The notes under the pieces are model-generated. The model searched no databases. It was not told where the DNA came from and worked only from the letters and a program-made list of their open reading frames with translations. From the NCBI GenBank assembly GCA_023512135.1, contig JAIMAG010000007.1:1-64000 (forward strand): a stretch of 64,000 bases of DNA, read 5' to 3'. Made by a program: the position numbers and the translations under genes. Below are positions 1-64,000 of this stretch, one piece after another (the stretch's first letter is position 1; every line of letters begins with the position of its first letter). This DNA comes from Terriglobia bacterium. GTDB taxonomy: Bacteria; Acidobacteriota; Terriglobia; Acidiferrales; UBA7541.

Positions 1-1544
1 GCCAGTGCGGTGATGGCCTTGTCCTGGCTGATGATGTGTTTGTGCAGTTCCTGTTCGATGCGGAGCAGTTTCTGCTGTTCGTCTTCTTTGATCGAGGCCA
101 CCGGAATGCCGGTCCAGCGGGCGACCACCTCTTCGATGTCCTCGCGGGTGACGATGCCCGTCGTGGATTCGTCAATGTTCAGTTTTTCGCGGAGCTGGCG
201 CAGGTGCTCCTTTTCCTTGCGCTCCTCCTCGGAGTAGAAACGCGCCTTTTCGAACTCGTGATTTGCGATGGCGGTTTCCATGCGGTGGGTGATGAACTTG
301 ATGCGCTTGATGACCTCGTTGATCTCTTCCGGCAGGGTGGACTGGCGCAGCTTGACGCGGGCGCCGGCTTCATCAATCAGGTCAATGGCCTTATCCGGGA
401 GGAAGCGATCCGGGATGTACCGGTTCGAGAGATAGACGGCATAGCGGATGGCTTCGTCGGTGTAAGTGACGGCGTGAAATTTTTCGTAGCGTTCGCGGAC
501 GCCCTGCAGGACCCGGATGGCCTCGTCCTCGTCAGGGCCGGAGACCTTCACGGCCTGGAAGCGCCGCTCGAGCGAGCGATCTTTTTCGACTGACTTGCGG
601 TACTCGCTGGGCGTGGTGGCCCCGATGCACTGAATTTCCCCGCGGCTCAGGGCCGGCTTCAGGATGTTGGCGGCATCGAGCGAGCCTTCCGCTGAACCCG
701 CGCCCACCAGGGTGTGCAGCTCGTCAATAAAGATGATGGCGTTCTGGCTTTCCATCAGCTCTTTCATGATGGTCTTCAGGCGCTCTTCGAACTGGCCGCG
801 GTACTTGGTGCCGGCCACAATCAGGGAAAGATCCAGCGAGAGGATGCGCTTGTCCGCCAGGAAGGGCGGAACCTGTCCATCCGCGATGCGCTGGGCCAGT
901 CCTTCGACGATGGCGGTTTTGCCCACACCCGGCTCGCCAATCAGCACGGGATTGTTTTTTGTGCGGCGGCAGAGAATCTGGATGACGCGCTCGAGCTCGC
1001 GCTCGCGGCCGATCAACGGGTCGAGCTGACCTTCCATGGCGGCCTGGGTGAGGTCGCGGCTGAATTCACTGAGCAGGGAGGTTTCCTTGGGCCGGCTGAT
1101 GGCCACTTTGCCTTCGCCGGCGGTGCGGGCCAGCTCTTCCCGCAGGGCGTTCAGGCGCAGGCCACGCTCCTGGAGCAGCTCGGCGGCGAAGCACTTTTCT
1201 TCCCGCAGGATGCCGAGCAGCAGGTGTTCGGTACCGACGTGGCGATGCCCGAGCCGTTCGGCTTCTTCGGTGGCGTGTTTGAGAATCCGGTGGCATTCCT
1301 GGCTGAGCGGGACTTCGACCGAAGTCGAGATGCGCTCGCGGATCGTGATGCGGGATTCGATCTCTTTGCGGATGGATTCAATCGAACCCTGCATCCGAAG
1401 GAAGCGGTTAGCGAGCGCTTTATCCTCGCGCAGCAGGCCGAGCAGCAGGTGTTCGGTTTCGATGTAGGGGCTGCCGTACTGGCAGGCCTCGTAGCGGGCA
1501 AAGAAAATTACTCGCCGAGCTTTTTCCGTGTACCGTTCAAACAT
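1..1544 (-). CDS. clpC: ATP-dependent Clp protease ATPase subunit ClpC (partial, C-terminus off the left edge)
   Basis: AAA+ unfoldase that feeds proteins to ClpP. About 514 residues are visible, starting [20 protein letters not shown] at the ATG ending at 1544. Two Clp-N repeats span residues 1-145. The first AAA+ module follows, with Walker A GEPGVGKT near residue 205 and Walker [10 protein letters not shown] near 268. A UVR-type linker ([12 protein letters not shown]) near 430 separates ClpC from ClpB and ClpA. The frame leaves the window at the start of the second AAA+ domain. It begins 3 nt after the lolD stop, so it is probably the last visible gene of the lysS-lolE-lolD operon. Confidence 0.95.
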
Positions 1545-1547
1545 GGG

Positions 1548-2327
1548 TCACCCAAGTTCTCCCCCCGCGGCGGTGCCGGGAACCAGCACGCCGCGTTCGA
1601 GCCTCAGAACGCGATCCGAACGCCGAGCCAGAACCGGGTTGTGCGTGGCCAGAATCGTGGTGAGCCGGTGGGTGTGGTGCAGGTGTTCCAGAAGGCGAGC
1701 AATCGCGTCCGCGTTCTGCGCATCCAGGTCTCCCGTAGGCTCATCGGCCAGCAGCAACGCCGGGTGCGCGACCAGCGCACGCGCAATCGCCACGCGCTGC
1801 TGTTCGCCACCGGAAAGCTGCGCAGCGCGGTGCCGCAGCCGCTCCTGCAGCCCCACCTCACGCAACCACGACCGCGCGGCCGACAGCGCTTCCGCGCGGG
1901 CCATACCCCGGAGCAGCAGCGGCATCGCTACGTTTTCTTCGGCAGTGAAATCGGCCAGCAGATGATGCCGCTGCCATACAAATCCCACCTGCTGGTTCCG
2001 AAACGCAGCCAGCTCCGCGTCCGACAACGCTCCGAGATCTCTGCCCTGGCAGTATACTGTACCGCTTGTTGGAGTGTCCAGCGCAGCCAGGATGTGCAGC
2101 AGCGTGCTTTTTCCGGCACCGGAGGGACCGACGATCGCTACCCGTTCGCCGGCGCTGACCCGCAGGCTCAATCCGTTCAGCACGACAATCTCACTGGCAC
2201 CGGAACGAAACACCTTGCGCAGCGCGATGGCTTCCACCACCGCCGACGAGGCTGGCTGCGCCCCGGGAACGTCGGAAGACGAAGAGCGCGGGAGGTGCGT
2301 GCCGGCATTTTCTGTAGCGGTCATCAT
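1548..2327 (-). CDS. lolD: ABC transporter ATP-binding protein, LolD/MacB type
   Basis: Predicted ATPase of a lipoprotein-releasing (LolCDE-like) or MacB-like exporter. All nucleotide-binding motifs are present: Walker A GPSGAGKST, Q-loop VWQRHH, signature LSGGEQQRVAIARAL, Walker B LLLADEPTGDLD and the H-loop in TILATHNP. The start is the first of two tandem ATGs (2325-2327 and 2322-2324). An upstream extension is open but looks non-coding. It lies downstream of a FtsX/LolE-type permease, its likely partner, across a 294-nt gap. The N-terminal 35 residues are a low-complexity Ser/Ala/Pro stretch. Confidence 0.9.
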   Translation of the reverse strand: MMTATENAGTHLPRSSSSDVPGAQPASSAVVEAIALRKVFRSGASEIVVLNGLSLRVSAGERVAIVGPSGAGKSTLLHILAALDTPTSGTVYCQGRDLGALSDAELAAFRNQQVGFVWQRHHLLADFTAEENVAMPLLLRGMARAEALSAARSWLREVGLQERLRHRAAQLSGGEQQRVAIARALVAHPALLLADEPTGDLDAQNADAIARLLEHLHHTHRLTTILATHNPVLARRSDRVLRLERGVLVPGTAAGGELG

Positions 2328-2346
2328 GGAACATTCTCTCCGCGCG

Positions 2347-2397
2347 CCGCACGCAGAACCGTCTTCGTATCCAGCCCTCCGAACCTGCTGCGTGCGG
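2347..2397. repeat. 10-bp perfect inverted repeat in the lolE-lolD gap
   Basis: CCGCACGCAG at 2347-2356 pairs with CTGCGTGCGG at 2388-2397, separated by 31 nt. It lies in the 294-nt gap between lolE and lolD, just upstream of the lolD start, so it could form an mRNA hairpin. No T-run follows on the minus strand, so it is not a classical terminator. The role is unknown. Confidence 0.5.
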
Positions 2398-2621
2398 TCG
2401 GACGCAATTCCGTGCCCTCCGCTCTGTTGGATGCGGTAGCGCAATGGATATCTGCCCGGCGGCGTGAGCAGGATGTTGCAGCATCCCTCATGCTCGTTCA
2501 CCTCGCAAACGTCTTACCAAAGCCTGAACGCAATAACTGTTCTGTTGCCATGCGATTAGCCGTGACCCCAATCGGCACGGGAAACAACTTGCCTTCCAGA
2601 TAGGCAACGAATTGCCCTTTT

Positions 2622-3844
2622 TTACTCGTACCGCAAAATCTCCACCGGTAGGAGCCGCGCAGCCGCCCGCGCAGGATAGAGGGTGGCCGCAGCACTGATC
2701 AACATGGCGGCAGCCGTAATCCAGAAGGCGTCGGCCACATCCGCATGGAACGGGACGTAAGGTACAGCGTACACTTCCGGGTCGAGACGAATCCACTGAT
2801 AGCGATCGGCGGCCCAGCAAAAACCGTAACCAAGCAGGAGTCCCGCTAACGTGCCCACGGCTCCCAGCGCGAGGCCCTGAAGAAAAAAGATATTTCGAAT
2901 CTGCTGGCGGCGGGCGCCGAGCGTCATAAGCACCGCGACGTCACGGGCTTTGTCGGTGACCGACATGGCCAGCACGACCAGAATGTTCAGCCCGGCGACA
3001 AACGTGATCAAGCCGATGAACAGTCCGGTGACCAGCTTCTCCAGCCGCAGGGCACGGAACAGTGCCTGATTTTCCTGCATCCAGGTGCTGGTGAGAAAAC
3101 CTTCGCCGGCTGCCGCGGCAACCCGCGCGGCCACTGCAGGCGCCTGATCACTGCGATGCAAGCGGAATTCGATCACATTGACGACGTCTCCAGTGCCCGC
3201 CAGCGCCTGCGCTGCCGGCAGGGTGACGAATCCCCAGCCGGTGTCGTAATCGTAGAATCCGGAATCGAAGATGCCGCCGACGCGGAAACGCCGCGGCCGG
3301 GGCAGCAGACCGAAGGGTGTCAGGCGTCCCTGGGGACTGATCACCGTGACATATTCGCCCACGCCGACAGAAAGCTCCTGGGCGAGCAGGCGTCCCAGCA
3401 GAATGGTGTCTGCGCCCGCGGCATCGGGGGAAAAGTCGGGGCTGCCGGAGATGATTTTGCGAAGTGCATCGTTCGATTCCGGCTCGAGAGCCGGATCGAT
3501 TCCCTTCAACACGATTCCGCGGGCCCGTCCGCCCGAGGCGACCAACACGGTCTGGTAGATTGCCGGAGAAACCGCCCGCACTTCAGGCAGAGCACGAAAC
3601 TGCTGTATCAGTTTCGGGTACTCCGCGATGCCGGAACCGCCGGCGTGCTTGAGGTTGACGTGGGCGGTGACTCCCAGCAGCCGCTCTTCGAGCACCTGAC
3701 GAAAACCGGTGTTCATGGCCAGCGCGATGACCAGCGTGGTGACGCCGGCCGCCACGGCTGCCGTCGCCAGCCAGCTCACCAGGCGCAATACCGGCGGGCG
3801 GTGTGGCGAGCGGAGGTAGCGCCGCGCAATCCACCAGGCAAACT

Positions 3845-3848
<4 letters not shown>
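2622..3848 (-). CDS. lolE: Lipoprotein-releasing ABC permease, LolC/LolE family
   Basis: Inner-membrane permease with the MacB/LolE layout. It begins [14 protein letters not shown], then has a first membrane segment near residues 20-45 ([15 protein letters not shown]), a large periplasmic domain, and three C-terminal membrane segments ([37 protein letters not shown] and a last one before the end). It finishes with the family-typical [15 protein letters not shown]. The start is the ATG at 3846-3848, which overlaps the lysS stop (ATGA), implying translational coupling. With lolD it probably extracts lipoproteins from the inner membrane. Confidence 0.9.
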
Positions 3849-5410
<1,562 letters not shown>

Positions 5411-5441
5411 TGAGCAGTCCTTTCCGTGGAAACCGGCGGGC

Positions 5442-5471
5442 AGTATAGCGAGAGGGTTTCGGACGGGTCAA
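5442..5471 (-). promoter_or_regulatory. Sigma-70 promoter of the lysS operon
   Basis: On the minus strand, -35 TTGACC (5466-5471) and -10 TATACT (5442-5447) are separated by an 18-bp spacer. The predicted transcript start, near 5436, is about 25 nt before the lysS start. Confidence 0.75.
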
Positions 5472-5498
5472 GAAAGTGGCTCCCGAAGCGGTCTGGAT

Positions 5499-5507
5499 TG
5501 CTATAAT
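5499..5507 (+). promoter_or_regulatory. Extended -10 promoter
   Basis: TG at 5499-5500, one nucleotide, then a perfect TATAAT at 5502-5507, with no clear -35. It is divergent from the lysS promoter and about 30 nt upstream of the hypothetical gene at 5539. Confidence 0.65.
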
Positions 5508-5538
5508 ACACCCCCTTGCAACTGGCAGGGGGCGGATC

Positions 5539-6240
5539 ATGGGGGTCAGAACCTGGCTGGGCGGATTGTGGAAGCCGCAACGCACTGTGCAGCAGGATTG
5601 GGTGGCTGCGCTGCCCGAGGCAAAGCGACGGCTGTTCGAAAAAGCGGTCGCCGAGCTCGAAACGCACTATGTCATGCTCAGCGTAGCGCTGAACGAAGCG
5701 CTGGGGCTGCGTTCGCAGGGCGCACTGGCAGGAGCACGCGAGCAGGCCGCCATATCGGGTGCGCTGGCAGGAATGTTTGCTGAACGTCTGCTGGGGGCAT
5801 TGCGAGCGGTGGAAGACTGCAGCCGTCATTTTGCTGACCTGCCGCCGGTGACTCCGCTCAAACCAGCCCATTTCCGGGGCATGGGTGCGCAACTGACCGC
5901 CAGTTGGTCCCAGCTCTATTATCATGCCCTTTTCAGCGGAAGATTGCGATTCTTCCACAAGCTGGGAGCATTGATCCGGCTGGTGGAGGAGCTGGCGCGG
6001 CAGTACCGAACGACGGCAGAGGAAATCGCTTCGGGGGCTTCGACCGACCCCGCAAGCGATTGGACCCTGCTGGATCATTCGCACTATGATTTGAACACCT
6101 GCCTGCGGGAAACCATCGTGCTGCTGAAATCATTTTTGTGTGTGCTGCCGGTACAGGAAGTAGAGCAGTTCGAGGCCCGTTTAGGTGAACGGGTGGTGGG
6201 CCCTGTACCGGTCCACCAGTACCTGCGGGCTTCGACCTAG
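5539..6240 (+). CDS. Hypothetical mostly helical protein
   Basis: 233 residues starting MGVRTWLGGLWKPQ. The start is ATG 5539, preceded by GGGGGCGG; an upstream in-frame ATG at 5476 would lie ahead of the extended -10 promoter and is rejected. The composition is largely helical (ALPEAKRRLFEKAVAELETH and similar stretches), with no signal peptide, membrane segment or recognisable catalytic motif. It is transcribed divergently from lysS and precedes an ECF sigma gene after a 187-nt gap. I do not recognise the family. Confidence 0.75.
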   Translation: MGVRTWLGGLWKPQRTVQQDWVAALPEAKRRLFEKAVAELETHYVMLSVALNEALGLRSQGALAGAREQAAISGALAGMFAERLLGALRAVEDCSRHFADLPPVTPLKPAHFRGMGAQLTASWSQLYYHALFSGRLRFFHKLGALIRLVEELARQYRTTAEEIASGASTDPASDWTLLDHSHYDLNTCLRETIVLLKSFLCVLPVQEVEQFEARLGERVVGPVPVHQYLRAST

Positions 6241-6427
6241 ACGGGGTTGTGAATTCCAGAGAGAATAGGACTTGAGCAGGAAATAACACGCCGTCTGCGG
6301 TGGAGGCGGTTTGACCGGTTTGCCACCATGGCAGCGGAAAGTGCAGGTGTGCTTTTCCTGAACCGATAAGGACAACTCTTGGAGAGAGCTGCGCATCCCA
6401 CTGGTCGGATGCGTCGCCACGGGTACT

Positions 6428-7066
6428 GTGCCCCGCGTGAGACGAATCCAAACGGAGGAGCTGCCAGAAGCGGAGCTGATCCGCCGGGCACAGAACGGGG
6501 ATGCAGCAGCCTTCGAACGGATCTATCGGTTGCACGGTCGGCGGGTTTATTCCCTCTGCCTGCGGATGGTGGGCAACACGGCCGAAGCCGAAGACCTGAC
6601 GCAGGAAGCGTTCCTGCAACTGTTCCGGAAGATCGAGACGTTCCGCGGCGAATCGGCGTTCTCGACCTGGTTGCACCGGTTGACGGTCAACGTGGTGCTG
6701 ATGCGGCTGCGGAAGAAAACGCTGCCGGAAAGTTCGCTGGACGAGCTGACCGAACCGGAGGAAGAAGGCGGCGGAGCGCGGCGGGATATTGGTGGCCCGG
6801 ATCCTCTGCTGAGCGGTTCGATCGATCGGGTGCATCTGCAGCGGGCCATCGAACAGCTTCCGCCGGGCTACAAAATGGTGTTCGTGCTGCACGATATGCA
6901 GGGATACGAACACAACGAGATTGCGGAGTTGCTGGGCTGCTCGATCGGAAACTCAAAGTCGCAACTGCATAAGGCACGGATGCGACTGCGCGAGCTGCTC
7001 CAGGAACAGGAACGGGAGCGGGCCCGGGCGAAACGGCAAGCCAGTCGCGCCGAACCGGCGGACTGA
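6428..7066 (+). CDS. RNA polymerase ECF sigma factor (RpoE-like)
   Basis: 212 residues with sigma region 2 ([20 protein letters not shown], then [16 protein letters not shown] and [16 protein letters not shown]) and region 4 ([20 protein letters not shown], with the HTH in [20 protein letters not shown]). The start is GTG at 6428. The next genes are a zinc-finger anti-sigma factor and a DUF4097 protein, so this is probably a self-contained envelope-responsive sigma module. The C-terminal 20 residues are Arg/Glu-rich. Confidence 0.93.
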
Positions 7067-7090
7067 GCCTGCGGGCCCGACGGAAACGCC

Positions 7091-7726
7091 ATGGAGTGCA
7101 CAGAATTCACTGCGGAACTGGAACACGGGCCGGAAGGGCCGAACTCTCCGGCGGCCAGCCAGCACCTGGAAGTCTGCACGCGCTGCCGGAGTCTGGTTGC
7201 CGACCTGCGGGCCATCCAGCTTGCTGCACGGGCGCTGGAGCAGGAAGCGCCGGATCCTCCTGAGCACCTGTGGACAAACCTGCGCAGCCGTCTGGAAGAG
7301 GAAGGATTGATCCGTCCGCGGCGCTGGTATGCCCGAGTGGCGGACTGGACTTACCTGGTTCCGCGGCCGGCACTGGCCGGAGTCAGTTTTGTCCTGCTGT
7401 TTGCCCTGGCGGCGGGGACGGGGCTGCTGCGGCCGGCAACGGTATCGAACCTGCCCGTGCCCGAAGTGGATGCCGAACTGAGCGCAGAAATGCTTGCCGT
7501 GCGCGCACAGGTGAATCGGATCAGCCGGGCGGTACGGGACCCGATCGTCGCGGCTTCTTACCGGGAGAATCTGGCGATTGTGGAGAATCTGATTCGCCAG
7601 TGCGAGAAGGCGGTTCGCGAACAGCCAGACAACCTGCTGGCACGGGAATACCTCTACTCCGCATGGAGGCAGAAAGCGGAGCTGGTCGCGACCATCACCG
7701 AACGCGGAACTGTGGGGGCAGAATGA
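7091..7726 (+). CDS. Membrane-anchored zinc-finger anti-sigma factor
   Basis: 211 residues. The N-terminal ZAS-type motif is H-x3-C-x2-C (HLEVCTRC, residues ~28-35), the usual zinc site that holds an ECF sigma factor. A single membrane segment (GVSFVLLFALAAGTGLL, ~97-115) is followed by a ~95-residue periplasmic helical tail. It sits 24 nt after the sigma gene and overlaps the next gene by ATGA. It should sequester the sigma factor encoded at 6428. Confidence 0.85.
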   Translation: MECTEFTAELEHGPEGPNSPAASQHLEVCTRCRSLVADLRAIQLAARALEQEAPDPPEHLWTNLRSRLEEEGLIRPRRWYARVADWTYLVPRPALAGVSFVLLFALAAGTGLLRPATVSNLPVPEVDAELSAEMLAVRAQVNRISRAVRDPIVAASYRENLAIVENLIRQCEKAVREQPDNLLAREYLYSAWRQKAELVATITERGTVGAE

Positions 7727-8604
7727 AGAACCGGATTCCAACGGCTGTGGACACCAAACCCCTCCTGGGTGGACTGCTGGCGGTGCTGCTCGCGCTGGCG
7801 GCACCGGCCCGGGCGCACCAGGTCGAAAAACGTTTCCCGGTGACCGAGCGCCCGCTGATCACCATTCGCAATGCCCACGGCAAAATCCGCGTGCAATCCT
7901 GGAGCCAGCCGGAGGTTCGGGTGGTGGCCACACACCCGAGCAACAAAGTAGAAGTGGATGCCGAGCAGATTGGCAACCGAATCGAAATCACCACGCACCG
8001 CCTGAGTGAAGACCTGAACCCGAGCGAGTGGGTCGCCGACTATCAAATCACCGTGCCGGAAGAAGCCGAGCTGCAGGTGCACACCGATTCGGGCGACATC
8101 TATGTGGAACGAGTTTTTGGCGACATGAGCTTCGACACGGTCACGGCGAATCTGGAGCTCCGCGAAGTCGCCGGCTATCTGGTCATCAAGACCATCGGCG
8201 GGTCGCTGGTCTGCATCCGCTGCGCCGGACGCCTGGACTTCCGGTCCATCAGCGGCAGCATCCGGTTGCTGGAGCCGATGACCTCCAACCTGTACGCGCA
8301 AACCAGTTCGGGCAGCATCTTTTTCGACGGGGAATTCCTGCGCGGGGGAATGTACCGTTTGCAAAATTCGAGCGGGCCCATTGAGGTGCGTTTCTCGGAG
8401 TCGAATTCGTTCGAGTTGAGCGCGAAGTCGGTGTTCGGCCGCGTGGAAAGCAACACAGACCTGCGGCCCCGCGCGCACTCCCCGGAAGCGTTCACCGCCC
8501 CGCGCGGCGCCCGCCGGATGCTCTCCGGCATCCACAACGAGGGACATGCCAAGGTCGAACTGGTCTCCTTCAGTGGTACAATCACCATCCGGAAGCGGGA
8601 TTGA
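7723..8604 (+). CDS. Secreted DUF4097 (beta-solenoid, adhesin-like) protein
   Basis: 293 residues. A signal peptide (LLGGLLAVLLALAAPARA, ~14-31) is followed by DUF4097 repeats: ITIRNAHGKIRVQSW, LQVHTDSGDIYVERV, LVIKTIGGSLVCIRC, FRSISGSIRLLE and similar. Each has the G-S/D-I turn typical of a right-handed parallel beta fold. The start is ATG 7723, coupled to the anti-sigma stop. The family is often found beside ECF/anti-sigma pairs; its molecular role is unknown. A possible extracytoplasmic disulfide is CIRC, near residue 165. Confidence 0.85.
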   Translation: MKNRIPTAVDTKPLLGGLLAVLLALAAPARAHQVEKRFPVTERPLITIRNAHGKIRVQSWSQPEVRVVATHPSNKVEVDAEQIGNRIEITTHRLSEDLNPSEWVADYQITVPEEAELQVHTDSGDIYVERVFGDMSFDTVTANLELREVAGYLVIKTIGGSLVCIRCAGRLDFRSISGSIRLLEPMTSNLYAQTSSGSIFFDGEFLRGGMYRLQNSSGPIEVRFSESNSFELSAKSVFGRVESNTDLRPRAHSPEAFTAPRGARRMLSGIHNEGHAKVELVSFSGTITIRKRD

Positions 8605-8635
8605 GCCGCTCCCGAAAACCGCACAAGCTGACCGC

Positions 8636-9184
8636 ATGGCCGCAGCTTCTACCCGGCGCGCTCGCAGGCTGATTTGTCTGGTGGGCTTCATGGGCTGCGG
8701 GAAAACGACGGTCGGGCGGCGCCTGGCCCAGCGGCTGGGGTGGTATTTTGTGGACCTGGATGCGGAAATTGTCCGCCTGGCGGGCACCAGCATCACCCGC
8801 ATCTTTCAGGAGAAAGGCGAGCCGGCGTTCCGGGATCTGGAGCATGAAGCGCTGCGGCGCGTGCTGGGCCGGGCCCAGGAAGCTGAACAACCTCTGATTC
8901 TGGCCCTGGGCGGAGGAACGATTGTGCAGGAGCGCAATCTGCAGTTGGTTCGTGCGGCGGAAGCCACGCTGATCTGGCTGGATTGCCCTGTCGAGGAGCT
9001 GTTGAAGCGCTGTGCCGGAGTCACCGATCGGCCGCTGTTCCGCGATGAGGATTCTTTTCGGAAGCTGTATGCGCAGCGACTGCCCTACTACCAGCAGGCC
9101 GACTACCGTGTGGACAGCACTGCCACACAGGATGAAGTCGTCGAGCGCATTGTGGCGCTCGACCTGATGGCCCCGGTGCGTTGA
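8636..9184 (+). CDS. aroK: Shikimate kinase
   Basis: Phosphorylates shikimate to shikimate-3-phosphate in the chorismate pathway. Walker A GFMGCGKTTVGRRLA, the shikimate-binding acidic motif FVDLDAEI, FRDLEHEAL, the glycine loop ALGGGTI and the lid arginines (DRPLFRDE) are all present. The start chosen, ATG 8636, is close upstream of the P-loop and gives 182 residues, normal for AroK. It overlaps the next gene (TGATG at 9182-9186). Confidence 0.94.
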   Translation: MAAASTRRARRLICLVGFMGCGKTTVGRRLAQRLGWYFVDLDAEIVRLAGTSITRIFQEKGEPAFRDLEHEALRRVLGRAQEAEQPLILALGGGTIVQERNLQLVRAAEATLIWLDCPVEELLKRCAGVTDRPLFRDEDSFRKLYAQRLPYYQQADYRVDSTATQDEVVERIVALDLMAPVR

Positions 9185-9903
9185 TGTCCTCCTCGAAAGC
9201 CATCGGCACGATGTTGACCGCAGGGGCAGCTGTCGTCCTTGCGGTGACACTGGCCACCGCCGCAGGGCAGCGGGAGCAGGCCCGCGCGCGCCTGCCACTG
9301 GCCGAGGATCGGGGAACATTACACATCCTTCAGCAAGGGCGGCCGGTAGGCAGCGAATCGTTTCAAATCACCGCGAGCGGCAGCGGTTGGACTGCGCGCG
9401 GGGAAACCGAGCTGCAACTGGAAGGTGCCCAGGGGAAGGTGCGCAGCGAACTGCGGCTCCGTCCGGACGGTTCGCCCGAACGGTACGAGTGGACCGTAGA
9501 GGGACCGAGTCGCTCTGCAGCCATTGTGCGGTTTACAGGGACAACGGCTCAGGTGGACCTGCGCGTGGAAGGCGTGGCGCCGTTCCAGCAGGAATTTTTC
9601 TTCCAGGCGCAACCGGTGCTCATCCTGGACAACAACCTCTATCACCAGTATGCCATCCTGGCCGCTCTGTACGACTGGAAACGCGGGGGCGAACAGAGTT
9701 TTTCTGTGCTCGTGCCGCAAAGTCTGACGCCCGGAACGATTACCGCCGAGGCCTTTGTGCCCGCGGAAAATCCGGCCGGGAAAACCCTGCAGGGATTGCG
9801 CGTGCGCAGTGAGGATCTGGAACTGGAAGTGTATCTCGAGGAAGGACGGCGGCTGATTCGCCTGGCGGTGCCCGCAGCCGGCGTGGAGATTGTCCGAAAA
9901 TAA
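9184..9903 (+). CDS. Hypothetical secreted protein
   Basis: 239 residues with an N-terminal signal sequence (MLTAGAAVVLAVTLATAAG). The mature part is rich in beta strands, including GTLHILQQGRPVGSESFQIT and repeated R/E-rich strands. The ATG at 9184 overlaps the aroK stop by 1 nt. The fold is reminiscent of secreted DUF3108/LolA-like lipid-binding beta proteins, but no motif settles this. No confident family. Confidence 0.75.
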   Translation: MSSSKAIGTMLTAGAAVVLAVTLATAAGQREQARARLPLAEDRGTLHILQQGRPVGSESFQITASGSGWTARGETELQLEGAQGKVRSELRLRPDGSPERYEWTVEGPSRSAAIVRFTGTTAQVDLRVEGVAPFQQEFFFQAQPVLILDNNLYHQYAILAALYDWKRGGEQSFSVLVPQSLTPGTITAEAFVPAENPAGKTLQGLRVRSEDLELEVYLEEGRRLIRLAVPAAGVEIVRK

Positions 9904-10014
9904 CTCGCACGCCCTCCTCCCCGCGGTAAAACGGCGGCCTGCGACCTCCCCAGAAAAGCAGAGAATGGCTGCTGTGGAGAGCCTTTTCGATCCCTCCTCT
10001 GCTTCCGCGACGGG

Positions 10015-11106
10015 TTAGAGAATCACGCGGCGACCTGGCCGGGTCCGTCCGCGTGAGGGAGGCAGTTCGATCTCTACGTTGAACGAAAGCGACTGCCCGC
10101 GACGCAGGACGTCGAGCCGCACGGTTTTCCCCTCGCGCGGGCTCCGCAGCTTTTCGCGGAGTTCGGCGAGGGTGCGGACGCGCTCGTTGTCGACCCGCAG
10201 GATGACGTCGCCAGCCTTCAGCCCGGCCTTTTCTGCGGGCGAGCCGCTGCGCACTTCACGCACCAGCACACCTTCGCCGTCGGGAACACCGAAGTATTCC
10301 GCCAGTTGTCCGCTCAGGTCTTCTCCCACAATGCCCAGCACGGGCGTGCCGGGGAAGAACTCTCTGAAAACCTCTATCCGGGGAGGAATCCGGAGTTCCA
10401 GATCCGGCTCCACCACACGAAACCGTTGCCGAAACCGTTCCTGCCAGCTTCCCAGTTCGACGGAAACGGTCTGCGAGCGCCCGTCGCGCCAGAGGGTGAG
10501 CTGCACGGTGCGGCCGGCGGGGGTTTCACGAATCATACGGCGGAACTGAACGGTGCCCTCGACGCGCTGGCCGTTGTATTCGATAATGACGTCGTTCGCA
10601 CGAAGCCCCGCCTTGGCCGCCGGGCTGTTTTCTTCGACGTCGGTGACCAGAACTCCCCGCTCGGCGGGCAGCCGCAGTTCGCGAGCCTTTTCGGCGGTCA
10701 CTTCAGCAATCGTGACGCCGAGCCACCCGCTGCTCTCCGTGTTCAGTTGCAGAATCTCCCAATCCTGCAGCACATCCGGTGTCGCGAGATGGGCGCGGAG
10801 TTGAGCGAGTTGTGCGGCTCGTTGTTCGAGCTCGTGCGTTCGGAGCTCGCTCAGGGCACGTTCGAGTTCAGTCTGTCTGGCACGCAGTTGTGCCTGCGCC
10901 TGCACAAGCTTCGCCTGCTGCTTGTGCAGTTCCTGCTCGACTCTGGACTGGAGCTGTTCGATGGCACGAGTCAGCTCCGCCGACTCCTGGGACTCAGGCT
11001 GCTGCGGGGGCACCGGCGTTGCCCTCGTGGCGGCGGTCGCTGCCACCACAGCGGCAACCATCAAGATCGCTCTACCACTGAATCGTGGCCGTATTGCATT
11101 CCACAT
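10015..11106 (-). CDS. Periplasmic double-PDZ protein
   Basis: 363 residues. A signal peptide (AILMVAAVVAATAATRA) is followed by a coiled-coil segment (LTRAIEQLQSRVEQELHKQQ to about residue 110) and two PDZ domains. PDZ1 runs from WLGVTIAEV to SVELGSW; PDZ2 from VLGIVGEDL to the end, with PAEKAGLKAGDVILRVDNE. There is no trypsin-like catalytic domain, so this is a PDZ adaptor rather than a DegP-type protease. The start, ATG 11104-11106, follows GGAGGAAACC. It is the last gene of the sigma/anti-sigma/DUF4097 operon and probably acts in the envelope. Confidence 0.88.
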   Translation of the reverse strand: MWNAIRPRFSGRAILMVAAVVAATAATRATPVPPQQPESQESAELTRAIEQLQSRVEQELHKQQAKLVQAQAQLRARQTELERALSELRTHELEQRAAQLAQLRAHLATPDVLQDWEILQLNTESSGWLGVTIAEVTAEKARELRLPAERGVLVTDVEENSPAAKAGLRANDVIIEYNGQRVEGTVQFRRMIRETPAGRTVQLTLWRDGRSQTVSVELGSWQERFRQRFRVVEPDLELRIPPRIEVFREFFPGTPVLGIVGEDLSGQLAEYFGVPDGEGVLVREVRSGSPAEKAGLKAGDVILRVDNERVRTLAELREKLRSPREGKTVRLDVLRRGQSLSFNVEIELPPSRGRTRPGRRVIL

Positions 11107-11128
11107 GGTTTCCTCCGAATGCGCCCCG

Positions 11129-11926
11129 TCAGACCACGGGGCGCAGGGTTGCCACTCGAATCCCACCATTGACCGTCTGAAGACGAACCTTGGGGCCCGG
11201 CGTGCCGATGACGCCGTGAAATTCGCCGGCATCCGAGCCGGCTCGGCTCAACACCGGCAGTTCTGAGAAGAATTCGCCGTTCTGGCTGCTCACCAGCAGC
11301 TCGAGACCAGCGTGCGGAGGCAGAACAAGGGTCAGAGTGCCGTTGACGGTTTCGGCGGCCATCGCGCCCTCCCGAGCCAACTGGCGGAACTCGAGATACA
11401 AATTGCCGTTCGTGCTGCGGGCGTCGAACCGTCCGGTGGCCGCGAGCAATGTAATGTCACCATTGACGGTGCGCAGCTCCCCTTCGCCTTCGACACCCCG
11501 AACGGCGATATCGCCATTGACGGTTTCCACGCGTTCCAGCCGTATGCGTGCAGGGACGCGAATGCGGAAATCCACCTGCACATCGTTGCTTTCGTTTTCC
11601 GGATAACGCGCGCTCACGCGAACACGGCCCGGCTGGGCTTCGGCAAGGATTTGCACCTGTTCGAGCGCACCGAATTCCGAGCGTGCGATTTTGGTCGCTT
11701 GAATCAGCACGGCCTCGCGGTCCCAGGCCTCGATGCGCACCGACCCGTTGACGTTGCGCAGCTCGAGCGTTCCGTCCGGCTGCAGCGGGAGAGTTTGCGT
11801 GAATTCCTGCCTTTGCTGCGCCAGCAACGGCGCCGGCAGCAAAACCAGCAGGAAAGCAAAGGCCGCACCGCCGGCGCGGCTGTGCGGCTGAGCCGGTTTC
11901 TTCACGAAATGGGGCCACCTGCACAT
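11129..11926 (-). CDS. Secreted DUF4097 protein
   Basis: 265 residues: signal peptide (AAFAFLLVLLPAPLLA), then short beta repeats with the recurring VNG/VNGD turn (RNVNGSVRIEAW, ETVNGDIAVRGV, RTVNGDITLLAA, QTVNGGIRVATL). The repeats indicate a beta-solenoid. The start, ATG 11924-11926, lies 2 nt after the stop of the DUF4097-TonB fusion gene; a longer upstream frame is antisense-like noise. Role unknown; its place in the operon suggests an envelope function. Confidence 0.85.
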   Translation of the reverse strand: MCRWPHFVKKPAQPHSRAGGAAFAFLLVLLPAPLLAQQRQEFTQTLPLQPDGTLELRNVNGSVRIEAWDREAVLIQATKIARSEFGALEQVQILAEAQPGRVRVSARYPENESNDVQVDFRIRVPARIRLERVETVNGDIAVRGVEGEGELRTVNGDITLLAATGRFDARSTNGNLYLEFRQLAREGAMAAETVNGTLTLVLPPHAGLELLVSSQNGEFFSELPVLSRAGSDAGEFHGVIGTPGPKVRLQTVNGGIRVATLRPVV

Positions 11927-11928
11927 GG

Positions 11929-13623
11929 TCAGTTCAGCCGGAATTCGACGTCGACCGTGGTCAGTACCGGCACTGGCTCGTCGCCGAGCAGCGTGGGTGC
12001 GTATCTCCACTGCCGGACAGCGTCCTGTGCGGCTTCGATCAGCAGCGAAGGCCCGCCGAGAACTTTAACATTTTCCACGCGGCCGTCCTTGCCGATCAGC
12101 ACTTCCATCCGGACCGTTCCCTGGATGCCGCTCTGGCGGGCTGTCGGGGGATACACCGGGCGGACGCTGGAAACCAGTTTTTTCATCTGCTCGCTGGCCG
12201 AGACGCGGACGTACCCGCGCAGGCGATAGAGCACGTGCTGGTGCAGGGATTCGAGGCGATGCACCGGCTGCTGTTCGAGCGTCTGCTGCAGAAGTTCCAT
12301 CTGGCGACGAAACTGCTGCGCCTGGCGTTCCAGTTGCTGCTGCAGCTCTTCCAACTGTTTGCGGAAGCGCTGGTCATCGAGCGGGTTCAGCGTATCGGCA
12401 TACTGGAGTCGAATGCTGCCACCGGCGGTGCGGAGCCGCAGCGGCTGGCCGCCGCCGTTCAGATCTCCCCGGGCACGCAGGGAGCGGCCCTGCGCGCCGG
12501 ATTCGAGATACTGCAGCTCGAGAGGCAAATCGGGCGCGATGACCACCGGGTGCGGCGCACCTTGCACGAGGGCGTCGATGGTCAACGGGAGATTGCGCGG
12601 CAGATAGACCACGATGTCGCCCTGCTCGCTGAACAGCTCGGAAGCTTCCTGCAGCTTCCAATCGGGCAAAAAGAATGCCGTGATGCCACCGGCTTCGGTG
12701 CTGGCGCGAACCGGCGCGCCGACCTGAAGCAGTTGAATGCTGCCCGCGGAAGTTCGCACCTGAGCCGGCGCGAGAATCTGCAGGACCCGAATGCCGCCGC
12801 CACCGGTGCGCGCCGTGATCGCGCCGGAGGCCTGCCCGAAATCAATCTGGCCGCCCGCGGTAACTGCCGTGACGGTATTGCCGGCGCGGGAGAAGGAAAT
12901 GTTGCCCCCACCGGTTTCTACTTCGGCCGGGCCGTCGATCTGTCCCGCGGCGATATGTCCTCCCGCACTGCGCAGCACGGCCGCACCCCCGACCGAGGAA
13001 ACCCGGATATGTCCGCCCGCAGTCGTGGCGGTCAGGTTCGTGGAAACACTGCGTACGGTGATGTGGCCGCCGCGGGTTTCGAGTCGCGCCGGGCCGCGAA
13101 CAGCACCCACGGAAACATTGCCGCCGCCGGTGCTGACGCGGATCTCGCCATCCAGGTCAGCGATTTCGACATTGCCAGCCTGTGTGACCAGTTCGAGATT
13201 GCAAGCCCGGGGCACGCGAACCTCAAAACGCGCCCAGAGGCGTCCACGGAATTCGCGTCCGGGGACGGTGCTGGTGATCTGAACCCCGTCAGGCGTGGTC
13301 TGCGCGGCAAGATGAAAACGTTGCAGCCGCTCTGCAGCCGCAGGGCCCGCTTCGGTCTCCAGCAGAACGCGATACTCCACCGTAGGCGCATCCTGGGTCA
13401 CGACGCGGATACTTCCCAGGTCCGCTCGCAGGCGGAGCCACTGGCCGGGTCGAATCGGCAGATGACCCGAGCGCTCCGCGCTGAGCCGGCTGCGGGCATC
13501 TGCCGCCGGAGCCTTCTGCGGAGGGGCCGGCTGGGCAGCCGCAGAAACCGGCAAAAGCAGAACGAGTGCCACCAGCCAGAGCTGGCGCCGGTGATGCAGA
13601 GCGATAGGGCACCGAACGTCCAT
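11929..13623 (-). CDS. DUF4097 beta-solenoid fused to a TonB C-terminal domain
   Basis: 564 residues. A signal peptide (LWLVALVLLLPVSAAAQ) is followed by at least ten beta-solenoid turns at residues ~140-310, marked by GG/GN-I steps (TGGGNVSVGAV, TRGGHITVRSV, TAGGHIRVSSV, TAGGQIDFGQA). A Gln-rich coiled coil (FRKQLEELQQQLERQAQQF, ~415-455) leads to a TonB_C domain (VRPVYPPTARQSGIQGTVRM, ending VDVEFRLN). It abuts the anti-sigma gene with 0 nt between stop and ATG. It lacks a TonB N-terminal anchor and Pro-rich linker, so it is unlikely to be a normal energy transducer. Confidence 0.85.
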   Translation of the reverse strand: MDVRCPIALHHRRQLWLVALVLLLPVSAAAQPAPPQKAPAADARSRLSAERSGHLPIRPGQWLRLRADLGSIRVVTQDAPTVEYRVLLETEAGPAAAERLQRFHLAAQTTPDGVQITSTVPGREFRGRLWARFEVRVPRACNLELVTQAGNVEIADLDGEIRVSTGGGNVSVGAVRGPARLETRGGHITVRSVSTNLTATTAGGHIRVSSVGGAAVLRSAGGHIAAGQIDGPAEVETGGGNISFSRAGNTVTAVTAGGQIDFGQASGAITARTGGGGIRVLQILAPAQVRTSAGSIQLLQVGAPVRASTEAGGITAFFLPDWKLQEASELFSEQGDIVVYLPRNLPLTIDALVQGAPHPVVIAPDLPLELQYLESGAQGRSLRARGDLNGGGQPLRLRTAGGSIRLQYADTLNPLDDQRFRKQLEELQQQLERQAQQFRRQMELLQQTLEQQPVHRLESLHQHVLYRLRGYVRVSASEQMKKLVSSVRPVYPPTARQSGIQGTVRMEVLIGKDGRVENVKVLGGPSLLIEAAQDAVRQWRYAPTLLGDEPVPVLTTVDVEFRLN

Positions 13624-14631
13624 TCAGTAGACCTCGCGCGGACCGATGCCTTGCAGCGCAGCCGCACTCTGCATGCGGATGTACGGGTTGGGGTCGCGCT
13701 GCATGCGGTCGCGGAAGATTTCCAGCAAGCGTTCGTCCAGCCGCTCCGGAGCCCGCTCGACCAGCGCGCGGAGACTGTTGATGGCTTCGATGCGCACGCC
13801 CGGGTTTTCGTCGTGGAGCAAGCGGTCGAGCAAGGTCTGGCGGACCGAGTCGTCCGGCTCGAAGCCGCGCAGCACTTCGAGCGCCCGCAGGCGGATGGCC
13901 GGATTGCGATCGTTGCGGGCGACTTCACAGAGGGTCTGGCGCACCTGAGCATCGTCGCGCTCTGTCCCGAGCACGCTGAGCGATTCCATGCGCAGGCCGG
14001 GGTCGGCCTGCTCGAAGCTGCGCGCCAGGCGCATCAGGACCATCTTGACAGACTCGTCGTCCGGGGACCCTTCGAGCACCAGGGGGCGTTCGGCGGCAAG
14101 CTGAATGCCAACACGAGGCGTGCCCCCGGCACCGGTGTCGAGCCAGTGGATGCCTTCGACCTGCGCCTGGAGCAACTCCGCTTCCGAGGGTTGTGGGCGG
14201 ACGGTCAGCACGGGCACGACGGACTCGTCGCCGGCGTGCTGGACCAGATAGGGCACGCCATAGCCAAGCGTGACGCCCAGCAAGAGGAGCAGCGCGGTAC
14301 CCAGCGCGGGATGCACCGCCAGCCACGAGGAAGGGCGAAGCCACGCGAACCAGCGCTGCCGCGCCGGCGCCGCCAGATCGTCCAGAGTTTCCCCGAGCCG
14401 GGAACGACACTGCTCGAGCAGGCTGAGATCCGGTTCGAGCCGCGGCCTCGCGCTCAGCGACTGCAGAAGGGCGCGTTCGCGCGCCAGCGCCTCCACACAC
14501 GCCGCACAGGCGGCGAGATGGGCTTCGAGGGCGGCACGTTCGGCCGCAGAAAGTTCGTCGCAAAGATAAAGTACCAACAGGTTCCCCGCAGCTTCACAGT
14601 GCATCGGCGGATCCGGTTGCCGGTGATTCAT
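13624..14631 (-). CDS. Anti-sigma factor with C-terminal HEAT-like repeats
   Basis: 335 residues. The N-terminal zinc-finger motif H-x3-C-x2-C (HLAACAAC, ~35-42) is followed by one membrane segment (ALGTALLLLLGVTLGYGVPYLV, ~110-130). The periplasmic part carries about four HEAT-like helical pairs with R-x-x-A/S-L steps (PAIRLRALEVLRGF, PGVRIEAINSLRAL, PYIRMQSAAALQGI). The ATG at 14629-14631 is preferred over 14637 because GGAGGT lies 6 nt upstream and it overlaps the sigma stop as ATGA. The repeats may be the periplasmic sensing surface. Confidence 0.85.
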   Translation of the reverse strand: MNHRQPDPPMHCEAAGNLLVLYLCDELSAAERAALEAHLAACAACVEALARERALLQSLSARPRLEPDLSLLEQCRSRLGETLDDLAAPARQRWFAWLRPSSWLAVHPALGTALLLLLGVTLGYGVPYLVQHAGDESVVPVLTVRPQPSEAELLQAQVEGIHWLDTGAGGTPRVGIQLAAERPLVLEGSPDDESVKMVLMRLARSFEQADPGLRMESLSVLGTERDDAQVRQTLCEVARNDRNPAIRLRALEVLRGFEPDDSVRQTLLDRLLHDENPGVRIEAINSLRALVERAPERLDERLLEIFRDRMQRDPNPYIRMQSAAALQGIGPREVY

Positions 14632-15278
14632 CGCCATACCTCCAGGCGACTGCGCAGTTTGCGGGTGGCACGGAAGAGCGAGTTTTTCACGGTCTCTTCG
14701 GTGGTGCCGAGCAGTTCGGCAATGGTGCGCAAACGAAGCCCTTCGTAGTGTCGCAGCTCGAAGACGAGGCGTTCCCGCGGAGAAAGATCCGCCAGCGCAG
14801 CCGCAATCTGCTGGCCAAGCTGCTTGCCGAGCAGGGAGCGTTCGGGATTGGCCTGCGCACGGTGTTCCATCTGGCGGTCGAAGAAATCCTCGCGCACGCT
14901 GGAGTTTTCCGGTTCGGCGAGCAGAGCATCCGGGGACTGGTCTTCGGGACGAGCGGCGCGGCGACGAAGATGATCCAGGCAGACATTCATCACGATGCGA
15001 TAGAGCCAGGTGTAGAAGCTGCACTCGAAGCGGAAGCGATGCAGATTTTTGTAGGCCTTGAGAAAAGCTTCCTGATAGATGTCCCGCGCTTCCTCGGTAT
15101 GCCGCACCAGGTTCAGCGCCAGCCGGAGTACGTCGCGGTCGTAGCGGCGAACGAGGGCTTCGAAGGCCAGACGGTCGCCCGCCTGGGCTTCGCGCACGAG
15201 CGTCTGCTCGTCCGCTGCCTTCGCGACGGCCTCTGCTGGGTTGCCCACCAAAGCGAAGGATATCCCTTTAGCTGGCAT
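14628..15278 (-). CDS. RNA polymerase ECF sigma factor
   Basis: 216 residues with sigma region 2 (VRRYDRDVLRLALNLVRHTE, ARDIYQEAFLKAYKNL, FYTWLYRIVMNVCLDHLRRR) and region 4 (LSPRERLVFELRHYEGLRLR, IAELLGTTEETVKNSLFRAT). The start is uncertain: ATG 15278 is used, but GTG at 15248 or 15326 is possible. It is first gene of the five-gene minus-strand module reaching down to the PDZ gene at 10015. Confidence 0.92.
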   Translation of the reverse strand: MPAKGISFALVGNPAEAVAKAADEQTLVREAQAGDRLAFEALVRRYDRDVLRLALNLVRHTEEARDIYQEAFLKAYKNLHRFRFECSFYTWLYRIVMNVCLDHLRRRAARPEDQSPDALLAEPENSSVREDFFDRQMEHRAQANPERSLLGKQLGQQIAAALADLSPRERLVFELRHYEGLRLRTIAELLGTTEETVKNSLFRATRKLRSRLEVWR

Positions 15279-15544
15279 TCCCGTGCGTACCGCTTTCTCG
15301 AAGCTCAGCCAGATGGAAAAGCACACGGCAGATGCCGAGCCGTTGATCGTATCCTCTGTCGCTCAGCGGCGTCCTCTTCTTCACAGCGGGCTGCCGGTTT
15401 TCCATCTCCGGATCTCCGATTCCGGTCTCCCCAGACAACCGCCAAACTTGCCAGGCAGCGGCTGCACTCTTTATAGACGTATCAGAACCGCTCCGGTGAG
15501 CAAACTGCGCGGATTGCCTGTGGCCGGCCCGTCCGCCGCACCAT

Positions 15545-15553
15545 TGATATAAG
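15545..15553 (+). promoter_or_regulatory. Extended -10 promoter of recG
   Basis: TG (15545-15546), one nucleotide, then TATAAG (15548-15553), with no strong -35. It lies about 50 nt upstream of the preferred recG start and is divergent from the sigma gene. Confidence 0.55.
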
Positions 15554-15606
15554 ATGATTCCGCGGGCCAGCGTGTGGCCAAGCCAGCACTGCAGGTCACG
15601 GGGGCC

Positions 15607-17721
15607 ATGGGAATCCGCCTGAATACCAGCGTCAAGTACTTGAAAGGTGTGGGGCCTGCGCGGGCGGCGATTCTGGCCGAACGCGGGATTACGACGGTAG
15701 CCGAGCTGCTGCACTATCTGCCGTTCCGCTACGAGGACCGTCTTCGGCTCACCCCCATTGCCCAGCTCCAGCCGGGTGGCGTCTACACGATTTCAGCGGA
15801 AGTGGAGAGCGGAGGCACAGTCCGTTTTCGCGGTGGCGCAAGGGAAGTCTACCACCTGGCCGTGCGGGACGCGAGCGGGCGGCTCTACTGCAAATTTTTT
15901 CACGGTGGCTACCTGGAACGCCGGCTCCGGCCGGGGCAACCCATCATTCTGCACGGAAAAGTGGACGTGGACCCGTACCGTCCGGCGCGGCTGGAGATGA
16001 TCAACCCGGAATTCGAACTGCTCAGCACCGACGAGGAAGCCGATTCCACAGAAGTCAAGCGGATCGTGCCCATCTACGAAGCCATCGGCAAGCTGAGCGC
16101 CCGGGTACTGCGACGGATCATCTACGGCGCGCTGCAGAGCCTGGAAGAACGTTTCCCGGATCCCCTGCCTTCCGCCCTGCTGGAACGATACGGATGGCCG
16201 GGAAAACATGACGCGGTGGTGCGACTGCATTTCCCGGAACCTTCAGAGGAGCTGCGGCTGCTGAACGAATTTCGCACGGCAGCCCACCGGCGACTGATCT
16301 TCGAAGAGTTTTTCTTCTATCAGCTCGGGTTGGCTTTGCGGCGGCAGCAGCGCCGATCCGCGCAGGGGATTGCGTTTCGGGTACGGGAAGATCGCATTCG
16401 CGAGGCGGTGAAAAAAATTCTTCCGTTCAAACCGACCGCGGCCCAGAAACGGGTCCTGGGAGAAATCGCCGCGGACCTGGAGCGGCCGGTGCCGATGAAC
16501 CGTCTGCTGCAGGGCGACGTCGGGAGTGGGAAAACTCTGGTGGCCCTGGAAGCGGCCACCATCGTGATTGAGAACGGATACCAGGTGGCGTTGATGGCCC
16601 CGACGGAAATTCTGGCCGTGCAGCACTATCTGTCGGCACGGCGCACGCTGGAGCGCGCCGGCTACCGGGTCGCGCTGCTGATCAGCGGCCTGAGCCCGTC
16701 CGAACGGGAACAGACGCGGCGCAGCATCCGCGAGCATACGGCCCAGCTCGTCGTCGGCACGCACGCGCTGATCGAGCCAGACGTGGAGTTTGCGCGGCTG
16801 GGACTGGTTATTGTGGATGAACAGCACCGCTTCGGAGTCCTGCAGCGGCTGCGGCTGATGGAGAAAGGCGGAACGCGCGGCGGGGAAATCCCGGATGTGC
16901 TCGTGATGACGGCAACGCCGATTCCACGAACCCTGGCGCTCACCCTCTACGGCGACCTGGACGTTTCCATCCTGGACGAGATGCCGCCCGGGCGCATCCC
17001 GCCGCGCACACGGTGGACGACCGAAGATCACCTGCCCGGTGTGTGGGAGTTCGTGCGGCGGGAGATCCGGCAGGGCCGACAGGCGTATATCGTGTATCCG
17101 GTCATCGAGGAATCCAAACAGGAGCTGAAGGCGGCCACGGCAGAATACGAACGACTCTCGCGGGACGTCTTCCCCGGGTTGCGGGTTGGATTGCTGCACG
17201 GTCGGCTGCGTCGGGAAGAAAAAGACCAGGTGATGGAACAGTTCCGGCGAAATGAGATTCAGATTCTCGTTTCGACGACGGTGATCGAAGTCGGCGTGGA
17301 TGTGCCGAACGCCACGGTCATGGTGGTGGAGCACGCCGACCGGTTTGGGCTGGCCCAACTGCATCAGTTGCGAGGACGGATCGGGCGCGGGGGGCATCGC
17401 TCCTACTGCATCCTGGTGGCGCCGAAAACCGTGAGCGAAGAGGCCCGCACGCGACTGGAGACACTGGCGCGCAGCGCCGACGGGTTCGCCATCGCGGAGA
17501 TGGATCTGAAGCTGCGCGGCCCGGGAGAATTTTTCGGCACGCGGCAGCACGGCGATCTCCAGTTCGTGCTGGCGCATCCGCTCCGCGACCGCGAATTGCT
17601 GGAGCTGGCGCGTCAGGAAGCCTTTGCGCTGGTCGAACGCGCGGACGCCGAAGTGCAACGGCTGGTGAAGTACCTGGGACCCAGGTGGTCCCGGCGGTAT
17701 GCGCTGGCCACAGTGGGGTAA
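15607..17721 (+). CDS. recG: ATP-dependent DNA helicase RecG
   Basis: Branch-migration and fork-reversal helicase. 704 residues: N-terminal wedge/OB domain beginning VKYLKGVGPARAAILAERGI, then SF2 helicase motifs I (LLQGDVGSGKTLVAL), Ia (MAPTEILAVQHY), II (VIVDEQHRFGV), III (MTATPIPRTLAL), V (STTVIEVGVDVPNA) and VI (QLRGRIGRG). The start chosen, ATG 15607, has GGGGG just upstream; GTG 15574 is an in-frame alternative. The rsmD gene follows after 3 nt. Confidence 0.96.
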   Translation: MGIRLNTSVKYLKGVGPARAAILAERGITTVAELLHYLPFRYEDRLRLTPIAQLQPGGVYTISAEVESGGTVRFRGGAREVYHLAVRDASGRLYCKFFHGGYLERRLRPGQPIILHGKVDVDPYRPARLEMINPEFELLSTDEEADSTEVKRIVPIYEAIGKLSARVLRRIIYGALQSLEERFPDPLPSALLERYGWPGKHDAVVRLHFPEPSEELRLLNEFRTAAHRRLIFEEFFFYQLGLALRRQQRRSAQGIAFRVREDRIREAVKKILPFKPTAAQKRVLGEIAADLERPVPMNRLLQGDVGSGKTLVALEAATIVIENGYQVALMAPTEILAVQHYLSARRTLERAGYRVALLISGLSPSEREQTRRSIREHTAQLVVGTHALIEPDVEFARLGLVIVDEQHRFGVLQRLRLMEKGGTRGGEIPDVLVMTATPIPRTLALTLYGDLDVSILDEMPPGRIPPRTRWTTEDHLPGVWEFVRREIRQGRQAYIVYPVIEESKQELKAATAEYERLSRDVFPGLRVGLLHGRLRREEKDQVMEQFRRNEIQILVSTTVIEVGVDVPNATVMVVEHADRFGLAQLHQLRGRIGRGGHRSYCILVAPKTVSEEARTRLETLARSADGFAIAEMDLKLRGPGEFFGTRQHGDLQFVLAHPLRDRELLELARQEAFALVERADAEVQRLVKYLGPRWSRRYALATVG

Positions 17722-17724
17722 TGC

Positions 17725-18351
17725 GTGCGCGTCATCGGAGGCATCTACGGCGGCCACCGCCTGCGCACCCTGCGCGGGTTGGCGCTGCGTCCGACCAGCG
17801 ACCGTTTGCGCGAGACGCTGTTCAATATTCTGGGGTCTGCAGTATCGGGCTCGGTGTTCGTGGACCTGTACGCGGGTAGCGGCGCGGTGGGTATCGAAGC
17901 ATTGAGCCGCGGCGCCCGACAGGTGGTGTTCATCGAAAAGCATCGTGCCGCAGTGGCCCTGATCCAGCGCAACCTGCAGGCGCTGAACATCCCCACCTCG
18001 AGGGGATCGAACCTGGAGGAAGAAACTGCCCGCGCATGGATTTTGGCCAGCGATGCGCTGTGCGGATTGGCACGTCTGGCGGAGCTGGGTTTGCGAGCCA
18101 ATTTTGTATTTGCGGATCCGCCATATGCCGATGCGCGGGCCTGTCCAGCCGTGCTCGAGTATCTGGATCGTTCGAGCATACTCGATACGGCCGCCCAGGT
18201 GATCTTCGAGCATTCCCGGCGGCAACCGCTTCCGGAACACACGCGGCGGTTGATACGAGTCCGCGAAGTCCGCCAGGGAGATGCCCTGCTCAGTTTTTAC
18301 CGGCTGGTTTCGAACGGATGCTCTGAGCAGGCTTTCGAAAATCGCCGTTGA
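17725..18351 (+). CDS. rsmD: 16S rRNA (guanine966-N2)-methyltransferase RsmD
   Basis: Methylates G966 of 16S rRNA. 208 residues beginning MRVIGGIYGGHRLRTLRGLA (GTG start), with RPTSDRLRETLFNIL, the SAM-binding motif FVDLYAGSGAVGIEALSRGA and the catalytic motif FADPPYAD (DPPY type). The start lies 3 nt after the recG stop, so the two are co-transcribed. Confidence 0.93.
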   Translation: MRVIGGIYGGHRLRTLRGLALRPTSDRLRETLFNILGSAVSGSVFVDLYAGSGAVGIEALSRGARQVVFIEKHRAAVALIQRNLQALNIPTSRGSNLEEETARAWILASDALCGLARLAELGLRANFVFADPPYADARACPAVLEYLDRSSILDTAAQVIFEHSRRQPLPEHTRRLIRVREVRQGDALLSFYRLVSNGCSEQAFENRR

Positions 18352-18526
18352 CAACGGCCAGTCCGCATCCCTGCCAGAAACGAAGCAGAACGAGGGGATG
18401 GCGACGTCTCGCGTTCCGCACACCTAGCCGCAAAAAATCCGCTCAGTTGTCCAGTACCGATGACTGTGCGACAGGCTCCGGAGGGTTTTCGAAAAGAGAG
18501 CAGTGGGCAGGAGTATAATGGTCAGG

Positions 18527-20170
18527 ATGTCCCTGCCACCTGCATCCAAGCGTGTGCGGAGCTTTTCCGAACCACTGCTGCTGCCCGCCTGGGAGCCGAG
18601 GCGGAAAGCTATGGCCAGCAGCATCGCGGCTCTGCTCGCCGCACCGCGTCTCAAGCCGGCTCCCCGTCGCGGGGCCGCGCTGCATGCGGGAATATTTCAG
18701 CGCGACTGGCAGACACCGGGACAACCGGTGCGGGCGTTTCTGCTGTCGCTGGCCTGGCATCTCGTGGTCATCAGTTTTCCGTTTCCGGTGTGGAAAAATC
18801 CCGAAGCGCGTGCTCATCCGGCCCCACCCCAGGGAGAAATCATCTGGTACACGCCGCCGCGCACCCTGCCACGATTGCAGCCGCCGAAATCACGCGGGGA
18901 GGCTCCGCAGCCGCGGGCAACAACCGAGCCGGTGCGGGAATCTCTGGCCTATCATCCCCTGCAGCGGATCGAAGTAGCTGTGCCCAGGCCCACACATCCG
19001 CGGCAGACACTGATCCAGCCCGAACGTGCACCCGAACCACCGAAAATCCTGCCACCGCTGCCGAACATCGTGCAGTGGGCTTCGGCGCCCCAGGTACCCA
19101 AACCGCGCCTGAGCCCTCAGGCGCTTGCCGGCTCGCAGCTCCAGCCGCGGGCGCAAGGTCATTCACCCATCCCAGAGGCTACGGCTCCAAACCCCGTTGC
19201 ACAGGGCAACGTAGCAGAGCTGAAGATCGCTCTGACTTCTCCCGCCATCCCGAAACCCCGGCTGGCCGTAGCGCCGGCTGTCCCTCGGGGGGCGGCTAAC
19301 AGGCTCGAAGTGGAGGCTCTGGCAGCACCCGAGCTGGCTCCAGCGGGAGCAAGTCAACCTGTAGAATTGCACCGCGTGATAGCACTCTCCGCCAACCCGG
19401 CGGAACCAAAACCAGTGGTGGAAGTGCCGGCAGGCAACCTGACGGCTAATCTCGCTCTGTCTCCGGAAGGCTCCAAGACGGCTGCGGCCAGTGGCACCGG
19501 AAACGGCGAAGGCGGCAACGGCCCGGCAGGCGCGATGGAAGGGCCGGCAGGAGTACGCATCGAAGGCGGCGAGGCCCGGGAAAGCACCAGCGGCGCGAGC
19601 GTTGGGCCCTCGCCGGCCGCGGCGACGGCTGTGCGACCAGTTCCGATGCGTCCGCAGCCACGTCGGGAAGATTTCGACCTGCAGCGCCAGCCGATGCTTC
19701 CGTTGCCGGGGAGAATGGCCCTCGGGGCACCGACCCCGGGCGCGCTGCGAGGGAGACGCACCTACACGTTGCAGGTCAACATGCCCAATCTGACCAGCGC
19801 CACGGGAAGCTGGATTCTGGAATTTGCCGAGCTGTATCTGCCGGGCACGGTCCCGGCAAATTCCGAGGCGCAAGGGCACTCAACCAGCGGAGAGCTTTCC
19901 GGCCCCGAGGTGTTGCGCAAAGTCGACCCCCGCTACCCGCCCACACTGCGCGACCAGGGCGTGGCGGGCGAAGTCGTCCTCTACGCAATCGTCCGGAAAA
20001 ATGGTTCCGTGGACAGCATCCAGGTCGTCCGCGGACTGCATCCGGAGCTCGACCGAAACGCCATGGAAGCGCTGGCCCAATGGAAATTCGAGCCGGCCCG
20101 GCGCAATGGCGAACCGGTCGAGCTGGAAGCAATCGTGCGAATTCCCTTCCGACCTGCTGCCCCGCCGTAA
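18527..20170 (+). CDS. TonB-family energy transducer
   Basis: 547 residues from ATG 18527 (upstream in-frame starts at 18503 and 18518 cannot be excluded). A hydrophobic segment (VRAFLLSLAWHLVVISF) near residue 75 is followed by a very long Pro/Ala-rich linker (~100-420). The TonB_C domain comes last: KVDPRYPPTLRDQGVAGEVV, the DG/NGSV step VRKNGSVDSIQVVRG and WKFEPARRNGEPV. It couples the proton-motive force to outer-membrane receptors if ExbB/ExbD are supplied elsewhere; neither is in this window. A TATAAT at 18514-18519 lies only 7 nt before the ATG. Confidence 0.85.
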   Translation: MSLPPASKRVRSFSEPLLLPAWEPRRKAMASSIAALLAAPRLKPAPRRGAALHAGIFQRDWQTPGQPVRAFLLSLAWHLVVISFPFPVWKNPEARAHPAPPQGEIIWYTPPRTLPRLQPPKSRGEAPQPRATTEPVRESLAYHPLQRIEVAVPRPTHPRQTLIQPERAPEPPKILPPLPNIVQWASAPQVPKPRLSPQALAGSQLQPRAQGHSPIPEATAPNPVAQGNVAELKIALTSPAIPKPRLAVAPAVPRGAANRLEVEALAAPELAPAGASQPVELHRVIALSANPAEPKPVVEVPAGNLTANLALSPEGSKTAAASGTGNGEGGNGPAGAMEGPAGVRIEGGEARESTSGASVGPSPAAATAVRPVPMRPQPRREDFDLQRQPMLPLPGRMALGAPTPGALRGRRTYTLQVNMPNLTSATGSWILEFAELYLPGTVPANSEAQGHSTSGELSGPEVLRKVDPRYPPTLRDQGVAGEVVLYAIVRKNGSVDSIQVVRGLHPELDRNAMEALAQWKFEPARRNGEPVELEAIVRIPFRPAAPP

Positions 20171-20186
20171 TCCGCGCCGCGGGCGC

Positions 20187-21137
20187 TCAGCCGGCAAGCG
20201 AAGTTTCCAGCAGCTTCACCAGCGCCCAGAGAGTGTGGTTGACCGGAGTGGGCACTCCGAGTGCGCGACCGCGCTGGACGATGAACCCGTTCAAGGCGTC
20301 GATTTCGGTTCGCTTGCCCCGTGCGATATCCTGCTCGGTGGAAGAAGTGGCCGGGCCGAGGCTGTGCGCCAGTTGCAGTCCTTTTTCCACCAGGTCTGCA
20401 GCCGGAAGGGCCACGCCTGCGGCACGCGCTACAGCGATGGCTTCCCGGGCAGTGGCCATCATCACCTCCCGGGCGGGTTCGTGCGCCGCAGCGCGTGCGT
20501 AGCTGGCTCGAGTCAGCGCGGAGACCGCGTTGCCGGCACAATTTATGACCAGCTTGGCCCAAAGTTCGCCCTGGATGTTTTTCGAGACTTCACAGGGCAC
20601 GCCGGCGCTCTGGAACAGTGTGGCAAGCTGCGCGGCCCGCTGGTCCAATTCCGGCGGTTGTTCCGGAAGACGTCCCACCACCAGGCGGCCCTGGCCGGAG
20701 TGTTTCACGTGTCCCGGGCCGGCCATGGCCGCAGCGACATAGACGACCGCGGGGAGCGCGTGCCGGCCCGTGGCGACCTCGATGCGGACCACGTTGTCCA
20801 CGCCATTCTGCAGGCTGACGAGCAGCGCAGACGGAGAAAGATGCGGCGCGAGCGAGCGGGCTGCAGTTTCCGTATCGTAGGATTTCACACAGAAGAGAAC
20901 GACATCGGCGTCGCGTGCAGCCTCGGGTGTGGTGGCGGCCGTCACAGAAATGGACTGCTGAAACTGCAGCGTGTCGAGAAACAATCCCCGGGCGCGAATG
21001 GCCTCGACGTGCTGCGCACGCCCGATCAACGTGACCGGCAGGCCAGCCCGCGCTAGCATCCCGCCAAAATAGCAGCCGACAGCACCGGCCCCGAACACGG
21101 CGATACGAGGACTTTCGGCATCGGTGTGCAGTGGCAA
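20187..21137 (-). CDS. panE: 2-dehydropantoate 2-reductase (ketopantoate reductase)
   Basis: NADPH-dependent reduction of ketopantoate to pantoate for coenzyme A synthesis. 316 residues: Rossmann motif IAVFGAGAVGCYFGGMLARAG, LVSLQNGVDN, the catalytic-Lys motif WAKLVINCAGNAVSALTR, and the C-terminal GKRTEIDALNG with the substrate-binding Glu. The start is TTG 21135-21137, with GGGAGG 5 nt upstream. A longer frame would overlap the upstream aminotransferase. Some PanE-fold enzymes act on other 2-oxoacids. Confidence 0.9.
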   Translation of the reverse strand: MPLHTDAESPRIAVFGAGAVGCYFGGMLARAGLPVTLIGRAQHVEAIRARGLFLDTLQFQQSISVTAATTPEAARDADVVLFCVKSYDTETAARSLAPHLSPSALLVSLQNGVDNVVRIEVATGRHALPAVVYVAAAMAGPGHVKHSGQGRLVVGRLPEQPPELDQRAAQLATLFQSAGVPCEVSKNIQGELWAKLVINCAGNAVSALTRASYARAAAHEPAREVMMATAREAIAVARAAGVALPAADLVEKGLQLAHSLGPATSSTEQDIARGKRTEIDALNGFIVQRGRALGVPTPVNHTLWALVKLLETSLAG

Positions 21138-21159
21138 CGTCCCCTCCCAATCCGGGCGG

Positions 21160-22329
21160 CTACACGGCCAACAGGGCCAGCAGACGCTCCAGGTCGCGTT
21201 CTGTGTTGTACAGATGCGGGGCGATGCGCAGAGCGCCTTCCCGCAGGCTGACGATGACTTTGTTTTCGTGCAATTTTTGAAACAGCGCAGCGGTGCTGTC
21301 CGGAGAACGCCCGGCCAGGCAGAGGAAAGGACCGCGGGCAGCGGCGTCGGCGGGGCTGGCCAGCACGCAGCGGTCGCGGGGCAGGCGCTCGATGAGCAGG
21401 TTGAGCAAGCGCTGATTGTGCTCCCAGATCGTAGAGATGCCCACGCGGCACAGAAACTCAAGCGAAGCGGCCATGGGCAGCAGGTTCAAGAAGCTGCCCG
21501 TTTCCGGCGCGTCCCAGCGGCGCGCTTCCGGCACCGGCCGCCAGCCATTGCGGCCGAGGGATTCAAAACGCTCTGCGCCCTCCAGAGCCATCCAGTAGAA
21601 CGGCGCCGGTGCAGAGAACCGCTCCGAATCCAGCAGCTCGCGACGAAGCCAGAAGAAACCCGTGCCATAGGGGCTGAGCAACCATTTGTAGCCGGCACAG
21701 ACGGCGAAATCGGCGCCCAGGGCACGGAGTTCGAGCGGCATCGCTCCCGCACACTGGCTGAGGTCGAGCAGCAGCAGCGCGCCGACGTCACGACAGGCCG
21801 CGGCCAGCCGTGCCGCATCCACTCGTGCGGCGCTTTCGAAACGCACCAGACTGGTGGAGACCAGCCGAGTGCGCGGCGTGAGCCAGTCGAGGAAGTCTTC
21901 GGCGGCAAGGAAACGCTGACGGCGGGCACGCACGAGTTTCACAGTGAGGCGGCCGGCCTCAGCCAGGGGCATCCAGGTGGCGAAGTGGGCCGGGAATTCT
22001 CCTTCAGCAATCAGGACTTCATCCTCCGGAGACCAACGGATGCCGGCGGCCACGGCCGCCAGGCCGGCAGAAGCACCGGTCGTGACAGCGAACTCGCGCG
22101 GGTCGCCACCCAGCATCTGCGCCAGAAGCTGACGGATGCGGTTCGGCCACTCGAAGTAGGCCGGGGCAGGCAGTGTAGCGGGATTTTTCTTCCACTCGAG
22201 CGCCTGCTGCAGGGCATGCACGGCGGTGCGCGGGAGCGGCCCCTGCGCAGCGACGTTCAGGTAGACGACGTCGTCGAATTCGAAAAAATGTTGACGCCAG
22301 TCCTCTGCGGGCTGCGCTCGACGATTCAT
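21160..22329 (-). CDS. Aminotransferase class V-fold PLP enzyme
   Basis: 389 residues of the fold-type I cysteine desulfurase/isopenicillin-N-epimerase-like group. VTTGASAGLAAVAAGI is the PLP phosphate-binding region, LLLDLSQCAGAMP holds the Asp/Gln contacts, and AGYKWLLSPYGTGFFW carries the lysine predicted to bind PLP. The start is ATG 22327-22329. The substrate is not obvious. The missing IscS-type cysteine loop argues against a cysteine desulfurase. Confidence 0.85.
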   Translation of the reverse strand: MNRRAQPAEDWRQHFFEFDDVVYLNVAAQGPLPRTAVHALQQALEWKKNPATLPAPAYFEWPNRIRQLLAQMLGGDPREFAVTTGASAGLAAVAAGIRWSPEDEVLIAEGEFPAHFATWMPLAEAGRLTVKLVRARRQRFLAAEDFLDWLTPRTRLVSTSLVRFESAARVDAARLAAACRDVGALLLLDLSQCAGAMPLELRALGADFAVCAGYKWLLSPYGTGFFWLRRELLDSERFSAPAPFYWMALEGAERFESLGRNGWRPVPEARRWDAPETGSFLNLLPMAASLEFLCRVGISTIWEHNQRLLNLLIERLPRDRCVLASPADAAARGPFLCLAGRSPDSTAALFQKLHENKVIVSLREGALRIAPHLYNTERDLERLLALLAV

Positions 22330-22371
22330 ATTCCGACCGTGGCGCCCCGGCACGTTGCGCGGGGAATCATT

Positions 22372-23058
22372 TTAGAAGTGGTAGCGCAGACTGCGAAAGC
22401 TCGGCACAACAAGAAGCTTGCCCGAGCCACTGCGGATTTCAGCATGTTCCAGCTCCCAGGTAGCCGGATGGGGGATGAAGACGGCATTCAGACCTGCGGC
22501 GAGTGCCGGGTTGATGTCGCTGCGGGGGCTGTTGCCGATCATCCACGCGCGGGATTTGACGATGCGATGCTGCCTGACGATGCGGTGGTATTCCGAAACA
22601 TCTTTTTCCGGAACGATTTCGACAGCATGGAAGAACGCCTGCAGGCCGGACTTCTGAAGTTTGGCGGCCTGTTCGGCAGGTTCTCCTTTGGTCACCAGGA
22701 TGAGGCGGTGACGCGCGGCCAGGTACGCCAGGGTTTCCGGCACGCCTTCCAGAATGACCGGGGTGACCGATTCAAGCTCACCGAGCAGTGCGGTGATGCG
22801 CTCGCGCAGATGCGGGCCGGCCAGTTCGCCGGCCAGTGCCAGGCAGGTTTCCTCCAGGGAGCGGCCGAAGCTGCGGACACCATAGCCGTGCTGCTGGATA
22901 TTGCGTCGTTCGGTTTCGTTCAGGATGCGGCGGACATATTCGGGGGAATAGCCGAGCGGTTCGAGCAGGGCGATGCATTCGGCAATGGTTTTTTCAAAAT
23001 AGCGGTTGTTTTCCCAGAGGGTGTCGTCTGCGTCCACCAGCAGGGTGTATTTGGCCAT
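22372..23058 (-). CDS. HAD-superfamily hydrolase
   Basis: 228 residues. Motif I LLVDADDTLWENN carries the nucleophile D-x-D, motif II is ILVTKGEP, the conserved Lys follows in VPEKDVSEY, and motif III is MIGNSPRSDINPA. The cap region is helical. It is likely a small-molecule phosphatase, but the substrate cannot be read from the sequence. Confidence 0.88.
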   Translation of the reverse strand: MAKYTLLVDADDTLWENNRYFEKTIAECIALLEPLGYSPEYVRRILNETERRNIQQHGYGVRSFGRSLEETCLALAGELAGPHLRERITALLGELESVTPVILEGVPETLAYLAARHRLILVTKGEPAEQAAKLQKSGLQAFFHAVEIVPEKDVSEYHRIVRQHRIVKSRAWMIGNSPRSDINPALAAGLNAVFIPHPATWELEHAEIRSGSGKLLVVPSFRSLRYHF

Positions 23059-23126
23059 CTTGGAAAATCTGGGCAGCCATCGGCGACCGGCGGCTCCGCA
23101 AGTGGTGCCGGCCGCAACCTGACCGT

Positions 23127-23351
23127 TCAGGTTTTGCGTTCGACCGCGCTCAGCCGGTCGAGAATGGTCGCGGCCAATTTCTGAATCTCACCGTAGCGGG
23201 CGATATATTGCTGGAAATCACGATTCAGTTCGACCGCGAGCTCGGCTGGCAGCCGGGCGCGCAGAATCATGTCGCGCAGGTGCACGGGATGGGGCAGGAT
23301 GGCATCTTCCTGCAATTCTTCCAGAGCGGTTTTGGCGTCGTAGTGATACAT
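23127..23351 (-). CDS. Hypothetical small protein
   Basis: 74 residues (MYHYDAKTALEELQED, ending DRLSAVERKT), predicted helical and charged, with no signal peptide or cysteine. It has a plausible RBS (GGAGGCC) just before the ATG and a TAGAAT-like -10 at 23380-23385 on the same strand. It lies upstream of the HAD gene. Family not recognised. Confidence 0.6.
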   Translation of the reverse strand: MYHYDAKTALEELQEDAILPHPVHLRDMILRARLPAELAVELNRDFQQYIARYGEIQKLAATILDRLSAVERKT

Positions 23352-23427
23352 GGTGGCCTCCGCGGGCGGATGAAGGTCTATTCTACCTGCCTGCGCGCCA
23401 AAGGGACACAGCGAAATGGGGGCAAGG

Positions 23428-23754
23428 TCAGGCGGGCGCGGGGAGGAATTCGTAGCGATCGATCCGCGCGGCCACGCCGCGATGGCTGTTCAGCGGCTCG
23501 ACGCGGACGACCTCGCCGAAGCAGCGGATGTGCACATCGCTGGCCAGGGTGATCTCCTTGGGGAGGGTGAGGATGAACTCGATCGGCATGCCCTCCTCGA
23601 AGCTGCCTTCGATCAGAAAGTACAGGCCGCGAAAGCTGACATCGCGCGTTTCCGCGCGAAGTTCGCTGTCGCCAGCGTCACCGGGGCGGCGGATCATGAC
23701 GGGCAGATTCAGGGCAAACCGGCGCGAAGCACGGCGTTCGGTTCCGTTTGCCAT
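23428..23754 (-). CDS. PilZ domain protein
   Basis: 108 residues. The c-di-GMP-binding signature is present as the Arg-rich N-terminal motif (RRASRRFALNLPV, RxxxR type) and the D-x-S-x-x-G motif (DVSFRGLYF), followed by the usual beta-barrel strands ending at VAARIDRYEFLPA. It is a free-standing c-di-GMP receptor; no cyclase or effector is adjacent. Confidence 0.88.
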   Translation of the reverse strand: MANGTERRASRRFALNLPVMIRRPGDAGDSELRAETRDVSFRGLYFLIEGSFEEGMPIEFILTLPKEITLASDVHIRCFGEVVRVEPLNSHRGVAARIDRYEFLPAPA

Positions 23755-23925
23755 ATTTCCCTCTGCACCAGGAAAGTCACTGCAAAGCTAACATCCTAAA
23801 CTATACCGCGCAACGCGGCGGATGTGGAAATTTTGTTCGCGGGCAGATAGGGATGCCGAATCCATCCCACCACGGTACACTGCTCCACGCTGCAGCGAAC
23901 GCGAAAGCAGCGGGTAGCACGAGCC

Positions 23926-24597
23926 ATGAGGAAAACGTTTCACCGGGAAGTCTTTTTGCAAGGCCCGGCCGGGCGACTGGAAGCCAGCCTGTGGGTATCA
24001 GAGGCGGACGAGACCGGCGGGTCGGTGCGGCTGGCGGGGCTCGTCTGCCATCCCCATCCGCTCTACGGTGGCACGATGCACAACAAGGTTGTCTTTCAGG
24101 TGGCCCGCACGCTGCATGCGCTGGGGTTGCCGGTGCTCCGCTTCAATTTCCGCGGCGTCGGGTTGAGCCAGGGCAAACATGACGGTGGGCGAGGAGAGCA
24201 GGACGACGTGCGCGCGGCGCTTCGCTATCTGTCCAAGCAGTTTCCGCAGAGTCGTCTGGTGCTGGCGGGTTTCAGCTTCGGCGCCTGGGTAGGGCTGCGC
24301 GTGGGCTGCGAAGAATTGCCTGTCGTGGACCTGATCGGAGTGGGTCTGCCCGTGGACAATTCCGACCTTTCCTACCTGAAGCACTGCACAAAGCCGAAGT
24401 TGATTGTGCAGGGCACGGCAGATCCATACGGGGCGCGAGCAAGCGTGGAAGCGCTCTACGCCCAGATGCCGGAGCCACGTGCGCTGGTCTTCGTAGAAGG
24501 CGCCGACCATTTTTTCACCGGCCGACTCGACGCAGTGGACGCTGCCATCCGTCAGTGGCTCCCACAGCAACACCCGGAGCTGCGCGCACCGGCCTGA
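23926..24597 (+). CDS. Alpha/beta hydrolase (dienelactone-hydrolase-like)
   Basis: 223 residues. Oxyanion region CHPHPLYGGTMHNKVV and LRFNFRGVGLSQG; nucleophile elbow GFSFGAWVG (Ser in G-x-S-x-G); acid region LIVQGTADPYGAR; catalytic His in VEGADHFFTGRLD. The pattern matches the small COG2945-type hydrolases. The substrate is unknown and the protein is probably cytoplasmic. Confidence 0.88.
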   Translation: MRKTFHREVFLQGPAGRLEASLWVSEADETGGSVRLAGLVCHPHPLYGGTMHNKVVFQVARTLHALGLPVLRFNFRGVGLSQGKHDGGRGEQDDVRAALRYLSKQFPQSRLVLAGFSFGAWVGLRVGCEELPVVDLIGVGLPVDNSDLSYLKHCTKPKLIVQGTADPYGARASVEALYAQMPEPRALVFVEGADHFFTGRLDAVDAAIRQWLPQQHPELRAPA

Positions 24598-24772
24598 TCC
24601 GGTGCGGGCCGGGGTGCGCTGCTGACAGCACACGGACCTGGCCGGCGGCGGAGCGCGCCGTACGGAATGACAAACGGCAGCATTTCCCCGGATGCGATAG
24701 AATGCCGCCAGCACTGCGGGAGTCGCCCGTGCCGGTGCAGTGACGTTCGGGCGACTCGGCCGCAAACACACC

Positions 24773-25333
24773 ATGCAGGCTGCTCGTCAGGCGAAACTGT
24801 TTGCCCCACGCAAAGCCCCGGAGATCTATCTGGATGTCGAGACGCTGCGGCTCTCGCACGAAGTCGTTGGCGGCTGGAAACGCATCTGCGATTTCGGGCT
24901 GGCGGTGGCCGTGACCTGGGACGAAGTCCATGGCTTTCGGGAATGGTATGAAGAGCAAGCGCCGGCACTGGTCAGAGAACTGGCCGCGACGCCCAGAATC
25001 ATTACCTTCAACGGCGAGCGCTTTGACCTCCAGGTGCTGAGCAAATACGCCAATGTGAGCCCGCTCTATCCCAAATCCCTGGACCTGATGAAAGAACTGG
25101 AGAAACGGCTGGGGCATCGAGTGCGCCTGGAAAGCGTGGCGCGCGATACTCTGGGAATCAGCAAAACCGGCAGCGGCGAGGATGCGGTGCACTGGTGGCG
25201 CGCAGGCAACCGACAGAAAGTGGTCGAGTACTGCCGCAGGGATGTGGAACTGCTGCGCGAGCTGGTGGCCTATGCGCGAAGCCACCGACACATCGTGTTG
25301 GACGGAAAGCAGATTCCGGTGAACTGGGACTAG
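24773..25333 (+). CDS. DEDD-type 3'-5' exonuclease (RNase H-like, YprB family)
   Basis: 186 residues. The D-x-E motif is EIYLDVETLRL, the second acid is in ITFNGERFDLQVLSKYAN, and the last motif is VVEYCRRDVELLRELV (Y-x-x-x-D). That is the full catalytic set of a ribonuclease H-like exonuclease. ATG 24773 is preferred; GTG 24740 is an in-frame alternative. The 3' end overlaps the convergent UvrC-like gene by 4 nt. Confidence 0.87.
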   Translation: MQAARQAKLFAPRKAPEIYLDVETLRLSHEVVGGWKRICDFGLAVAVTWDEVHGFREWYEEQAPALVRELAATPRIITFNGERFDLQVLSKYANVSPLYPKSLDLMKELEKRLGHRVRLESVARDTLGISKTGSGEDAVHWWRAGNRQKVVEYCRRDVELLRELVAYARSHRHIVLDGKQIPVNWD

Positions 25334-26532
25334 GCACCGGACGGGATGGTCGGGGGTGTGGGACCAGGTCCGGATGAGGGACGCAGCAGTCGCGCACAGG
25401 CACGCAGAATGCTGCGGTAGGGCCACTGCTGAGCGGCAAACACAATCTCTCCCTGTCGTGGCTGCGCATAATACCAGCGCGCCAGCAACGACAGGTGGTC
25501 TGCTCGCACGGTGAGCGCAGCGGGATCAGGCACGGCGGTCGCGGACTCCTGCGGCGGTGTGGCGGCGGGCAGTGCCCCGAGCTGTTCGCGCAGGAGCTGC
25601 TCGGCCGAACGCGGCTGGCCAGCCAAGGCAGCGAAATCCAGCGACACCGGAGGCGCCAGCTCGGCGCGAACCAGGGGAAACAGCAGCACCGAATTCTCTG
25701 CAGCGGCGCGTTGCAGGATGACGGCATGGAGCGCAGGCAACGGTGCGACCAGCTCGGGCAGCCCGCGCAGTACAGCTTCGACGCGTTCGAGCCGGCGGTG
25801 CAGCGCTGCCGCACGTTCGAATTCCAGCGACAGGCTTGCCGCATCCCGTTCCTGCTCGAGCGCAGCCGCCAAACTCTGTCCGCGACTGGAAAGGAACGCC
25901 AGCACGCGCTCCACTTCGGCCTGATAGTCGGCGTCGGTGCATCCGGCAAAGCAGGGTGCCAGACACATTTTCATCTCCGAATAGATGCAGCCCGGAAAAG
26001 ACGGATCCCGTCGGATGCGAATCTGGCAGCGGCGAATCTTGAACAGATCGAGAAATTCAGCCGCGAAGCGATCTGCGGCGCGACGGGAAGCAAACGGGCC
26101 GAAGTAGAAACCACCGTCCGCAGCCAGGCGACGCGTCACCGAGCAGCGCGGGTAGGGATTGCGCAGGTTCACCTTCAGCAGGACCGGTCGGCGCAGGCGG
26201 AGCAGTTCGCGATACCGCTGCGGGAAGAAGCGGCGAGCGAGCGCGTAGAGGGTGAGATCCTGTTCGAAGGCGGAACCCGTCAGGCGGTAGCGGAGCTGTC
26301 CAGCAAACGTTCGCAGATTCAGACTGCGGCTCGGGCTGGCTGGCCCGCTCAGCAGACGTTCCATGCGGCGGCGCAGGTTGGCCGTTTTACCGAGGTAGGG
26401 CAGCGCACCGGGGTGGCGCGGTTCCAGGAGAAAGACGGCCGCGCGCGGGGGCAATGCCGAGAAAAAGTCCTGCTCCCGCTCCGGCAGAAACGGCTGAGCG
26501 CAGTCCAGGGGCAGCACCCCGTCAGGATACAA
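25330..26532 (-). CDS. UvrC N-terminal-half homologue (GIY-YIG nuclease, Cho-like)
   Basis: 400 residues. An N-terminal GIY-YIG-type domain (AVFLLEPRHPGALPYLGKTANLRRRMERLL) leads to the UvrC linker with GGFYFGPFASRRAADRF, the cysteine-rich segment C-(x)n-CLAPCFAGC (Fe-S ligand pattern of UvrC) and a UVR-like SLEFERAAALHRRLERVEAV. The C-terminal RNase H-fold endonuclease and the (HhH)2 domain of true UvrC are missing. The first Tyr of GIY is Phe here. The start is TTG 26530-26532. It may make only the 3' incision, as Cho does. Confidence 0.82.
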   Translation of the reverse strand: MYPDGVLPLDCAQPFLPEREQDFFSALPPRAAVFLLEPRHPGALPYLGKTANLRRRMERLLSGPASPSRSLNLRTFAGQLRYRLTGSAFEQDLTLYALARRFFPQRYRELLRLRRPVLLKVNLRNPYPRCSVTRRLAADGGFYFGPFASRRAADRFAAEFLDLFKIRRCQIRIRRDPSFPGCIYSEMKMCLAPCFAGCTDADYQAEVERVLAFLSSRGQSLAAALEQERDAASLSLEFERAAALHRRLERVEAVLRGLPELVAPLPALHAVILQRAAAENSVLLFPLVRAELAPPVSLDFAALAGQPRSAEQLLREQLGALPAATPPQESATAVPDPAALTVRADHLSLLARWYYAQPRQGEIVFAAQQWPYRSILRACARLLRPSSGPGPTPPTIPSGA

Positions 26533-26554
26533 CAGGCTGGCGGCAACAGAACGC

Positions 26555-27697
26555 TCAGGAGCGAAGCACCCAGTTGGCGATGATCAGGCGCTGGATTTCG
26601 CTGGTCCCCTCGTAGATTTCGGTGATGCGGGCGTCGCGGTACATGCGCTCGACGGGATATTCCCGGCTGTACCCATAGCCGCCGTGAATCTGAATGGCCT
26701 TGTGCGTGACGCGGGTGGCCATTTCGCTGGCGAAGAGCTTGGCAATCGAGGCCTCCAGGGTGAACCGGGCGCCGGTGTCCTGTTTCCAGGCCGCTTTGCG
26801 GGTGAGCAGGCGGGCGGCTTCGATTTCGGTGGCCATGTCGGAAAGCATGAACTGAATGGCTTGAAAGCTGGCAATCGGCTGACCGAAGGCGGTGCGCTGC
26901 TGCGCGTAGGCCAGCGCCTGTTCGAAAGCGCCCTGGGCGATGCCCGTCGCCTGCGCCGCGATGCCGATGCGTCCGCCATCCAGAGTGGAAAGCGCAATTT
27001 TGTAGCCTTCGCCTTCTTCTCCCAGGCGGTTTTCTACGGGCACTTCGCAGTCGGTGAAGGAAAGTTCCACACAGGCCGTGGCATGAATGCCGAGCTTTTT
27101 CTCTTCCTTGCCGACTTTGAAACCGGGCATGCCTTTTTCGACGACCAGCGCGGTGATGCCTTTTTCGCCGCGCGCGGGATCGGTGTTCACGTAGACGATG
27201 GCAGCATCGGCCACCCCGCCGTTGGTGATCCAGGCTTTTGTCCCGTTGACGATGTAGCGATCGCCTTTGCGCACCGCGCGGGTGGCCAGTGCGGCGGCGT
27301 TCGAGCCGGCCTGCGGTTCGGTGAGCGCGTAGCAGCCGATTTTTTCACCGCGCAGAAAAGGCGTGAGCAGGCGCCGTTTCTGCTCCTCGGTGCCGTAGCG
27401 ATAGATCGGGTCGCAGTACAGTGAGTTCTGGACGGAAAGAATGACCCCGGTCGAAGCGCAGACGCGGGAAATTTCTTCGATCACGATCGTGTAGGCGACG
27501 TGATCGAAACCGGCTCCGCCGAGTTCTTCCGGAAACGCCACGCCGGTCAGTCCCAGCGCCGCGGCCTTGCGGAAGGTTTCGTGGGGGAACTGGCCAGTTT
27601 CGTCAATCTGAGCGGCGAGCGGCTTCACTTCCGCGTTGGCGAATTCACGAACCGTTTGCTGCAGGAGTTTCTGTTCTTCGGTCAGGGCGAATTCCAC
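26555..27697 (-). CDS. Acyl-CoA dehydrogenase (short-chain/butyryl-CoA type)
   Basis: FAD-dependent alpha,beta-oxidation of acyl-CoA in beta-oxidation. 380 residues, typical length. FAD/substrate motifs are YALTEPQAGSNAAAL and WITNGG; the C-terminal motif QIHGGYGYSREYPVERMYRD is followed by ITEIYEGTSEIQR with the catalytic Glu. No electron-transfer flavoprotein gene is adjacent. The UvrC-like gene follows 22 nt downstream. Confidence 0.94.
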   Translation of the reverse strand: MEFALTEEQKLLQQTVREFANAEVKPLAAQIDETGQFPHETFRKAAALGLTGVAFPEELGGAGFDHVAYTIVIEEISRVCASTGVILSVQNSLYCDPIYRYGTEEQKRRLLTPFLRGEKIGCYALTEPQAGSNAAALATRAVRKGDRYIVNGTKAWITNGGVADAAIVYVNTDPARGEKGITALVVEKGMPGFKVGKEEKKLGIHATACVELSFTDCEVPVENRLGEEGEGYKIALSTLDGGRIGIAAQATGIAQGAFEQALAYAQQRTAFGQPIASFQAIQFMLSDMATEIEAARLLTRKAAWKQDTGARFTLEASIAKLFASEMATRVTHKAIQIHGGYGYSREYPVERMYRDARITEIYEGTSEIQRLIIANWVLRS

Positions 27698-27789
27698 GGG
27701 CTTCTTCTCCGATGACGGTCATTCGCAGAAAAAAGATTGTAGGCGGCGGAAGGCTCGCTGAAAAGCAGAAATGCGCGGGGCCGGCGTCG

Positions 27790-28281
27790 CTACTCGTGAC
27801 CGGCGGCCTGGAAGGCGCGGCGCAGTTTCTGAAAGGTGGTGGTCAGGTCTTCCGGTTCGACGCGGGTTTCCGCAACGGTGGTCATGAAATTGGTGTCGCC
27901 CGTCCAGCGCGGCAGGATGTGCAGGTGGAGATGTCCGGTGACCCCTGCGCCCGCGCAGCGGCCCAGGTTCATGCCCAGATTGAAACCTTCGGGATGGTAG
28001 GTGGCCTGCAGGGCCCGCTCGGTGCGCCGGGCGATGAGCATCATTTCGGCCAGAGTTTCTTCGTCACAACTGGCCAGGTCCGGCAGGTGCGCAAAGGGCA
28101 CGACCATGACGTGACCGGTGGTGTACGGGAAGCGGTTCAGGATAACGAAATTTTTTCTACCGCGAAATACGATGAGACTCTGTTCATCGGACAGGGTCAG
28201 GGCGTCGCAGAAGATGCAGCGATCGTCCTTGTGCGGGTCGGAGACATAGCGATAACGCCAAGGAGTCCAGAGGTAGTCCAT
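27790..28281 (-). CDS. HIT-family nucleotide hydrolase/phosphorylase
   Basis: 163 residues. The CIFC motif near residue 23 is typical of the AP4A-phosphorylase-like subgroup. The core follows as NRFPYTTGHVMVVPFAHLPDL and the HIT triad as GHLHLHILPRW. Likely acts on Ap4A or related nucleotides. It lies upstream of the acyl-CoA dehydrogenase gene (92-nt gap) and 19 nt downstream of the HU/IHF gene. Confidence 0.9.
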   Translation of the reverse strand: MDYLWTPWRYRYVSDPHKDDRCIFCDALTLSDEQSLIVFRGRKNFVILNRFPYTTGHVMVVPFAHLPDLASCDEETLAEMMLIARRTERALQATYHPEGFNLGMNLGRCAGAGVTGHLHLHILPRWTGDTNFMTTVAETRVEPEDLTTTFQKLRRAFQAAGHE

Positions 28282-28300
28282 AAGCGCTCAGGCGCCGGGG

Positions 28301-28639
28301 TTAGCCCTGCGGGGCCGGCTCGACGGATGCGGCCGGTTCGGCGGGCCGCTGGGCGTTGACAAATTCTCTCAGCTCACGGCTGGGCTTGAAGTAGGGAATC
28401 CGTTTCGGGGGAACTTCCACCTTTTCGCCGGTTTTGGGGTTGCGACCGATGCGCCCGCGGCGCTGCCGGGTGCGGAAGCTACCGAAGCCGCGGATTTCGA
28501 TTTTGTCGTCCTGCTTGAGTGCCTGAATGATGCTTTCAAAAACCGTCTCCACGATCATTTCCGATTCTTTTCGCGGCAACTCGGTTACCCGGCAGACTTC
28601 TTCCACCAGGTCGGCTTTCGTCAACGTCGACGTTTTCAT
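28301..28639 (-). CDS. HU/IHF-family nucleoid protein
   Basis: 112 residues: TKADLVEEVCRVTELPRKES and EIRGFGSFRTRQRRGRIGRNPKTGE, the DNA-clasping beta arm with the conserved R-x-x-R-x-G-R-N-P signature. It lies immediately downstream of rpsA, as ihfB does in enterobacteria. The C-terminal 15 residues are a Pro/Ala/Glu tail. Confidence 0.93.
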   Translation of the reverse strand: MKTSTLTKADLVEEVCRVTELPRKESEMIVETVFESIIQALKQDDKIEIRGFGSFRTRQRRGRIGRNPKTGEKVEVPPKRIPYFKPSRELREFVNAQRPAEPAASVEPAPQG

Positions 28640-28780
28640 CGCAATACCCCGCTGAAAAATTTGTTTGCCCTCGCTTCCCCTCGAAACCGTGGAACCGCTT
28701 TGGGTGATTGCATACCACCAACCGTGCCCGCGGGTAAACTCTTTTTGTGAGCTACCGGCACAGCCGGTGATACCAGCAGC

Positions 28781-30706
<1,926 letters not shown>

Positions 30707-30826
30707 TGCCGCGGCCTCCGCACCAGATACTGCGCCCTGAGCCGAGAAGTCTTCCTTGGAACTCCCGAGTTGGGGGAGAAAACCAGGAAGGGCGCCGGGC
30801 ACCCGGGTCAGTGCCCAAACGCGCGA

Positions 30827-30856
30827 ATCATACGCGGCAGGGATGGGAGTTGTCAA
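30827..30856 (-). promoter_or_regulatory. Sigma-70 promoter of rpsA
   Basis: Perfect -35 TTGACA (30851-30856), 18-bp spacer and -10 TATGAT (30827-30832) on the minus strand. The predicted start near 30820 gives a leader of about 114 nt before the rpsA ATG. S1 autoregulates its own leader in other bacteria; whether it does so here is not shown. Confidence 0.8.
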
Positions 30857-30988
30857 CCGCTGCGGCCCGGGGAAGACGGACGTGCAATTCCGTCACGAGC
30901 GAGCTGTTTTCGCACAAAAAAAAGACAAAGGCGCATGCAGCTGGTCCCGCGGGGGTGTGGCGGACAGCACGCAGAACCACCGTCGCAG

Positions 30989-31798
30989 TTAGACGCGGTC
31001 AACGCTGCGGGCGCGGCGGAATTCCCTGCGGTAATCCGGCGCCAGGATTTCCACCGTGCGGCACATCTCGTAGAGGCGTGAACGGATGCGCTGTCCGATG
31101 CGGTCGGTGAGTGTTTCTTCGGTACGAGGCAGCTCCGCGCCCGTGGGAAGAACGGCCGGAACACGTTCGCGAGTTTCGCGGTCGAGATAATTCGTCGTAA
31201 TCAGGGTGACGCGTTTGTCGTTGTAGCGCGCGTTCAGAATGTGGCCGAGGGTTTCGAGCGCCCAGGCAGAAGGCTTGCTGGCACCGAGGTCATCGAGCAG
31301 GAGCAGTTCGGCGTTCAGCACCGGCTCCAGCACGGCCAACTCCGAAGTCTGGCTGAGGGCGTTGTAGCTGCCCTGGATTTCCTTGAGCAGCTCCCGGTAG
31401 TCGTAATAGAGGCCCTGATGCCCGCGCAGCACCAGCTCTTTCAAGGCGGCCACGGCCAGATGCGTTTTGCCCACCCCGCAGGGCCCCATGAGCAGCAGGC
31501 CGTGTTCGGTGCCTGGGCCGAAGTCTCGGGCGAAGGCCTGCACCAGCAGCCGGGCTTCAGCCAGCGAACGATTCCAGTTTGCGGCGAGGGGATCTTCGTC
31601 GTAGACGTCGGTTTCGAAATTTTCGAAGTCGCAGTGTTCGTACCGTCGCGGGATACGCGCACGCTCGAGCGCCCGCACGAGGCGATCTTCAGCACGGCAG
31701 TCGCAACGCACAGCCACGCGGCGCACCGCGTCGCGCTCTTGCACTTCAACCGTTTTCCAGCCGGTTCCCGAACAGAGCGCGCATTCTGCTCGTGCCAT
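30989..31798 (-). CDS. DnaC/IstB-like AAA+ ATPase
   Basis: 269 residues. An N-terminal zinc-ribbon-like cysteine set (C-x2-C in ECALCSGTGW, then C-D-C in VRCDCRAE) is followed by an AAA+ ATPase with Walker A LLMGPCGVGKTHLAVAAL, Walker B LLLLDDLGASKPS and sensor LITTNYLDRETRER. It resembles DnaC/DnaI helicase loaders. The start is ATG 31796-31798; GTG 31804 is possible. It is the last gene of the dnaK-dnaJ-hspR run, 93 nt after hspR. No replication gene or transposase is adjacent. Confidence 0.85.
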   Translation of the reverse strand: MARAECALCSGTGWKTVEVQERDAVRRVAVRCDCRAEDRLVRALERARIPRRYEHCDFENFETDVYDEDPLAANWNRSLAEARLLVQAFARDFGPGTEHGLLLMGPCGVGKTHLAVAALKELVLRGHQGLYYDYRELLKEIQGSYNALSQTSELAVLEPVLNAELLLLDDLGASKPSAWALETLGHILNARYNDKRVTLITTNYLDRETRERVPAVLPTGAELPRTEETLTDRIGQRIRSRLYEMCRTVEILAPDYRREFRRARSVDRV

Positions 31799-31891
31799 AG
31801 TCACAAGATAGTGGAGCTACGGCAGAGTGGCAAGCTGGTGGGGATGTGGAAAGCGGGTCGGACTGTGGAAGGCAGTGCGGTGGCCGCGGCG

Positions 31892-32290
31892 TTACCCGAC
31901 GACTTTGATCCCGCGCGGCCGGCCGATGCGGACAATGGCTTCGTGGACCTTGCGTCCCTGGGCCGAGCTGAGCCCGCGCAGCAGCTCTTCCTGCACGAAA
32001 CGGACGAATTCTTCCATCTGCTGCTGCATCTGCTGCATTTTCTCCCGCATGTTCAGAATGATTTCCACACCGGCCAGATTCACACCCATTTCGCGGGTCA
32101 ACGTCAGAATCACTTCCAACCGCTCCAGGTCCTGGTCGGTGTAGAGGCGGGTGTTGCCCTGCGAGCGCGAGGGTTTCAGCAGGCCGACGCGCTCATAGAG
32201 GCGCAACGTCTGCGGGTGAATCTTGTACAGTTCGGCGACCGCGCTGATCATGTAGCCGGCCCGGGCACGTTTTTTCGTTTTTGCCGCCAT
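31892..32290 (-). CDS. hspR: Heat-shock repressor HspR (MerR family)
   Basis: 132 residues: MerR-type HTH (YMISAVAELYKIHPQTLRLY, then ERVGLLKPSRSQGNTRLYTD), followed by a coiled coil (MREKMQQMQQQMEEFVRFVQ). The wing motif GNTRLYTDQDLERLEVI is typical of HspR. It lies 10 nt downstream of dnaJ, and a HAIR-like operator is present at the dnaK promoter, so it probably represses this operon with DnaK as co-repressor. Confidence 0.9.
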   Translation of the reverse strand: MAAKTKKRARAGYMISAVAELYKIHPQTLRLYERVGLLKPSRSQGNTRLYTDQDLERLEVILTLTREMGVNLAGVEIILNMREKMQQMQQQMEEFVRFVQEELLRGLSSAQGRKVHEAIVRIGRPRGIKVVG

Positions 32291-32300
32291 GCGAAGCACC

Positions 32301-33449
32301 TCAACTGCTGGCCCGCGCGAACACTTCCTGGCGCGGGTTTTCCGGCGTCAGTCGTTCGAGCTCGCGCAGCAGGTTGCGCACCCGCTCGTCTACCGGCTGC
32401 GGGACGACCACCTGGACTTCGACGATCTGGTCGCCGCGCACGCCCGGCCGACGCGCCGAAGCCACTCCCTTTTCGCGCAAACGGAATTTCTGTCCGCTGC
32501 TGGTGCCCGGCGGGATGCGCAGCAGGGCGCGGCCATCGATCGTCGGGACTTCGACCTTGGCGCCGAGCGCGGCTTCCGTGACCGTGATCGGAACGACGGT
32601 GTAGATGTCGTCGCCGCGTCGATCAAAATACGGATGGGGCTGCACGCGCGTGATCAGGTAGAGGTCGCCCGGCGGCCCCCCGCCGGGTCCGGCATTGCCG
32701 TAGTTGGGAACGCGCACGCGCGAACCCGTCTGCACGCCGGGAGGGATGCGAACGTCAATCGTTTCCAGGCGCTGCACCAGGCCCTGCCCGCCGCAGCGAC
32801 GGCAGAGGTTCTGCAGCCGGCCGGTGCCGCCACAGCGCGGGCAGGTCAGGTTGAAGCGCAGGCCGCGCGCCGTCTGGGTGCTGCGACCGGTGCCCCCGCA
32901 AGCCACGCAACTCTGGCCAATCCCGCTGGCGCCCGCACCACGGCATTCCGGGCAGATGTCCAGACGGGTGATCGTGACCTTCTTCACCGTGCCGCGAATC
33001 GCTTCCCAGAACCCGATTTCGATTTCGTATTCGAGATCCGTGCCGCGCTGCGGGCCGGTGTGTGGTGGCGCAGGCTCTGCGCCAAAGCCGCGGAAGAACT
33101 GACTGAACAGGTCGCGGAACGACGTGCCCCCCACCCCGCCAAAATCGAATCCACCGAAATCGAAATGAAATTCGCCCGGGCCGGCCTGCGCTCCGGGGGG
33201 TGGCCCGCCCGGATAACCTTCGGCGTAGAAGCCGAACTCGTCGTAAATTTTGCGTTTCTTCGGATCCGAGAGTACTTCGTAGGCTTCCTGAATCTGCTTG
33301 AATTTTTCTTCGGCGGCCTTGTCCCCCGGATTCAGGTCGGGGTGGTATTTGCGCGCAAGGCGGCGATAGGCCTGGCGAATCTCTTTCAAGGAGGCCTTGC
33401 GGGGCACTCCGAGCAGTTCGTAGTAATCCGGTTTGGTCGTCGTGGGCAT
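32301..33449 (-). CDS. dnaJ: Chaperone DnaJ
   Basis: 382 residues. J-domain with the HPD motif ([20 protein letters not shown]), Gly/Phe-rich linker (residues ~75-110), four C-x2-C-x-G-x-G zinc motifs ([32 protein letters not shown]) and a C-terminal substrate-binding domain. Works with DnaK. Its immediate neighbours are an unknown gene upstream and hspR downstream; grpE is not in the window. Confidence 0.95.
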
Positions 33450-33481
33450 AACTCCTCACATCGAACCGAACGCGGCGAGAA

Positions 33482-33862
33482 CTAGAGATTCGACCAGCGC
33501 TCGTTCAGCGCGGCCAGTTCCTGCTGCTCCTGGAGCAGGGCTTCGCGCCGGCGGCGCTCCTCCTCGGAGCGCGCCGGCCAGCCCGCGGTTTTCTGGTTCG
33601 CGCGTTCAATCCACTGATCCAGCAGGCGAACCTTCTGCACCACGCTGCCGCTGTCGGAGCGGAAGCGGAGCACGGTGCCGCTGATATCCACCGAACGCGG
33701 AGGAAAATCCGCCGGCGGATTGGGCTGGGCCTCATAGAAAAAGCGTTTCCAGTCGGCCCCGGGCGATTCCGAAAGCAGAACCTGCACGAGGTAGAAATCT
33801 TCGCGCAGTTTCTGCACAGCCTGGGGCGGACCGACGCGCCGAATGGATCGAGCCGCCGTCAT
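33482..33862 (-). CDS. Hypothetical protein between dnaK and dnaJ
   Basis: 126 residues starting MTAARSIRRVGPPQAVQKLR. The C-terminal third is a charged helix (RSEEERRRREALLQEQQELA). It contains no J-domain, GrpE signature or zinc motif. It occupies the operon position where grpE or a co-chaperone often sits, in step with dnaK and dnaJ (gaps of 44 and 32 nt). Function unknown; it may be a heat-shock accessory. Confidence 0.7.
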   Translation of the reverse strand: MTAARSIRRVGPPQAVQKLREDFYLVQVLLSESPGADWKRFFYEAQPNPPADFPPRSVDISGTVLRFRSDSGSVVQKVRLLDQWIERANQKTAGWPARSEEERRRREALLQEQQELAALNERWSNL

Positions 33863-33906
33863 CCGCTGGCTCCTTCCTGCCCGCTCCCACCGCGGATGGG
33901 AACAGA

Positions 33907-35820
<1,914 letters not shown>

Positions 35821-35879
35821 GACTGAAAATCCTCCCCGAAAAGCTACTTTCTGAAGCCTAAATCTATAATTCCACGTAT

Positions 35880-35908
35880 ACTCTACAAGTTGAGCGAATC
35901 TTTGTCAA
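35880..35908 (-). promoter_or_regulatory. Sigma-70 promoter of dnaK
   Basis: Perfect -35 TTGACA (35903-35908), 17-bp spacer and -10 TAGAGT (35880-35885). The predicted transcript start is near 35873, giving a 5' UTR of about 50 nt before the dnaK ATG. The HAIR-like operator overlaps the -35 and spacer. Confidence 0.8.
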
Positions 35909-35909
35909 G
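35889..35909. promoter_or_regulatory. HAIR-like HspR operator
   Basis: On the minus strand the site reads CTTGACA-N7-GCTCAAC. It matches the HspR consensus CTTGAGT-N7-ACTCAAG at 10 of 14 arm positions with exactly the 7-bp spacer. It covers the -35 and spacer, so binding would block RNA polymerase. It is the only such site I found near the chaperone genes. Confidence 0.65.
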
Positions 35910-36201
35910 TTCTTTGCTTTTTATAGACGATTCTTTTGTATAAGACATATCTACTTTATTTTCAAATAGATAGATGCCATCCATGGATTGAATTTGTGGA
36001 CTGAACCTTTGTCGAAGATTGAGTCGAAAGCGAGGTTGTGAACTTCAGGAGAGCGGTGCAGGTTCGACAAAACTTGTGGTCTGCACTTGCAGTTGAGCAA
36101 AGCTGCTTTCCCGGATAACCTCGCCTGAAAAAGAGGGCTCATCGTGGATTCATTCGCCGGAGCATCTGTGCGAGGACAGCGCGAATCCAACCAGGGAGAA
36201 C
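35910..36201. other. AT-rich intergenic region between dnaK and the DsbA-like gene
   Basis: The non-coding stretch between the two divergent starts (35821-36275) is about 455 nt and visibly AT-richer than its surroundings, for example TTTTGTATAAGACATATC around 35933-35951. It holds the dnaK promoter/operator and a plus-strand promoter near 36202. A 137-residue minus-strand open frame here has no family resemblance and is not called. No RNA gene was recognised. Confidence 0.5.
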
Positions 36202-36230
36202 GCGACAGGGATGCAAAGTCTGTGTAGAAT
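36202..36230 (+). promoter_or_regulatory. Sigma-70-like promoter of the redox cluster
   Basis: GCGACA (36202-36207) matches TTGACA at four positions, followed by a 17-bp spacer and TAGAAT (36225-36230). It lies about 45 nt upstream of the DsbA-like start. Confidence 0.55.
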
Positions 36231-36275
36231 GAAAAGAGCATTTCCAGCAGGAGAAAAGTCAAGGTGAGAAGCCGA

Positions 36276-36905
36276 ATGCAATTTTCCACTCTGAAGACAA
36301 TCGGGGTTAGTCTGGCAGGGTTGTGTGTGGCCGTGGTGGTCAGTGCACAGTCTCCGGGGCCCACTGCGCCGGTAGGGATTGAGAAGGGCTACGGTTCGAA
36401 ATCGGCGCCGATCCACATGGAAGTGTTCAGTGACTTTCAGTGTCCGGCGTGCCGCGGCCTGTATGAGGCGACGCTGCGACAGGTGATTGCCAACTATGTA
36501 GCGACGGGCAAGGTGTACCTGATTCATCGCGACATGCCGCTGCCGAACCATCCCCATGCCCGCACCGCGGCCCGGTACGCCAACGCCGCGGCCAAGATCG
36601 GCAAGATGGAGAGTGTGATTTCGGCGCTGTACGCGAATCAGGACCGCTGGTCGGCCGACGGAAACATCGACGCGGTGGTGGCCAGTGTTCTGACTCCGGC
36701 GGAAATGCGTCAGGTGCGCGAGTTGGTGCGTGCCCAGGAGATCGAACGAGCGATTGATGCTGACGTTGCCCTGGCCCGGCAGCGCCAGGTGCGGTCCACC
36801 CCGACCATTTTCATCACCCATAAGGGGCGGATCACGCCGCTGCCGCCCGGAGGGGTGAGCTACCAGCTTCTGAAGCAATACTTCGACTATCTGCTGCAAC
36901 AGTAA
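36276..36905 (+). CDS. Secreted DsbA-like thiol:disulfide protein
   Basis: 209 residues. A signal peptide (TIGVSLAGLCVAVVVSA) is followed by a thioredoxin fold of the DsbA/DsbG group. The active site is C-P-A-C (VFSDFQCPACRGLYEATLRQ), the inserted helical domain runs from about 80 to 155, and the cis-Pro is in VRSTPTIFITHKG. ATG 36276 is used; GTG 36264 with an upstream AGGAG is an alternative. It is first of three likely coupled genes with a MauE/DoxX protein and FmdE. Confidence 0.87.
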   Translation: MQFSTLKTIGVSLAGLCVAVVVSAQSPGPTAPVGIEKGYGSKSAPIHMEVFSDFQCPACRGLYEATLRQVIANYVATGKVYLIHRDMPLPNHPHARTAARYANAAAKIGKMESVISALYANQDRWSADGNIDAVVASVLTPAEMRQVRELVRAQEIERAIDADVALARQRQVRSTPTIFITHKGRITPLPPGGVSYQLLKQYFDYLLQQ

Positions 36906-36907
36906 CG

Positions 36908-37375
36908 ATGCGACGGGCGTGGCTGATTGCCGGGCGACTGCTGCTGGGCGGGGTTTTTGTTTATGCGGCCTTGACCAAACTCACCCAGCACTGGACGCTG
37001 TTTGCGTTTTCGATCAACTCCTACGGACTGCTGCCGGAATGGGCTCTGAAACCGGTGGCCGTCGGACTGCCCTGGCTGGAGCTGCTTCTGGGGCTGCTGC
37101 TGGTGGTCGGGGTAGGTTTGCGCTATGCGGCGGCGGCCGCCAGCGCGCTGCTGCTGGTGTTCTTCGGAGTCATGGTGCGGGCGTACCTGCAGGGCCTGGA
37201 GATCGATTGTGGCTGTTTTGGGCTCGGCGAACCGTTGAGTGCGAAAACTTTGGTACGGGACGGCGCACTGCTGGGCGTTTCACTGGCCGTGACGATTGCG
37301 GTGTTTTTCAGTGAGGCCAGGCGCAAACGACAGCTCGAAACCAATTCGCTGGCGAACCCGCAGGGGACGGGATGA
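36908..37375 (+). CDS. MauE/DoxX-family redox membrane protein
   Basis: 155 residues with four membrane segments (AGRLLLGGVFVYAALTKL; VGLPWLELLLGLLLVVGV; AAASALLLVFFGVMVRAYL; LLGVSLAVTIAVFF). The conserved loop motif DCGCFG lies between segments 3 and 4. MauE-type proteins handle disulfide or quinone redox chemistry. It starts 3 nt after the DsbA-like stop and overlaps fmdE by ATGA, which suggests it reoxidises or reduces the DsbA-like partner. Confidence 0.82.
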   Translation: MRRAWLIAGRLLLGGVFVYAALTKLTQHWTLFAFSINSYGLLPEWALKPVAVGLPWLELLLGLLLVVGVGLRYAAAAASALLLVFFGVMVRAYLQGLEIDCGCFGLGEPLSAKTLVRDGALLGVSLAVTIAVFFSEARRKRQLETNSLANPQGTG

Positions 37376-37962
37376 AGTCTCTCGAAGAGTACATCGAGCT
37401 GGCCAAACAGGCCCACGGGCACATCTGCGCCGGACAAATCCTGGGGATTCGGCTGGCCCTGTGCGGGCTGCGTGCTCTGAACATTTCCGATCCGGGGCGG
37501 GCGCGAAAGCGGCTTGTCACCTACGTCGAAATCGACCGATGCGCGACCGACGCCGTGGCGCTGGTGACGGGCTGTCGGCTGGGCAAGCGGGCGCTGAAAT
37601 TTCTGGACTGGGGCAAGGTGGCGGCCACGTTTGTTGACCTGGAAACCGGACGTGCCGTTCGGGTGGCAGCCAAAGAATCTTCCAAACAGGCGGCACAACG
37701 CCTGTTTCCGGATCTGCCCAAGGAAGAAGGACAGCAGCAAGCCTACCGCGTGCTGCCCGACGCCGAGTTGTTTGAAACGCAGGAGGTTCGCGTGACGCTG
37801 GCTCCGGAGGATCTGCCCGGCTTCAAAGGGCCGCGCGTGGTCTGCGAAGTCTGCGGCGAGGGGATCAATTTCCGTCGCGAAGTCCTGCGGGATGGGCGCA
37901 CGCTGTGTCGGGGCTGTGCCGGTCAGCGGTACTACGAAGTCATCGCTCCGCCTCGGGTCTGA
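37372..37962 (+). CDS. FmdE-family protein with C-terminal zinc ribbon
   Basis: 196 residues. N-terminal FmdE motif QAHGHICAGQILGIRLAL, then VEIDRCATDAVALVTGCRLG and the typical GK-V-A-A-T-F. The C-terminal treble-clef has CEVCGEG and CRGCAGQR. FmdE is a subunit of formylmethanofuran dehydrogenase in methanogens, but many bacterial homologues lie in unrelated operons and their role is unknown. Here it follows a redox pair, not any molybdenum formylmethanofuran enzyme. Confidence 0.85.
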   Translation: MKSLEEYIELAKQAHGHICAGQILGIRLALCGLRALNISDPGRARKRLVTYVEIDRCATDAVALVTGCRLGKRALKFLDWGKVAATFVDLETGRAVRVAAKESSKQAAQRLFPDLPKEEGQQQAYRVLPDAELFETQEVRVTLAPEDLPGFKGPRVVCEVCGEGINFRREVLRDGRTLCRGCAGQRYYEVIAPPRV

Positions 37963-38046
37963 ACTGCCCCATGATGCATTCCTTCATTTTCCGACCGAAA
38001 CCCTGAAAGTGGCGAGTACAATGTGCGGTCACACGGGAGGCCGGCA

Positions 38047-40290
38047 ATGGCGCGTTCGTATCTGAACCGAAAGCCATGGATCTGGACAGTTGCTGCGCTG
38101 GGCTTGTTGGCGGCGCTGACCGGCCTGCAGGCAGGCTGGCAGGCACCGTCACAAACCGGCAAGCCGCTCACCGTAGAGCGCATCTACGGGCAACCCAGCC
38201 TGAGCGGGTCGCTCACCTCCGGAGTGCAGTGGCGGCCGGACGGGAAGGTGCTGACTTACCTGGAACGACGAGGACAGGGCGCCGAAGCGGAGATGGAGCT
38301 GTGGGCCCTGGAGATGGAAAGCGGCCGTCGAAGCGTGCTGGTCAGCGCCGAAACGCTGCGCAACCTGCTGCCTCGCCCAGCCACGCCGGAAGCACAGCGC
38401 ACCGGTCTGGGACGGCAAACACCGCAGCGCTATTTCTGGTCGCCAACCGGCGACGGCATTCTGTTCGCTGCGCCGCGGGCACTGTACTGGTACGACTTGA
38501 ACTCAAAGACGGCAAAGCAACTGATTTCCTCCGACTCAACACTGGGGGATCCGAAGGTTTCGCCGGACGGTCGCTGGGTCAGCTTTGTGCGGGAACACGA
38601 TCTCTGGCTGGTGGAAACGGCCACGGGCCAGCCGCCGCGGCGGCTCACGCAGGGCGGGCGCGAGGAATTGCGCAACGGTGAGCTCGACTGGGTCTATCCG
38701 GAAGAGCTGGGCATCCGCACCGCGTACTGGTGGTCGCCGGACGCTTCCCGGATTGCGTTCCTGCAGATGGACCAGCGACCGGTGACGCGGTATCCACTGG
38801 TGGATCTGCTTTCTTACACCGGCGAGACGGAATGGATGCGCTACCCAAAAGCCGGAGAAGCAAATCCGATTGTCCGGGTAGGCGTGGTGAGCCTCGCGGG
38901 AGGCGAGCCCCGCTGGATGGACCTTGGCCGGGAGACAGACATCTACATCCCCCGCGTGCACTGGCTGCCTGATGGAAAACGCCTGGCGATTCAACGTCTG
39001 AACCGGGATCAGACCCGTTTGGAGCTGCTGATCGCCGAAGCCGATTCGGGCCGCAGCCGGGTGCTGCTGACCGAAGAAGATCCCCACTGGATCAACGTGC
39101 ACGATGACCTCTATTTCTTCGCCGACGGGGAAAGATTCCTGTGGTCGAGCGAGCGCAGCGGGTACCGGCATCTGTATCTCTACCGGATCGACGGAACTCT
39201 GATGCAGCAACTGACGCGCGGCGAATGGGAAGTCAGCGGGCTATCGGGTGTGGATGAAGCGCGCGGGCTGGTCTATTTCGTGGCCACGGAGAAAAGTCCG
39301 CTCGAACGGCACCTGTACCGGGTTGGACTGAACGGAAACGAGTTCGTGCGCGTCACCGGGGCCGAAGGCACCCACGGGATTCAACTGGCGCCGACAGCCG
39401 AGTATTTCCTGGACACCTATTCGAACGCGATGACGCCGCCCCGGCAGGACCTCTACCGCACTGACGGCACACGGTTGCACGTGCTGAACGAGAACCGGGT
39501 CGAAGAGCTGGCCGAATACCGGCTGCAACCGGCAGAGTTTCTGACGCTGCGCGCTGCCGAGGGCACGGTGCTCTACGCGATGATGATCAAGCCCGCAGGG
39601 TTCGATGCAAACCGCAAATATCCGGTGCTCATGCATCTCTACGGCGGCCCGCACGGGCAGGTGGTGCGGAAGGCCTGGGGCGGAGCGAATTTCCTGTGGC
39701 ACCAGATGATGGCACAGAAGGGGTTTCTCATCTTCATTCTGGACAACCGGGGGATGGCCGGCCGCGGACATGTTTTTGAAACGCCCATTCACCGGCGGAT
39801 GGGGGAAGTCGAACTGGCGGACCAGCTCGTCGGGGTGGAGTACCTGAAATCGCTGCCCTACGTGGATGCCGGACGCATCGGCATCTGGGGATGGAGCTAC
39901 GGCGGCTATATGACGCTGTACGCGATGTTCAACGCGCCGGATGTATTCCGGGCAGGCTTCGCCGGCGCCCCGGTGACCGACTGGCGACAGTACGACACCA
40001 TCTACACCGAGCGATACATGAAACGGCCGCAGGACAACCCGGAGGGCTACCGGCGCTCTTCGCCGGTGAATCAGGCCGGGCAGCTCAAGGGAAAACTGCT
40101 CATCGCCCACGGCACCGCCGACGACAACGTGCACTACGCCAACACGGTGCAGTTGCAGGAGCAGTTGATCCGGCATGGCCGCTATGCCGAGATTCTCGTC
40201 TATCCGGGGCGCGGCCACGGCATCAGCGACCCGCGAGCCCGCATTCATTTATTCCGTCGGGTGACGCAGTTCTTCGAGGAGAATCTGTAG
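38047..40290 (+). CDS. Prolyl oligopeptidase family peptidase (S9B, dipeptidyl-peptidase IV-like)
   Basis: 747 residues. An N-terminal membrane/signal segment (TVAALGLLAALTGLQAGW) is followed by a beta-propeller (residues ~50-490, with DPP4-like RIAFLQMDQRPV and WVYPEELGI) and an alpha/beta hydrolase domain. The catalytic Ser is in GWSYGGYMT near 616, Asp in GTADDNVHY near 691, and His in GRGHGISDP near 724. The start is ATG 38047, preceded by GGAGGCCGGCA. It likely cleaves X-Pro or X-Ala dipeptides from peptides outside the cytoplasm. Confidence 0.93.
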   Translation: MARSYLNRKPWIWTVAALGLLAALTGLQAGWQAPSQTGKPLTVERIYGQPSLSGSLTSGVQWRPDGKVLTYLERRGQGAEAEMELWALEMESGRRSVLVSAETLRNLLPRPATPEAQRTGLGRQTPQRYFWSPTGDGILFAAPRALYWYDLNSKTAKQLISSDSTLGDPKVSPDGRWVSFVREHDLWLVETATGQPPRRLTQGGREELRNGELDWVYPEELGIRTAYWWSPDASRIAFLQMDQRPVTRYPLVDLLSYTGETEWMRYPKAGEANPIVRVGVVSLAGGEPRWMDLGRETDIYIPRVHWLPDGKRLAIQRLNRDQTRLELLIAEADSGRSRVLLTEEDPHWINVHDDLYFFADGERFLWSSERSGYRHLYLYRIDGTLMQQLTRGEWEVSGLSGVDEARGLVYFVATEKSPLERHLYRVGLNGNEFVRVTGAEGTHGIQLAPTAEYFLDTYSNAMTPPRQDLYRTDGTRLHVLNENRVEELAEYRLQPAEFLTLRAAEGTVLYAMMIKPAGFDANRKYPVLMHLYGGPHGQVVRKAWGGANFLWHQMMAQKGFLIFILDNRGMAGRGHVFETPIHRRMGEVELADQLVGVEYLKSLPYVDAGRIGIWGWSYGGYMTLYAMFNAPDVFRAGFAGAPVTDWRQYDTIYTERYMKRPQDNPEGYRRSSPVNQAGQLKGKLLIAHGTADDNVHYANTVQLQEQLIRHGRYAEILVYPGRGHGISDPRARIHLFRRVTQFFEENL

Positions 40291-40302
40291 GCGGAAGGCA
40301 TC

Positions 40303-41061
40303 ATGAAACCGTTTCTGCTGGAGATCGGCGGGTTCCGGCTGCCCACCTACGGCGTGCTGCTGTGTGTGGCGATTCTGGCGGGCATCTGGATGGCGGTGCG
40401 GCGCGCCGAGCGGCACGGGCTTTCCCGTGATTTCGTCTACTCCACGGCCACGCTGGCGGTGCTGGCCGCGCTGATCGGCGCAAAGCTGACTGACTGGGCC
40501 CGTTTCGGAGACGCCTACACCTGGCGTGCGTTGCTGACCAGTGCGGGCACGTTTCTCGGAGGCTTTCTGCTGGCCTTTGCGGTGACGGCCGTGGTGGCGT
40601 GGCGCAGCGGGAATTCGCTGTGGCGGATCGGCGATACGTTTGCGGCCGCGCTCGCGCTGGGTGTGGCGGTGGTGCGCGTGGGGTGCTTTGCGGCGGGCTG
40701 CGATTACGGCAAGCCAACCACGCTGCCCTGGGGAGTGACGTTTACCGATCTGACGGCGGCGTCGTTCACCGGCGTACCGCTCGGCGTGCGGCTGCATCCC
40801 TCGCAGCTTTACGAAAGCCTGCTGGGCCTGGTGATTCTGGGCACGCTGCTGGTCGCCGAGCGAAAACCGCGCCGACCCGGATTTCTGTTCCTCGTCTTCG
40901 CCACCATGTACGGAACCGGGCGATTCCTGCTGGAATTCCTGCGGGGCGACGCCGACCGCGGATTCTGGGGTCCGCTTTCGACCTCGCAGTGGCTCTCGCT
41001 GGTGCTGCTCGGGCTGAGCTACGGCGGATACTGGCTTGCGCAGCGACGCGTGACCCGCTAG
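40303..41061 (+). CDS. Lgt-family membrane protein (Lgt paralogue)
   Basis: 252 residues with about seven hydrophobic segments, starting MKPFLLEIGGFRLPTYGVLL (the Lgt-type N-terminal Tyr is present). The Lgt catalytic His motif (HGG) is replaced by AGTFLGGF, and the signature G-R-x-G-N-F-x-N-x-E is here R-V-G-C-F-A-A-G-C-D-Y-G. The C-terminal arginines are kept (GTGRFLLEFLRGDADRG). It belongs to a subgroup of Lgt-like proteins whose own activity is uncertain. Confidence 0.8.
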   Translation: MKPFLLEIGGFRLPTYGVLLCVAILAGIWMAVRRAERHGLSRDFVYSTATLAVLAALIGAKLTDWARFGDAYTWRALLTSAGTFLGGFLLAFAVTAVVAWRSGNSLWRIGDTFAAALALGVAVVRVGCFAAGCDYGKPTTLPWGVTFTDLTAASFTGVPLGVRLHPSQLYESLLGLVILGTLLVAERKPRRPGFLFLVFATMYGTGRFLLEFLRGDADRGFWGPLSTSQWLSLVLLGLSYGGYWLAQRRVTR

Positions 41062-41120
41062 CGACAATCCCCGCAACGCGCCCGCCGACCGTGGCGGCAT
41101 GCCTCACTGCAGGAACGTCG

Positions 41121-42611
41121 CTACCAGCGTGTGCGAACACGATAGCGCAGTACCGTTGTGCCCTGCCGCTCGACCGGCACCTGGAACTGCGCGGCCCAGG
41201 CAGCGGTTCTGCGGGCCTCGTGGGTGGACTTCAGGATGGTCCAGTCGCCCCCGATCGGCTCGTTCACTTCCACCACGATGGCCCGCTCCTTCTGATTCCG
41301 CAGGGTGATTTCAAACTCCATTTCCGCCACGCGGTCACTGATGCGGGCGTAATCGGTCTGTTTGCGCTCGCAGACGACGTCAAAGGCGTTGCCAACGTGG
41401 AGCGTGACGGCTTCATTGCGGGGTGTGTGGCGGATGCGATCTTCTCCGAGGAACTGCAAACTGCCGTCGGAATCGGCCTGGTAGACGCGCACTACGCCGG
41501 CCGGCAGCGGGTTGCCGAGACCGGATGCCGGGTCATTGCGAAAGCGATAGCGCACCTGCACGGCATCGCGGATCGGTTCGCCGGGCTGCTGTGGATTGCG
41601 GTAGTAGAGCGATTGCCCTTCCACGACGAAAAATTTCTCCACTGGCACGCTGGGAGCCGTCAGCAGGCTGATCTGCCGGGTTTCCTGATTGCGCAGCGAG
41701 ACGCGGCGGGCCAGGGTATAGAGGTGGTATTCAGAGAAAGTTTCGCGGGCAAACTGCGGTGCGGCCGCAGCCCGTTCCATCATCACGCGAGCTTCAGCCG
41801 GTTCGCGCGAGTACACATCCAGGACGCGATGGACCTCGCCGGCCACCAGCCGCAGCCGCGCATTCGAATACGAGAGGCCGCTGTTGTTGGACAGGGTGAC
41901 CCAGCCCTCCAGCGCAGCCGTGCGCTCATCCCGTTCGACAGCGAGCACATAGTCGGCGCTCCAGGAAAGATTGCCCGCCAGATAGGAAACTTCCAGGCGG
42001 TGTCGAGCCGGCCCGCTGTTTTCCAGCTTCCAGACCAGCGTGGGCCGGCTGTAGAGGTCTGCGGGGAGCTCCGGGAAGCGGTAGTGGTCGGCCTGCAGGC
42101 CGGTGACAATTTCATTTCCGATTTTCCACACCGGGCCGTTGTGGTAGGCCAGCAGCGTGGCTTTGATTTCTTCCTGCCGCGTGGTGCCGTCTTGCTGGCG
42201 CAGACGCACCAATGTAATTTCACGGCCCACATATTTCTGGAACAGCTTCTGAGGCTCGAGCAACGCGTATTCGTAGTTCTGCTCGAGGACAGCGAGACGA
42301 GCCGGCGCGGTCAGCGAACGGAGCAGAACCGTGGCCGGGTTCACCGAAGCGGCCACGTCCAGAAAATGCAGGTCGGCTTCGCCGGCGGGGAGCGGCACCT
42401 CGCGCACTTCGCGCACCAGGGCCAAGTTGGAATTGTAGACAGTGAGGGCCAGGTCTACTCGATCGTTCGCCGTCGTGGTGGCGTCCGGAGCGGCCCCGGC
42501 GCCGGTGGCCTGCCTATCCTCGGCCCGAATCCGGTCGTGAGCCAACGGAAGTGAAAGCAGAACGGCCAGACAAAAAACCATACCGGCAAGACTAGCAGTG
42601 TGGCTTCGCAT
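41121..42611 (-). CDS. Secreted DUF4139 domain protein
   Basis: 496 residues. Signal peptide SLAGMVFCLAVLLSLPLA is followed by an extended beta protein with the DUF4139 motif region (LVWKLENSGPARHRLEVSYL and NLSWSADYVLAV). There are no catalytic motifs. The start is ATG 42609-42611, with AAGGAG 9 nt upstream, preferred over ATG 42620 which directly abuts the AAGGAG. It is the next minus-strand gene after the anti-sigma factor at 42735, across a 123-nt gap. Confidence 0.82.
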   Translation of the reverse strand: MRSHTASLAGMVFCLAVLLSLPLAHDRIRAEDRQATGAGAAPDATTTANDRVDLALTVYNSNLALVREVREVPLPAGEADLHFLDVAASVNPATVLLRSLTAPARLAVLEQNYEYALLEPQKLFQKYVGREITLVRLRQQDGTTRQEEIKATLLAYHNGPVWKIGNEIVTGLQADHYRFPELPADLYSRPTLVWKLENSGPARHRLEVSYLAGNLSWSADYVLAVERDERTAALEGWVTLSNNSGLSYSNARLRLVAGEVHRVLDVYSREPAEARVMMERAAAAPQFARETFSEYHLYTLARRVSLRNQETRQISLLTAPSVPVEKFFVVEGQSLYYRNPQQPGEPIRDAVQVRYRFRNDPASGLGNPLPAGVVRVYQADSDGSLQFLGEDRIRHTPRNEAVTLHVGNAFDVVCERKQTDYARISDRVAEMEFEITLRNQKERAIVVEVNEPIGGDWTILKSTHEARRTAAWAAQFQVPVERQGTTVLRYRVRTRW

Positions 42612-42734
42612 AGATTTCATCTCCTTCCCGTCATCTTTCCGTTCCAACCTTAGAACGAAGCCGGAGAAGTTTCTTGCAGGGGATTGTGGCAGGTTCGGAC
42701 GCGAGAGCGAAGGAACGGTTCGTTCGGCTTGCGG

Positions 42735-43952
42735 TCAGCGAGGCTCCGTTGGGCGCACCACCTGCTCCCAGGAGTATCCGCCATCCTGAGTGGCAAACGT
42801 GAGGCCGTTGGCGGCGAAAACAAACGCAACGCGGTCGTCACGCGCGAGAACTCGCACCAGATCGGCCCGGGCGGGAAAGTTCAGCTTCTGCCAGGTGCGC
42901 GCATCGGTGGTGCGCAGCACGGTGCCGTCGCGGCCCACCACCCAGCAGATCGAATCCGAGGGAGCGTGCGCCGCGAGCAGGTCGACCGAAACTTCACTGC
43001 GCTGAAGCTCCCAGCTCTGTCCGCCGTCGCGGGAGAATTCGATGCGCCCTCGTGAACCCACACGCCAGCGAGTCCGCGAATCAGGAGAGACAGCTAGAAA
43101 CGGCGCAAGCGGCCCGGCTGGTGAAGAGAGAGAAAAGTGCCCGGCCGTGGCAACAGTCTCCGGGGTTGCAGAGGACGGCTCTGCGACACGTACCGGAGGC
43201 GCAATGGCTGCGAAGTCAGGCGCCGAAGACGCAACCGTGATGCGCTGCTCGCTGCTCAGGATCTGCACTCTGTCCGCAGGCGCCTCGCGGGCCATCAGCG
43301 CTTGTGAAGCTGAGCCTTCCATCGTTTTCTCCGCTGCAGCCACATCGTCTGTCGAAACACTCCGCCTGGCAGCAGCTGGCGCTGAGGCGGCCACGCTGAC
43401 CTCGGTCTGCTGGTGAGCTGCCGGAGAAGGTGCCGAGGACTGGACTGACCGAGCTGCTCGGGCGGGCGGGAGAGATCGACCCGACGCTTGCTCAGACGCG
43501 GACGATTCGGGAACTGCCTCGGCAGTGAGCGCAGAGGCATCGGAGAGTACAGGAACCGTCTCAGCAGGCGTAACCGGCACGGGAATGGGCGGCGACGGCA
43601 CCGAGCGCAGCACGACCCACAGCAGCACCGCAGAAACAGCGATACCAGCCGGAACCAGCCCATGCCAGCGCCGTGCTGGGCCTGCACGCGGAACTGCAGA
43701 GCCGAGCTGTTCGGCGGCCTCGCGGCAATCGGCGCGCGCCATCGCCGCGAGCACGGCCTGGCAACGCCCGCAGCCGACCAAGTGCGTTTCCAGCCGAGCC
43801 AGCTCGCCCGCATCTGCCGAGCGGTCGAAATAGACCGCCAACAGTTCCGCCGAAGGGCAGGGCGACTCAGGATTTTCCGGTATGGCCGCAGGCCTTGACC
43901 GACGAGCCAGAGAACGCAGCAGCGAATCCAGCCGGTCGCTCCGGTGTTTCAT
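42735..43952 (-). CDS. Anti-sigma factor with BNR/Ycf48-like C-terminus
   Basis: 405 residues. N-terminal zinc-finger H-x3-C-x2-C (THLVGCGRC, ~57-64), one membrane segment (GLVPAGIAVSAVLLWVVL, ~97-117), a Pro/Ser/Ala-rich periplasmic linker, and a C-terminal beta region with sialidase/Ycf48-like repeats (FSRDGGQSWEL, GTVLRTTDARTWQKL, ATQDGGYSWEQVV). Its start overlaps the sigma-factor stop as ATGA. The linker plus beta-propeller-like repeats look like an extracytoplasmic sensing module. Confidence 0.82.
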   Translation of the reverse strand: MKHRSDRLDSLLRSLARRSRPAAIPENPESPCPSAELLAVYFDRSADAGELARLETHLVGCGRCQAVLAAMARADCREAAEQLGSAVPRAGPARRWHGLVPAGIAVSAVLLWVVLRSVPSPPIPVPVTPAETVPVLSDASALTAEAVPESSASEQASGRSLPPARAARSVQSSAPSPAAHQQTEVSVAASAPAAARRSVSTDDVAAAEKTMEGSASQALMAREAPADRVQILSSEQRITVASSAPDFAAIAPPVRVAEPSSATPETVATAGHFSLSSPAGPLAPFLAVSPDSRTRWRVGSRGRIEFSRDGGQSWELQRSEVSVDLLAAHAPSDSICWVVGRDGTVLRTTDARTWQKLNFPARADLVRVLARDDRVAFVFAANGLTFATQDGGYSWEQVVRPTEPR

Positions 43953-45175
43953 GTCCGGCTCCTGAGCATAGAACGAAGCGGTGCGAATTTCTTGCGCCCC
44001 GACTCCGACGAACGGGATGCGAGCTCGGCCTCCGCAGTAGGAACAGCCAGCAAAGCTGCCAGATCGAACGAGCCGTCTTGCAGTGCGTACTCCAGGCAGA
44101 GCTGCACCTGTTGCTCACACAACTGCTTTCGCCGCAACCAACCGAGTGGTGCCGAGCCGGAACGGGCGGCGAATTCCCGGGAAAAAGAATTCTCCACGGC
44201 TGTGCGGATTTGCCGCCGCACCCGCTCGAGACGACGGCTGACGGTGGCTTCGTGCTCGGCCAGCAGGCGGCCGATTTCGGCCAGGGTCAGCTCGTGGAGA
44301 TAGTAATAGGCCAGGCAGAGCCGGTCGCGCGGCGTGAGCGAAGCCAGTGCAGCGCGCAGTGCGCGCTCAAACCGGGCCACCAGCTCCACCCGGTCTGGCT
44401 CAGGGAGCTCGTCTGCCGCCGGAGCCGCACTCGGCCACGATGCCGGCGGCCCGGTTTCGTCACGTTCGAGCGGCTGTGCACGGCGGGCGGCGCGCCACCA
44501 ATCCACGTACCGCTGGGCAAGCACTGCACGCAGCCAGGTGAGCAAGCTACTGCGGCCGTGGTAGTAATCGAGCAGGGGTCGTCGAACGGACGTGGAATCC
44601 CGAATGCCGTAGAGTTCTGCCCAGAGCGAATCAGCCAGCTCTTCGCCCTCGCAGGAATTCGCGCCGGCCATCGCCCGCGCTGCGCGCCGCAGCGCCGGCC
44701 GATAGCGTTCGAGGAAAAAATTCCACGCTGGTTCGTATCCTGCCGCGCAGGCAGCGACCAGCGCCAGGTCTTCGGCGTGGAGGCGCTGACAATGCTGCGC
44801 AACCAATCTGCGGGCAAGCTGTGCACGAGCAGCACCGCAAAAATGCCGGGCGAGCCCCTGACCGACCGCATTGCGCAACGCCGTGGCCAAAGCTCGTTCG
44901 ATTTCGCAATCACCCTCCGCCAGCCAGCCGGCCTTCCGGGCTCCTTGCAGGCCACGGCTGACGACCTCTTCGACCAGGTCAGCACAGGCCCTGAGAATTT
45001 CTGCGTGGGGTGCATCGGAGGTGTCCACTGCAGCGGGATGTCTGATGGTGTCTGCAGCCGTCGCCTGCGTCGCCGCTGCCTGAGGAGGAATTTGCACGGG
45101 TGGCTGCAAAGATGCGCGCATGCGGTTCAGCCGAAACCAGCGAGAAACGGTGCCAGTCGCAGAACGGGTGGCCAT
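43949..45175 (-). CDS. Divergent sigma-70 family factor with long N-terminal extension
   Basis: 408 residues from ATG 45175, about twice the size of an ECF sigma factor. Residues 1-160 show no known domain. Region 2 follows (FLERYRPALRRAARAMAGAN, DSLWAELYGI, LLTWLRAVLAQRYVDWWRAA), then region 4 (LTPRDRLCLAYYYLHELTLA, IGRLLAEHEATVSRRLERVR). A further tail (CEQQVQLCLEYALQDGSFDL) resembles sequences found after sigma regions in acidobacterial or myxobacterial factors. ATG 45121 is another possible start. Coupled (ATGA) to the anti-sigma gene. Confidence 0.8.
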   Translation of the reverse strand: MATRSATGTVSRWFRLNRMRASLQPPVQIPPQAAATQATAADTIRHPAAVDTSDAPHAEILRACADLVEEVVSRGLQGARKAGWLAEGDCEIERALATALRNAVGQGLARHFCGAARAQLARRLVAQHCQRLHAEDLALVAACAAGYEPAWNFFLERYRPALRRAARAMAGANSCEGEELADSLWAELYGIRDSTSVRRPLLDYYHGRSSLLTWLRAVLAQRYVDWWRAARRAQPLERDETGPPASWPSAAPAADELPEPDRVELVARFERALRAALASLTPRDRLCLAYYYLHELTLAEIGRLLAEHEATVSRRLERVRRQIRTAVENSFSREFAARSGSAPLGWLRRKQLCEQQVQLCLEYALQDGSFDLAALLAVPTAEAELASRSSESGRKKFAPLRSMLRSRT

Positions 45176-45540
45176 ATCCAGTGGACGGCAAGGTCCGGCC
45201 ACTGAATACACAGAGGCAGACGGACGGACAAAAGTTGTCCGGCGAGCGGGCTTTCATGCCCGATGACATACGGGGAACCAATGCGCCGCCAGCGCGCCGC
45301 CGCGCGAGCAGCAGATTTCGTTAGCCGCGTGGGGCGACTTTTGGTATAAGATGGCAGCCTTCGCCGCGCAATGGCGTGGCCAGGGCAACACACCCGAGCC
45401 ACGGCGGACAACCGAAGATGGTCTGCCAATCACGGTTACGCACGCTCAGCAAATCGCAACGAAAAATGTGGAAGGAGTGGGCGCGTGGTGTCGGGCCCGG
45501 GCTTTCGCGGGCACCACAGCACAACTCAGGAGGTCGCTGA
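45176..45540. other. Intergenic region before the molybdenum hydroxylase operon
   Basis: 365 nt between divergent genes. It contains the extended -10 promoter at 45342-45350, a transcribed leader of about 180 nt, and the RBS AGGAGG at 45528-45533 before the ATG at 45541. No convincing gene or RNA structure was recognised in the rest. Confidence 0.5.
45342..45350 (+). promoter_or_regulatory. Extended -10 promoter of the molybdenum hydroxylase operon
   Basis: TG (45342-45343), one nucleotide, then TATAAG (45345-45350); no good -35. The same TG-n-TATAAG form is seen upstream of recG. Confidence 0.5.
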
Positions 45541-46188
45541 ATGGCCGAGCAACCGAAACGGGAGAAAACTCCGCGCGGGGGCGGAAATGGGCTTTCGCGC
45601 CGTGATTTTCTGAAAGGGACCGGCGCGGCGGTCTCTGCCGGCGTGCTGGTGACGGAAGACCTGCTGCGGGCGCAGACGCAGCGAACGAGTCCGGTGGTTG
45701 GCCCCGGGCCGGTGCCCGTCACGCTGCGCATCAACGGGCAGCCGCGGCAACTGACGGTCGAGCCGCGAACCACACTGCTCGATGCGCTGCGCAACCATCT
45801 GGATCTGACCGGCGCGAAAAAGGTATGTGACCGCGGAACCTGCGGGGCCTGCACAGTGCTTCTGGACGGGCGGGCAATCTATGCCTGCACCATGCTGGCG
45901 ATCGACGCGGCCCGCGGACAGGAGATCACTACGATCGAAGGGTTGGCACCGCAGGAGCAGTTGCACCCGGTTTCCGCCGCGTTCGTCGAACACGACGCAC
46001 AGCAATGCGGCTTCTGCACGCCCGGATTCGTGATGGCAGCGGTAGCCTACCTGCGGGAGAACCCGAATCCCACCTACGAACAAGTGACCCACGCGCTCGG
46101 CGGGAATCTGTGCCGATGTGGAACGTATATGGGCGTCCGCCACGCTGTGGTGGAGGCCGCCCTGCGCGGGAAAGGAGGTCGTAGCTGA
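45541..46188 (+). CDS. Molybdenum hydroxylase [2Fe-2S] subunit, Tat-exported (YagT/PaoA-like)
   Basis: 215 residues. A twin-arginine signal (GLSRRDFLKGTGAAVSAGV) is followed by the plant-type [2Fe-2S] motif (CDRGTCGACTVLLDG, with the last Cys in YACTML) and the C-terminal second cluster motif (QCGFCTPGFVMAAVAYL, LCRCGTYMG). It is the electron-transfer subunit of a periplasmic xanthine-dehydrogenase-family enzyme. RBS AGGAGG 7 nt before the ATG. Stop overlaps the next start (TGATG). Confidence 0.92.
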   Translation: MAEQPKREKTPRGGGNGLSRRDFLKGTGAAVSAGVLVTEDLLRAQTQRTSPVVGPGPVPVTLRINGQPRQLTVEPRTTLLDALRNHLDLTGAKKVCDRGTCGACTVLLDGRAIYACTMLAIDAARGQEITTIEGLAPQEQLHPVSAAFVEHDAQQCGFCTPGFVMAAVAYLRENPNPTYEQVTHALGGNLCRCGTYMGVRHAVVEAALRGKGGRS

Positions 46189-48377
46189 TGGCGGAAACAC
46201 CGAAGCCCCCTGCACAGGCAACGATCGAGTGGCCGCCGGCCGGACGCCGTCGGTTGATCGGACAGCGGATTTCTCGACTGGACGGCCCGGCCAAGGCGTC
46301 CGGGCGCGCGAAATACAGCTACGACGTCAACCGGCCCGGGATGCTGCACGCCAAGCTGGTGTTTTCGACCCAAGCACGCGCCCGCATCACGGCGATCGAT
46401 ACCTCTGCCGCCGAAAAAATGCCGGGGGTCCGCGCCATTCACCTGATTCTGCAGCCCGGTGCGGAAGTGCGCTGGGTGGGTCAGGAGATTCTGGCACTGG
46501 CTGCCGACACCGAAGAACAAGCGCGTGACGCCGCCCGAGCCGTGAAGATCAGCTACGAACCGTTGCCACATCTGGTTGCTGATGTCCCGCCAGAACAGGC
46601 GGGAACGGAACGGGTGCAACAGCTCCGCGAGCAGACCGAAGGGGATCCGGATGCCGGCTTGCAGCAGGCCGACGTGATCTTCGAAGGGGAGTACGGCTGC
46701 GCCGTGATTACCCACTGCTGTTTGGAGGCTCACGGACAGGTGGCGGAATGGAACGAAGACAACCTGACCGTCTGGGCCTCTACGCAGAACGTCAGCGGAC
46801 TGGCTCCGCAATTCGCCCAGGGACTGCAGGCTGCGGGCATCCCGGTGCAGGCCTCGCAGGTGCGCGTGCTGACTCCGGTGATGGGCGGCGGATTCGGGAG
46901 CAAGTTTGCCGCAGATACCTGGGGAGTGGCCTGCGCCGCGCTGGCGCGCAAGGCCGGCCGGCCCGTTAAACTAATGCTCGAGCGCGACCACGAACTGCTG
47001 GCCGCCGGAAGCCGTCCTTCGATGTATGCCCGGGTGCGCGTGGGGGCGAAACGCGACGGCACCCTGACGGTGTGGCACTCTGAATCCTGGGGGACGGGTG
47101 GGCCCTCAGCGGCGGGCACGCCGAATCTCCCCTACGTGATCGGCGCCGGGAGAAATCCGGTGCTGCCGAAGCGCTCCCGGCACACTGCGGTGTTCACCGA
47201 CATCGGTCCGGCCCGGGCCTGGCGCGCGCCAAACCACCCGCAGATGTGCCTGATTACGATGTGCGCGCTGGATGACCTGGCCGCGAAACTCCAGATGGAT
47301 CCGCTCGATTTCTTCTTGAAGAATCTCCAGTACACCGAGCGGCCCGAAGTGTATCGCGAGGAACTGCTCAAAGCCGCGGACTTGATCGGCTGGCGGGAGA
47401 AATGGCGCCCGCGCGAAGAAGCACTGCGAGCAAAAGGACCCGTGAAGCGTGGCCTGGGGCTTTCGCTGCATACCTGGGGTGGACGCGGCCACAACAGCAC
47501 CTGCCAGGTGACCATCCATCCTGACGGGTCGGTGGAAGTCGCCATAGGCAGTCAGGACCTGGGCACCGGAACCCGAACCGTGATCGGCATCGTAGCCGCA
47601 GAAACGCTGGGGCTGCCGTTGGAAGCAGTTACGGTCAAAATCGGCAGCAACGAATACCCGCCTTCGGGCGCTTCGGGCGGTTCGACCACGGTCGGCGGGG
47701 TGAGCAGTTCGACGCGTGATGCGGCAACCAATGCGCTCAATCAACTGCTGGCGAAGGTCGCCCCGGCGCTGGGCGTGCCCGCCGAACAGCTGGAAGCGCG
47801 CGAAGGACGCATCCAGGTCAAAGACGATCCATCCCGGAACCTGTCGTGGAAACAAGCCTGTGCGCGTCTGGGTACGACACCCATCACAGCCAGCGGCCAG
47901 ACCCAGGCGAGCCTGATTTCCAGCGGGGTTGGTGGCGTACAGATGGCCGAGGTCGCCGTGGATGTGGAGACGGGGATTGTGCGTGTGGAGAAAATGGTTG
48001 CCGTGCAGGACTGCGGGTTGATCATCGATCTGAAGACCGCCGAAAGCCAGTGCTACGGGGCCATGATCATGGGCATCTGCTACGCGCTCTATGAAGAAAA
48101 AATCATGGATCAGCTCACCGGGCACTGTCTGAATCCGGACATGGAATTCTACAAGCTGGCCGGCATCGGCGATATCGGCGAGCTGGTCGTCCACATGATG
48201 ACCGGGCCCAGGTACGAGGAACGCGGGGTGATCGGGTTGGGTGAGCCACCGGTCATTTCGCCGGGTGCGGCCATCTCCAATGCGGTGGCCAACGCCATCG
48301 GCGTGCGCGTGCCCTACCTGCCGCTGACGCCAGATCGCGTGCTGGCCGCCCTGGAGGCGAAAGGAGGCGCCGTCTGA
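46188..48377 (+). CDS. Molybdenum hydroxylase large subunit (molybdopterin-binding, YagR/PaoC-like)
   Basis: 729 residues. Moco-binding features include VMGGGFGSKFAADTWGVACA and GGSTTVGGVSSSTRDA. The catalytic Glu lies in VIGLGEPPVISPG near the C-terminus. It begins with an IGQRISRLDGPAKASGRAKY segment typical of the family. The likely substrate is an aldehyde or purine; the sequence does not say which. It is exported by complex formation with the Tat-tagged small subunit. Confidence 0.92.
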   Translation: MAETPKPPAQATIEWPPAGRRRLIGQRISRLDGPAKASGRAKYSYDVNRPGMLHAKLVFSTQARARITAIDTSAAEKMPGVRAIHLILQPGAEVRWVGQEILALAADTEEQARDAARAVKISYEPLPHLVADVPPEQAGTERVQQLREQTEGDPDAGLQQADVIFEGEYGCAVITHCCLEAHGQVAEWNEDNLTVWASTQNVSGLAPQFAQGLQAAGIPVQASQVRVLTPVMGGGFGSKFAADTWGVACAALARKAGRPVKLMLERDHELLAAGSRPSMYARVRVGAKRDGTLTVWHSESWGTGGPSAAGTPNLPYVIGAGRNPVLPKRSRHTAVFTDIGPARAWRAPNHPQMCLITMCALDDLAAKLQMDPLDFFLKNLQYTERPEVYREELLKAADLIGWREKWRPREEALRAKGPVKRGLGLSLHTWGGRGHNSTCQVTIHPDGSVEVAIGSQDLGTGTRTVIGIVAAETLGLPLEAVTVKIGSNEYPPSGASGGSTTVGGVSSSTRDAATNALNQLLAKVAPALGVPAEQLEAREGRIQVKDDPSRNLSWKQACARLGTTPITASGQTQASLISSGVGGVQMAEVAVDVETGIVRVEKMVAVQDCGLIIDLKTAESQCYGAMIMGICYALYEEKIMDQLTGHCLNPDMEFYKLAGIGDIGELVVHMMTGPRYEERGVIGLGEPPVISPGAAISNAVANAIGVRVPYLPLTPDRVLAALEAKGGAV

Positions 48378-49363
48378 TGCAAGCCTTCGAATACGCCGAA
48401 CCGAAAACCTTGAAGGAAGCGCTGGGGCTGCTCAGTTCGCGCTGGGGGGAAACGGAAATCCTTGCCGGCGGCACCGACCTGCTGAGCCTGATGAAGAACT
48501 ACGTGGCCACGCCCAGGCGGGTGGTGAATCTGAAGAGCATCGCCGAGCTGCGGGGTGTGGCCGAAACTTCCGAGGGCCTGCGCATTGGCGCTCTGACCAC
48601 CGTGCAGGAGCTGCTGGAAGACCGTCGCCTGGCGCGTTTCCCGGCGCTGACCGCCGCCGCGCAGGGCATCACCAGTCCGCAGATTCGGAACATGGGCACC
48701 ATCGGCGGCGACCTGTGTCAGCGGCCGCGGTGCTGGTACTTCCGCAACGGCTTTGGCCTGCTGGCACGCGACGCGCAGGGGCGCGCCCTAGTGCCGGAAG
48801 GCGACAATCGTTACCACGCCATCCTGGGCAACGACGGGCCGGCCTATTTTGTGAGCGCTTCGAGCTTCGGCCCGCCGCTGATTGCGCTGGGCGCACGGGT
48901 GCGCATTGCCGGACCCAACGGAACCCGGGAGATGCCGCTGTCCGAATTTTTCGTGATACCCAAAAATGAAGGAGAGCGAGAAATCGCCCTGCACCCGAAC
49001 GAAATTCTGACGGATGTGTTTCTGCCGGCTGCCGCCAGCGAGCTGCGCAATGCTACCTACGAAGTACGCCAGCGCGAATTTCTCGACTGGCCCCTAGCCA
49101 CAGCATCGGTGGCGCTCGAGCTCCGCGAGGGAACAGTGCGGCGCGCCAGCATCGTGCTCGGGCACGTGGCACCGATCCCCTGGCAGGCCGGCGCTGCGGC
49201 TGCTCTGCTGGACGGAAAGGCCTTGACCGAAGACCTCGCTGACCAGGCCGGTGAACAGGCCGTGGCCGCCGCCAAACCGCTCAGCAAGAACCGATACAAG
49301 GTGCAACTGGCGCGCGTGGCCGTCAAACGCGCGTTGCTGGCCGCCGCACAGGGAGGTGCCTAG
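48377..49363 (+). CDS. Molybdenum hydroxylase FAD-binding subunit (YagS/PaoB-like)
   Basis: 328 residues. CO-dehydrogenase-medium-subunit-like FAD domain: EILAGGTDLLSLMKNYVATP and IRNMGTIGGDLCQRPRCWYFR. The Arg/Cys/Trp/Tyr/Phe segment after GGDL is typical of subunits with an extra [4Fe-4S] insertion. C114 and C119 are present, but the usual further cysteines in the insertion are absent (the stretch runs GFGLLARDAQGRALVPEGDN with none). The cluster is probably lost. Start overlaps the previous stop (TGATG). Confidence 0.88.
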   Translation: MQAFEYAEPKTLKEALGLLSSRWGETEILAGGTDLLSLMKNYVATPRRVVNLKSIAELRGVAETSEGLRIGALTTVQELLEDRRLARFPALTAAAQGITSPQIRNMGTIGGDLCQRPRCWYFRNGFGLLARDAQGRALVPEGDNRYHAILGNDGPAYFVSASSFGPPLIALGARVRIAGPNGTREMPLSEFFVIPKNEGEREIALHPNEILTDVFLPAAASELRNATYEVRQREFLDWPLATASVALELREGTVRRASIVLGHVAPIPWQAGAAAALLDGKALTEDLADQAGEQAVAAAKPLSKNRYKVQLARVAVKRALLAAAQGGA

Positions 49364-49365
49364 CC

Positions 49366-49575
49366 ATGCCGAATCTCCAGGTGCTGATCGAACGAGGCGA
49401 AGTCTGCTGCTGCCTGCGCGAAAAGGCCCTCTTTTACCAGACCGACGAAGAAACTCCGGGCGCTCCAGAAGGCCCTTTCTGGTGCGGACAGACACAATCG
49501 ATCGTTGGGCCAGACGGGGAGCTTGTCGCAGCGGAACGCTGCCGTCCGGGCCGGCCGTGCTGCGAAGTGATTTAG
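49366..49575 (+). CDS. Small cysteine-rich protein at the end of the hydroxylase operon
   Basis: 69 residues with seven cysteines: VCCCLREKA near residues 13-16, FWCGQTQ near 39-40 and RCRPGRPCCEVI at the C-terminus. It follows the FAD subunit by 2 nt and has the RBS AGGGAGGTGCC, so it is very likely translated with the operon. Family not recognised. The paired cysteines suggest metal binding or a metal/sulfur accessory role. Confidence 0.6.
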   Translation: MPNLQVLIERGEVCCCLREKALFYQTDEETPGAPEGPFWCGQTQSIVGPDGELVAAERCRPGRPCCEVI

Positions 49576-49606
49576 AATCAGATTGTTCGAAGGAACCCGC
49601 GTTTCC

Positions 49607-49636
49607 CTGACGAGTATCTAGCCGCTGTGTTATAAT
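49607..49636 (+). promoter_or_regulatory. Sigma-70 promoter with extended -10
   Basis: -35 CTGACG (49607-49612), 18-bp spacer, -10 TATAAT (49631-49636) preceded by TG at 49628-49629. The TATAAT is perfect. It drives the gene at 49846 through a leader of about 200 nt. Confidence 0.7.
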
Positions 49637-49641
49637 TAAAA

Positions 49642-49845
49642 AAGGCCACGAGCGAATTCCACGGGAAGGCCGAGTCTGCGCATCCTGGCCGGTAGGTGGG
49701 CCGCCCGCGTAGGAGCTGCCAGAAGCCCGACGGAACACCCCAGGCTAAATGGAACCCAGCCAACAAATTGTCTGAAGGGCATCTCGACGCAGACACGATC
49801 GGCGCACGGTCTGGCCGTTGTCAGAAGCAGCGGTAAGGAGGAACG
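49642..49845 (+). other. Long 5' leader of the 49846 gene, possibly structured
   Basis: About 200 nt from the predicted transcript start to the ATG. GTCTGCG near 49672 is complementary to CGCAGAC near 49790, which could close a long stem around a GC-rich core. An RBS (AAGGAGG, 49836-49842) ends it. I could not match it to a known riboswitch, 6S RNA, SRP RNA or RNase P signature, and I see no terminator or small ORF in it. Confidence 0.35.
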
Positions 49846-50103
49846 ATGCAGGTTTTGAGTGAAGGGCAGCGTTTACATCATCCCCAGTACGGGCTCGGCG
49901 TGGTCCGCGAATCCGACGCAGAACGCACAACGATCGATTTCGACGAGTACGGCGAGAAGAAATTCGTCACCAGCCTGATGACTGCGGAGTTGATCGGCGA
50001 GCCCCCGGCACCCGGAAGCCGCCATCGCGCACAGCGCCGTCGGACAGGCAAGGCCACGGCCCGGCGAAAAGCGCGCAGTCACACGACCCCGACCAACGAC
50101 TGA
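49846..50103 (+). CDS. Small Tudor-like (UvrD/PcrA C-terminal-like) protein with basic tail
   Basis: 85 residues. The N-terminal ~50 residues (EGQRLHHPQYGLGVVRESDA, then TIDFDEYGEKKFVTSL) match the small beta-barrel Tudor-like pattern G-x-x-V/L-H-P-x-Y-G-x-G-x-V found at the end of PcrA/UvrD and in CarD-type RNA-polymerase-binding proteins. The C-terminal ~25 residues are very basic (RRRTGKATARRKARS). It may be an RNA polymerase- or nucleic-acid-binding protein. The strong RBS AAGGAGG supports the start. Confidence 0.7.
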   Translation: MQVLSEGQRLHHPQYGLGVVRESDAERTTIDFDEYGEKKFVTSLMTAELIGEPPAPGSRHRAQRRRTGKATARRKARSHTTPTND

Positions 50104-50145
50104 AGCATGGGTCGCACCACCGAGACACGAAGACTGCAAGCACCA

Positions 50146-50174
50146 TTGAACTCGCCGTTCGGCAGTGCGATAAT
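50146..50174 (+). promoter_or_regulatory. Sigma-70 promoter of the DUF1326-like gene
   Basis: -35 TTGAAC (50146-50151), 17-bp spacer, -10 GATAAT (50169-50174) preceded by TG-n (50166-50168). About 27 nt upstream of the ATG. Confidence 0.65.
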
Positions 50175-50200
50175 CAGGCTCACGTCAGGAGGGAACCGCC

Positions 50201-50881
50201 ATGAAGCTGCGTGGGGTTTTGTTTTTACTGTGCCTCGGAGTGTGCATGCCAGCCCTGGCGCAGGAGCACAGTGCGGGCACACTGACTGGTTTTTACGCAG
50301 AGTTCCGGACCGCGGACGTTTTCACCGGGCCGTGCTTCGCCAACAGCGAAGTGCGCCTGACCGGACATGAGGCCGCGCTGGCCTGGCACATCGAGCGGGG
50401 CGCATGGAAAGGTGTTGCGCTCGGCGGACTGAGTGTGGTTGCGGTCGTGCGCGCCAATGCCACGCTGGGCGATCCCTTCTCGAATCCGCTGCCGGCCAAG
50501 ACGGTATTCCTGGTGGACTCGCGCGCCAGCCAGGCCCAGCAGCAGGCCCTGGTAGAGTTTGCACAAGCCCAGACTGGCGCGCTGCTGAAAGACGTCGTGG
50601 CGGTGGAGGCGGTGCCGATTCGCTTCACAATGGATGTCGGCGGACAACATGGCGCCATCGCACTGGACGCGGGAGAAACGGTCCGCTTGCGGACACGAGC
50701 GCTGAACAGCAACGACCATCTGTGCACCAACGAAGAAGTCTACTACCCGCCGCTGGCAGCGAACCTGCACCACGCTATGCCGGTCGTGGTGCTGCAGGGA
50801 GCCTACCGGGGCAATCACTTGGGCACGAATTGGGAAGAAGCGGGCCGCCGCGGCGCATTTGTGGGCACGTTCGCGTTCTAG
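50201..50881 (+). CDS. Secreted DUF1326-like protein
   Basis: 226 residues. Signal peptide GVLFLLCLGVCMPALAQ, then GFYAEFRTADVFTGPCFANS, TGHEAALAWHIERGAWKGV and LSVVAVVRANATL, the pattern of DUF1326 (unknown function). One Cys pair is possible: FTGPCF and DHLCTNEE. The start ATG 50201 follows the RBS AGGAGGG. A terminator follows at 50928-50955. Confidence 0.78.
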   Translation: MKLRGVLFLLCLGVCMPALAQEHSAGTLTGFYAEFRTADVFTGPCFANSEVRLTGHEAALAWHIERGAWKGVALGGLSVVAVVRANATLGDPFSNPLPAKTVFLVDSRASQAQQQALVEFAQAQTGALLKDVVAVEAVPIRFTMDVGGQHGAIALDAGETVRLRTRALNSNDHLCTNEEVYYPPLAANLHHAMPVVVLQGAYRGNHLGTNWEEAGRRGAFVGTFAF

Positions 50882-50927
50882 TATCTTCGGGCCTTATCCA
50901 CCATAAAGCCTGCTCTGGCTCTGTCCA

Positions 50928-50955
50928 AAAAGCCCGCCCGACGGTGGGCTTTTCT
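50928..50955. terminator. Rho-independent terminator (hairpin + T-run)
   Basis: AAAAGCCCGCC pairs with GGTGGGCTTTT around a CGAC loop (one G-U pair). The A/T arms flank both sides, so it can act on both strands. It ends the DUF1326-like transcript. Confidence 0.85.
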
Positions 50956-51133
50956 ATAACGAAACGGCTCGCGGCAATGGCCCACAATGGTGTCTGAGCA
51001 TCGCTGCGCCAGCACGGGTGAATATGTGTCCGGGAACCGGACACCCTCGGAAACAGACTCGCAGGCGTTTTTGCTTGTCAGTGCTTCGCTGAGTCGGCTA
51101 GCTTTTCCCTGAACGCCGAGGAGGAGTAAGGGA

Positions 51134-51823
51134 ATGAAACGGGCAAGGAGTATTGCGGCACTGATTGCAGGAGTTTTTCTCATATTGACGGCAACAGCAG
51201 CACAGTCCTACCGGGCTGAAACGTTTGCTGCGCCACCCCCAGCCGAGGTGAGCGCAGCGATGCGAGGGATGCTTTCCGAGAACGCGATCCGCATTGTCTC
51301 CGAGAAAGGGACTTTGTGCGAGGTTTGGGTGGTGCGGGCCGTTCCGGTGCAGGCCAATCCGAGCCCCCAGCTCGGGGTCATTCTGCCTGAGCTCGCTGAG
51401 GGCACCCTGATTGGGGTGGTCCGGTTTCGGACAGAAGGAGAAGACTATCGCCGGCAATCCGTCCCGCCCGGGGTGTACACGATGCGCTATGCGCTCCATC
51501 CTGTGGACGGAAATCACCAGGGAGTGGCCCCGCAGCGGGATTTTCTGCTGCTGGTGCCGGCGGCGGCCGATGGAGACCCGGGACGGATGCCGCTGGCGGA
51601 ACTGTACGCCCAAAGCCAGAAAGCCTCCGGCACCACACACCCTTCGGTCTGGAGCCTGGTGCCAGCGGAAACTGCCGGCGCCGGGGCGCTTCCGGCAGTG
51701 ACGCATCACGCCGAGGAGGACCTCTGGATTGTAACGTTCGCTGTCTCTGGCCAGGCCGAGAGTGGCGCTCCCCGACAGCTCCGGATTTCGCTCGTGTTTG
51801 CAGGGCACGCTCCGGAAGCGTAG
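51134..51823 (+). CDS. Hypothetical secreted protein
   Basis: 229 residues. Signal peptide SIAALIAGVFLILTATAAQS, then a region with a single Cys (EKGTLCEVWVVRAV) and a C-terminal beta-rich part (DLWIVTFAVSG, LRISLVFAG). RBS GAGGAG 8 nt upstream of ATG. No family recognised; probably a periplasmic protein of unknown role. Confidence 0.72.
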   Translation: MKRARSIAALIAGVFLILTATAAQSYRAETFAAPPPAEVSAAMRGMLSENAIRIVSEKGTLCEVWVVRAVPVQANPSPQLGVILPELAEGTLIGVVRFRTEGEDYRRQSVPPGVYTMRYALHPVDGNHQGVAPQRDFLLLVPAAADGDPGRMPLAELYAQSQKASGTTHPSVWSLVPAETAGAGALPAVTHHAEEDLWIVTFAVSGQAESGAPRQLRISLVFAGHAPEA

Positions 51824-51934
51824 CCAGCGAGGCGCCGCCGTGCCGGCTCACATCGGCGGCCCTGGAGCAAGGCACCAGGGAAAGCCCGCAGTCGAGCTTG
51901 TGCTGCGCAGGAATCATATTTAGGATGGCGTGGC

Positions 51935-52474
51935 ATGTATGTCTGTCCTTCCTGTGAACGGCCCATCAATCAGGCGACAGAAATCTGTCCGTACTGCGAG
52001 ACGGACCTGATCAGCCTGCGCGAATCTTTGGAAGCCGAACCTCCCAAGAAAGCGAACCCGATCGCGATGCTGGCGCGCTGGGGCGTGCTGCTGATCGCTG
52101 TGTGGGCGTTTCTGTGGTTGATCATGCCGGAACGAGCGGTCGACCAACGGCTGCAGGCCGAACAGGTCGCGGTGGAGGCACTCCGGCAGGTACAATCCGC
52201 ACTGTCCGGCTATCTGGCAGCGCAGGGATCGTTTCCCGATTCGCTGGAGGCGCTGGGGGACCGGGTCCGGAGTGCTGCACAGCAGGCGCAGGGACAAGGC
52301 TACCGGCTGGTGTACGCGCCAGGCCATGCGGCACCCGACGGGCGGACGCGCAGCTACACCCTGGAAGCGCGCGCCGGCAACTACGGATACCGGAGCTTCT
52401 ACACCGATGAATCTGGAGTGTTGCGTGCCACACGAGAACAACGACCTGCCAATGCACTCGACCCGCCGCTGTAA
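51935..52474 (+). CDS. Zinc-ribbon/membrane protein with a pilin-like C-terminal domain
   Basis: 179 residues. An N-terminal double C-x2-C zinc ribbon (YVCPSCERPINQATEICPYC) is followed by a membrane segment (WGVLLIAVWAFLWLIM, ~50-66) and a C-terminal domain with the type IV pilin-like layout (SALSGYLAAQGSFPDSLEAL, RSYTLEARAGNYGYRSFYTD, ending NALDPPL). No prepilin peptidase site is visible; the helix is replaced by the zinc-ribbon and membrane anchor. Function unknown. Confidence 0.7.
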   Translation: MYVCPSCERPINQATEICPYCETDLISLRESLEAEPPKKANPIAMLARWGVLLIAVWAFLWLIMPERAVDQRLQAEQVAVEALRQVQSALSGYLAAQGSFPDSLEALGDRVRSAAQQAQGQGYRLVYAPGHAAPDGRTRSYTLEARAGNYGYRSFYTDESGVLRATREQRPANALDPPL

Positions 52475-52544
52475 GAGCGCGGCACACGCCTGCGCCGGTG
52501 CCGGAAGCACAGTTCGGGCAGGCCGAGGGGAGGAGGTGGGGACC

Positions 52545-53702
52545 ATGCCGTGGCGAACCGGAGCGCGTCTGTGGAAGAGTTTCGCCTGTGTGCTGCTGGG
52601 CGGAATGACATGGGCCGGAGCAGTCGGTGCCCAGCAGGCCGGGAGCAGACCCAGCTTTGCCGTGGGGCCGGTGCGCGCGGAAGCCGGCACGCGCGCCAGC
52701 GGATTTCTCGAGATCCCGCCGCGGGAAGGCGTGGATCACGGAACCCAGATTCCGATCACGGTGATCCACGGAGCGCGGCCCGGGCCGGTGCTCGGGCTCA
52801 TCGCGGGAACGCACGGATACGAGTATGCGCCGATCGTAGCCCTGCAACGGCTCCCCGCGAAAATCGATCCCCGAACGCTCGCAGGCACGGTGATCGTTGT
52901 GCACATCGCCAATCTGCCTTCGTTTCTCGGGCGGACGATCTACTACAGTCCGGTCGACGGCAAGAATTTGAATCGCGTCTATCCCGGTCGGGCCGACGGG
53001 ACGATTTCCGAGCGCATCGCCCACGCCATCACCCAGGAAGTGATCGCCAGATCGGATTTTGTTGTGGATCTGCACTGCGGCGACGGCAACGAGGCGCTCC
53101 GCCCGTATACCTACTGGATGACCAGCGGGACTCCCGAGGTGAACGAGCAGTCGAAGCAGATGGCCCTGGCCTTCGGACTCGATCACATTGTGATCGACCG
53201 GGAGCGGACCACCGATCCGGAAAACTCGGTCTATACCTCGAACACCGCGATTCTGCGCGGCAAGCCTTCGATCACCACCGAAACCGGCCGACTCGGGAGC
53301 GTCGATGAAGCGAGCATCGGGCTGGCCGAGGCGGGCGTGTTCAATCTGCTGCGCCATTTCCGCATGGTCCCGGGCACACCGAACCGGGTGGAGCACCCCA
53401 TCTGGATCGACCGCAATGTGGTGCTGCGCAGCGGGCACACGGGGTTGTTCTACGCGCAGGTGGAGCCGGGACAGACCGTCGCCGAAGGGACCGTCATCGG
53501 AACGCTCACCGATTTTCACGGGAACGTGCTGGAGCAGGTGCGCGCGCCCTTTGCCGGCGTCGTTCTCTATGTCGTGGCCACACCACCGGTACGCGTGGGT
53601 GAACCGCTGGGGATGATCGGCCACGTCCTGCACGACGAACCACACAGCCCACGCGGCGACGCGGAAAAAGGTCCGGGTGCCGAATCGGGTGTCAGAAAGT
53701 GA
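52545..53702 (+). CDS. Secreted succinylglutamate desuccinylase/aspartoacylase family zinc carboxypeptidase
   Basis: 385 residues. Signal peptide SFACVLLGGMTWAGAVGAQ, then the M14-like zinc fold: GTHGYEYAPIVAL (His and Glu zinc ligands) and FVVDLHCGDGNEALRP (His ligand), with NLNRVYPGRADG and GKPSITTETGRLG. The C-terminal barrel ends the protein. RBS GGGGAGGAGG upstream of ATG 52545. Substrate is not deducible; the signal peptide implies extracytoplasmic hydrolysis of an acyl-amino acid. Confidence 0.87.
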   Translation: MPWRTGARLWKSFACVLLGGMTWAGAVGAQQAGSRPSFAVGPVRAEAGTRASGFLEIPPREGVDHGTQIPITVIHGARPGPVLGLIAGTHGYEYAPIVALQRLPAKIDPRTLAGTVIVVHIANLPSFLGRTIYYSPVDGKNLNRVYPGRADGTISERIAHAITQEVIARSDFVVDLHCGDGNEALRPYTYWMTSGTPEVNEQSKQMALAFGLDHIVIDRERTTDPENSVYTSNTAILRGKPSITTETGRLGSVDEASIGLAEAGVFNLLRHFRMVPGTPNRVEHPIWIDRNVVLRSGHTGLFYAQVEPGQTVAEGTVIGTLTDFHGNVLEQVRAPFAGVVLYVVATPPVRVGEPLGMIGHVLHDEPHSPRGDAEKGPGAESGVRK

Positions 53703-53796
53703 GCGTCGGGCGTTGATGATCCCGGCGAAGCTGTGGGAAGCTTGAAACCGTTCACGCGTCCGAGGAACCTTTCCGTTCCCGTCGAGGAGAGCACTG

Positions 53797-54312
53797 ATGC
53801 GAACCCGAACGATCCTGTTGCTGAGCGTTGCGATCCTGATTCTGCTGGCTGCCTACCTCAGTCTGGACCGCAACGGGACGACACCTACATCCCCGCCGGC
53901 GGCCGCCGTGCCTGCGCCGGAAACCATCCCCGCCGCGCCAGCCCACCCGTCGCCCATGCGCGAGCGCGTGCCGCCTTTTTATGCCGATGCCGAATCGGCC
54001 AAGCCGTATCCGCGAATCCTGCCGGCCGAGCAGTTTCGCAACTATCCCGCGGCGGCTCGTGCGTACCGCGTGGCTGCTGCGATGCCGGAGGTTCTGGTGC
54101 AGTTGCCGTGCTACTGCTGGTGCGACAAATTCGGGCACGGGAGCCTGCTGGATTGTTTTGCCAGCTCGCACGGAGCGGGTTGAGCGATCTGCCTCAAGGA
54201 GGTTCTCCTTGCGGAAAAGCTGGTACGCCAGGGCCTGAAGCCGGAGCAGATTCGCGCAGCCATAATCCGCGGAGAGTGGCAGGCCATTCCGCTGCAGGGC
54301 CCCTTCGAGTGA
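53797..54312 (+). CDS. Anchored CYC-x-C family protein, probable selenoprotein (UGA = Sec129)
   Basis: Read through the in-frame TGA at 54181-54183, this gene encodes 171 residues. It has an N-terminal membrane segment (TILLLSVAILILLAAYL), a Pro/Ala linker and a CYCWC motif (C105, C107, C109), with D-K-F-G-H-G-S-L-L-D-C (C120) and H-G-A-G. The UGA then falls at residue 129 in U-A-I-C (C132). The frame continues LKEVLLAEKLVRQGLKPEQI to a real stop at 54310-54312. The gene matches PCYCGC/CYC-x-C family proteins, in which the last motif is C/U-x-x-C. A 7-bp hairpin (54195-54211) sits where a bacterial SECIS should be. If UGA is a stop, a 128-residue product ends at SSHGAG. Confidence 0.78.
54192..54214 (+). 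promoter_or_regulatory. Candidate bacterial SECIS hairpin
   Basis: CAAGGAG (54195-54201) pairs perfectly with CTCCTTG (54205-54211) around a GTT loop. Beyond a 1x1 mismatch, CC (54192-54193) pairs with GG (54213-54214). The loop starts with G and lies 18 nt after the UGA, inside the 16-37 nt window used in published bacterial SECIS models. The hairpin lies inside the coding frame. Confidence 0.7.
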
Positions 54313-54367
54313 ATGCGGCCGCCGGGCCATGGAGCAGGGCTCTACGTTCCGGGAATCTGCGGGATGG

Positions 54368-54376
54368 TGCTATACT
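54368..54376 (+). promoter_or_regulatory. Extended -10 promoter of the tRNA-Ser/greA region
   Basis: TG (54368-54369), one nucleotide, then TATACT (54371-54376); no clear -35. It lies about 90 nt before the tRNA. Confidence 0.5.
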
Positions 54377-54473
54377 GGAGAAGAAAAACAGGCAGCTTGC
54401 GGCGCAGCGTTCCCAGAAGGGTTCGGTGCTCGAAGTGCAGCCGTGCTGTTTGCGGCGTGGCCACACATTCCCC

Positions 54474-54567
54474 GGAGAGGTGCTGGAGTGGCTGAACAGG
54501 GCTGCCTGCTAAGCAGTTGCACCGGCTAAAACCGGTGTCGGGGGTTCGAATCCCCCCCTCTCCGCCA
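54474..54567 (+). tRNA. tRNA-Ser (anticodon GCU)
   Basis: Class II tRNA of 94 nt including encoded CCA. Acceptor arm GGAGAGG/CCTCTCC, anticodon loop CTGCTAA with GCT at the centre, anticodon stem GCTGC/GCAGT (one G-U), long variable arm CACCGG/CCGGTG, T-arm GGGGG TTCGAAT CCCCC. The GCU anticodon reads AGC/AGU serine codons. It is not tRNA-Sec (which would have UCA). Confidence 0.93.
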
Positions 54568-54663
54568 GATTTCGTCCCGCGTGCTTCTGAACAGACAGCG
54601 GGTGGGCCGTTGAGGGAAGCAGAGCGCGCCGGAAATTTCTGCGGTTTTCGTCGGGATGCAACC

Positions 54664-55158
54664 ATGAACAATGCCGAAGCTCGCATTCGCCGGAAACTGG
54701 AAGAAGAAATCCGGCTGATCGAACACGAGCTGAAAAACGAGCTGCCCAAAGAGCTGATGAAGGCCCGGGCGCACGGCGACCTTTCCGAAAATTCCGAATA
54801 CAAGTACGCCAAAGAACGGCAGAGCTATCTTTCCGCGCGTCTGAGCCAGTTGCAGAAGCGACTCGCCAATGTGTCGCTGTTGAATCTGAACAACCTGCCG
54901 CGCGACCGCGTCGGCTACGGCTCGCAGGTGCGGCTGCTGGACATCGAGAAGGGAACGGAAGTCGCCTACAAGCTGGTCACCAGCGAGGAAGCCGATGCCG
55001 CACAGGGGCTGATTTCGACGACCTCACCGATCGGACGTGCGCTGCTCGGCCGTGCAGTGGGCGACGAGGTGCGCGTGCAAACACCCGGCGGGCTGAAGCG
55101 GTTCGAGATCGTTTCCCTGCGCACCATTTACGACGACCCGGAACTGCAGGGGCCCTAG
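54664..55158 (+). CDS. greA: Transcription elongation factor GreA
   Basis: Stimulates cleavage of backtracked RNA by RNA polymerase. 164 residues. N-terminal coiled coil (ARIRRKLEEEIRLIEHELK) with the signature GDLSENSEYKYAKERQSYLS; the C-terminal FKBP-like domain ends IVSLRTIYDDPELQGP. The start is ATG 54664. It follows the tRNA-Ser by about 100 nt. Confidence 0.9.
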   Translation: MNNAEARIRRKLEEEIRLIEHELKNELPKELMKARAHGDLSENSEYKYAKERQSYLSARLSQLQKRLANVSLLNLNNLPRDRVGYGSQVRLLDIEKGTEVAYKLVTSEEADAAQGLISTTSPIGRALLGRAVGDEVRVQTPGGLKRFEIVSLRTIYDDPELQGP

Positions 55159-55193
55159 GCAAGACCGGCAGCAGCGCCCGCGGAGGGCAATCC

Positions 55194-55481
55194 ATGGATG
55201 TGGTGGGCCTGATCGGCGTGCTGGTGTTCTTTGCGGGATTGCACCTGACCTGGTTTGCGCGCGATGCCGTGCTCTACTGGATAGAATTCGCCGTGACCAC
55301 CTGGCGCTCGGCCCTGCGTGCCCTGCTGAACAATCACCCGGCGGACGCACCGGCTGTCTCCGCCGTCGCCCGGGAATCGGGACGCTCCCAGGTGCCCGCG
55401 ACGCACACATTGTGCATGGTCGGCGGGATCGGGTTGATCTTTCTCGGGCAACTGCTCGTTGTGCTGGCACTGCTGTTCTGA
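55194..55481 (+). CDS. Small membrane protein of unknown function
   Basis: 95 residues with two hydrophobic segments (VVGLIGVLVFFAGLHLTWFA at the N-terminus, GGIGLIFLGQLLVVLALLF at the C-terminus). It starts 35 nt after greA and ends 6 nt before the next gene. No recognisable family. Confidence 0.6.
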   Translation: MDVVGLIGVLVFFAGLHLTWFARDAVLYWIEFAVTTWRSALRALLNNHPADAPAVSAVARESGRSQVPATHTLCMVGGIGLIFLGQLLVVLALLF

Positions 55482-55487
55482 GCGGCG

Positions 55488-56393
55488 ATGGCATCCCGGT
55501 CCGGCCAACCCTCCCTGATGGTCCACGGCGGCGCGTGGAACATCCCGGCTGAACTCGAAGCCGACTGCCGTGCTGGCTGCGCGCGAGCCCTGCAGACCGG
55601 CTGGCAGATTCTGGCCCAGGGCGGCAGCGCCATCGACGCGGTGGAAGCCGCCATCGTCGTGCTCGAGGAAGACCCGGTATTCGACGCGGGCGTGGGTTCG
55701 CATCTGAATGCGGACGGTGTGGTCCAGATGGATGCAATTCTGATGGATGGGGAAACGCTGAACGCCGGCGCGGTGGCGGCAGTCGAACACATTCGCAACC
55801 CCATCCGGGCCGCGCGCTGCATCCTGGAAAAAGGACCCCACATCCTGCTGGCGGGCACCGGCGCCGAGCGCTTTGCGGCGGCCTGCGGGATTCCCCTCTG
55901 CGAGCCTTCCGAGTTGATCGTGCCGCGGGAAAAACAGCGTTGGGAAGCTCTGCGGAAGCAGGGACAGCTCCGCACAACACCGGAGCGTCCGGGCAGCACG
56001 GTGGGGGCAGTGGCCCGCGACGCGCAGGGACGAATCGCCGCTGGAACCTCTACCGGGGGCACGTTTGGCAAGCACCCCGGACGCATCGGGGATTCTCCGC
56101 TGGTGGGCTGCGGCTGTTACGCGGACTCGGAATCGGCGGCTGCTTCGGCGACCGGCTGGGGAGAATCCATCATGAAAATCGTCATGGCGAAGATGGCGGT
56201 GGACCTGGTCCGCGCCGGTCTTTCACCGGCTGCTGCGGCGCTGCGTTCTGTGCACCGATTGGCAGAGCGCGTACAGGGCAGCGGCGGCCTGATCCTGCTC
56301 GACCGGCTGGGAAGAATCGGCGCCGCGTTCAACACCCCGCACATGGTCTACGGCTACGTCGCTGCTGACGGCAGTCTGGTGGTGCACACCTGA
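55488..56393 (+). CDS. Isoaspartyl peptidase/L-asparaginase-type Ntn hydrolase
   Basis: 301 residues. MVHGGAWNIP opens the chain. The alpha/beta precursor fold has GGSAIDAVEAAIVVLEEDP, and the likely autoprocessing site is before the Thr in PGSTVGAVARD (nucleophile). Glycine-rich TGGTFGKHPGRIGDSPLVG follows and is highly conserved in IaaA/AspG-type enzymes. The catalytic Thr context matches the family's HGTVGAV. Substrate is likely an isoaspartyl dipeptide or L-asparagine. Confidence 0.88.
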   Translation: MASRSGQPSLMVHGGAWNIPAELEADCRAGCARALQTGWQILAQGGSAIDAVEAAIVVLEEDPVFDAGVGSHLNADGVVQMDAILMDGETLNAGAVAAVEHIRNPIRAARCILEKGPHILLAGTGAERFAAACGIPLCEPSELIVPREKQRWEALRKQGQLRTTPERPGSTVGAVARDAQGRIAAGTSTGGTFGKHPGRIGDSPLVGCGCYADSESAAASATGWGESIMKIVMAKMAVDLVRAGLSPAAAALRSVHRLAERVQGSGGLILLDRLGRIGAAFNTPHMVYGYVAADGSLVVHT

Positions 56394-56410
56394 CGCCGGT
56401 CGCCGACGCA

Positions 56411-56440
56411 TTGAAGGGCGTTTTCCGGCTGTGCTAGCAT
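56411..56440 (+). promoter_or_regulatory. Promoter of the EF-G paralogue
   Basis: -35 TTGAAG (56411-56416), 18-bp spacer, -10 TAGCAT (56435-56440) with TG-n before it (56432-56434). Confidence 0.5.
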
Positions 56441-56549
56441 GCCGGGTTTCGTCGGGGCTGCGCCGCTTCAGACTGCGCGCACCGGCGCTGATCGCCTCCC
56501 GTTCCGCCCGCTGCGCCGGCGGCGGGAAACCCGAAGCCAGGGGGAACCG

Positions 56550-58667
56550 ATGAAAAGCTATCCGACCGAGGCCATCCGCAACGTGGGCATTGTAGGTCAC
56601 GGCGACACCGGAAAGACGCAACTGGTGTCGTCGTTGCTGTTCACGGCCGGGATGACCAACCGGCTGGGGAAAGTGACCGAAGGGAATACGGTCACCGACT
56701 GGGACGAGGAAGAGATCGAACGGAAAATCACCATCAAGACGGGGATTGCGTTCGCCGAGTGGGGTGAAGGGCAGAAGGTCAAAATCAATTTTCTCGATAC
56801 ACCGGGCTACAGCTCGTTCATGCACGAGACGAAAGCCACGCTGGTGGCTGCCGACAGCGCGCTGATTCTGGTCGACGCCGTGGCCGGCGTGCAGGTGGTG
56901 ACCGAAAAGGTCTGGGACTACTGCACCGAGTACGATCTGCCGCGCGCATTCGTGTTCAACTGGATGGACCGCGAGCTGGCCAGTTTTCAGCGGACGCTGG
57001 AGTCGGTCCGCTCGGTGTTCGGCCGGGCGGTGGTGCCGATTCAGCTTCCGATCGGGGAAGAAAAGCAGTTTCGCGGCGCGGTGGACCTGATCTCCATGAA
57101 AGCGCTGACGTACGAACCGGAGGGCAACGGGCGCGCCCGGGTGGGGGAAATTCCGGCCGAGCTGTCCGAAGCAGCCAAAACCGCGCATGAGGCATTGGTG
57201 GAGATGGTGGCCGAGGGCGACGACAAGCTGATGGAAGAGTTTTTCGAGAAAGGAACGCTCTCGCCGGAGCATCTGCTTCAGGGGCTGCGGGAAGCGGTGG
57301 CGGCGAAGCGGCTGTTTCCGGTGCTGGTCAGTTCGGCGCTGCTGAACATCGGCAGCGAAGGAATCCTGAATTTTATCGCCACGGTGCTGCCTTCACCGGC
57401 TGCCCGCACCGTGACCGCCTACAGCGAGCCGGGACGGAAAGGACAGCCGGTCGAGCGGGCGATCCGCGACGACCAGCCGCTGGCCGTCTTCGTGTTCAAA
57501 ACCCTGGCCGATCCCTTTGCGGGCCGGATCAATTTCTTCAAAGTGATGTCGGGAGTGCTAAAAAACGACAGCACGCTGATGAATTACAATCGTTCGACAC
57601 CGGAGCGTTTCCAGCACATCCAGGTCATGCAGGGGAAAAGTGGCATTGCGGTAGCCGAGCTGCACGCGGGCGACCTGGGCGCCATCGCGAAACTGAAAGA
57701 GACGCTGAGCGGCGACACCCTGGGAGACAAAGATGCCCCCATCTTCTACGCCACCGCGCAGCTCCCCGAACCTTCCCTGACGTTCGCCATCGAGCCGAAG
57801 TCCCGCGCCGACGAAGACCGCATCGGCAACGCCATCCACCGGCTGCTCGAAGAAGATTTCGCTCTCCGGTTCACGCGCGACCCGCAGACCAAGGAGTTTC
57901 TGCTCTCCGGCGCCGGCCAGCAGCACATCGAAGCGGTGGTGTCCAAACTGCACAAACGCTACCACGTGGACGTTTCCCTGAAACCACCCAAAGTGCCCTA
58001 CCGGGAAACCATCCGCGGCAAAGCCGATGCCGAAGGCAAACACAAAAAGCAGACCGGCGGTCGCGGCCAGTTCGGCATCTGCCGCATCCGGATGGAGCCG
58101 CTGCCGCGCGGGAAGGGATTCGAGTTTGTGGATGAGATCTTCGGCGGCGCCATCCCGAAAAACTACATCCCGGCGGTGGAAAAAGGGATTCGAGAAGCCG
58201 CCGAACGAGGCTATCTGGCCGGCTACCCGGTGGTGGACTTCCGCGTCGTGCTCTACGACGGAAAATATCACGAAGTGGATTCGTCCGATATGGCGTTCAA
58301 GATTGCCGGCTCGCTGGCGTTCAAGGAGGCAATGAAACAGGCCAAACCGGCGCTGCTCGAGCCCATCATGAACGTGGAAGTGTATGCGCCGGAACAGTTC
58401 TCCGGCGACATCATGGGCAACCTGAGCGCGCGGCGCGGGCGCATCAGCGGGAGCGAGGTGCGCGGAGGCAATGTGATCGTCAAGGCGCAGGTGCCACTGG
58501 CCGAAATGCTGACCTATGCCACGGACCTGACCTCGCTCACCCAGGGTCGCGCCAGCTACTCCATGGAGTTCTCGCATTACGACTTCGTGCCGGCCGAGCT
58601 GGCGGAAAAAATCATTGCCCAGGCAAAAGCGGAGCGCGAGGGCGAACCGGTCGAAGAGGAAGCCTGA
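56550..58667 (+). CDS. fusA2: Elongation factor G-like GTPase (EF-G2)
   Basis: 705 residues. Translational GTPase with G1 GHGDTGKTQL, G3 DTPGYSSF and C-terminal EF-G domains (GRGQFGICRIRMEPL, MEPIMNVEVYAPE-like stretch at LLEPIMNVEVYAPEQFSG). The G4 motif is N-W-M-D instead of the usual N-K-x-D, a base-recognition change. The RBS AGGGGG precedes ATG 56550. It is a paralogue rather than the essential EF-G, and no str-operon neighbour is present. Confidence 0.9.
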   Translation: MKSYPTEAIRNVGIVGHGDTGKTQLVSSLLFTAGMTNRLGKVTEGNTVTDWDEEEIERKITIKTGIAFAEWGEGQKVKINFLDTPGYSSFMHETKATLVAADSALILVDAVAGVQVVTEKVWDYCTEYDLPRAFVFNWMDRELASFQRTLESVRSVFGRAVVPIQLPIGEEKQFRGAVDLISMKALTYEPEGNGRARVGEIPAELSEAAKTAHEALVEMVAEGDDKLMEEFFEKGTLSPEHLLQGLREAVAAKRLFPVLVSSALLNIGSEGILNFIATVLPSPAARTVTAYSEPGRKGQPVERAIRDDQPLAVFVFKTLADPFAGRINFFKVMSGVLKNDSTLMNYNRSTPERFQHIQVMQGKSGIAVAELHAGDLGAIAKLKETLSGDTLGDKDAPIFYATAQLPEPSLTFAIEPKSRADEDRIGNAIHRLLEEDFALRFTRDPQTKEFLLSGAGQQHIEAVVSKLHKRYHVDVSLKPPKVPYRETIRGKADAEGKHKKQTGGRGQFGICRIRMEPLPRGKGFEFVDEIFGGAIPKNYIPAVEKGIREAAERGYLAGYPVVDFRVVLYDGKYHEVDSSDMAFKIAGSLAFKEAMKQAKPALLEPIMNVEVYAPEQFSGDIMGNLSARRGRISGSEVRGGNVIVKAQVPLAEMLTYATDLTSLTQGRASYSMEFSHYDFVPAELAEKIIAQAKAEREGEPVEEEA

Positions 58668-58732
58668 GCCGTGGGTGGGCCGCCGGGAAGGCAGCCAGCC
58701 ATGCCTGCTTCGCCGGCGGAATCTCTGCGCCA

Positions 58733-59926
58733 ATGGATGGCCTCATGAAGAAAAAAACCGGGCCGCGGTGGAAGGCATCCACTCGGGCGATTCACGTTGG
58801 GGAGGAAAAATTCCGTCGGTCGGCGCCGGTGGCCCCGCCTATCGTTCGTTCTTCCACATTCACATTCTCCAGCACCGCCGAGATGAAACGCTGGGCCGAG
58901 GGGCGCAGCGCCGCCTATATCTACACGCGCTACGGCAATCCGACCCTGACGATAGCGGAAGAGAAAATCGCGGCACTCGAAGGGGCACCGGCTGCGATCG
59001 TCACCGCGTCGGGGATGGCGGCCATCTCCAGCGCACTGCTGGCGGTGGTTCGCTCCGGAGAGGAAATTCTTGCCACCCGGCAGCTCTACGGCGGTACCTA
59101 CCGGCTGTTCCGCGACATCTTCCCGCGGTTGGGAATCCGGGTGCAGTATGTGGAAAACGATCTGGCAGGGGTCGAACGGCTGGTGAGCCCGCAGACGCGC
59201 GTGCTCTACATCGAAACCCCCACGAATCCCACGCTGCGGCTGGTGAACCTGCGGCAGGCGGCACGGCTGGCACGCCGCTTCCGGCTGTTTTCCATCGTGG
59301 ATAACACGTTCGCTTCGCCGATTCTGCAGAACCCGCTCGCCCTGGGGCTCGACGCGGTGGTGCACAGTGCCACGAAGTTCCTCGGGGGCCACTCCGACCT
59401 GATTGCCGGAGCGGTGGCGGGGCCCGAAGCGTTCATTGAGCGAGTCCGTCAGATGGTCATCTACCTGGGCGGATCGGCCGACCCGGGGGCAGCGTTTCTG
59501 CTGATCCGCGGCTTGAAGACGCTGGAGGCTCGCGTGCGGCAGCAGTGCCAGACCGCGCTGGCCGTGGCCCGGTACCTGGCCCGGCATCCCCGCGTGGCCC
59601 GGGTGCACTACCCGGGATTGCCCTCGCATCCCGATCACCGACTGGCCCGACGACAGATGCGTGGATTCGGCTCGATGCTGGCGTTCGACCTGAAAGGAGG
59701 CCTGCCAGCGGCGCGGCGTTTCTGCGATCGCGTGCGGGTATTTCTGCTGGCAGCCAGCCTGGGCGGGGTGGAATCGCTGGCCGTGCTGCCCATCTACAGC
59801 TCGCACTACCGAATGAGCCGTGCCGAATTGCACGCAGCCGGTGTCAGTCCGGGCACGGTGCGTCTCTCCATTGGACTGGAAGACCCTGCCGACCTGATTG
59901 CGGACCTAGAACAAGCCCTGTCCTGA
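58733..59926 (+). CDS. Cys/Met-metabolism PLP-dependent enzyme (cystathionine gamma-synthase-like)
   Basis: 397 residues. Hallmarks are APPIVRSSTFTFSST, YTRYGNPT, LYGGTYRLF, IETPTNPTLRLVNL and the PLP lysine in HSATKFLGGHSD. The C-terminal motif VRLSIGLEDPADLIADLEQA is typical. It acts in cystathionine or methionine sulfur metabolism; synthase, lyase and methionine gamma-lyase cannot be told apart from sequence reading. Start ATG 58733, with an in-frame ATG at 58745. Confidence 0.93.
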   Translation: MDGLMKKKTGPRWKASTRAIHVGEEKFRRSAPVAPPIVRSSTFTFSSTAEMKRWAEGRSAAYIYTRYGNPTLTIAEEKIAALEGAPAAIVTASGMAAISSALLAVVRSGEEILATRQLYGGTYRLFRDIFPRLGIRVQYVENDLAGVERLVSPQTRVLYIETPTNPTLRLVNLRQAARLARRFRLFSIVDNTFASPILQNPLALGLDAVVHSATKFLGGHSDLIAGAVAGPEAFIERVRQMVIYLGGSADPGAAFLLIRGLKTLEARVRQQCQTALAVARYLARHPRVARVHYPGLPSHPDHRLARRQMRGFGSMLAFDLKGGLPAARRFCDRVRVFLLAASLGGVESLAVLPIYSSHYRMSRAELHAAGVSPGTVRLSIGLEDPADLIADLEQALS

Positions 59927-59968
59927 CGAACAGTATTGTCGCCGGTGAACATGCCCGAAACGGCCCTG

Positions 59969-59997
59969 TTGACCTCTGCGGGCTCAATTCGTAGAAT
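59969..59997 (+). promoter_or_regulatory. Sigma-70 promoter upstream of the MltD-like gene
   Basis: -35 TTGACC (59969-59974), 17-bp spacer, -10 TAGAAT (59992-59997). The leader of about 150 nt includes a GGCTCC-GGGCA-GGAGCC hairpin (60010-60026). No riboswitch was recognised. Confidence 0.7.
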
Positions 59998-60153
59998 TTG
60001 CGCGATTTGTCGGCTCCGGGCAGGAGCCGGGACCGGCCATCAGGTGCGTAGAGGGGGAGGAAGAGTCGCCAAGATTGCTGCAGCGGCGCCCAATCCGAAG
60101 CAAGTCATGCGGACATCCGGCGCCGGTATCTTCGATTCGAGAACCGGTGACAG

Positions 60154-62094
60154 ATGCGAAGGCAATGGCTATCTTCGTGCTCTGCAATGGCGCTGGCGAT
60201 GGCCCTGGTGGCCTGCGAGGGCGTCCCGAAGCGCAAGGTGCAGGCCCGACCCCCGGCCCGGCCAAGTGAACTGAGCTTTACCCTCCCCGCCGAACCGCTC
60301 CCACTGCGAATCCCCAGCCATTCGACCGTTTCCCTCGGACCGCGACCGACGCCGGTGGAAGACGTGCTGTTTGCGCGGGCGCAGGCGCTGTTCCGCGCCG
60401 GCGAAGAGCACTACCGCGCCGGCCATCTGGAAAAAGCGCGCCGGAACTTCGATCGCGCCATGGACGAACTGCTCCGCAGCGGCATCTCCTTCCGGGAACA
60501 TCCGCGACTGGCCCGCCTGTTCGAAGAAATCGTCGCCACGGTGCATGCACACGAAACCGCGGCATTCCGGGAAGCCAGCAGCTTCTCGGAACAGAACGCG
60601 GAGCCGGCACCGCTGGATGAAATCGGCGAGATGACGTTTCCCACGGACACGTCCCTGAGCGCCAGCGCCGCGGCCGAACTGCTCGCCGTGCCGCACGACC
60701 TGCCGCTGACCGTCAACGAAGTTGTGCTGAGCTACCTGGAATTTTTCCAGACGCCGAAGGGACGGAAAATCGTCGAAAACGGGCTGCGGCGCGCGGGACG
60801 CTACCGCCACCTGATCACCCGCATTCTGCGCGAGGAAGGTCTGCCGCTCGACCTGCTCTATCTGGCACAGGCCGAAAGCGCGTTCCAGCCGCGGGCGCGT
60901 TCGCGAGCCGGCGCGCACGGCATCTGGCAGTTCATGCTGTTCCGCGGACGGGAATACGGCCTGGAGCGCAACTGGTGGGTGGACGAGCGCTACGATCCGG
61001 AAAAAGCCACCCGCGCGGCCGCGCGCCACCTGCGCGACCTCTACGCGATGTTCAACGACTGGTATCTGGCGATGGCCGCCTACAACTCCGGTCCGGGAAA
61101 TGTCGCGCGGGCCATCGAACGCACCGGCTATGCCGACTTCTGGGAACTGTATCGGCGCAACGCCCTGCCCCGGGAGACGCGGAACTACGTTCCGATCATC
61201 CTGGCGCTGACCCTGATCGCGAAAGATCCGACCCGCTACGGCATTCAGGTGGAACCAGACCCGCCCCTGTTCACCGACCGCGTGCGACCCGGACGGCCGG
61301 TGGACCTGCGACTGGTGTCCGAGCTGCTGGAACTAGACTTGGACCTGCTCCGCACGCTGAACCCACACCTGCTGCGCACGGTGACGCCACCCGACCCGGA
61401 CTTCGAATTGAATCTGCCCGCGGGCATGGCCGAACGATTCTTCGCGGAACTGGCGGCGATTCCCGGAGAGAAGTGGGTGGCTTGGCGGCAGCACCGCGTG
61501 CGAGCTGGCGAAACCCTCTGGGTGCTTGCCCGGCGATATGATACTTCGATTGATGCGATTGCTCGGGCCAATGGTTTGAATCCGCGGAAACCCCTCGCGG
61601 TCGGTATGCACCTGGTCATCCCCGGTGCTGTGCCGCCCGCAACGGTTGCCAGCAGCCGCACCGGCGAAGTGATCCGCTATCGCGTGCGTGCCGGTGACAC
61701 GCTTTCGAAGATCGCTGCCGAGTTCGGTGTCCGTGTGGCAGACCTGAAGCAGTGGAACAATCTGCGCAGTGATCTGATTGGCCGTGGGGCGCTGCTGGAG
61801 ATTCGCCTGCCCGCCTCCGCCTGGACACAAAGGACCAGTCAGCCGGGCAGCAGCACGCCAACTGCTGCCGGCGCTTCCGAATCCACTCTCGCCACCAATT
61901 TGCAGGGCGGAACTTCCCTCCGCACGGACGCAGTCTCCGGTGAATTCATCGTTCACTTGGTCAGTGCCGGAGAAACACTCTGGTCCATTGCCCGCGGCTA
62001 CCAGACCACAGTCGAAGCACTGCGGGCCGCCAACCAGTTTCTGTTTACCCGCCAGCTCAAAGTAGGCGACCAGTTGCGCATCCCAAAACCTTGA
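60154..62094 (+). CDS. Lipoprotein lytic transglycosylase with three LysM domains (MltD-like)
   Basis: 646 residues. An N-terminal lipobox (MALVAC) anchors it to the outer membrane. The SLT domain (residues ~220-370) has the catalytic Glu in AQAESAF, then SRAGAHGIWQFM and MAAYNSGPGNVARAI. Three LysM repeats follow: RHRVRAGETLWVLARRYD, IRYRVRAGDTLSKIAAEFG and VSAGETLWSIARGYQ. It cleaves peptidoglycan to 1,6-anhydromuramyl products. The short N-terminal stretch is otherwise low-complexity. Confidence 0.93.
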   Translation: MRRQWLSSCSAMALAMALVACEGVPKRKVQARPPARPSELSFTLPAEPLPLRIPSHSTVSLGPRPTPVEDVLFARAQALFRAGEEHYRAGHLEKARRNFDRAMDELLRSGISFREHPRLARLFEEIVATVHAHETAAFREASSFSEQNAEPAPLDEIGEMTFPTDTSLSASAAAELLAVPHDLPLTVNEVVLSYLEFFQTPKGRKIVENGLRRAGRYRHLITRILREEGLPLDLLYLAQAESAFQPRARSRAGAHGIWQFMLFRGREYGLERNWWVDERYDPEKATRAAARHLRDLYAMFNDWYLAMAAYNSGPGNVARAIERTGYADFWELYRRNALPRETRNYVPIILALTLIAKDPTRYGIQVEPDPPLFTDRVRPGRPVDLRLVSELLELDLDLLRTLNPHLLRTVTPPDPDFELNLPAGMAERFFAELAAIPGEKWVAWRQHRVRAGETLWVLARRYDTSIDAIARANGLNPRKPLAVGMHLVIPGAVPPATVASSRTGEVIRYRVRAGDTLSKIAAEFGVRVADLKQWNNLRSDLIGRGALLEIRLPASAWTQRTSQPGSSTPTAAGASESTLATNLQGGTSLRTDAVSGEFIVHLVSAGETLWSIARGYQTTVEALRAANQFLFTRQLKVGDQLRIPKP

Positions 62095-62194
62095 GTACTG
62101 AGATAACTCTTTTTCTTTGAACAAGATACAGTCGACCGCGGGATATGTCGCGGAAGAAAATGACCGGCAACGAAGGGCGCCGCCAGCCTTTGCC

Positions 62195-62224
62195 TTGACA
62201 AAGAGTTCCCACTGCGTTTATAAG
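62195..62224 (+). promoter_or_regulatory. Sigma-70 promoter of the acidic/basic protein
   Basis: Perfect -35 TTGACA (62195-62200), 18-bp spacer, -10 TATAAG (62219-62224). About 75 nt upstream of the ATG at 62302. Confidence 0.75.
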
Positions 62225-62301
62225 CCCGCGATGGCAGCAGGCTGCTTCCAGGCGAAGAAGGACGAAGCCCGGGCGCGGATTGTGAAACTCTGGAGGTCGA
62301 G

Positions 62302-62667
62302 ATGCCATACGACAAGCTCCTCTTTGGAGAAGATGAACTTGAAGACTACAGCCGCTACGACGAAGAAGACGAAGAACGCGGCATCGAGCGCGATGAAACC
62401 TTAGGCGAAGAAACAGAAGAGGAGTTCGAAACCGAAGAATCAGCCGAGGCGGAAAAGGAAGCCGTCACGGTGCCAGCGCGTCCTGCACCCCCCGTATCGG
62501 CTCCGGCTGCGCGCACGACCCCTTCGAAGTCGGCGGCACGCGCGAAAGCAAAACCAAAGCGGAAACGTGCACGGAAGCCGGCGCGGAAGGCCCAGCGCGC
62601 TAAGGCCCGCAAGAAAGCCGCGCGGAAGGGCGCACGGAAAAAATCCTCCCGCAGGCGCCGGCGCTGA
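62302..62667 (+). CDS. Acidic-head, basic-tail small protein
   Basis: 121 residues. The first ~55 are strongly acidic (DEEDEERGIERDETLGEETE), then there is a Pro/Ala hinge, and the last ~45 residues are almost only Arg, Lys and Ala, ending SSRRRRR. The histone H1-like tail would bind DNA or RNA. No fold is recognised. Start ATG 62302 has TGGAGGTCGAG before it. A strong terminator follows. Confidence 0.75.
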   Translation: MPYDKLLFGEDELEDYSRYDEEDEERGIERDETLGEETEEEFETEESAEAEKEAVTVPARPAPPVSAPAARTTPSKSAARAKAKPKRKRARKPARKAQRAKARKKAARKGARKKSSRRRRR

Positions 62668-62691
62668 ACGGCCGGAAAGCTCTCCCAGTAG

Positions 62692-62725
62692 CAGGCCCGG
62701 GGGCAAACCCGGGCCTGTTGCTTTT
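62692..62725 (+). terminator. Rho-independent terminator
   Basis: CAGGCCCGGG (62692-62701) pairs perfectly with CCCGGGCCTG (62708-62717) around GGCAAA, followed by TTGCTTTT. It ends the acidic/basic gene and may also stop the convergent XRE-S24 transcript from the other side. Confidence 0.9.
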
Positions 62726-62740
62726 GGGCCTGCCGCGCAC

Positions 62741-63508
62741 TCAGGTTTCCATTGCCACGTGCGCCACGCGGCCCACAAGCAAATCCGCGTAGGTCTGGCC
62801 TTCCTCGACGGGCAGGATTTCCACCGGATAGTCAGGATTGTGCGGGCGCAGGATGAGAAAGTGCTCGTCCGGCCCGGCGCGCCCAACCGCAGCTCCCGGC
62901 GCACTGCTGCGACGAATCAGTTCGACGTACTTCACCGTGCAGCCCTCGCCTTTCCGCACCACATACATGTTGCGATCGTTTTTCCGGTAAGGGCGCAGGC
63001 TGTTGTAGTGCCGGTCGATCAGCAGCGTGGAGCCGGGATTCAGCCGTGGCCACATGCTCATGCCCTCGCGGGCATCCACTTTGATAAGCACGAAGCGGGT
63101 CCAGAACCGGCGCGGCGGAGCCGCCAGATCAGCCCGGATGCGATTCAAGAAGGCACGGCGGAACTTGAGCAGCTCCTTCACCTGCTCGTTGACAATGATT
63201 TCGCTGCCCGCGGCAATGGTGCCATCCACCAGGGGCACCTCGGCATAGTCGGTGTCCTCCCCGGCCGGCACGGCAGCAAAGCGCATCAGTTGGTGCGGGT
63301 CGAGCAGGTCGTAGAGGCTGAGCCCAATGGCCTTCAGCATCCGATCCAGCGCCGAGAGTTTCAAGCCTCGCTTGCGGTTCAAAAAATTCGAAATGTGCGC
63401 CTGCGTGAAGCCCGTCCGGCGGGCCAGTTCCATGCCGGTCAGCTCGCCGGATTCGATCCGCTTGCGCAGCTCGCGACGCAAACTTTCCTGCAGGGCCACG
63501 AAACTCAT
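62741..63508 (-). CDS. XRE-S24 (LexA/CI-like) transcriptional regulator
   Basis: 255 residues from ATG 63508. N-terminal XRE HTH (MELARRTGFTQAHISNFLNR, KLSALDRMLKAIGLSLYDLL), a candidate Ala-Gly autocleavage site in TIAAGSEII, and an S24 protease domain with the catalytic Ser in GMSMWPRLNPG and Lys in GCTVKYVEL. Architecture matches repressors inactivated by RecA-stimulated self-cleavage. An upstream in-frame start (63562) lies in the AT-rich promoter region and is not favoured. Confidence 0.85.
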   Translation of the reverse strand: MSFVALQESLRRELRKRIESGELTGMELARRTGFTQAHISNFLNRKRGLKLSALDRMLKAIGLSLYDLLDPHQLMRFAAVPAGEDTDYAEVPLVDGTIAAGSEIIVNEQVKELLKFRRAFLNRIRADLAAPPRRFWTRFVLIKVDAREGMSMWPRLNPGSTLLIDRHYNSLRPYRKNDRNMYVVRKGEGCTVKYVELIRRSSAPGAAVGRAGPDEHFLILRPHNPDYPVEILPVEEGQTYADLLVGRVAHVAMET

Positions 63509-63583
63509 CAAAACCAGAATATAACGCGCAGCTATGAAAGGCAACGTGCAAATGCCGAACAAGCAAGCACTTATAGCAAAAAG

Positions 63584-63609
63584 AAATTATACTTGACATA
63601 TATAAATTT
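63584..63609. promoter_or_regulatory. AT-rich dyad in the divergent promoter region
   Basis: AAATTATA (63584-63591) and TATAAATTT (63601-63609) form an imperfect inverted repeat around ACTTGACA. The TTGACA at 63593-63598 is a perfect -35 for the plus-strand gene at 63634 (the -10 is weak, TAATAC-like), and ATTATA provides a TATAAT-type -10 on the minus strand. It is a plausible binding site for the XRE-S24 regulator. Confidence 0.4.
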
Positions 63610-63633
63610 CCAGTTAATACTGGGCTGGCTTGC

Positions 63634-63969
63634 ATGAGCCGCCCCAAACCAGCACCGACCGCTCACCCTGCGGCGCTGCCTGCATCCCGCGCATTCGAGA
63701 CCGAAGAACCGGGGCGCAGCGCGGCCGACGACTGGCGCGAGGAAGCAATCCGTCAGGCACGCCAGTTGGAAGCGCTCGCCTGCGAGCCAGCGAGCGAATT
63801 CCAGGAATTTCGTCGCAAGCTGGCCACCGGTGAGCTGCTTTCCCGGTCGGCAGAGAAGCTGGCTTGGGCGCTGCGATTTTCTGGACGCATTACCATCACG
63901 TTCCATCAAGGTCGGATCACAAAGACGCTGCTCGAAGAAGCGTACTTCCCGCATCGGACGGGGGCTTGA
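63634..63969 (+). CDS. Hypothetical protein divergent from the XRE-S24 gene
   Basis: 111 residues (MSRPKPAPTAHPAALPASRA, then RQLEALACEPASEFQEFRRK and LAWALRFSGRITITFHQGRI). The Pro/Ala-rich N-terminus and helical core show no known domain. Divergent from the XRE-S24 regulator across a shared AT-rich promoter region, so it is a likely target of it. Confidence 0.6.
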   Translation: MSRPKPAPTAHPAALPASRAFETEEPGRSAADDWREEAIRQARQLEALACEPASEFQEFRRKLATGELLSRSAEKLAWALRFSGRITITFHQGRITKTLLEEAYFPHRTGA

Positions 63970-64000
63970 GCGCGCAGCGTCTGACAGCAAAATCCTGAAG

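Follow-up and report, generated by a model that had tools for sequence, protein, structure and literature searches.

A CYCXC-family gene in an acidobacterial genome with an internal UGA that is almost certainly read as selenocysteine

The in-frame UGA at position 54181 of the window (the 64,000 nt stretch of contig JAIMAG010000007.1, from a Terriglobia bacterium, that was analysed here) is almost certainly decoded as selenocysteine (Sec) within a gene of the CYCXC family; we infer Sec insertion itself from the comparison of sequences. The initial annotation had proposed Sec at residue 129, and the family score, the Sec genes of the genome, the Sec/Cys column of the relatives and a conserved hairpin all agree with it. 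Its coordinates for 53797–54312 were correct throughout, namely the CYCWC motif at residues 105–109, U129 in U-A-I-C, the 42 sense codons that lie between U129 and the second UGA at 54310–54312 when TGA is translated as U, and that UGA as the end. The plain ORF is 128 aa long and ends at UGA 54181–54183. Thus, as had been anticipated, a standard caller truncates the gene at 128 residues. The features are collected in Table 1. A tRNA-Ser (GCU) gene is found shortly downstream of the selenoprotein gene, at window 54474–54563.

Table 1. Features of the CYCXC-family gene in the window and the evidence for each
Feature	Position	Strand	Evidence
CYCXC-family selenoprotein gene, 171 residues, U129, second UGA as end	53797..54312	+	Translation with TGA=U; NF041379 and PF13798 scores
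N-terminal hydrophobic helix, residues about 2-23, signal anchor or uncleaved signal	53797..53865	+	Kyte-Doolittle 2.63 (residues 5-23); model helix 2-23
C-Y-C-W-C motif, residues 105-109	54109..54123	+	Translation; three Cys invariant in 54 aligned relatives
UGA, almost certainly selenocysteine, residue 129, in U-A-I-C	54181..54183	+	UGA or Cys here in 101/101 distinct rows
Predicted SECIS hairpin CAAGGAG-GUU-CUCCUUG, 7 bp, loop 18 nt past UGA	54195..54211	+	Relatives; bacterial SECIS model (PMC13188914)
UGA used as real stop	54310..54312	+	Different stop codon at this place in sister genome

Against NCBIfam NF041379, ‘CYCXC family (seleno)protein’, the read-through product reaches 98.6 bits (curated cut-off 90; E 1.6e-28; profile positions 2–88 of 90), and against Pfam PF13798, PCYCGC, it reaches 35.9 bits (cut-off 25). 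NF041379 asks for Sec in UxxC aligned with the Cys of homologues, and this is the arrangement found in the window protein. A 2026 review tabulates a ‘CYCXC family protein (hypothetical protein OS_HP4)’ with PF13798 and the motif UxxC (PMC13188914); that source credits the first description of OS_HP4, from an Olavius algarvensis symbiont, to Zhang and Gladyshev 2007. The belief expressed in the initial annotation that members with Sec had earlier been named was therefore right, and since the OS_HP4/CYCXC family with UxxC is already published, the window gene extends a selenoprotein family that was known before. Compared with the NF041379 profile and the tabulated motif, the window protein has the same order of CYCxC, GH, C-F, HG and U/C-x-x-C. 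It differs from the family as tabulated in being part of an acidobacterial clade in which a single SECIS hairpin is near-invariant and close relatives lie in efflux operons. All 54 of the 54 aligned CYCXC members match PF13798, which also includes Bacillales lipoproteins, the described member being a lipoprotein of unknown function (PMC13068155). The window protein differs from the Bacillales PCYCGC lipoprotein in having an N-terminal hydrophobic helix and Sec.

The genome carries the means to insert Sec. The search for selA, selB, selC and selD suggested at the outset recovered all four, with tRNA-Sec (anticodon UCA) in the same assembly as selA (572 bits), selB (395 bits) and selD (371 bits). 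In selD (L048:1531) an in-frame UGA lies close to the start of the matched stretch, in AAGUAAK, the region in which SelD-family enzymes have their catalytic Cys or Sec; given this UGA near the N-terminus, selD is probably itself a selenoprotein gene. Within the window, TGAs with open flanks and nearby Cys were inspected by eye for further Sec codons, and none but 54181 looked protein-like. TGA 35604, which is followed by a good-looking hairpin, was dropped as it lies antisense inside a dnaK-like gene.

Comparison with a sister genome (L052) indicates that protein-coding constraint goes on beyond UGA 54181. The two are collinear over window positions 47823–54548, with 81.6 % identity. Across the 43 codons from the UGA, differences at codon positions 1, 2 and 3 number 3, 2 and 11, respectively, with 10 synonymous vs 4 nonsynonymous codons. 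Identity is 114/132 aligned columns past the UGA vs 114/174 after the final stop. The internal UGA is the same in the two genomes, whereas the final stop codon is different. The L052 sequence (JAIMBE010000027.1) is a MAG titled ‘Bacillota’, a label that looks wrong, the other relatives being Acidobacteriota.

Homologues were taken from 61 related genomes and from 80 named genome contigs, almost exclusively of Acidobacteriota; Cys-form homologues include those of Silvibacterium bohemicum (L090) and of Edaphobacter (L115/L120). In the alignment that the initial annotation had called for, the homologues have a C-x-x-C or U-x-x-C at the matching place beyond the UGA, and downstream similarity is strong. 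Neither of the two outcomes that the initial annotation had named as refuting it was obtained. Among 101 distinct rows, the residue-129 column holds 28 UGA and 73 Cys. Residues Y90, A93, C105, C107, C109, H114, C120, H125, C/U129, C132 and I152 are invariant in the 54 aligned relatives. When the Sec/Cys state is placed on a tree of 100 rows, at least 8 changes are needed and 5 are forced by well-supported branches, although the branch order is only partly reliable because few columns are available. On this tree, Sec and Cys have been exchanged repeatedly among the CYCXC relatives. A second CYCXC gene, divergent and with Cys for Sec, is found in the window's genome at G000:C44:339966-340229 (L037). 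At another locus (L058:5971-7102) a Sec copy and a Cys copy of the gene stand in tandem, directly downstream of a CusA/CzcA gene.

The hairpin past the UGA has stem arms at 54195–54201 and 54205–54211 and a GUU loop at 54202–54204; its 7 bp and its spacing of 18 nt from UGA 54181–54183 to the loop were the same when the positions given in the initial annotation were re-derived. The bacterial SECIS model allows an apical loop of 3–9 nt, an upper stem of 4–16 bp and a UGA-to-loop distance of 16–37 nt, and it calls for a G within the first two loop positions and an MFE of at most −7.5 kcal/mol (PMC13188914). Scored against this model, as had been suggested, the window hairpin lies within every published constraint: loop (3 nt), stem (7 bp) and spacing are inside the limits, the GUU loop obeys the G rule, as do all aligned main-clade Sec forms with G first in the loop, and the MFE is −7.5 for the 17 nt hairpin, which taken alone only just reaches the energy limit, and −14.1 for 45 nt. 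The 8 nt string AAGGAGGU (window 54196–54203) spans the SECIS 5′ arm and the loop start and is a perfect Shine–Dalgarno-like string; it is retained in most Sec relatives.

By itself, the window hairpin is weak evidence. Counting TGAs on both window strands whose permitted downstream range holds a stem of 7 or more Watson–Crick pairs with G at the loop start, a hairpin at least as good occurs after 20 of the 1,420 window TGAs (1.4 %). Folding z-scores are −1.08 for the 45 nt downstream stretch, which is not exceptional, and −2.48 for the 17 nt hairpin alone. An Rfam scan of 53700–54700 returned tRNA-Ser plus chance-level matches near the hairpin, and no Rfam family recognized the hairpin. Rfam RF00031 gave zero matches across the genome; the controls were equally silent, and this result is therefore uninformative on bacterial SECIS elements. 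The use of the hairpin as evidence for Sec thus holds only in part: standing alone it is matched after other window TGAs, and it is its conservation with Sec across the relatives that settles the question.

That conservation is pronounced. The hairpin CAAGGAG-GNN-CTCCTTG, at the same offset and with at least 6 of 7 pairs, occurs in 25/26 main-clade Sec rows vs 3/69 Cys rows (Fisher p = 1.5e-18, a value that ignores shared ancestry), and all 7 pairs are intact in 23 of the 26 Sec rows. Codons at the hairpin are near-fixed in Sec rows at synonymous sites (AAG 25/26, GAG 25/26, CTC 23/26 and CTT 25/26), whereas Cys rows have a mixture of AAG/AAA and of GAA/GAG, and their last two codons often encode different residues. 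In an alignment of 24 Sec rows, from which the weaker-stemmed L075, L081 and L083 are excluded, 168/168 pair cells are paired. Relative L074 has a compensatory double change in which two outer-stem pairs are altered on both sides. In L075, L081 and L083 the closing pair has been lost, together with one further pair in L083, and a shorter stem remains. The distant Sec forms L010 and L014 are without the main hairpin and have their own, with a 6 bp stem and a 5 nt loop 22 nt past the UGA, which still fits the SECIS model in spite of its other sequence and position; a C-G to U-A exchange separates the two, and the Cys relatives of both are without that hairpin. L108 is a Cys form (codon at 6166) in which a perfect SECIS hairpin is still present, which is what a recent change from Sec to Cys would leave behind. 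The exact pattern UGA-N11-CAAGGAGGNNCTCCTTG was found once each in 5 of 396 phylum-sample genomes, with 0 matches for the reversed control, and all 5 matches fall inside CYCXC genes. In the window's own genome the hairpin string has a single occurrence.

Were UGA 54181 an ordinary stop, the 128-residue product would be functional and the 42 downstream codons a decaying remnant. In favour of this, UGA normally terminates translation and the hairpin alone is within chance; however, 28 distinct relatives retain UGA in the column, the equivalent Cys is otherwise invariant, the downstream codons are under protein-level constraint and the Sec machinery of the genome is complete, so that termination here is very improbable. 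Still less credit can be given to the idea that the hairpin serves some other end, either as an internal ribosome-binding site or in mRNA stability. Retention of the Shine–Dalgarno-like string in most Sec forms would suit such a role, but the hairpin tracks Sec status and not the family generally, the L074 double change preserves outer-stem pairing, and the L010 and L014 hairpin fits the SECIS model while differing in sequence and position. If UGA 54181 is decoded as Sec, SelB carrying Sec-tRNA(UCA) and GTP would bind the hairpin just past codon 129, this complex would decode the UGA, and translation would continue to residue 171. The product would be an inner-membrane-anchored periplasmic CYCXC (OS_HP4) selenoprotein.

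The protein has a single N-terminal hydrophobic helix, from which the CYCXC domain is predicted to lie in the periplasm. The predicted structure is an all-helical domain (mean pLDDT 89.8, pTM 0.69). A PDB sequence search with the window protein found no relative, and Foldseek of the predicted fold against PDB gave no match below E = 5 (best E = 5.1). In the close relatives L053–L059 a CusA/CzcA-type pump gene lies directly upstream on the same strand; TIGR00914 (CusA/CzcA) was confirmed in L053, L054 and L058. L055 and L056 have a CusB-like adaptor, with TIGR01730 over its cut-off and the CusB model itself below cut-off. Additionally, L053 and L054 have a cytochrome c-like gene, its CxxCH visible in the sequence, that separates cusA from the CYCXC gene, and the Cys loci L089, L107 and L112 also have a CusA/CzcA gene just upstream. 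For the majority of the Cys relatives, and likewise of the wider Sec set, no pump is adjacent. No RND pump adjoins the window CYCXC gene; the gene upstream of it is deacetylase-like (a weak DoeB match, below cut-off), a gene order common to the window and the sister genome, and the CusA/CzcA gene of the window's genome is on a different contig. Neighbour clustering placed the context of the window copy in common with the sister genome only. A literature search for a link between selenoproteins and copper efflux returned nothing relevant.

As close relatives are linked to CusA/CzcA-type efflux operons, the protein may bind soft metals or act in redox chemistry in the periplasm. The invariant Cys, His and Sec residues (C-x-C-x-C, His114, Cys120, His125 and U/C129-x-x-C132) probably form one site, which would bind soft metals or act in thiol/selenol redox chemistry, and this site may cooperate with envelope metal homeostasis, e.g. 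CusA/CzcA-type efflux. A role in metal handling is put forward tentatively. With residue 129 still Sec, the protein could instead be an envelope thiol/selenol oxidoreductase, a possibility that we take seriously without favouring it. U-x-x-C resembles redox motifs, Sec-for-Cys exchanges occur mostly at redox-active residues, and the cytochrome c-like CxxCH gene of L053 and L054 is in keeping with redox chemistry. However, the PDB searches found no thioredoxin or other known redox fold, and the many invariant Cys and His residues and the metal-efflux linkage fit metal binding at least as well. The setting of the close relatives, small Cys/His-rich envelope proteins in a CusCBA-like cluster, is analogous to that of CusF, the periplasmic Cu/Ag chaperone of CusCFBA. 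The analogy extends to setting alone: CusF is a small beta-barrel, whereas the window protein is predicted to be all-helical and is not a CusF member. In a bolder and rather doubtful extension of the metal-handling role, acidobacterial CYCXC proteins would be selenium-based periplasmic factors feeding or protecting CusCBA-type pumps, with Sec, in a helical fold unmatched in PDB, used for soft-metal capture and not for classical redox catalysis.

A well-supported selenoprotein gene is gained that standard annotation would otherwise truncate. What the analysis adds to the published family is a SECIS of unusual rigidity, the repeated exchange of Sec and Cys, a set of invariant Cys, His and Sec residues within a helical fold unmatched in PDB and the efflux-operon linkage of close relatives. 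The relatives constitute a natural data set in which one hairpin comes and goes with Sec, including the L108 relic and the L058 Sec/Cys pair; these two cases, the rigid hairpin and the efflux link are worth following up. The efflux-operon link offers a testable function for a published, functionally uncharacterized family known only by motif.
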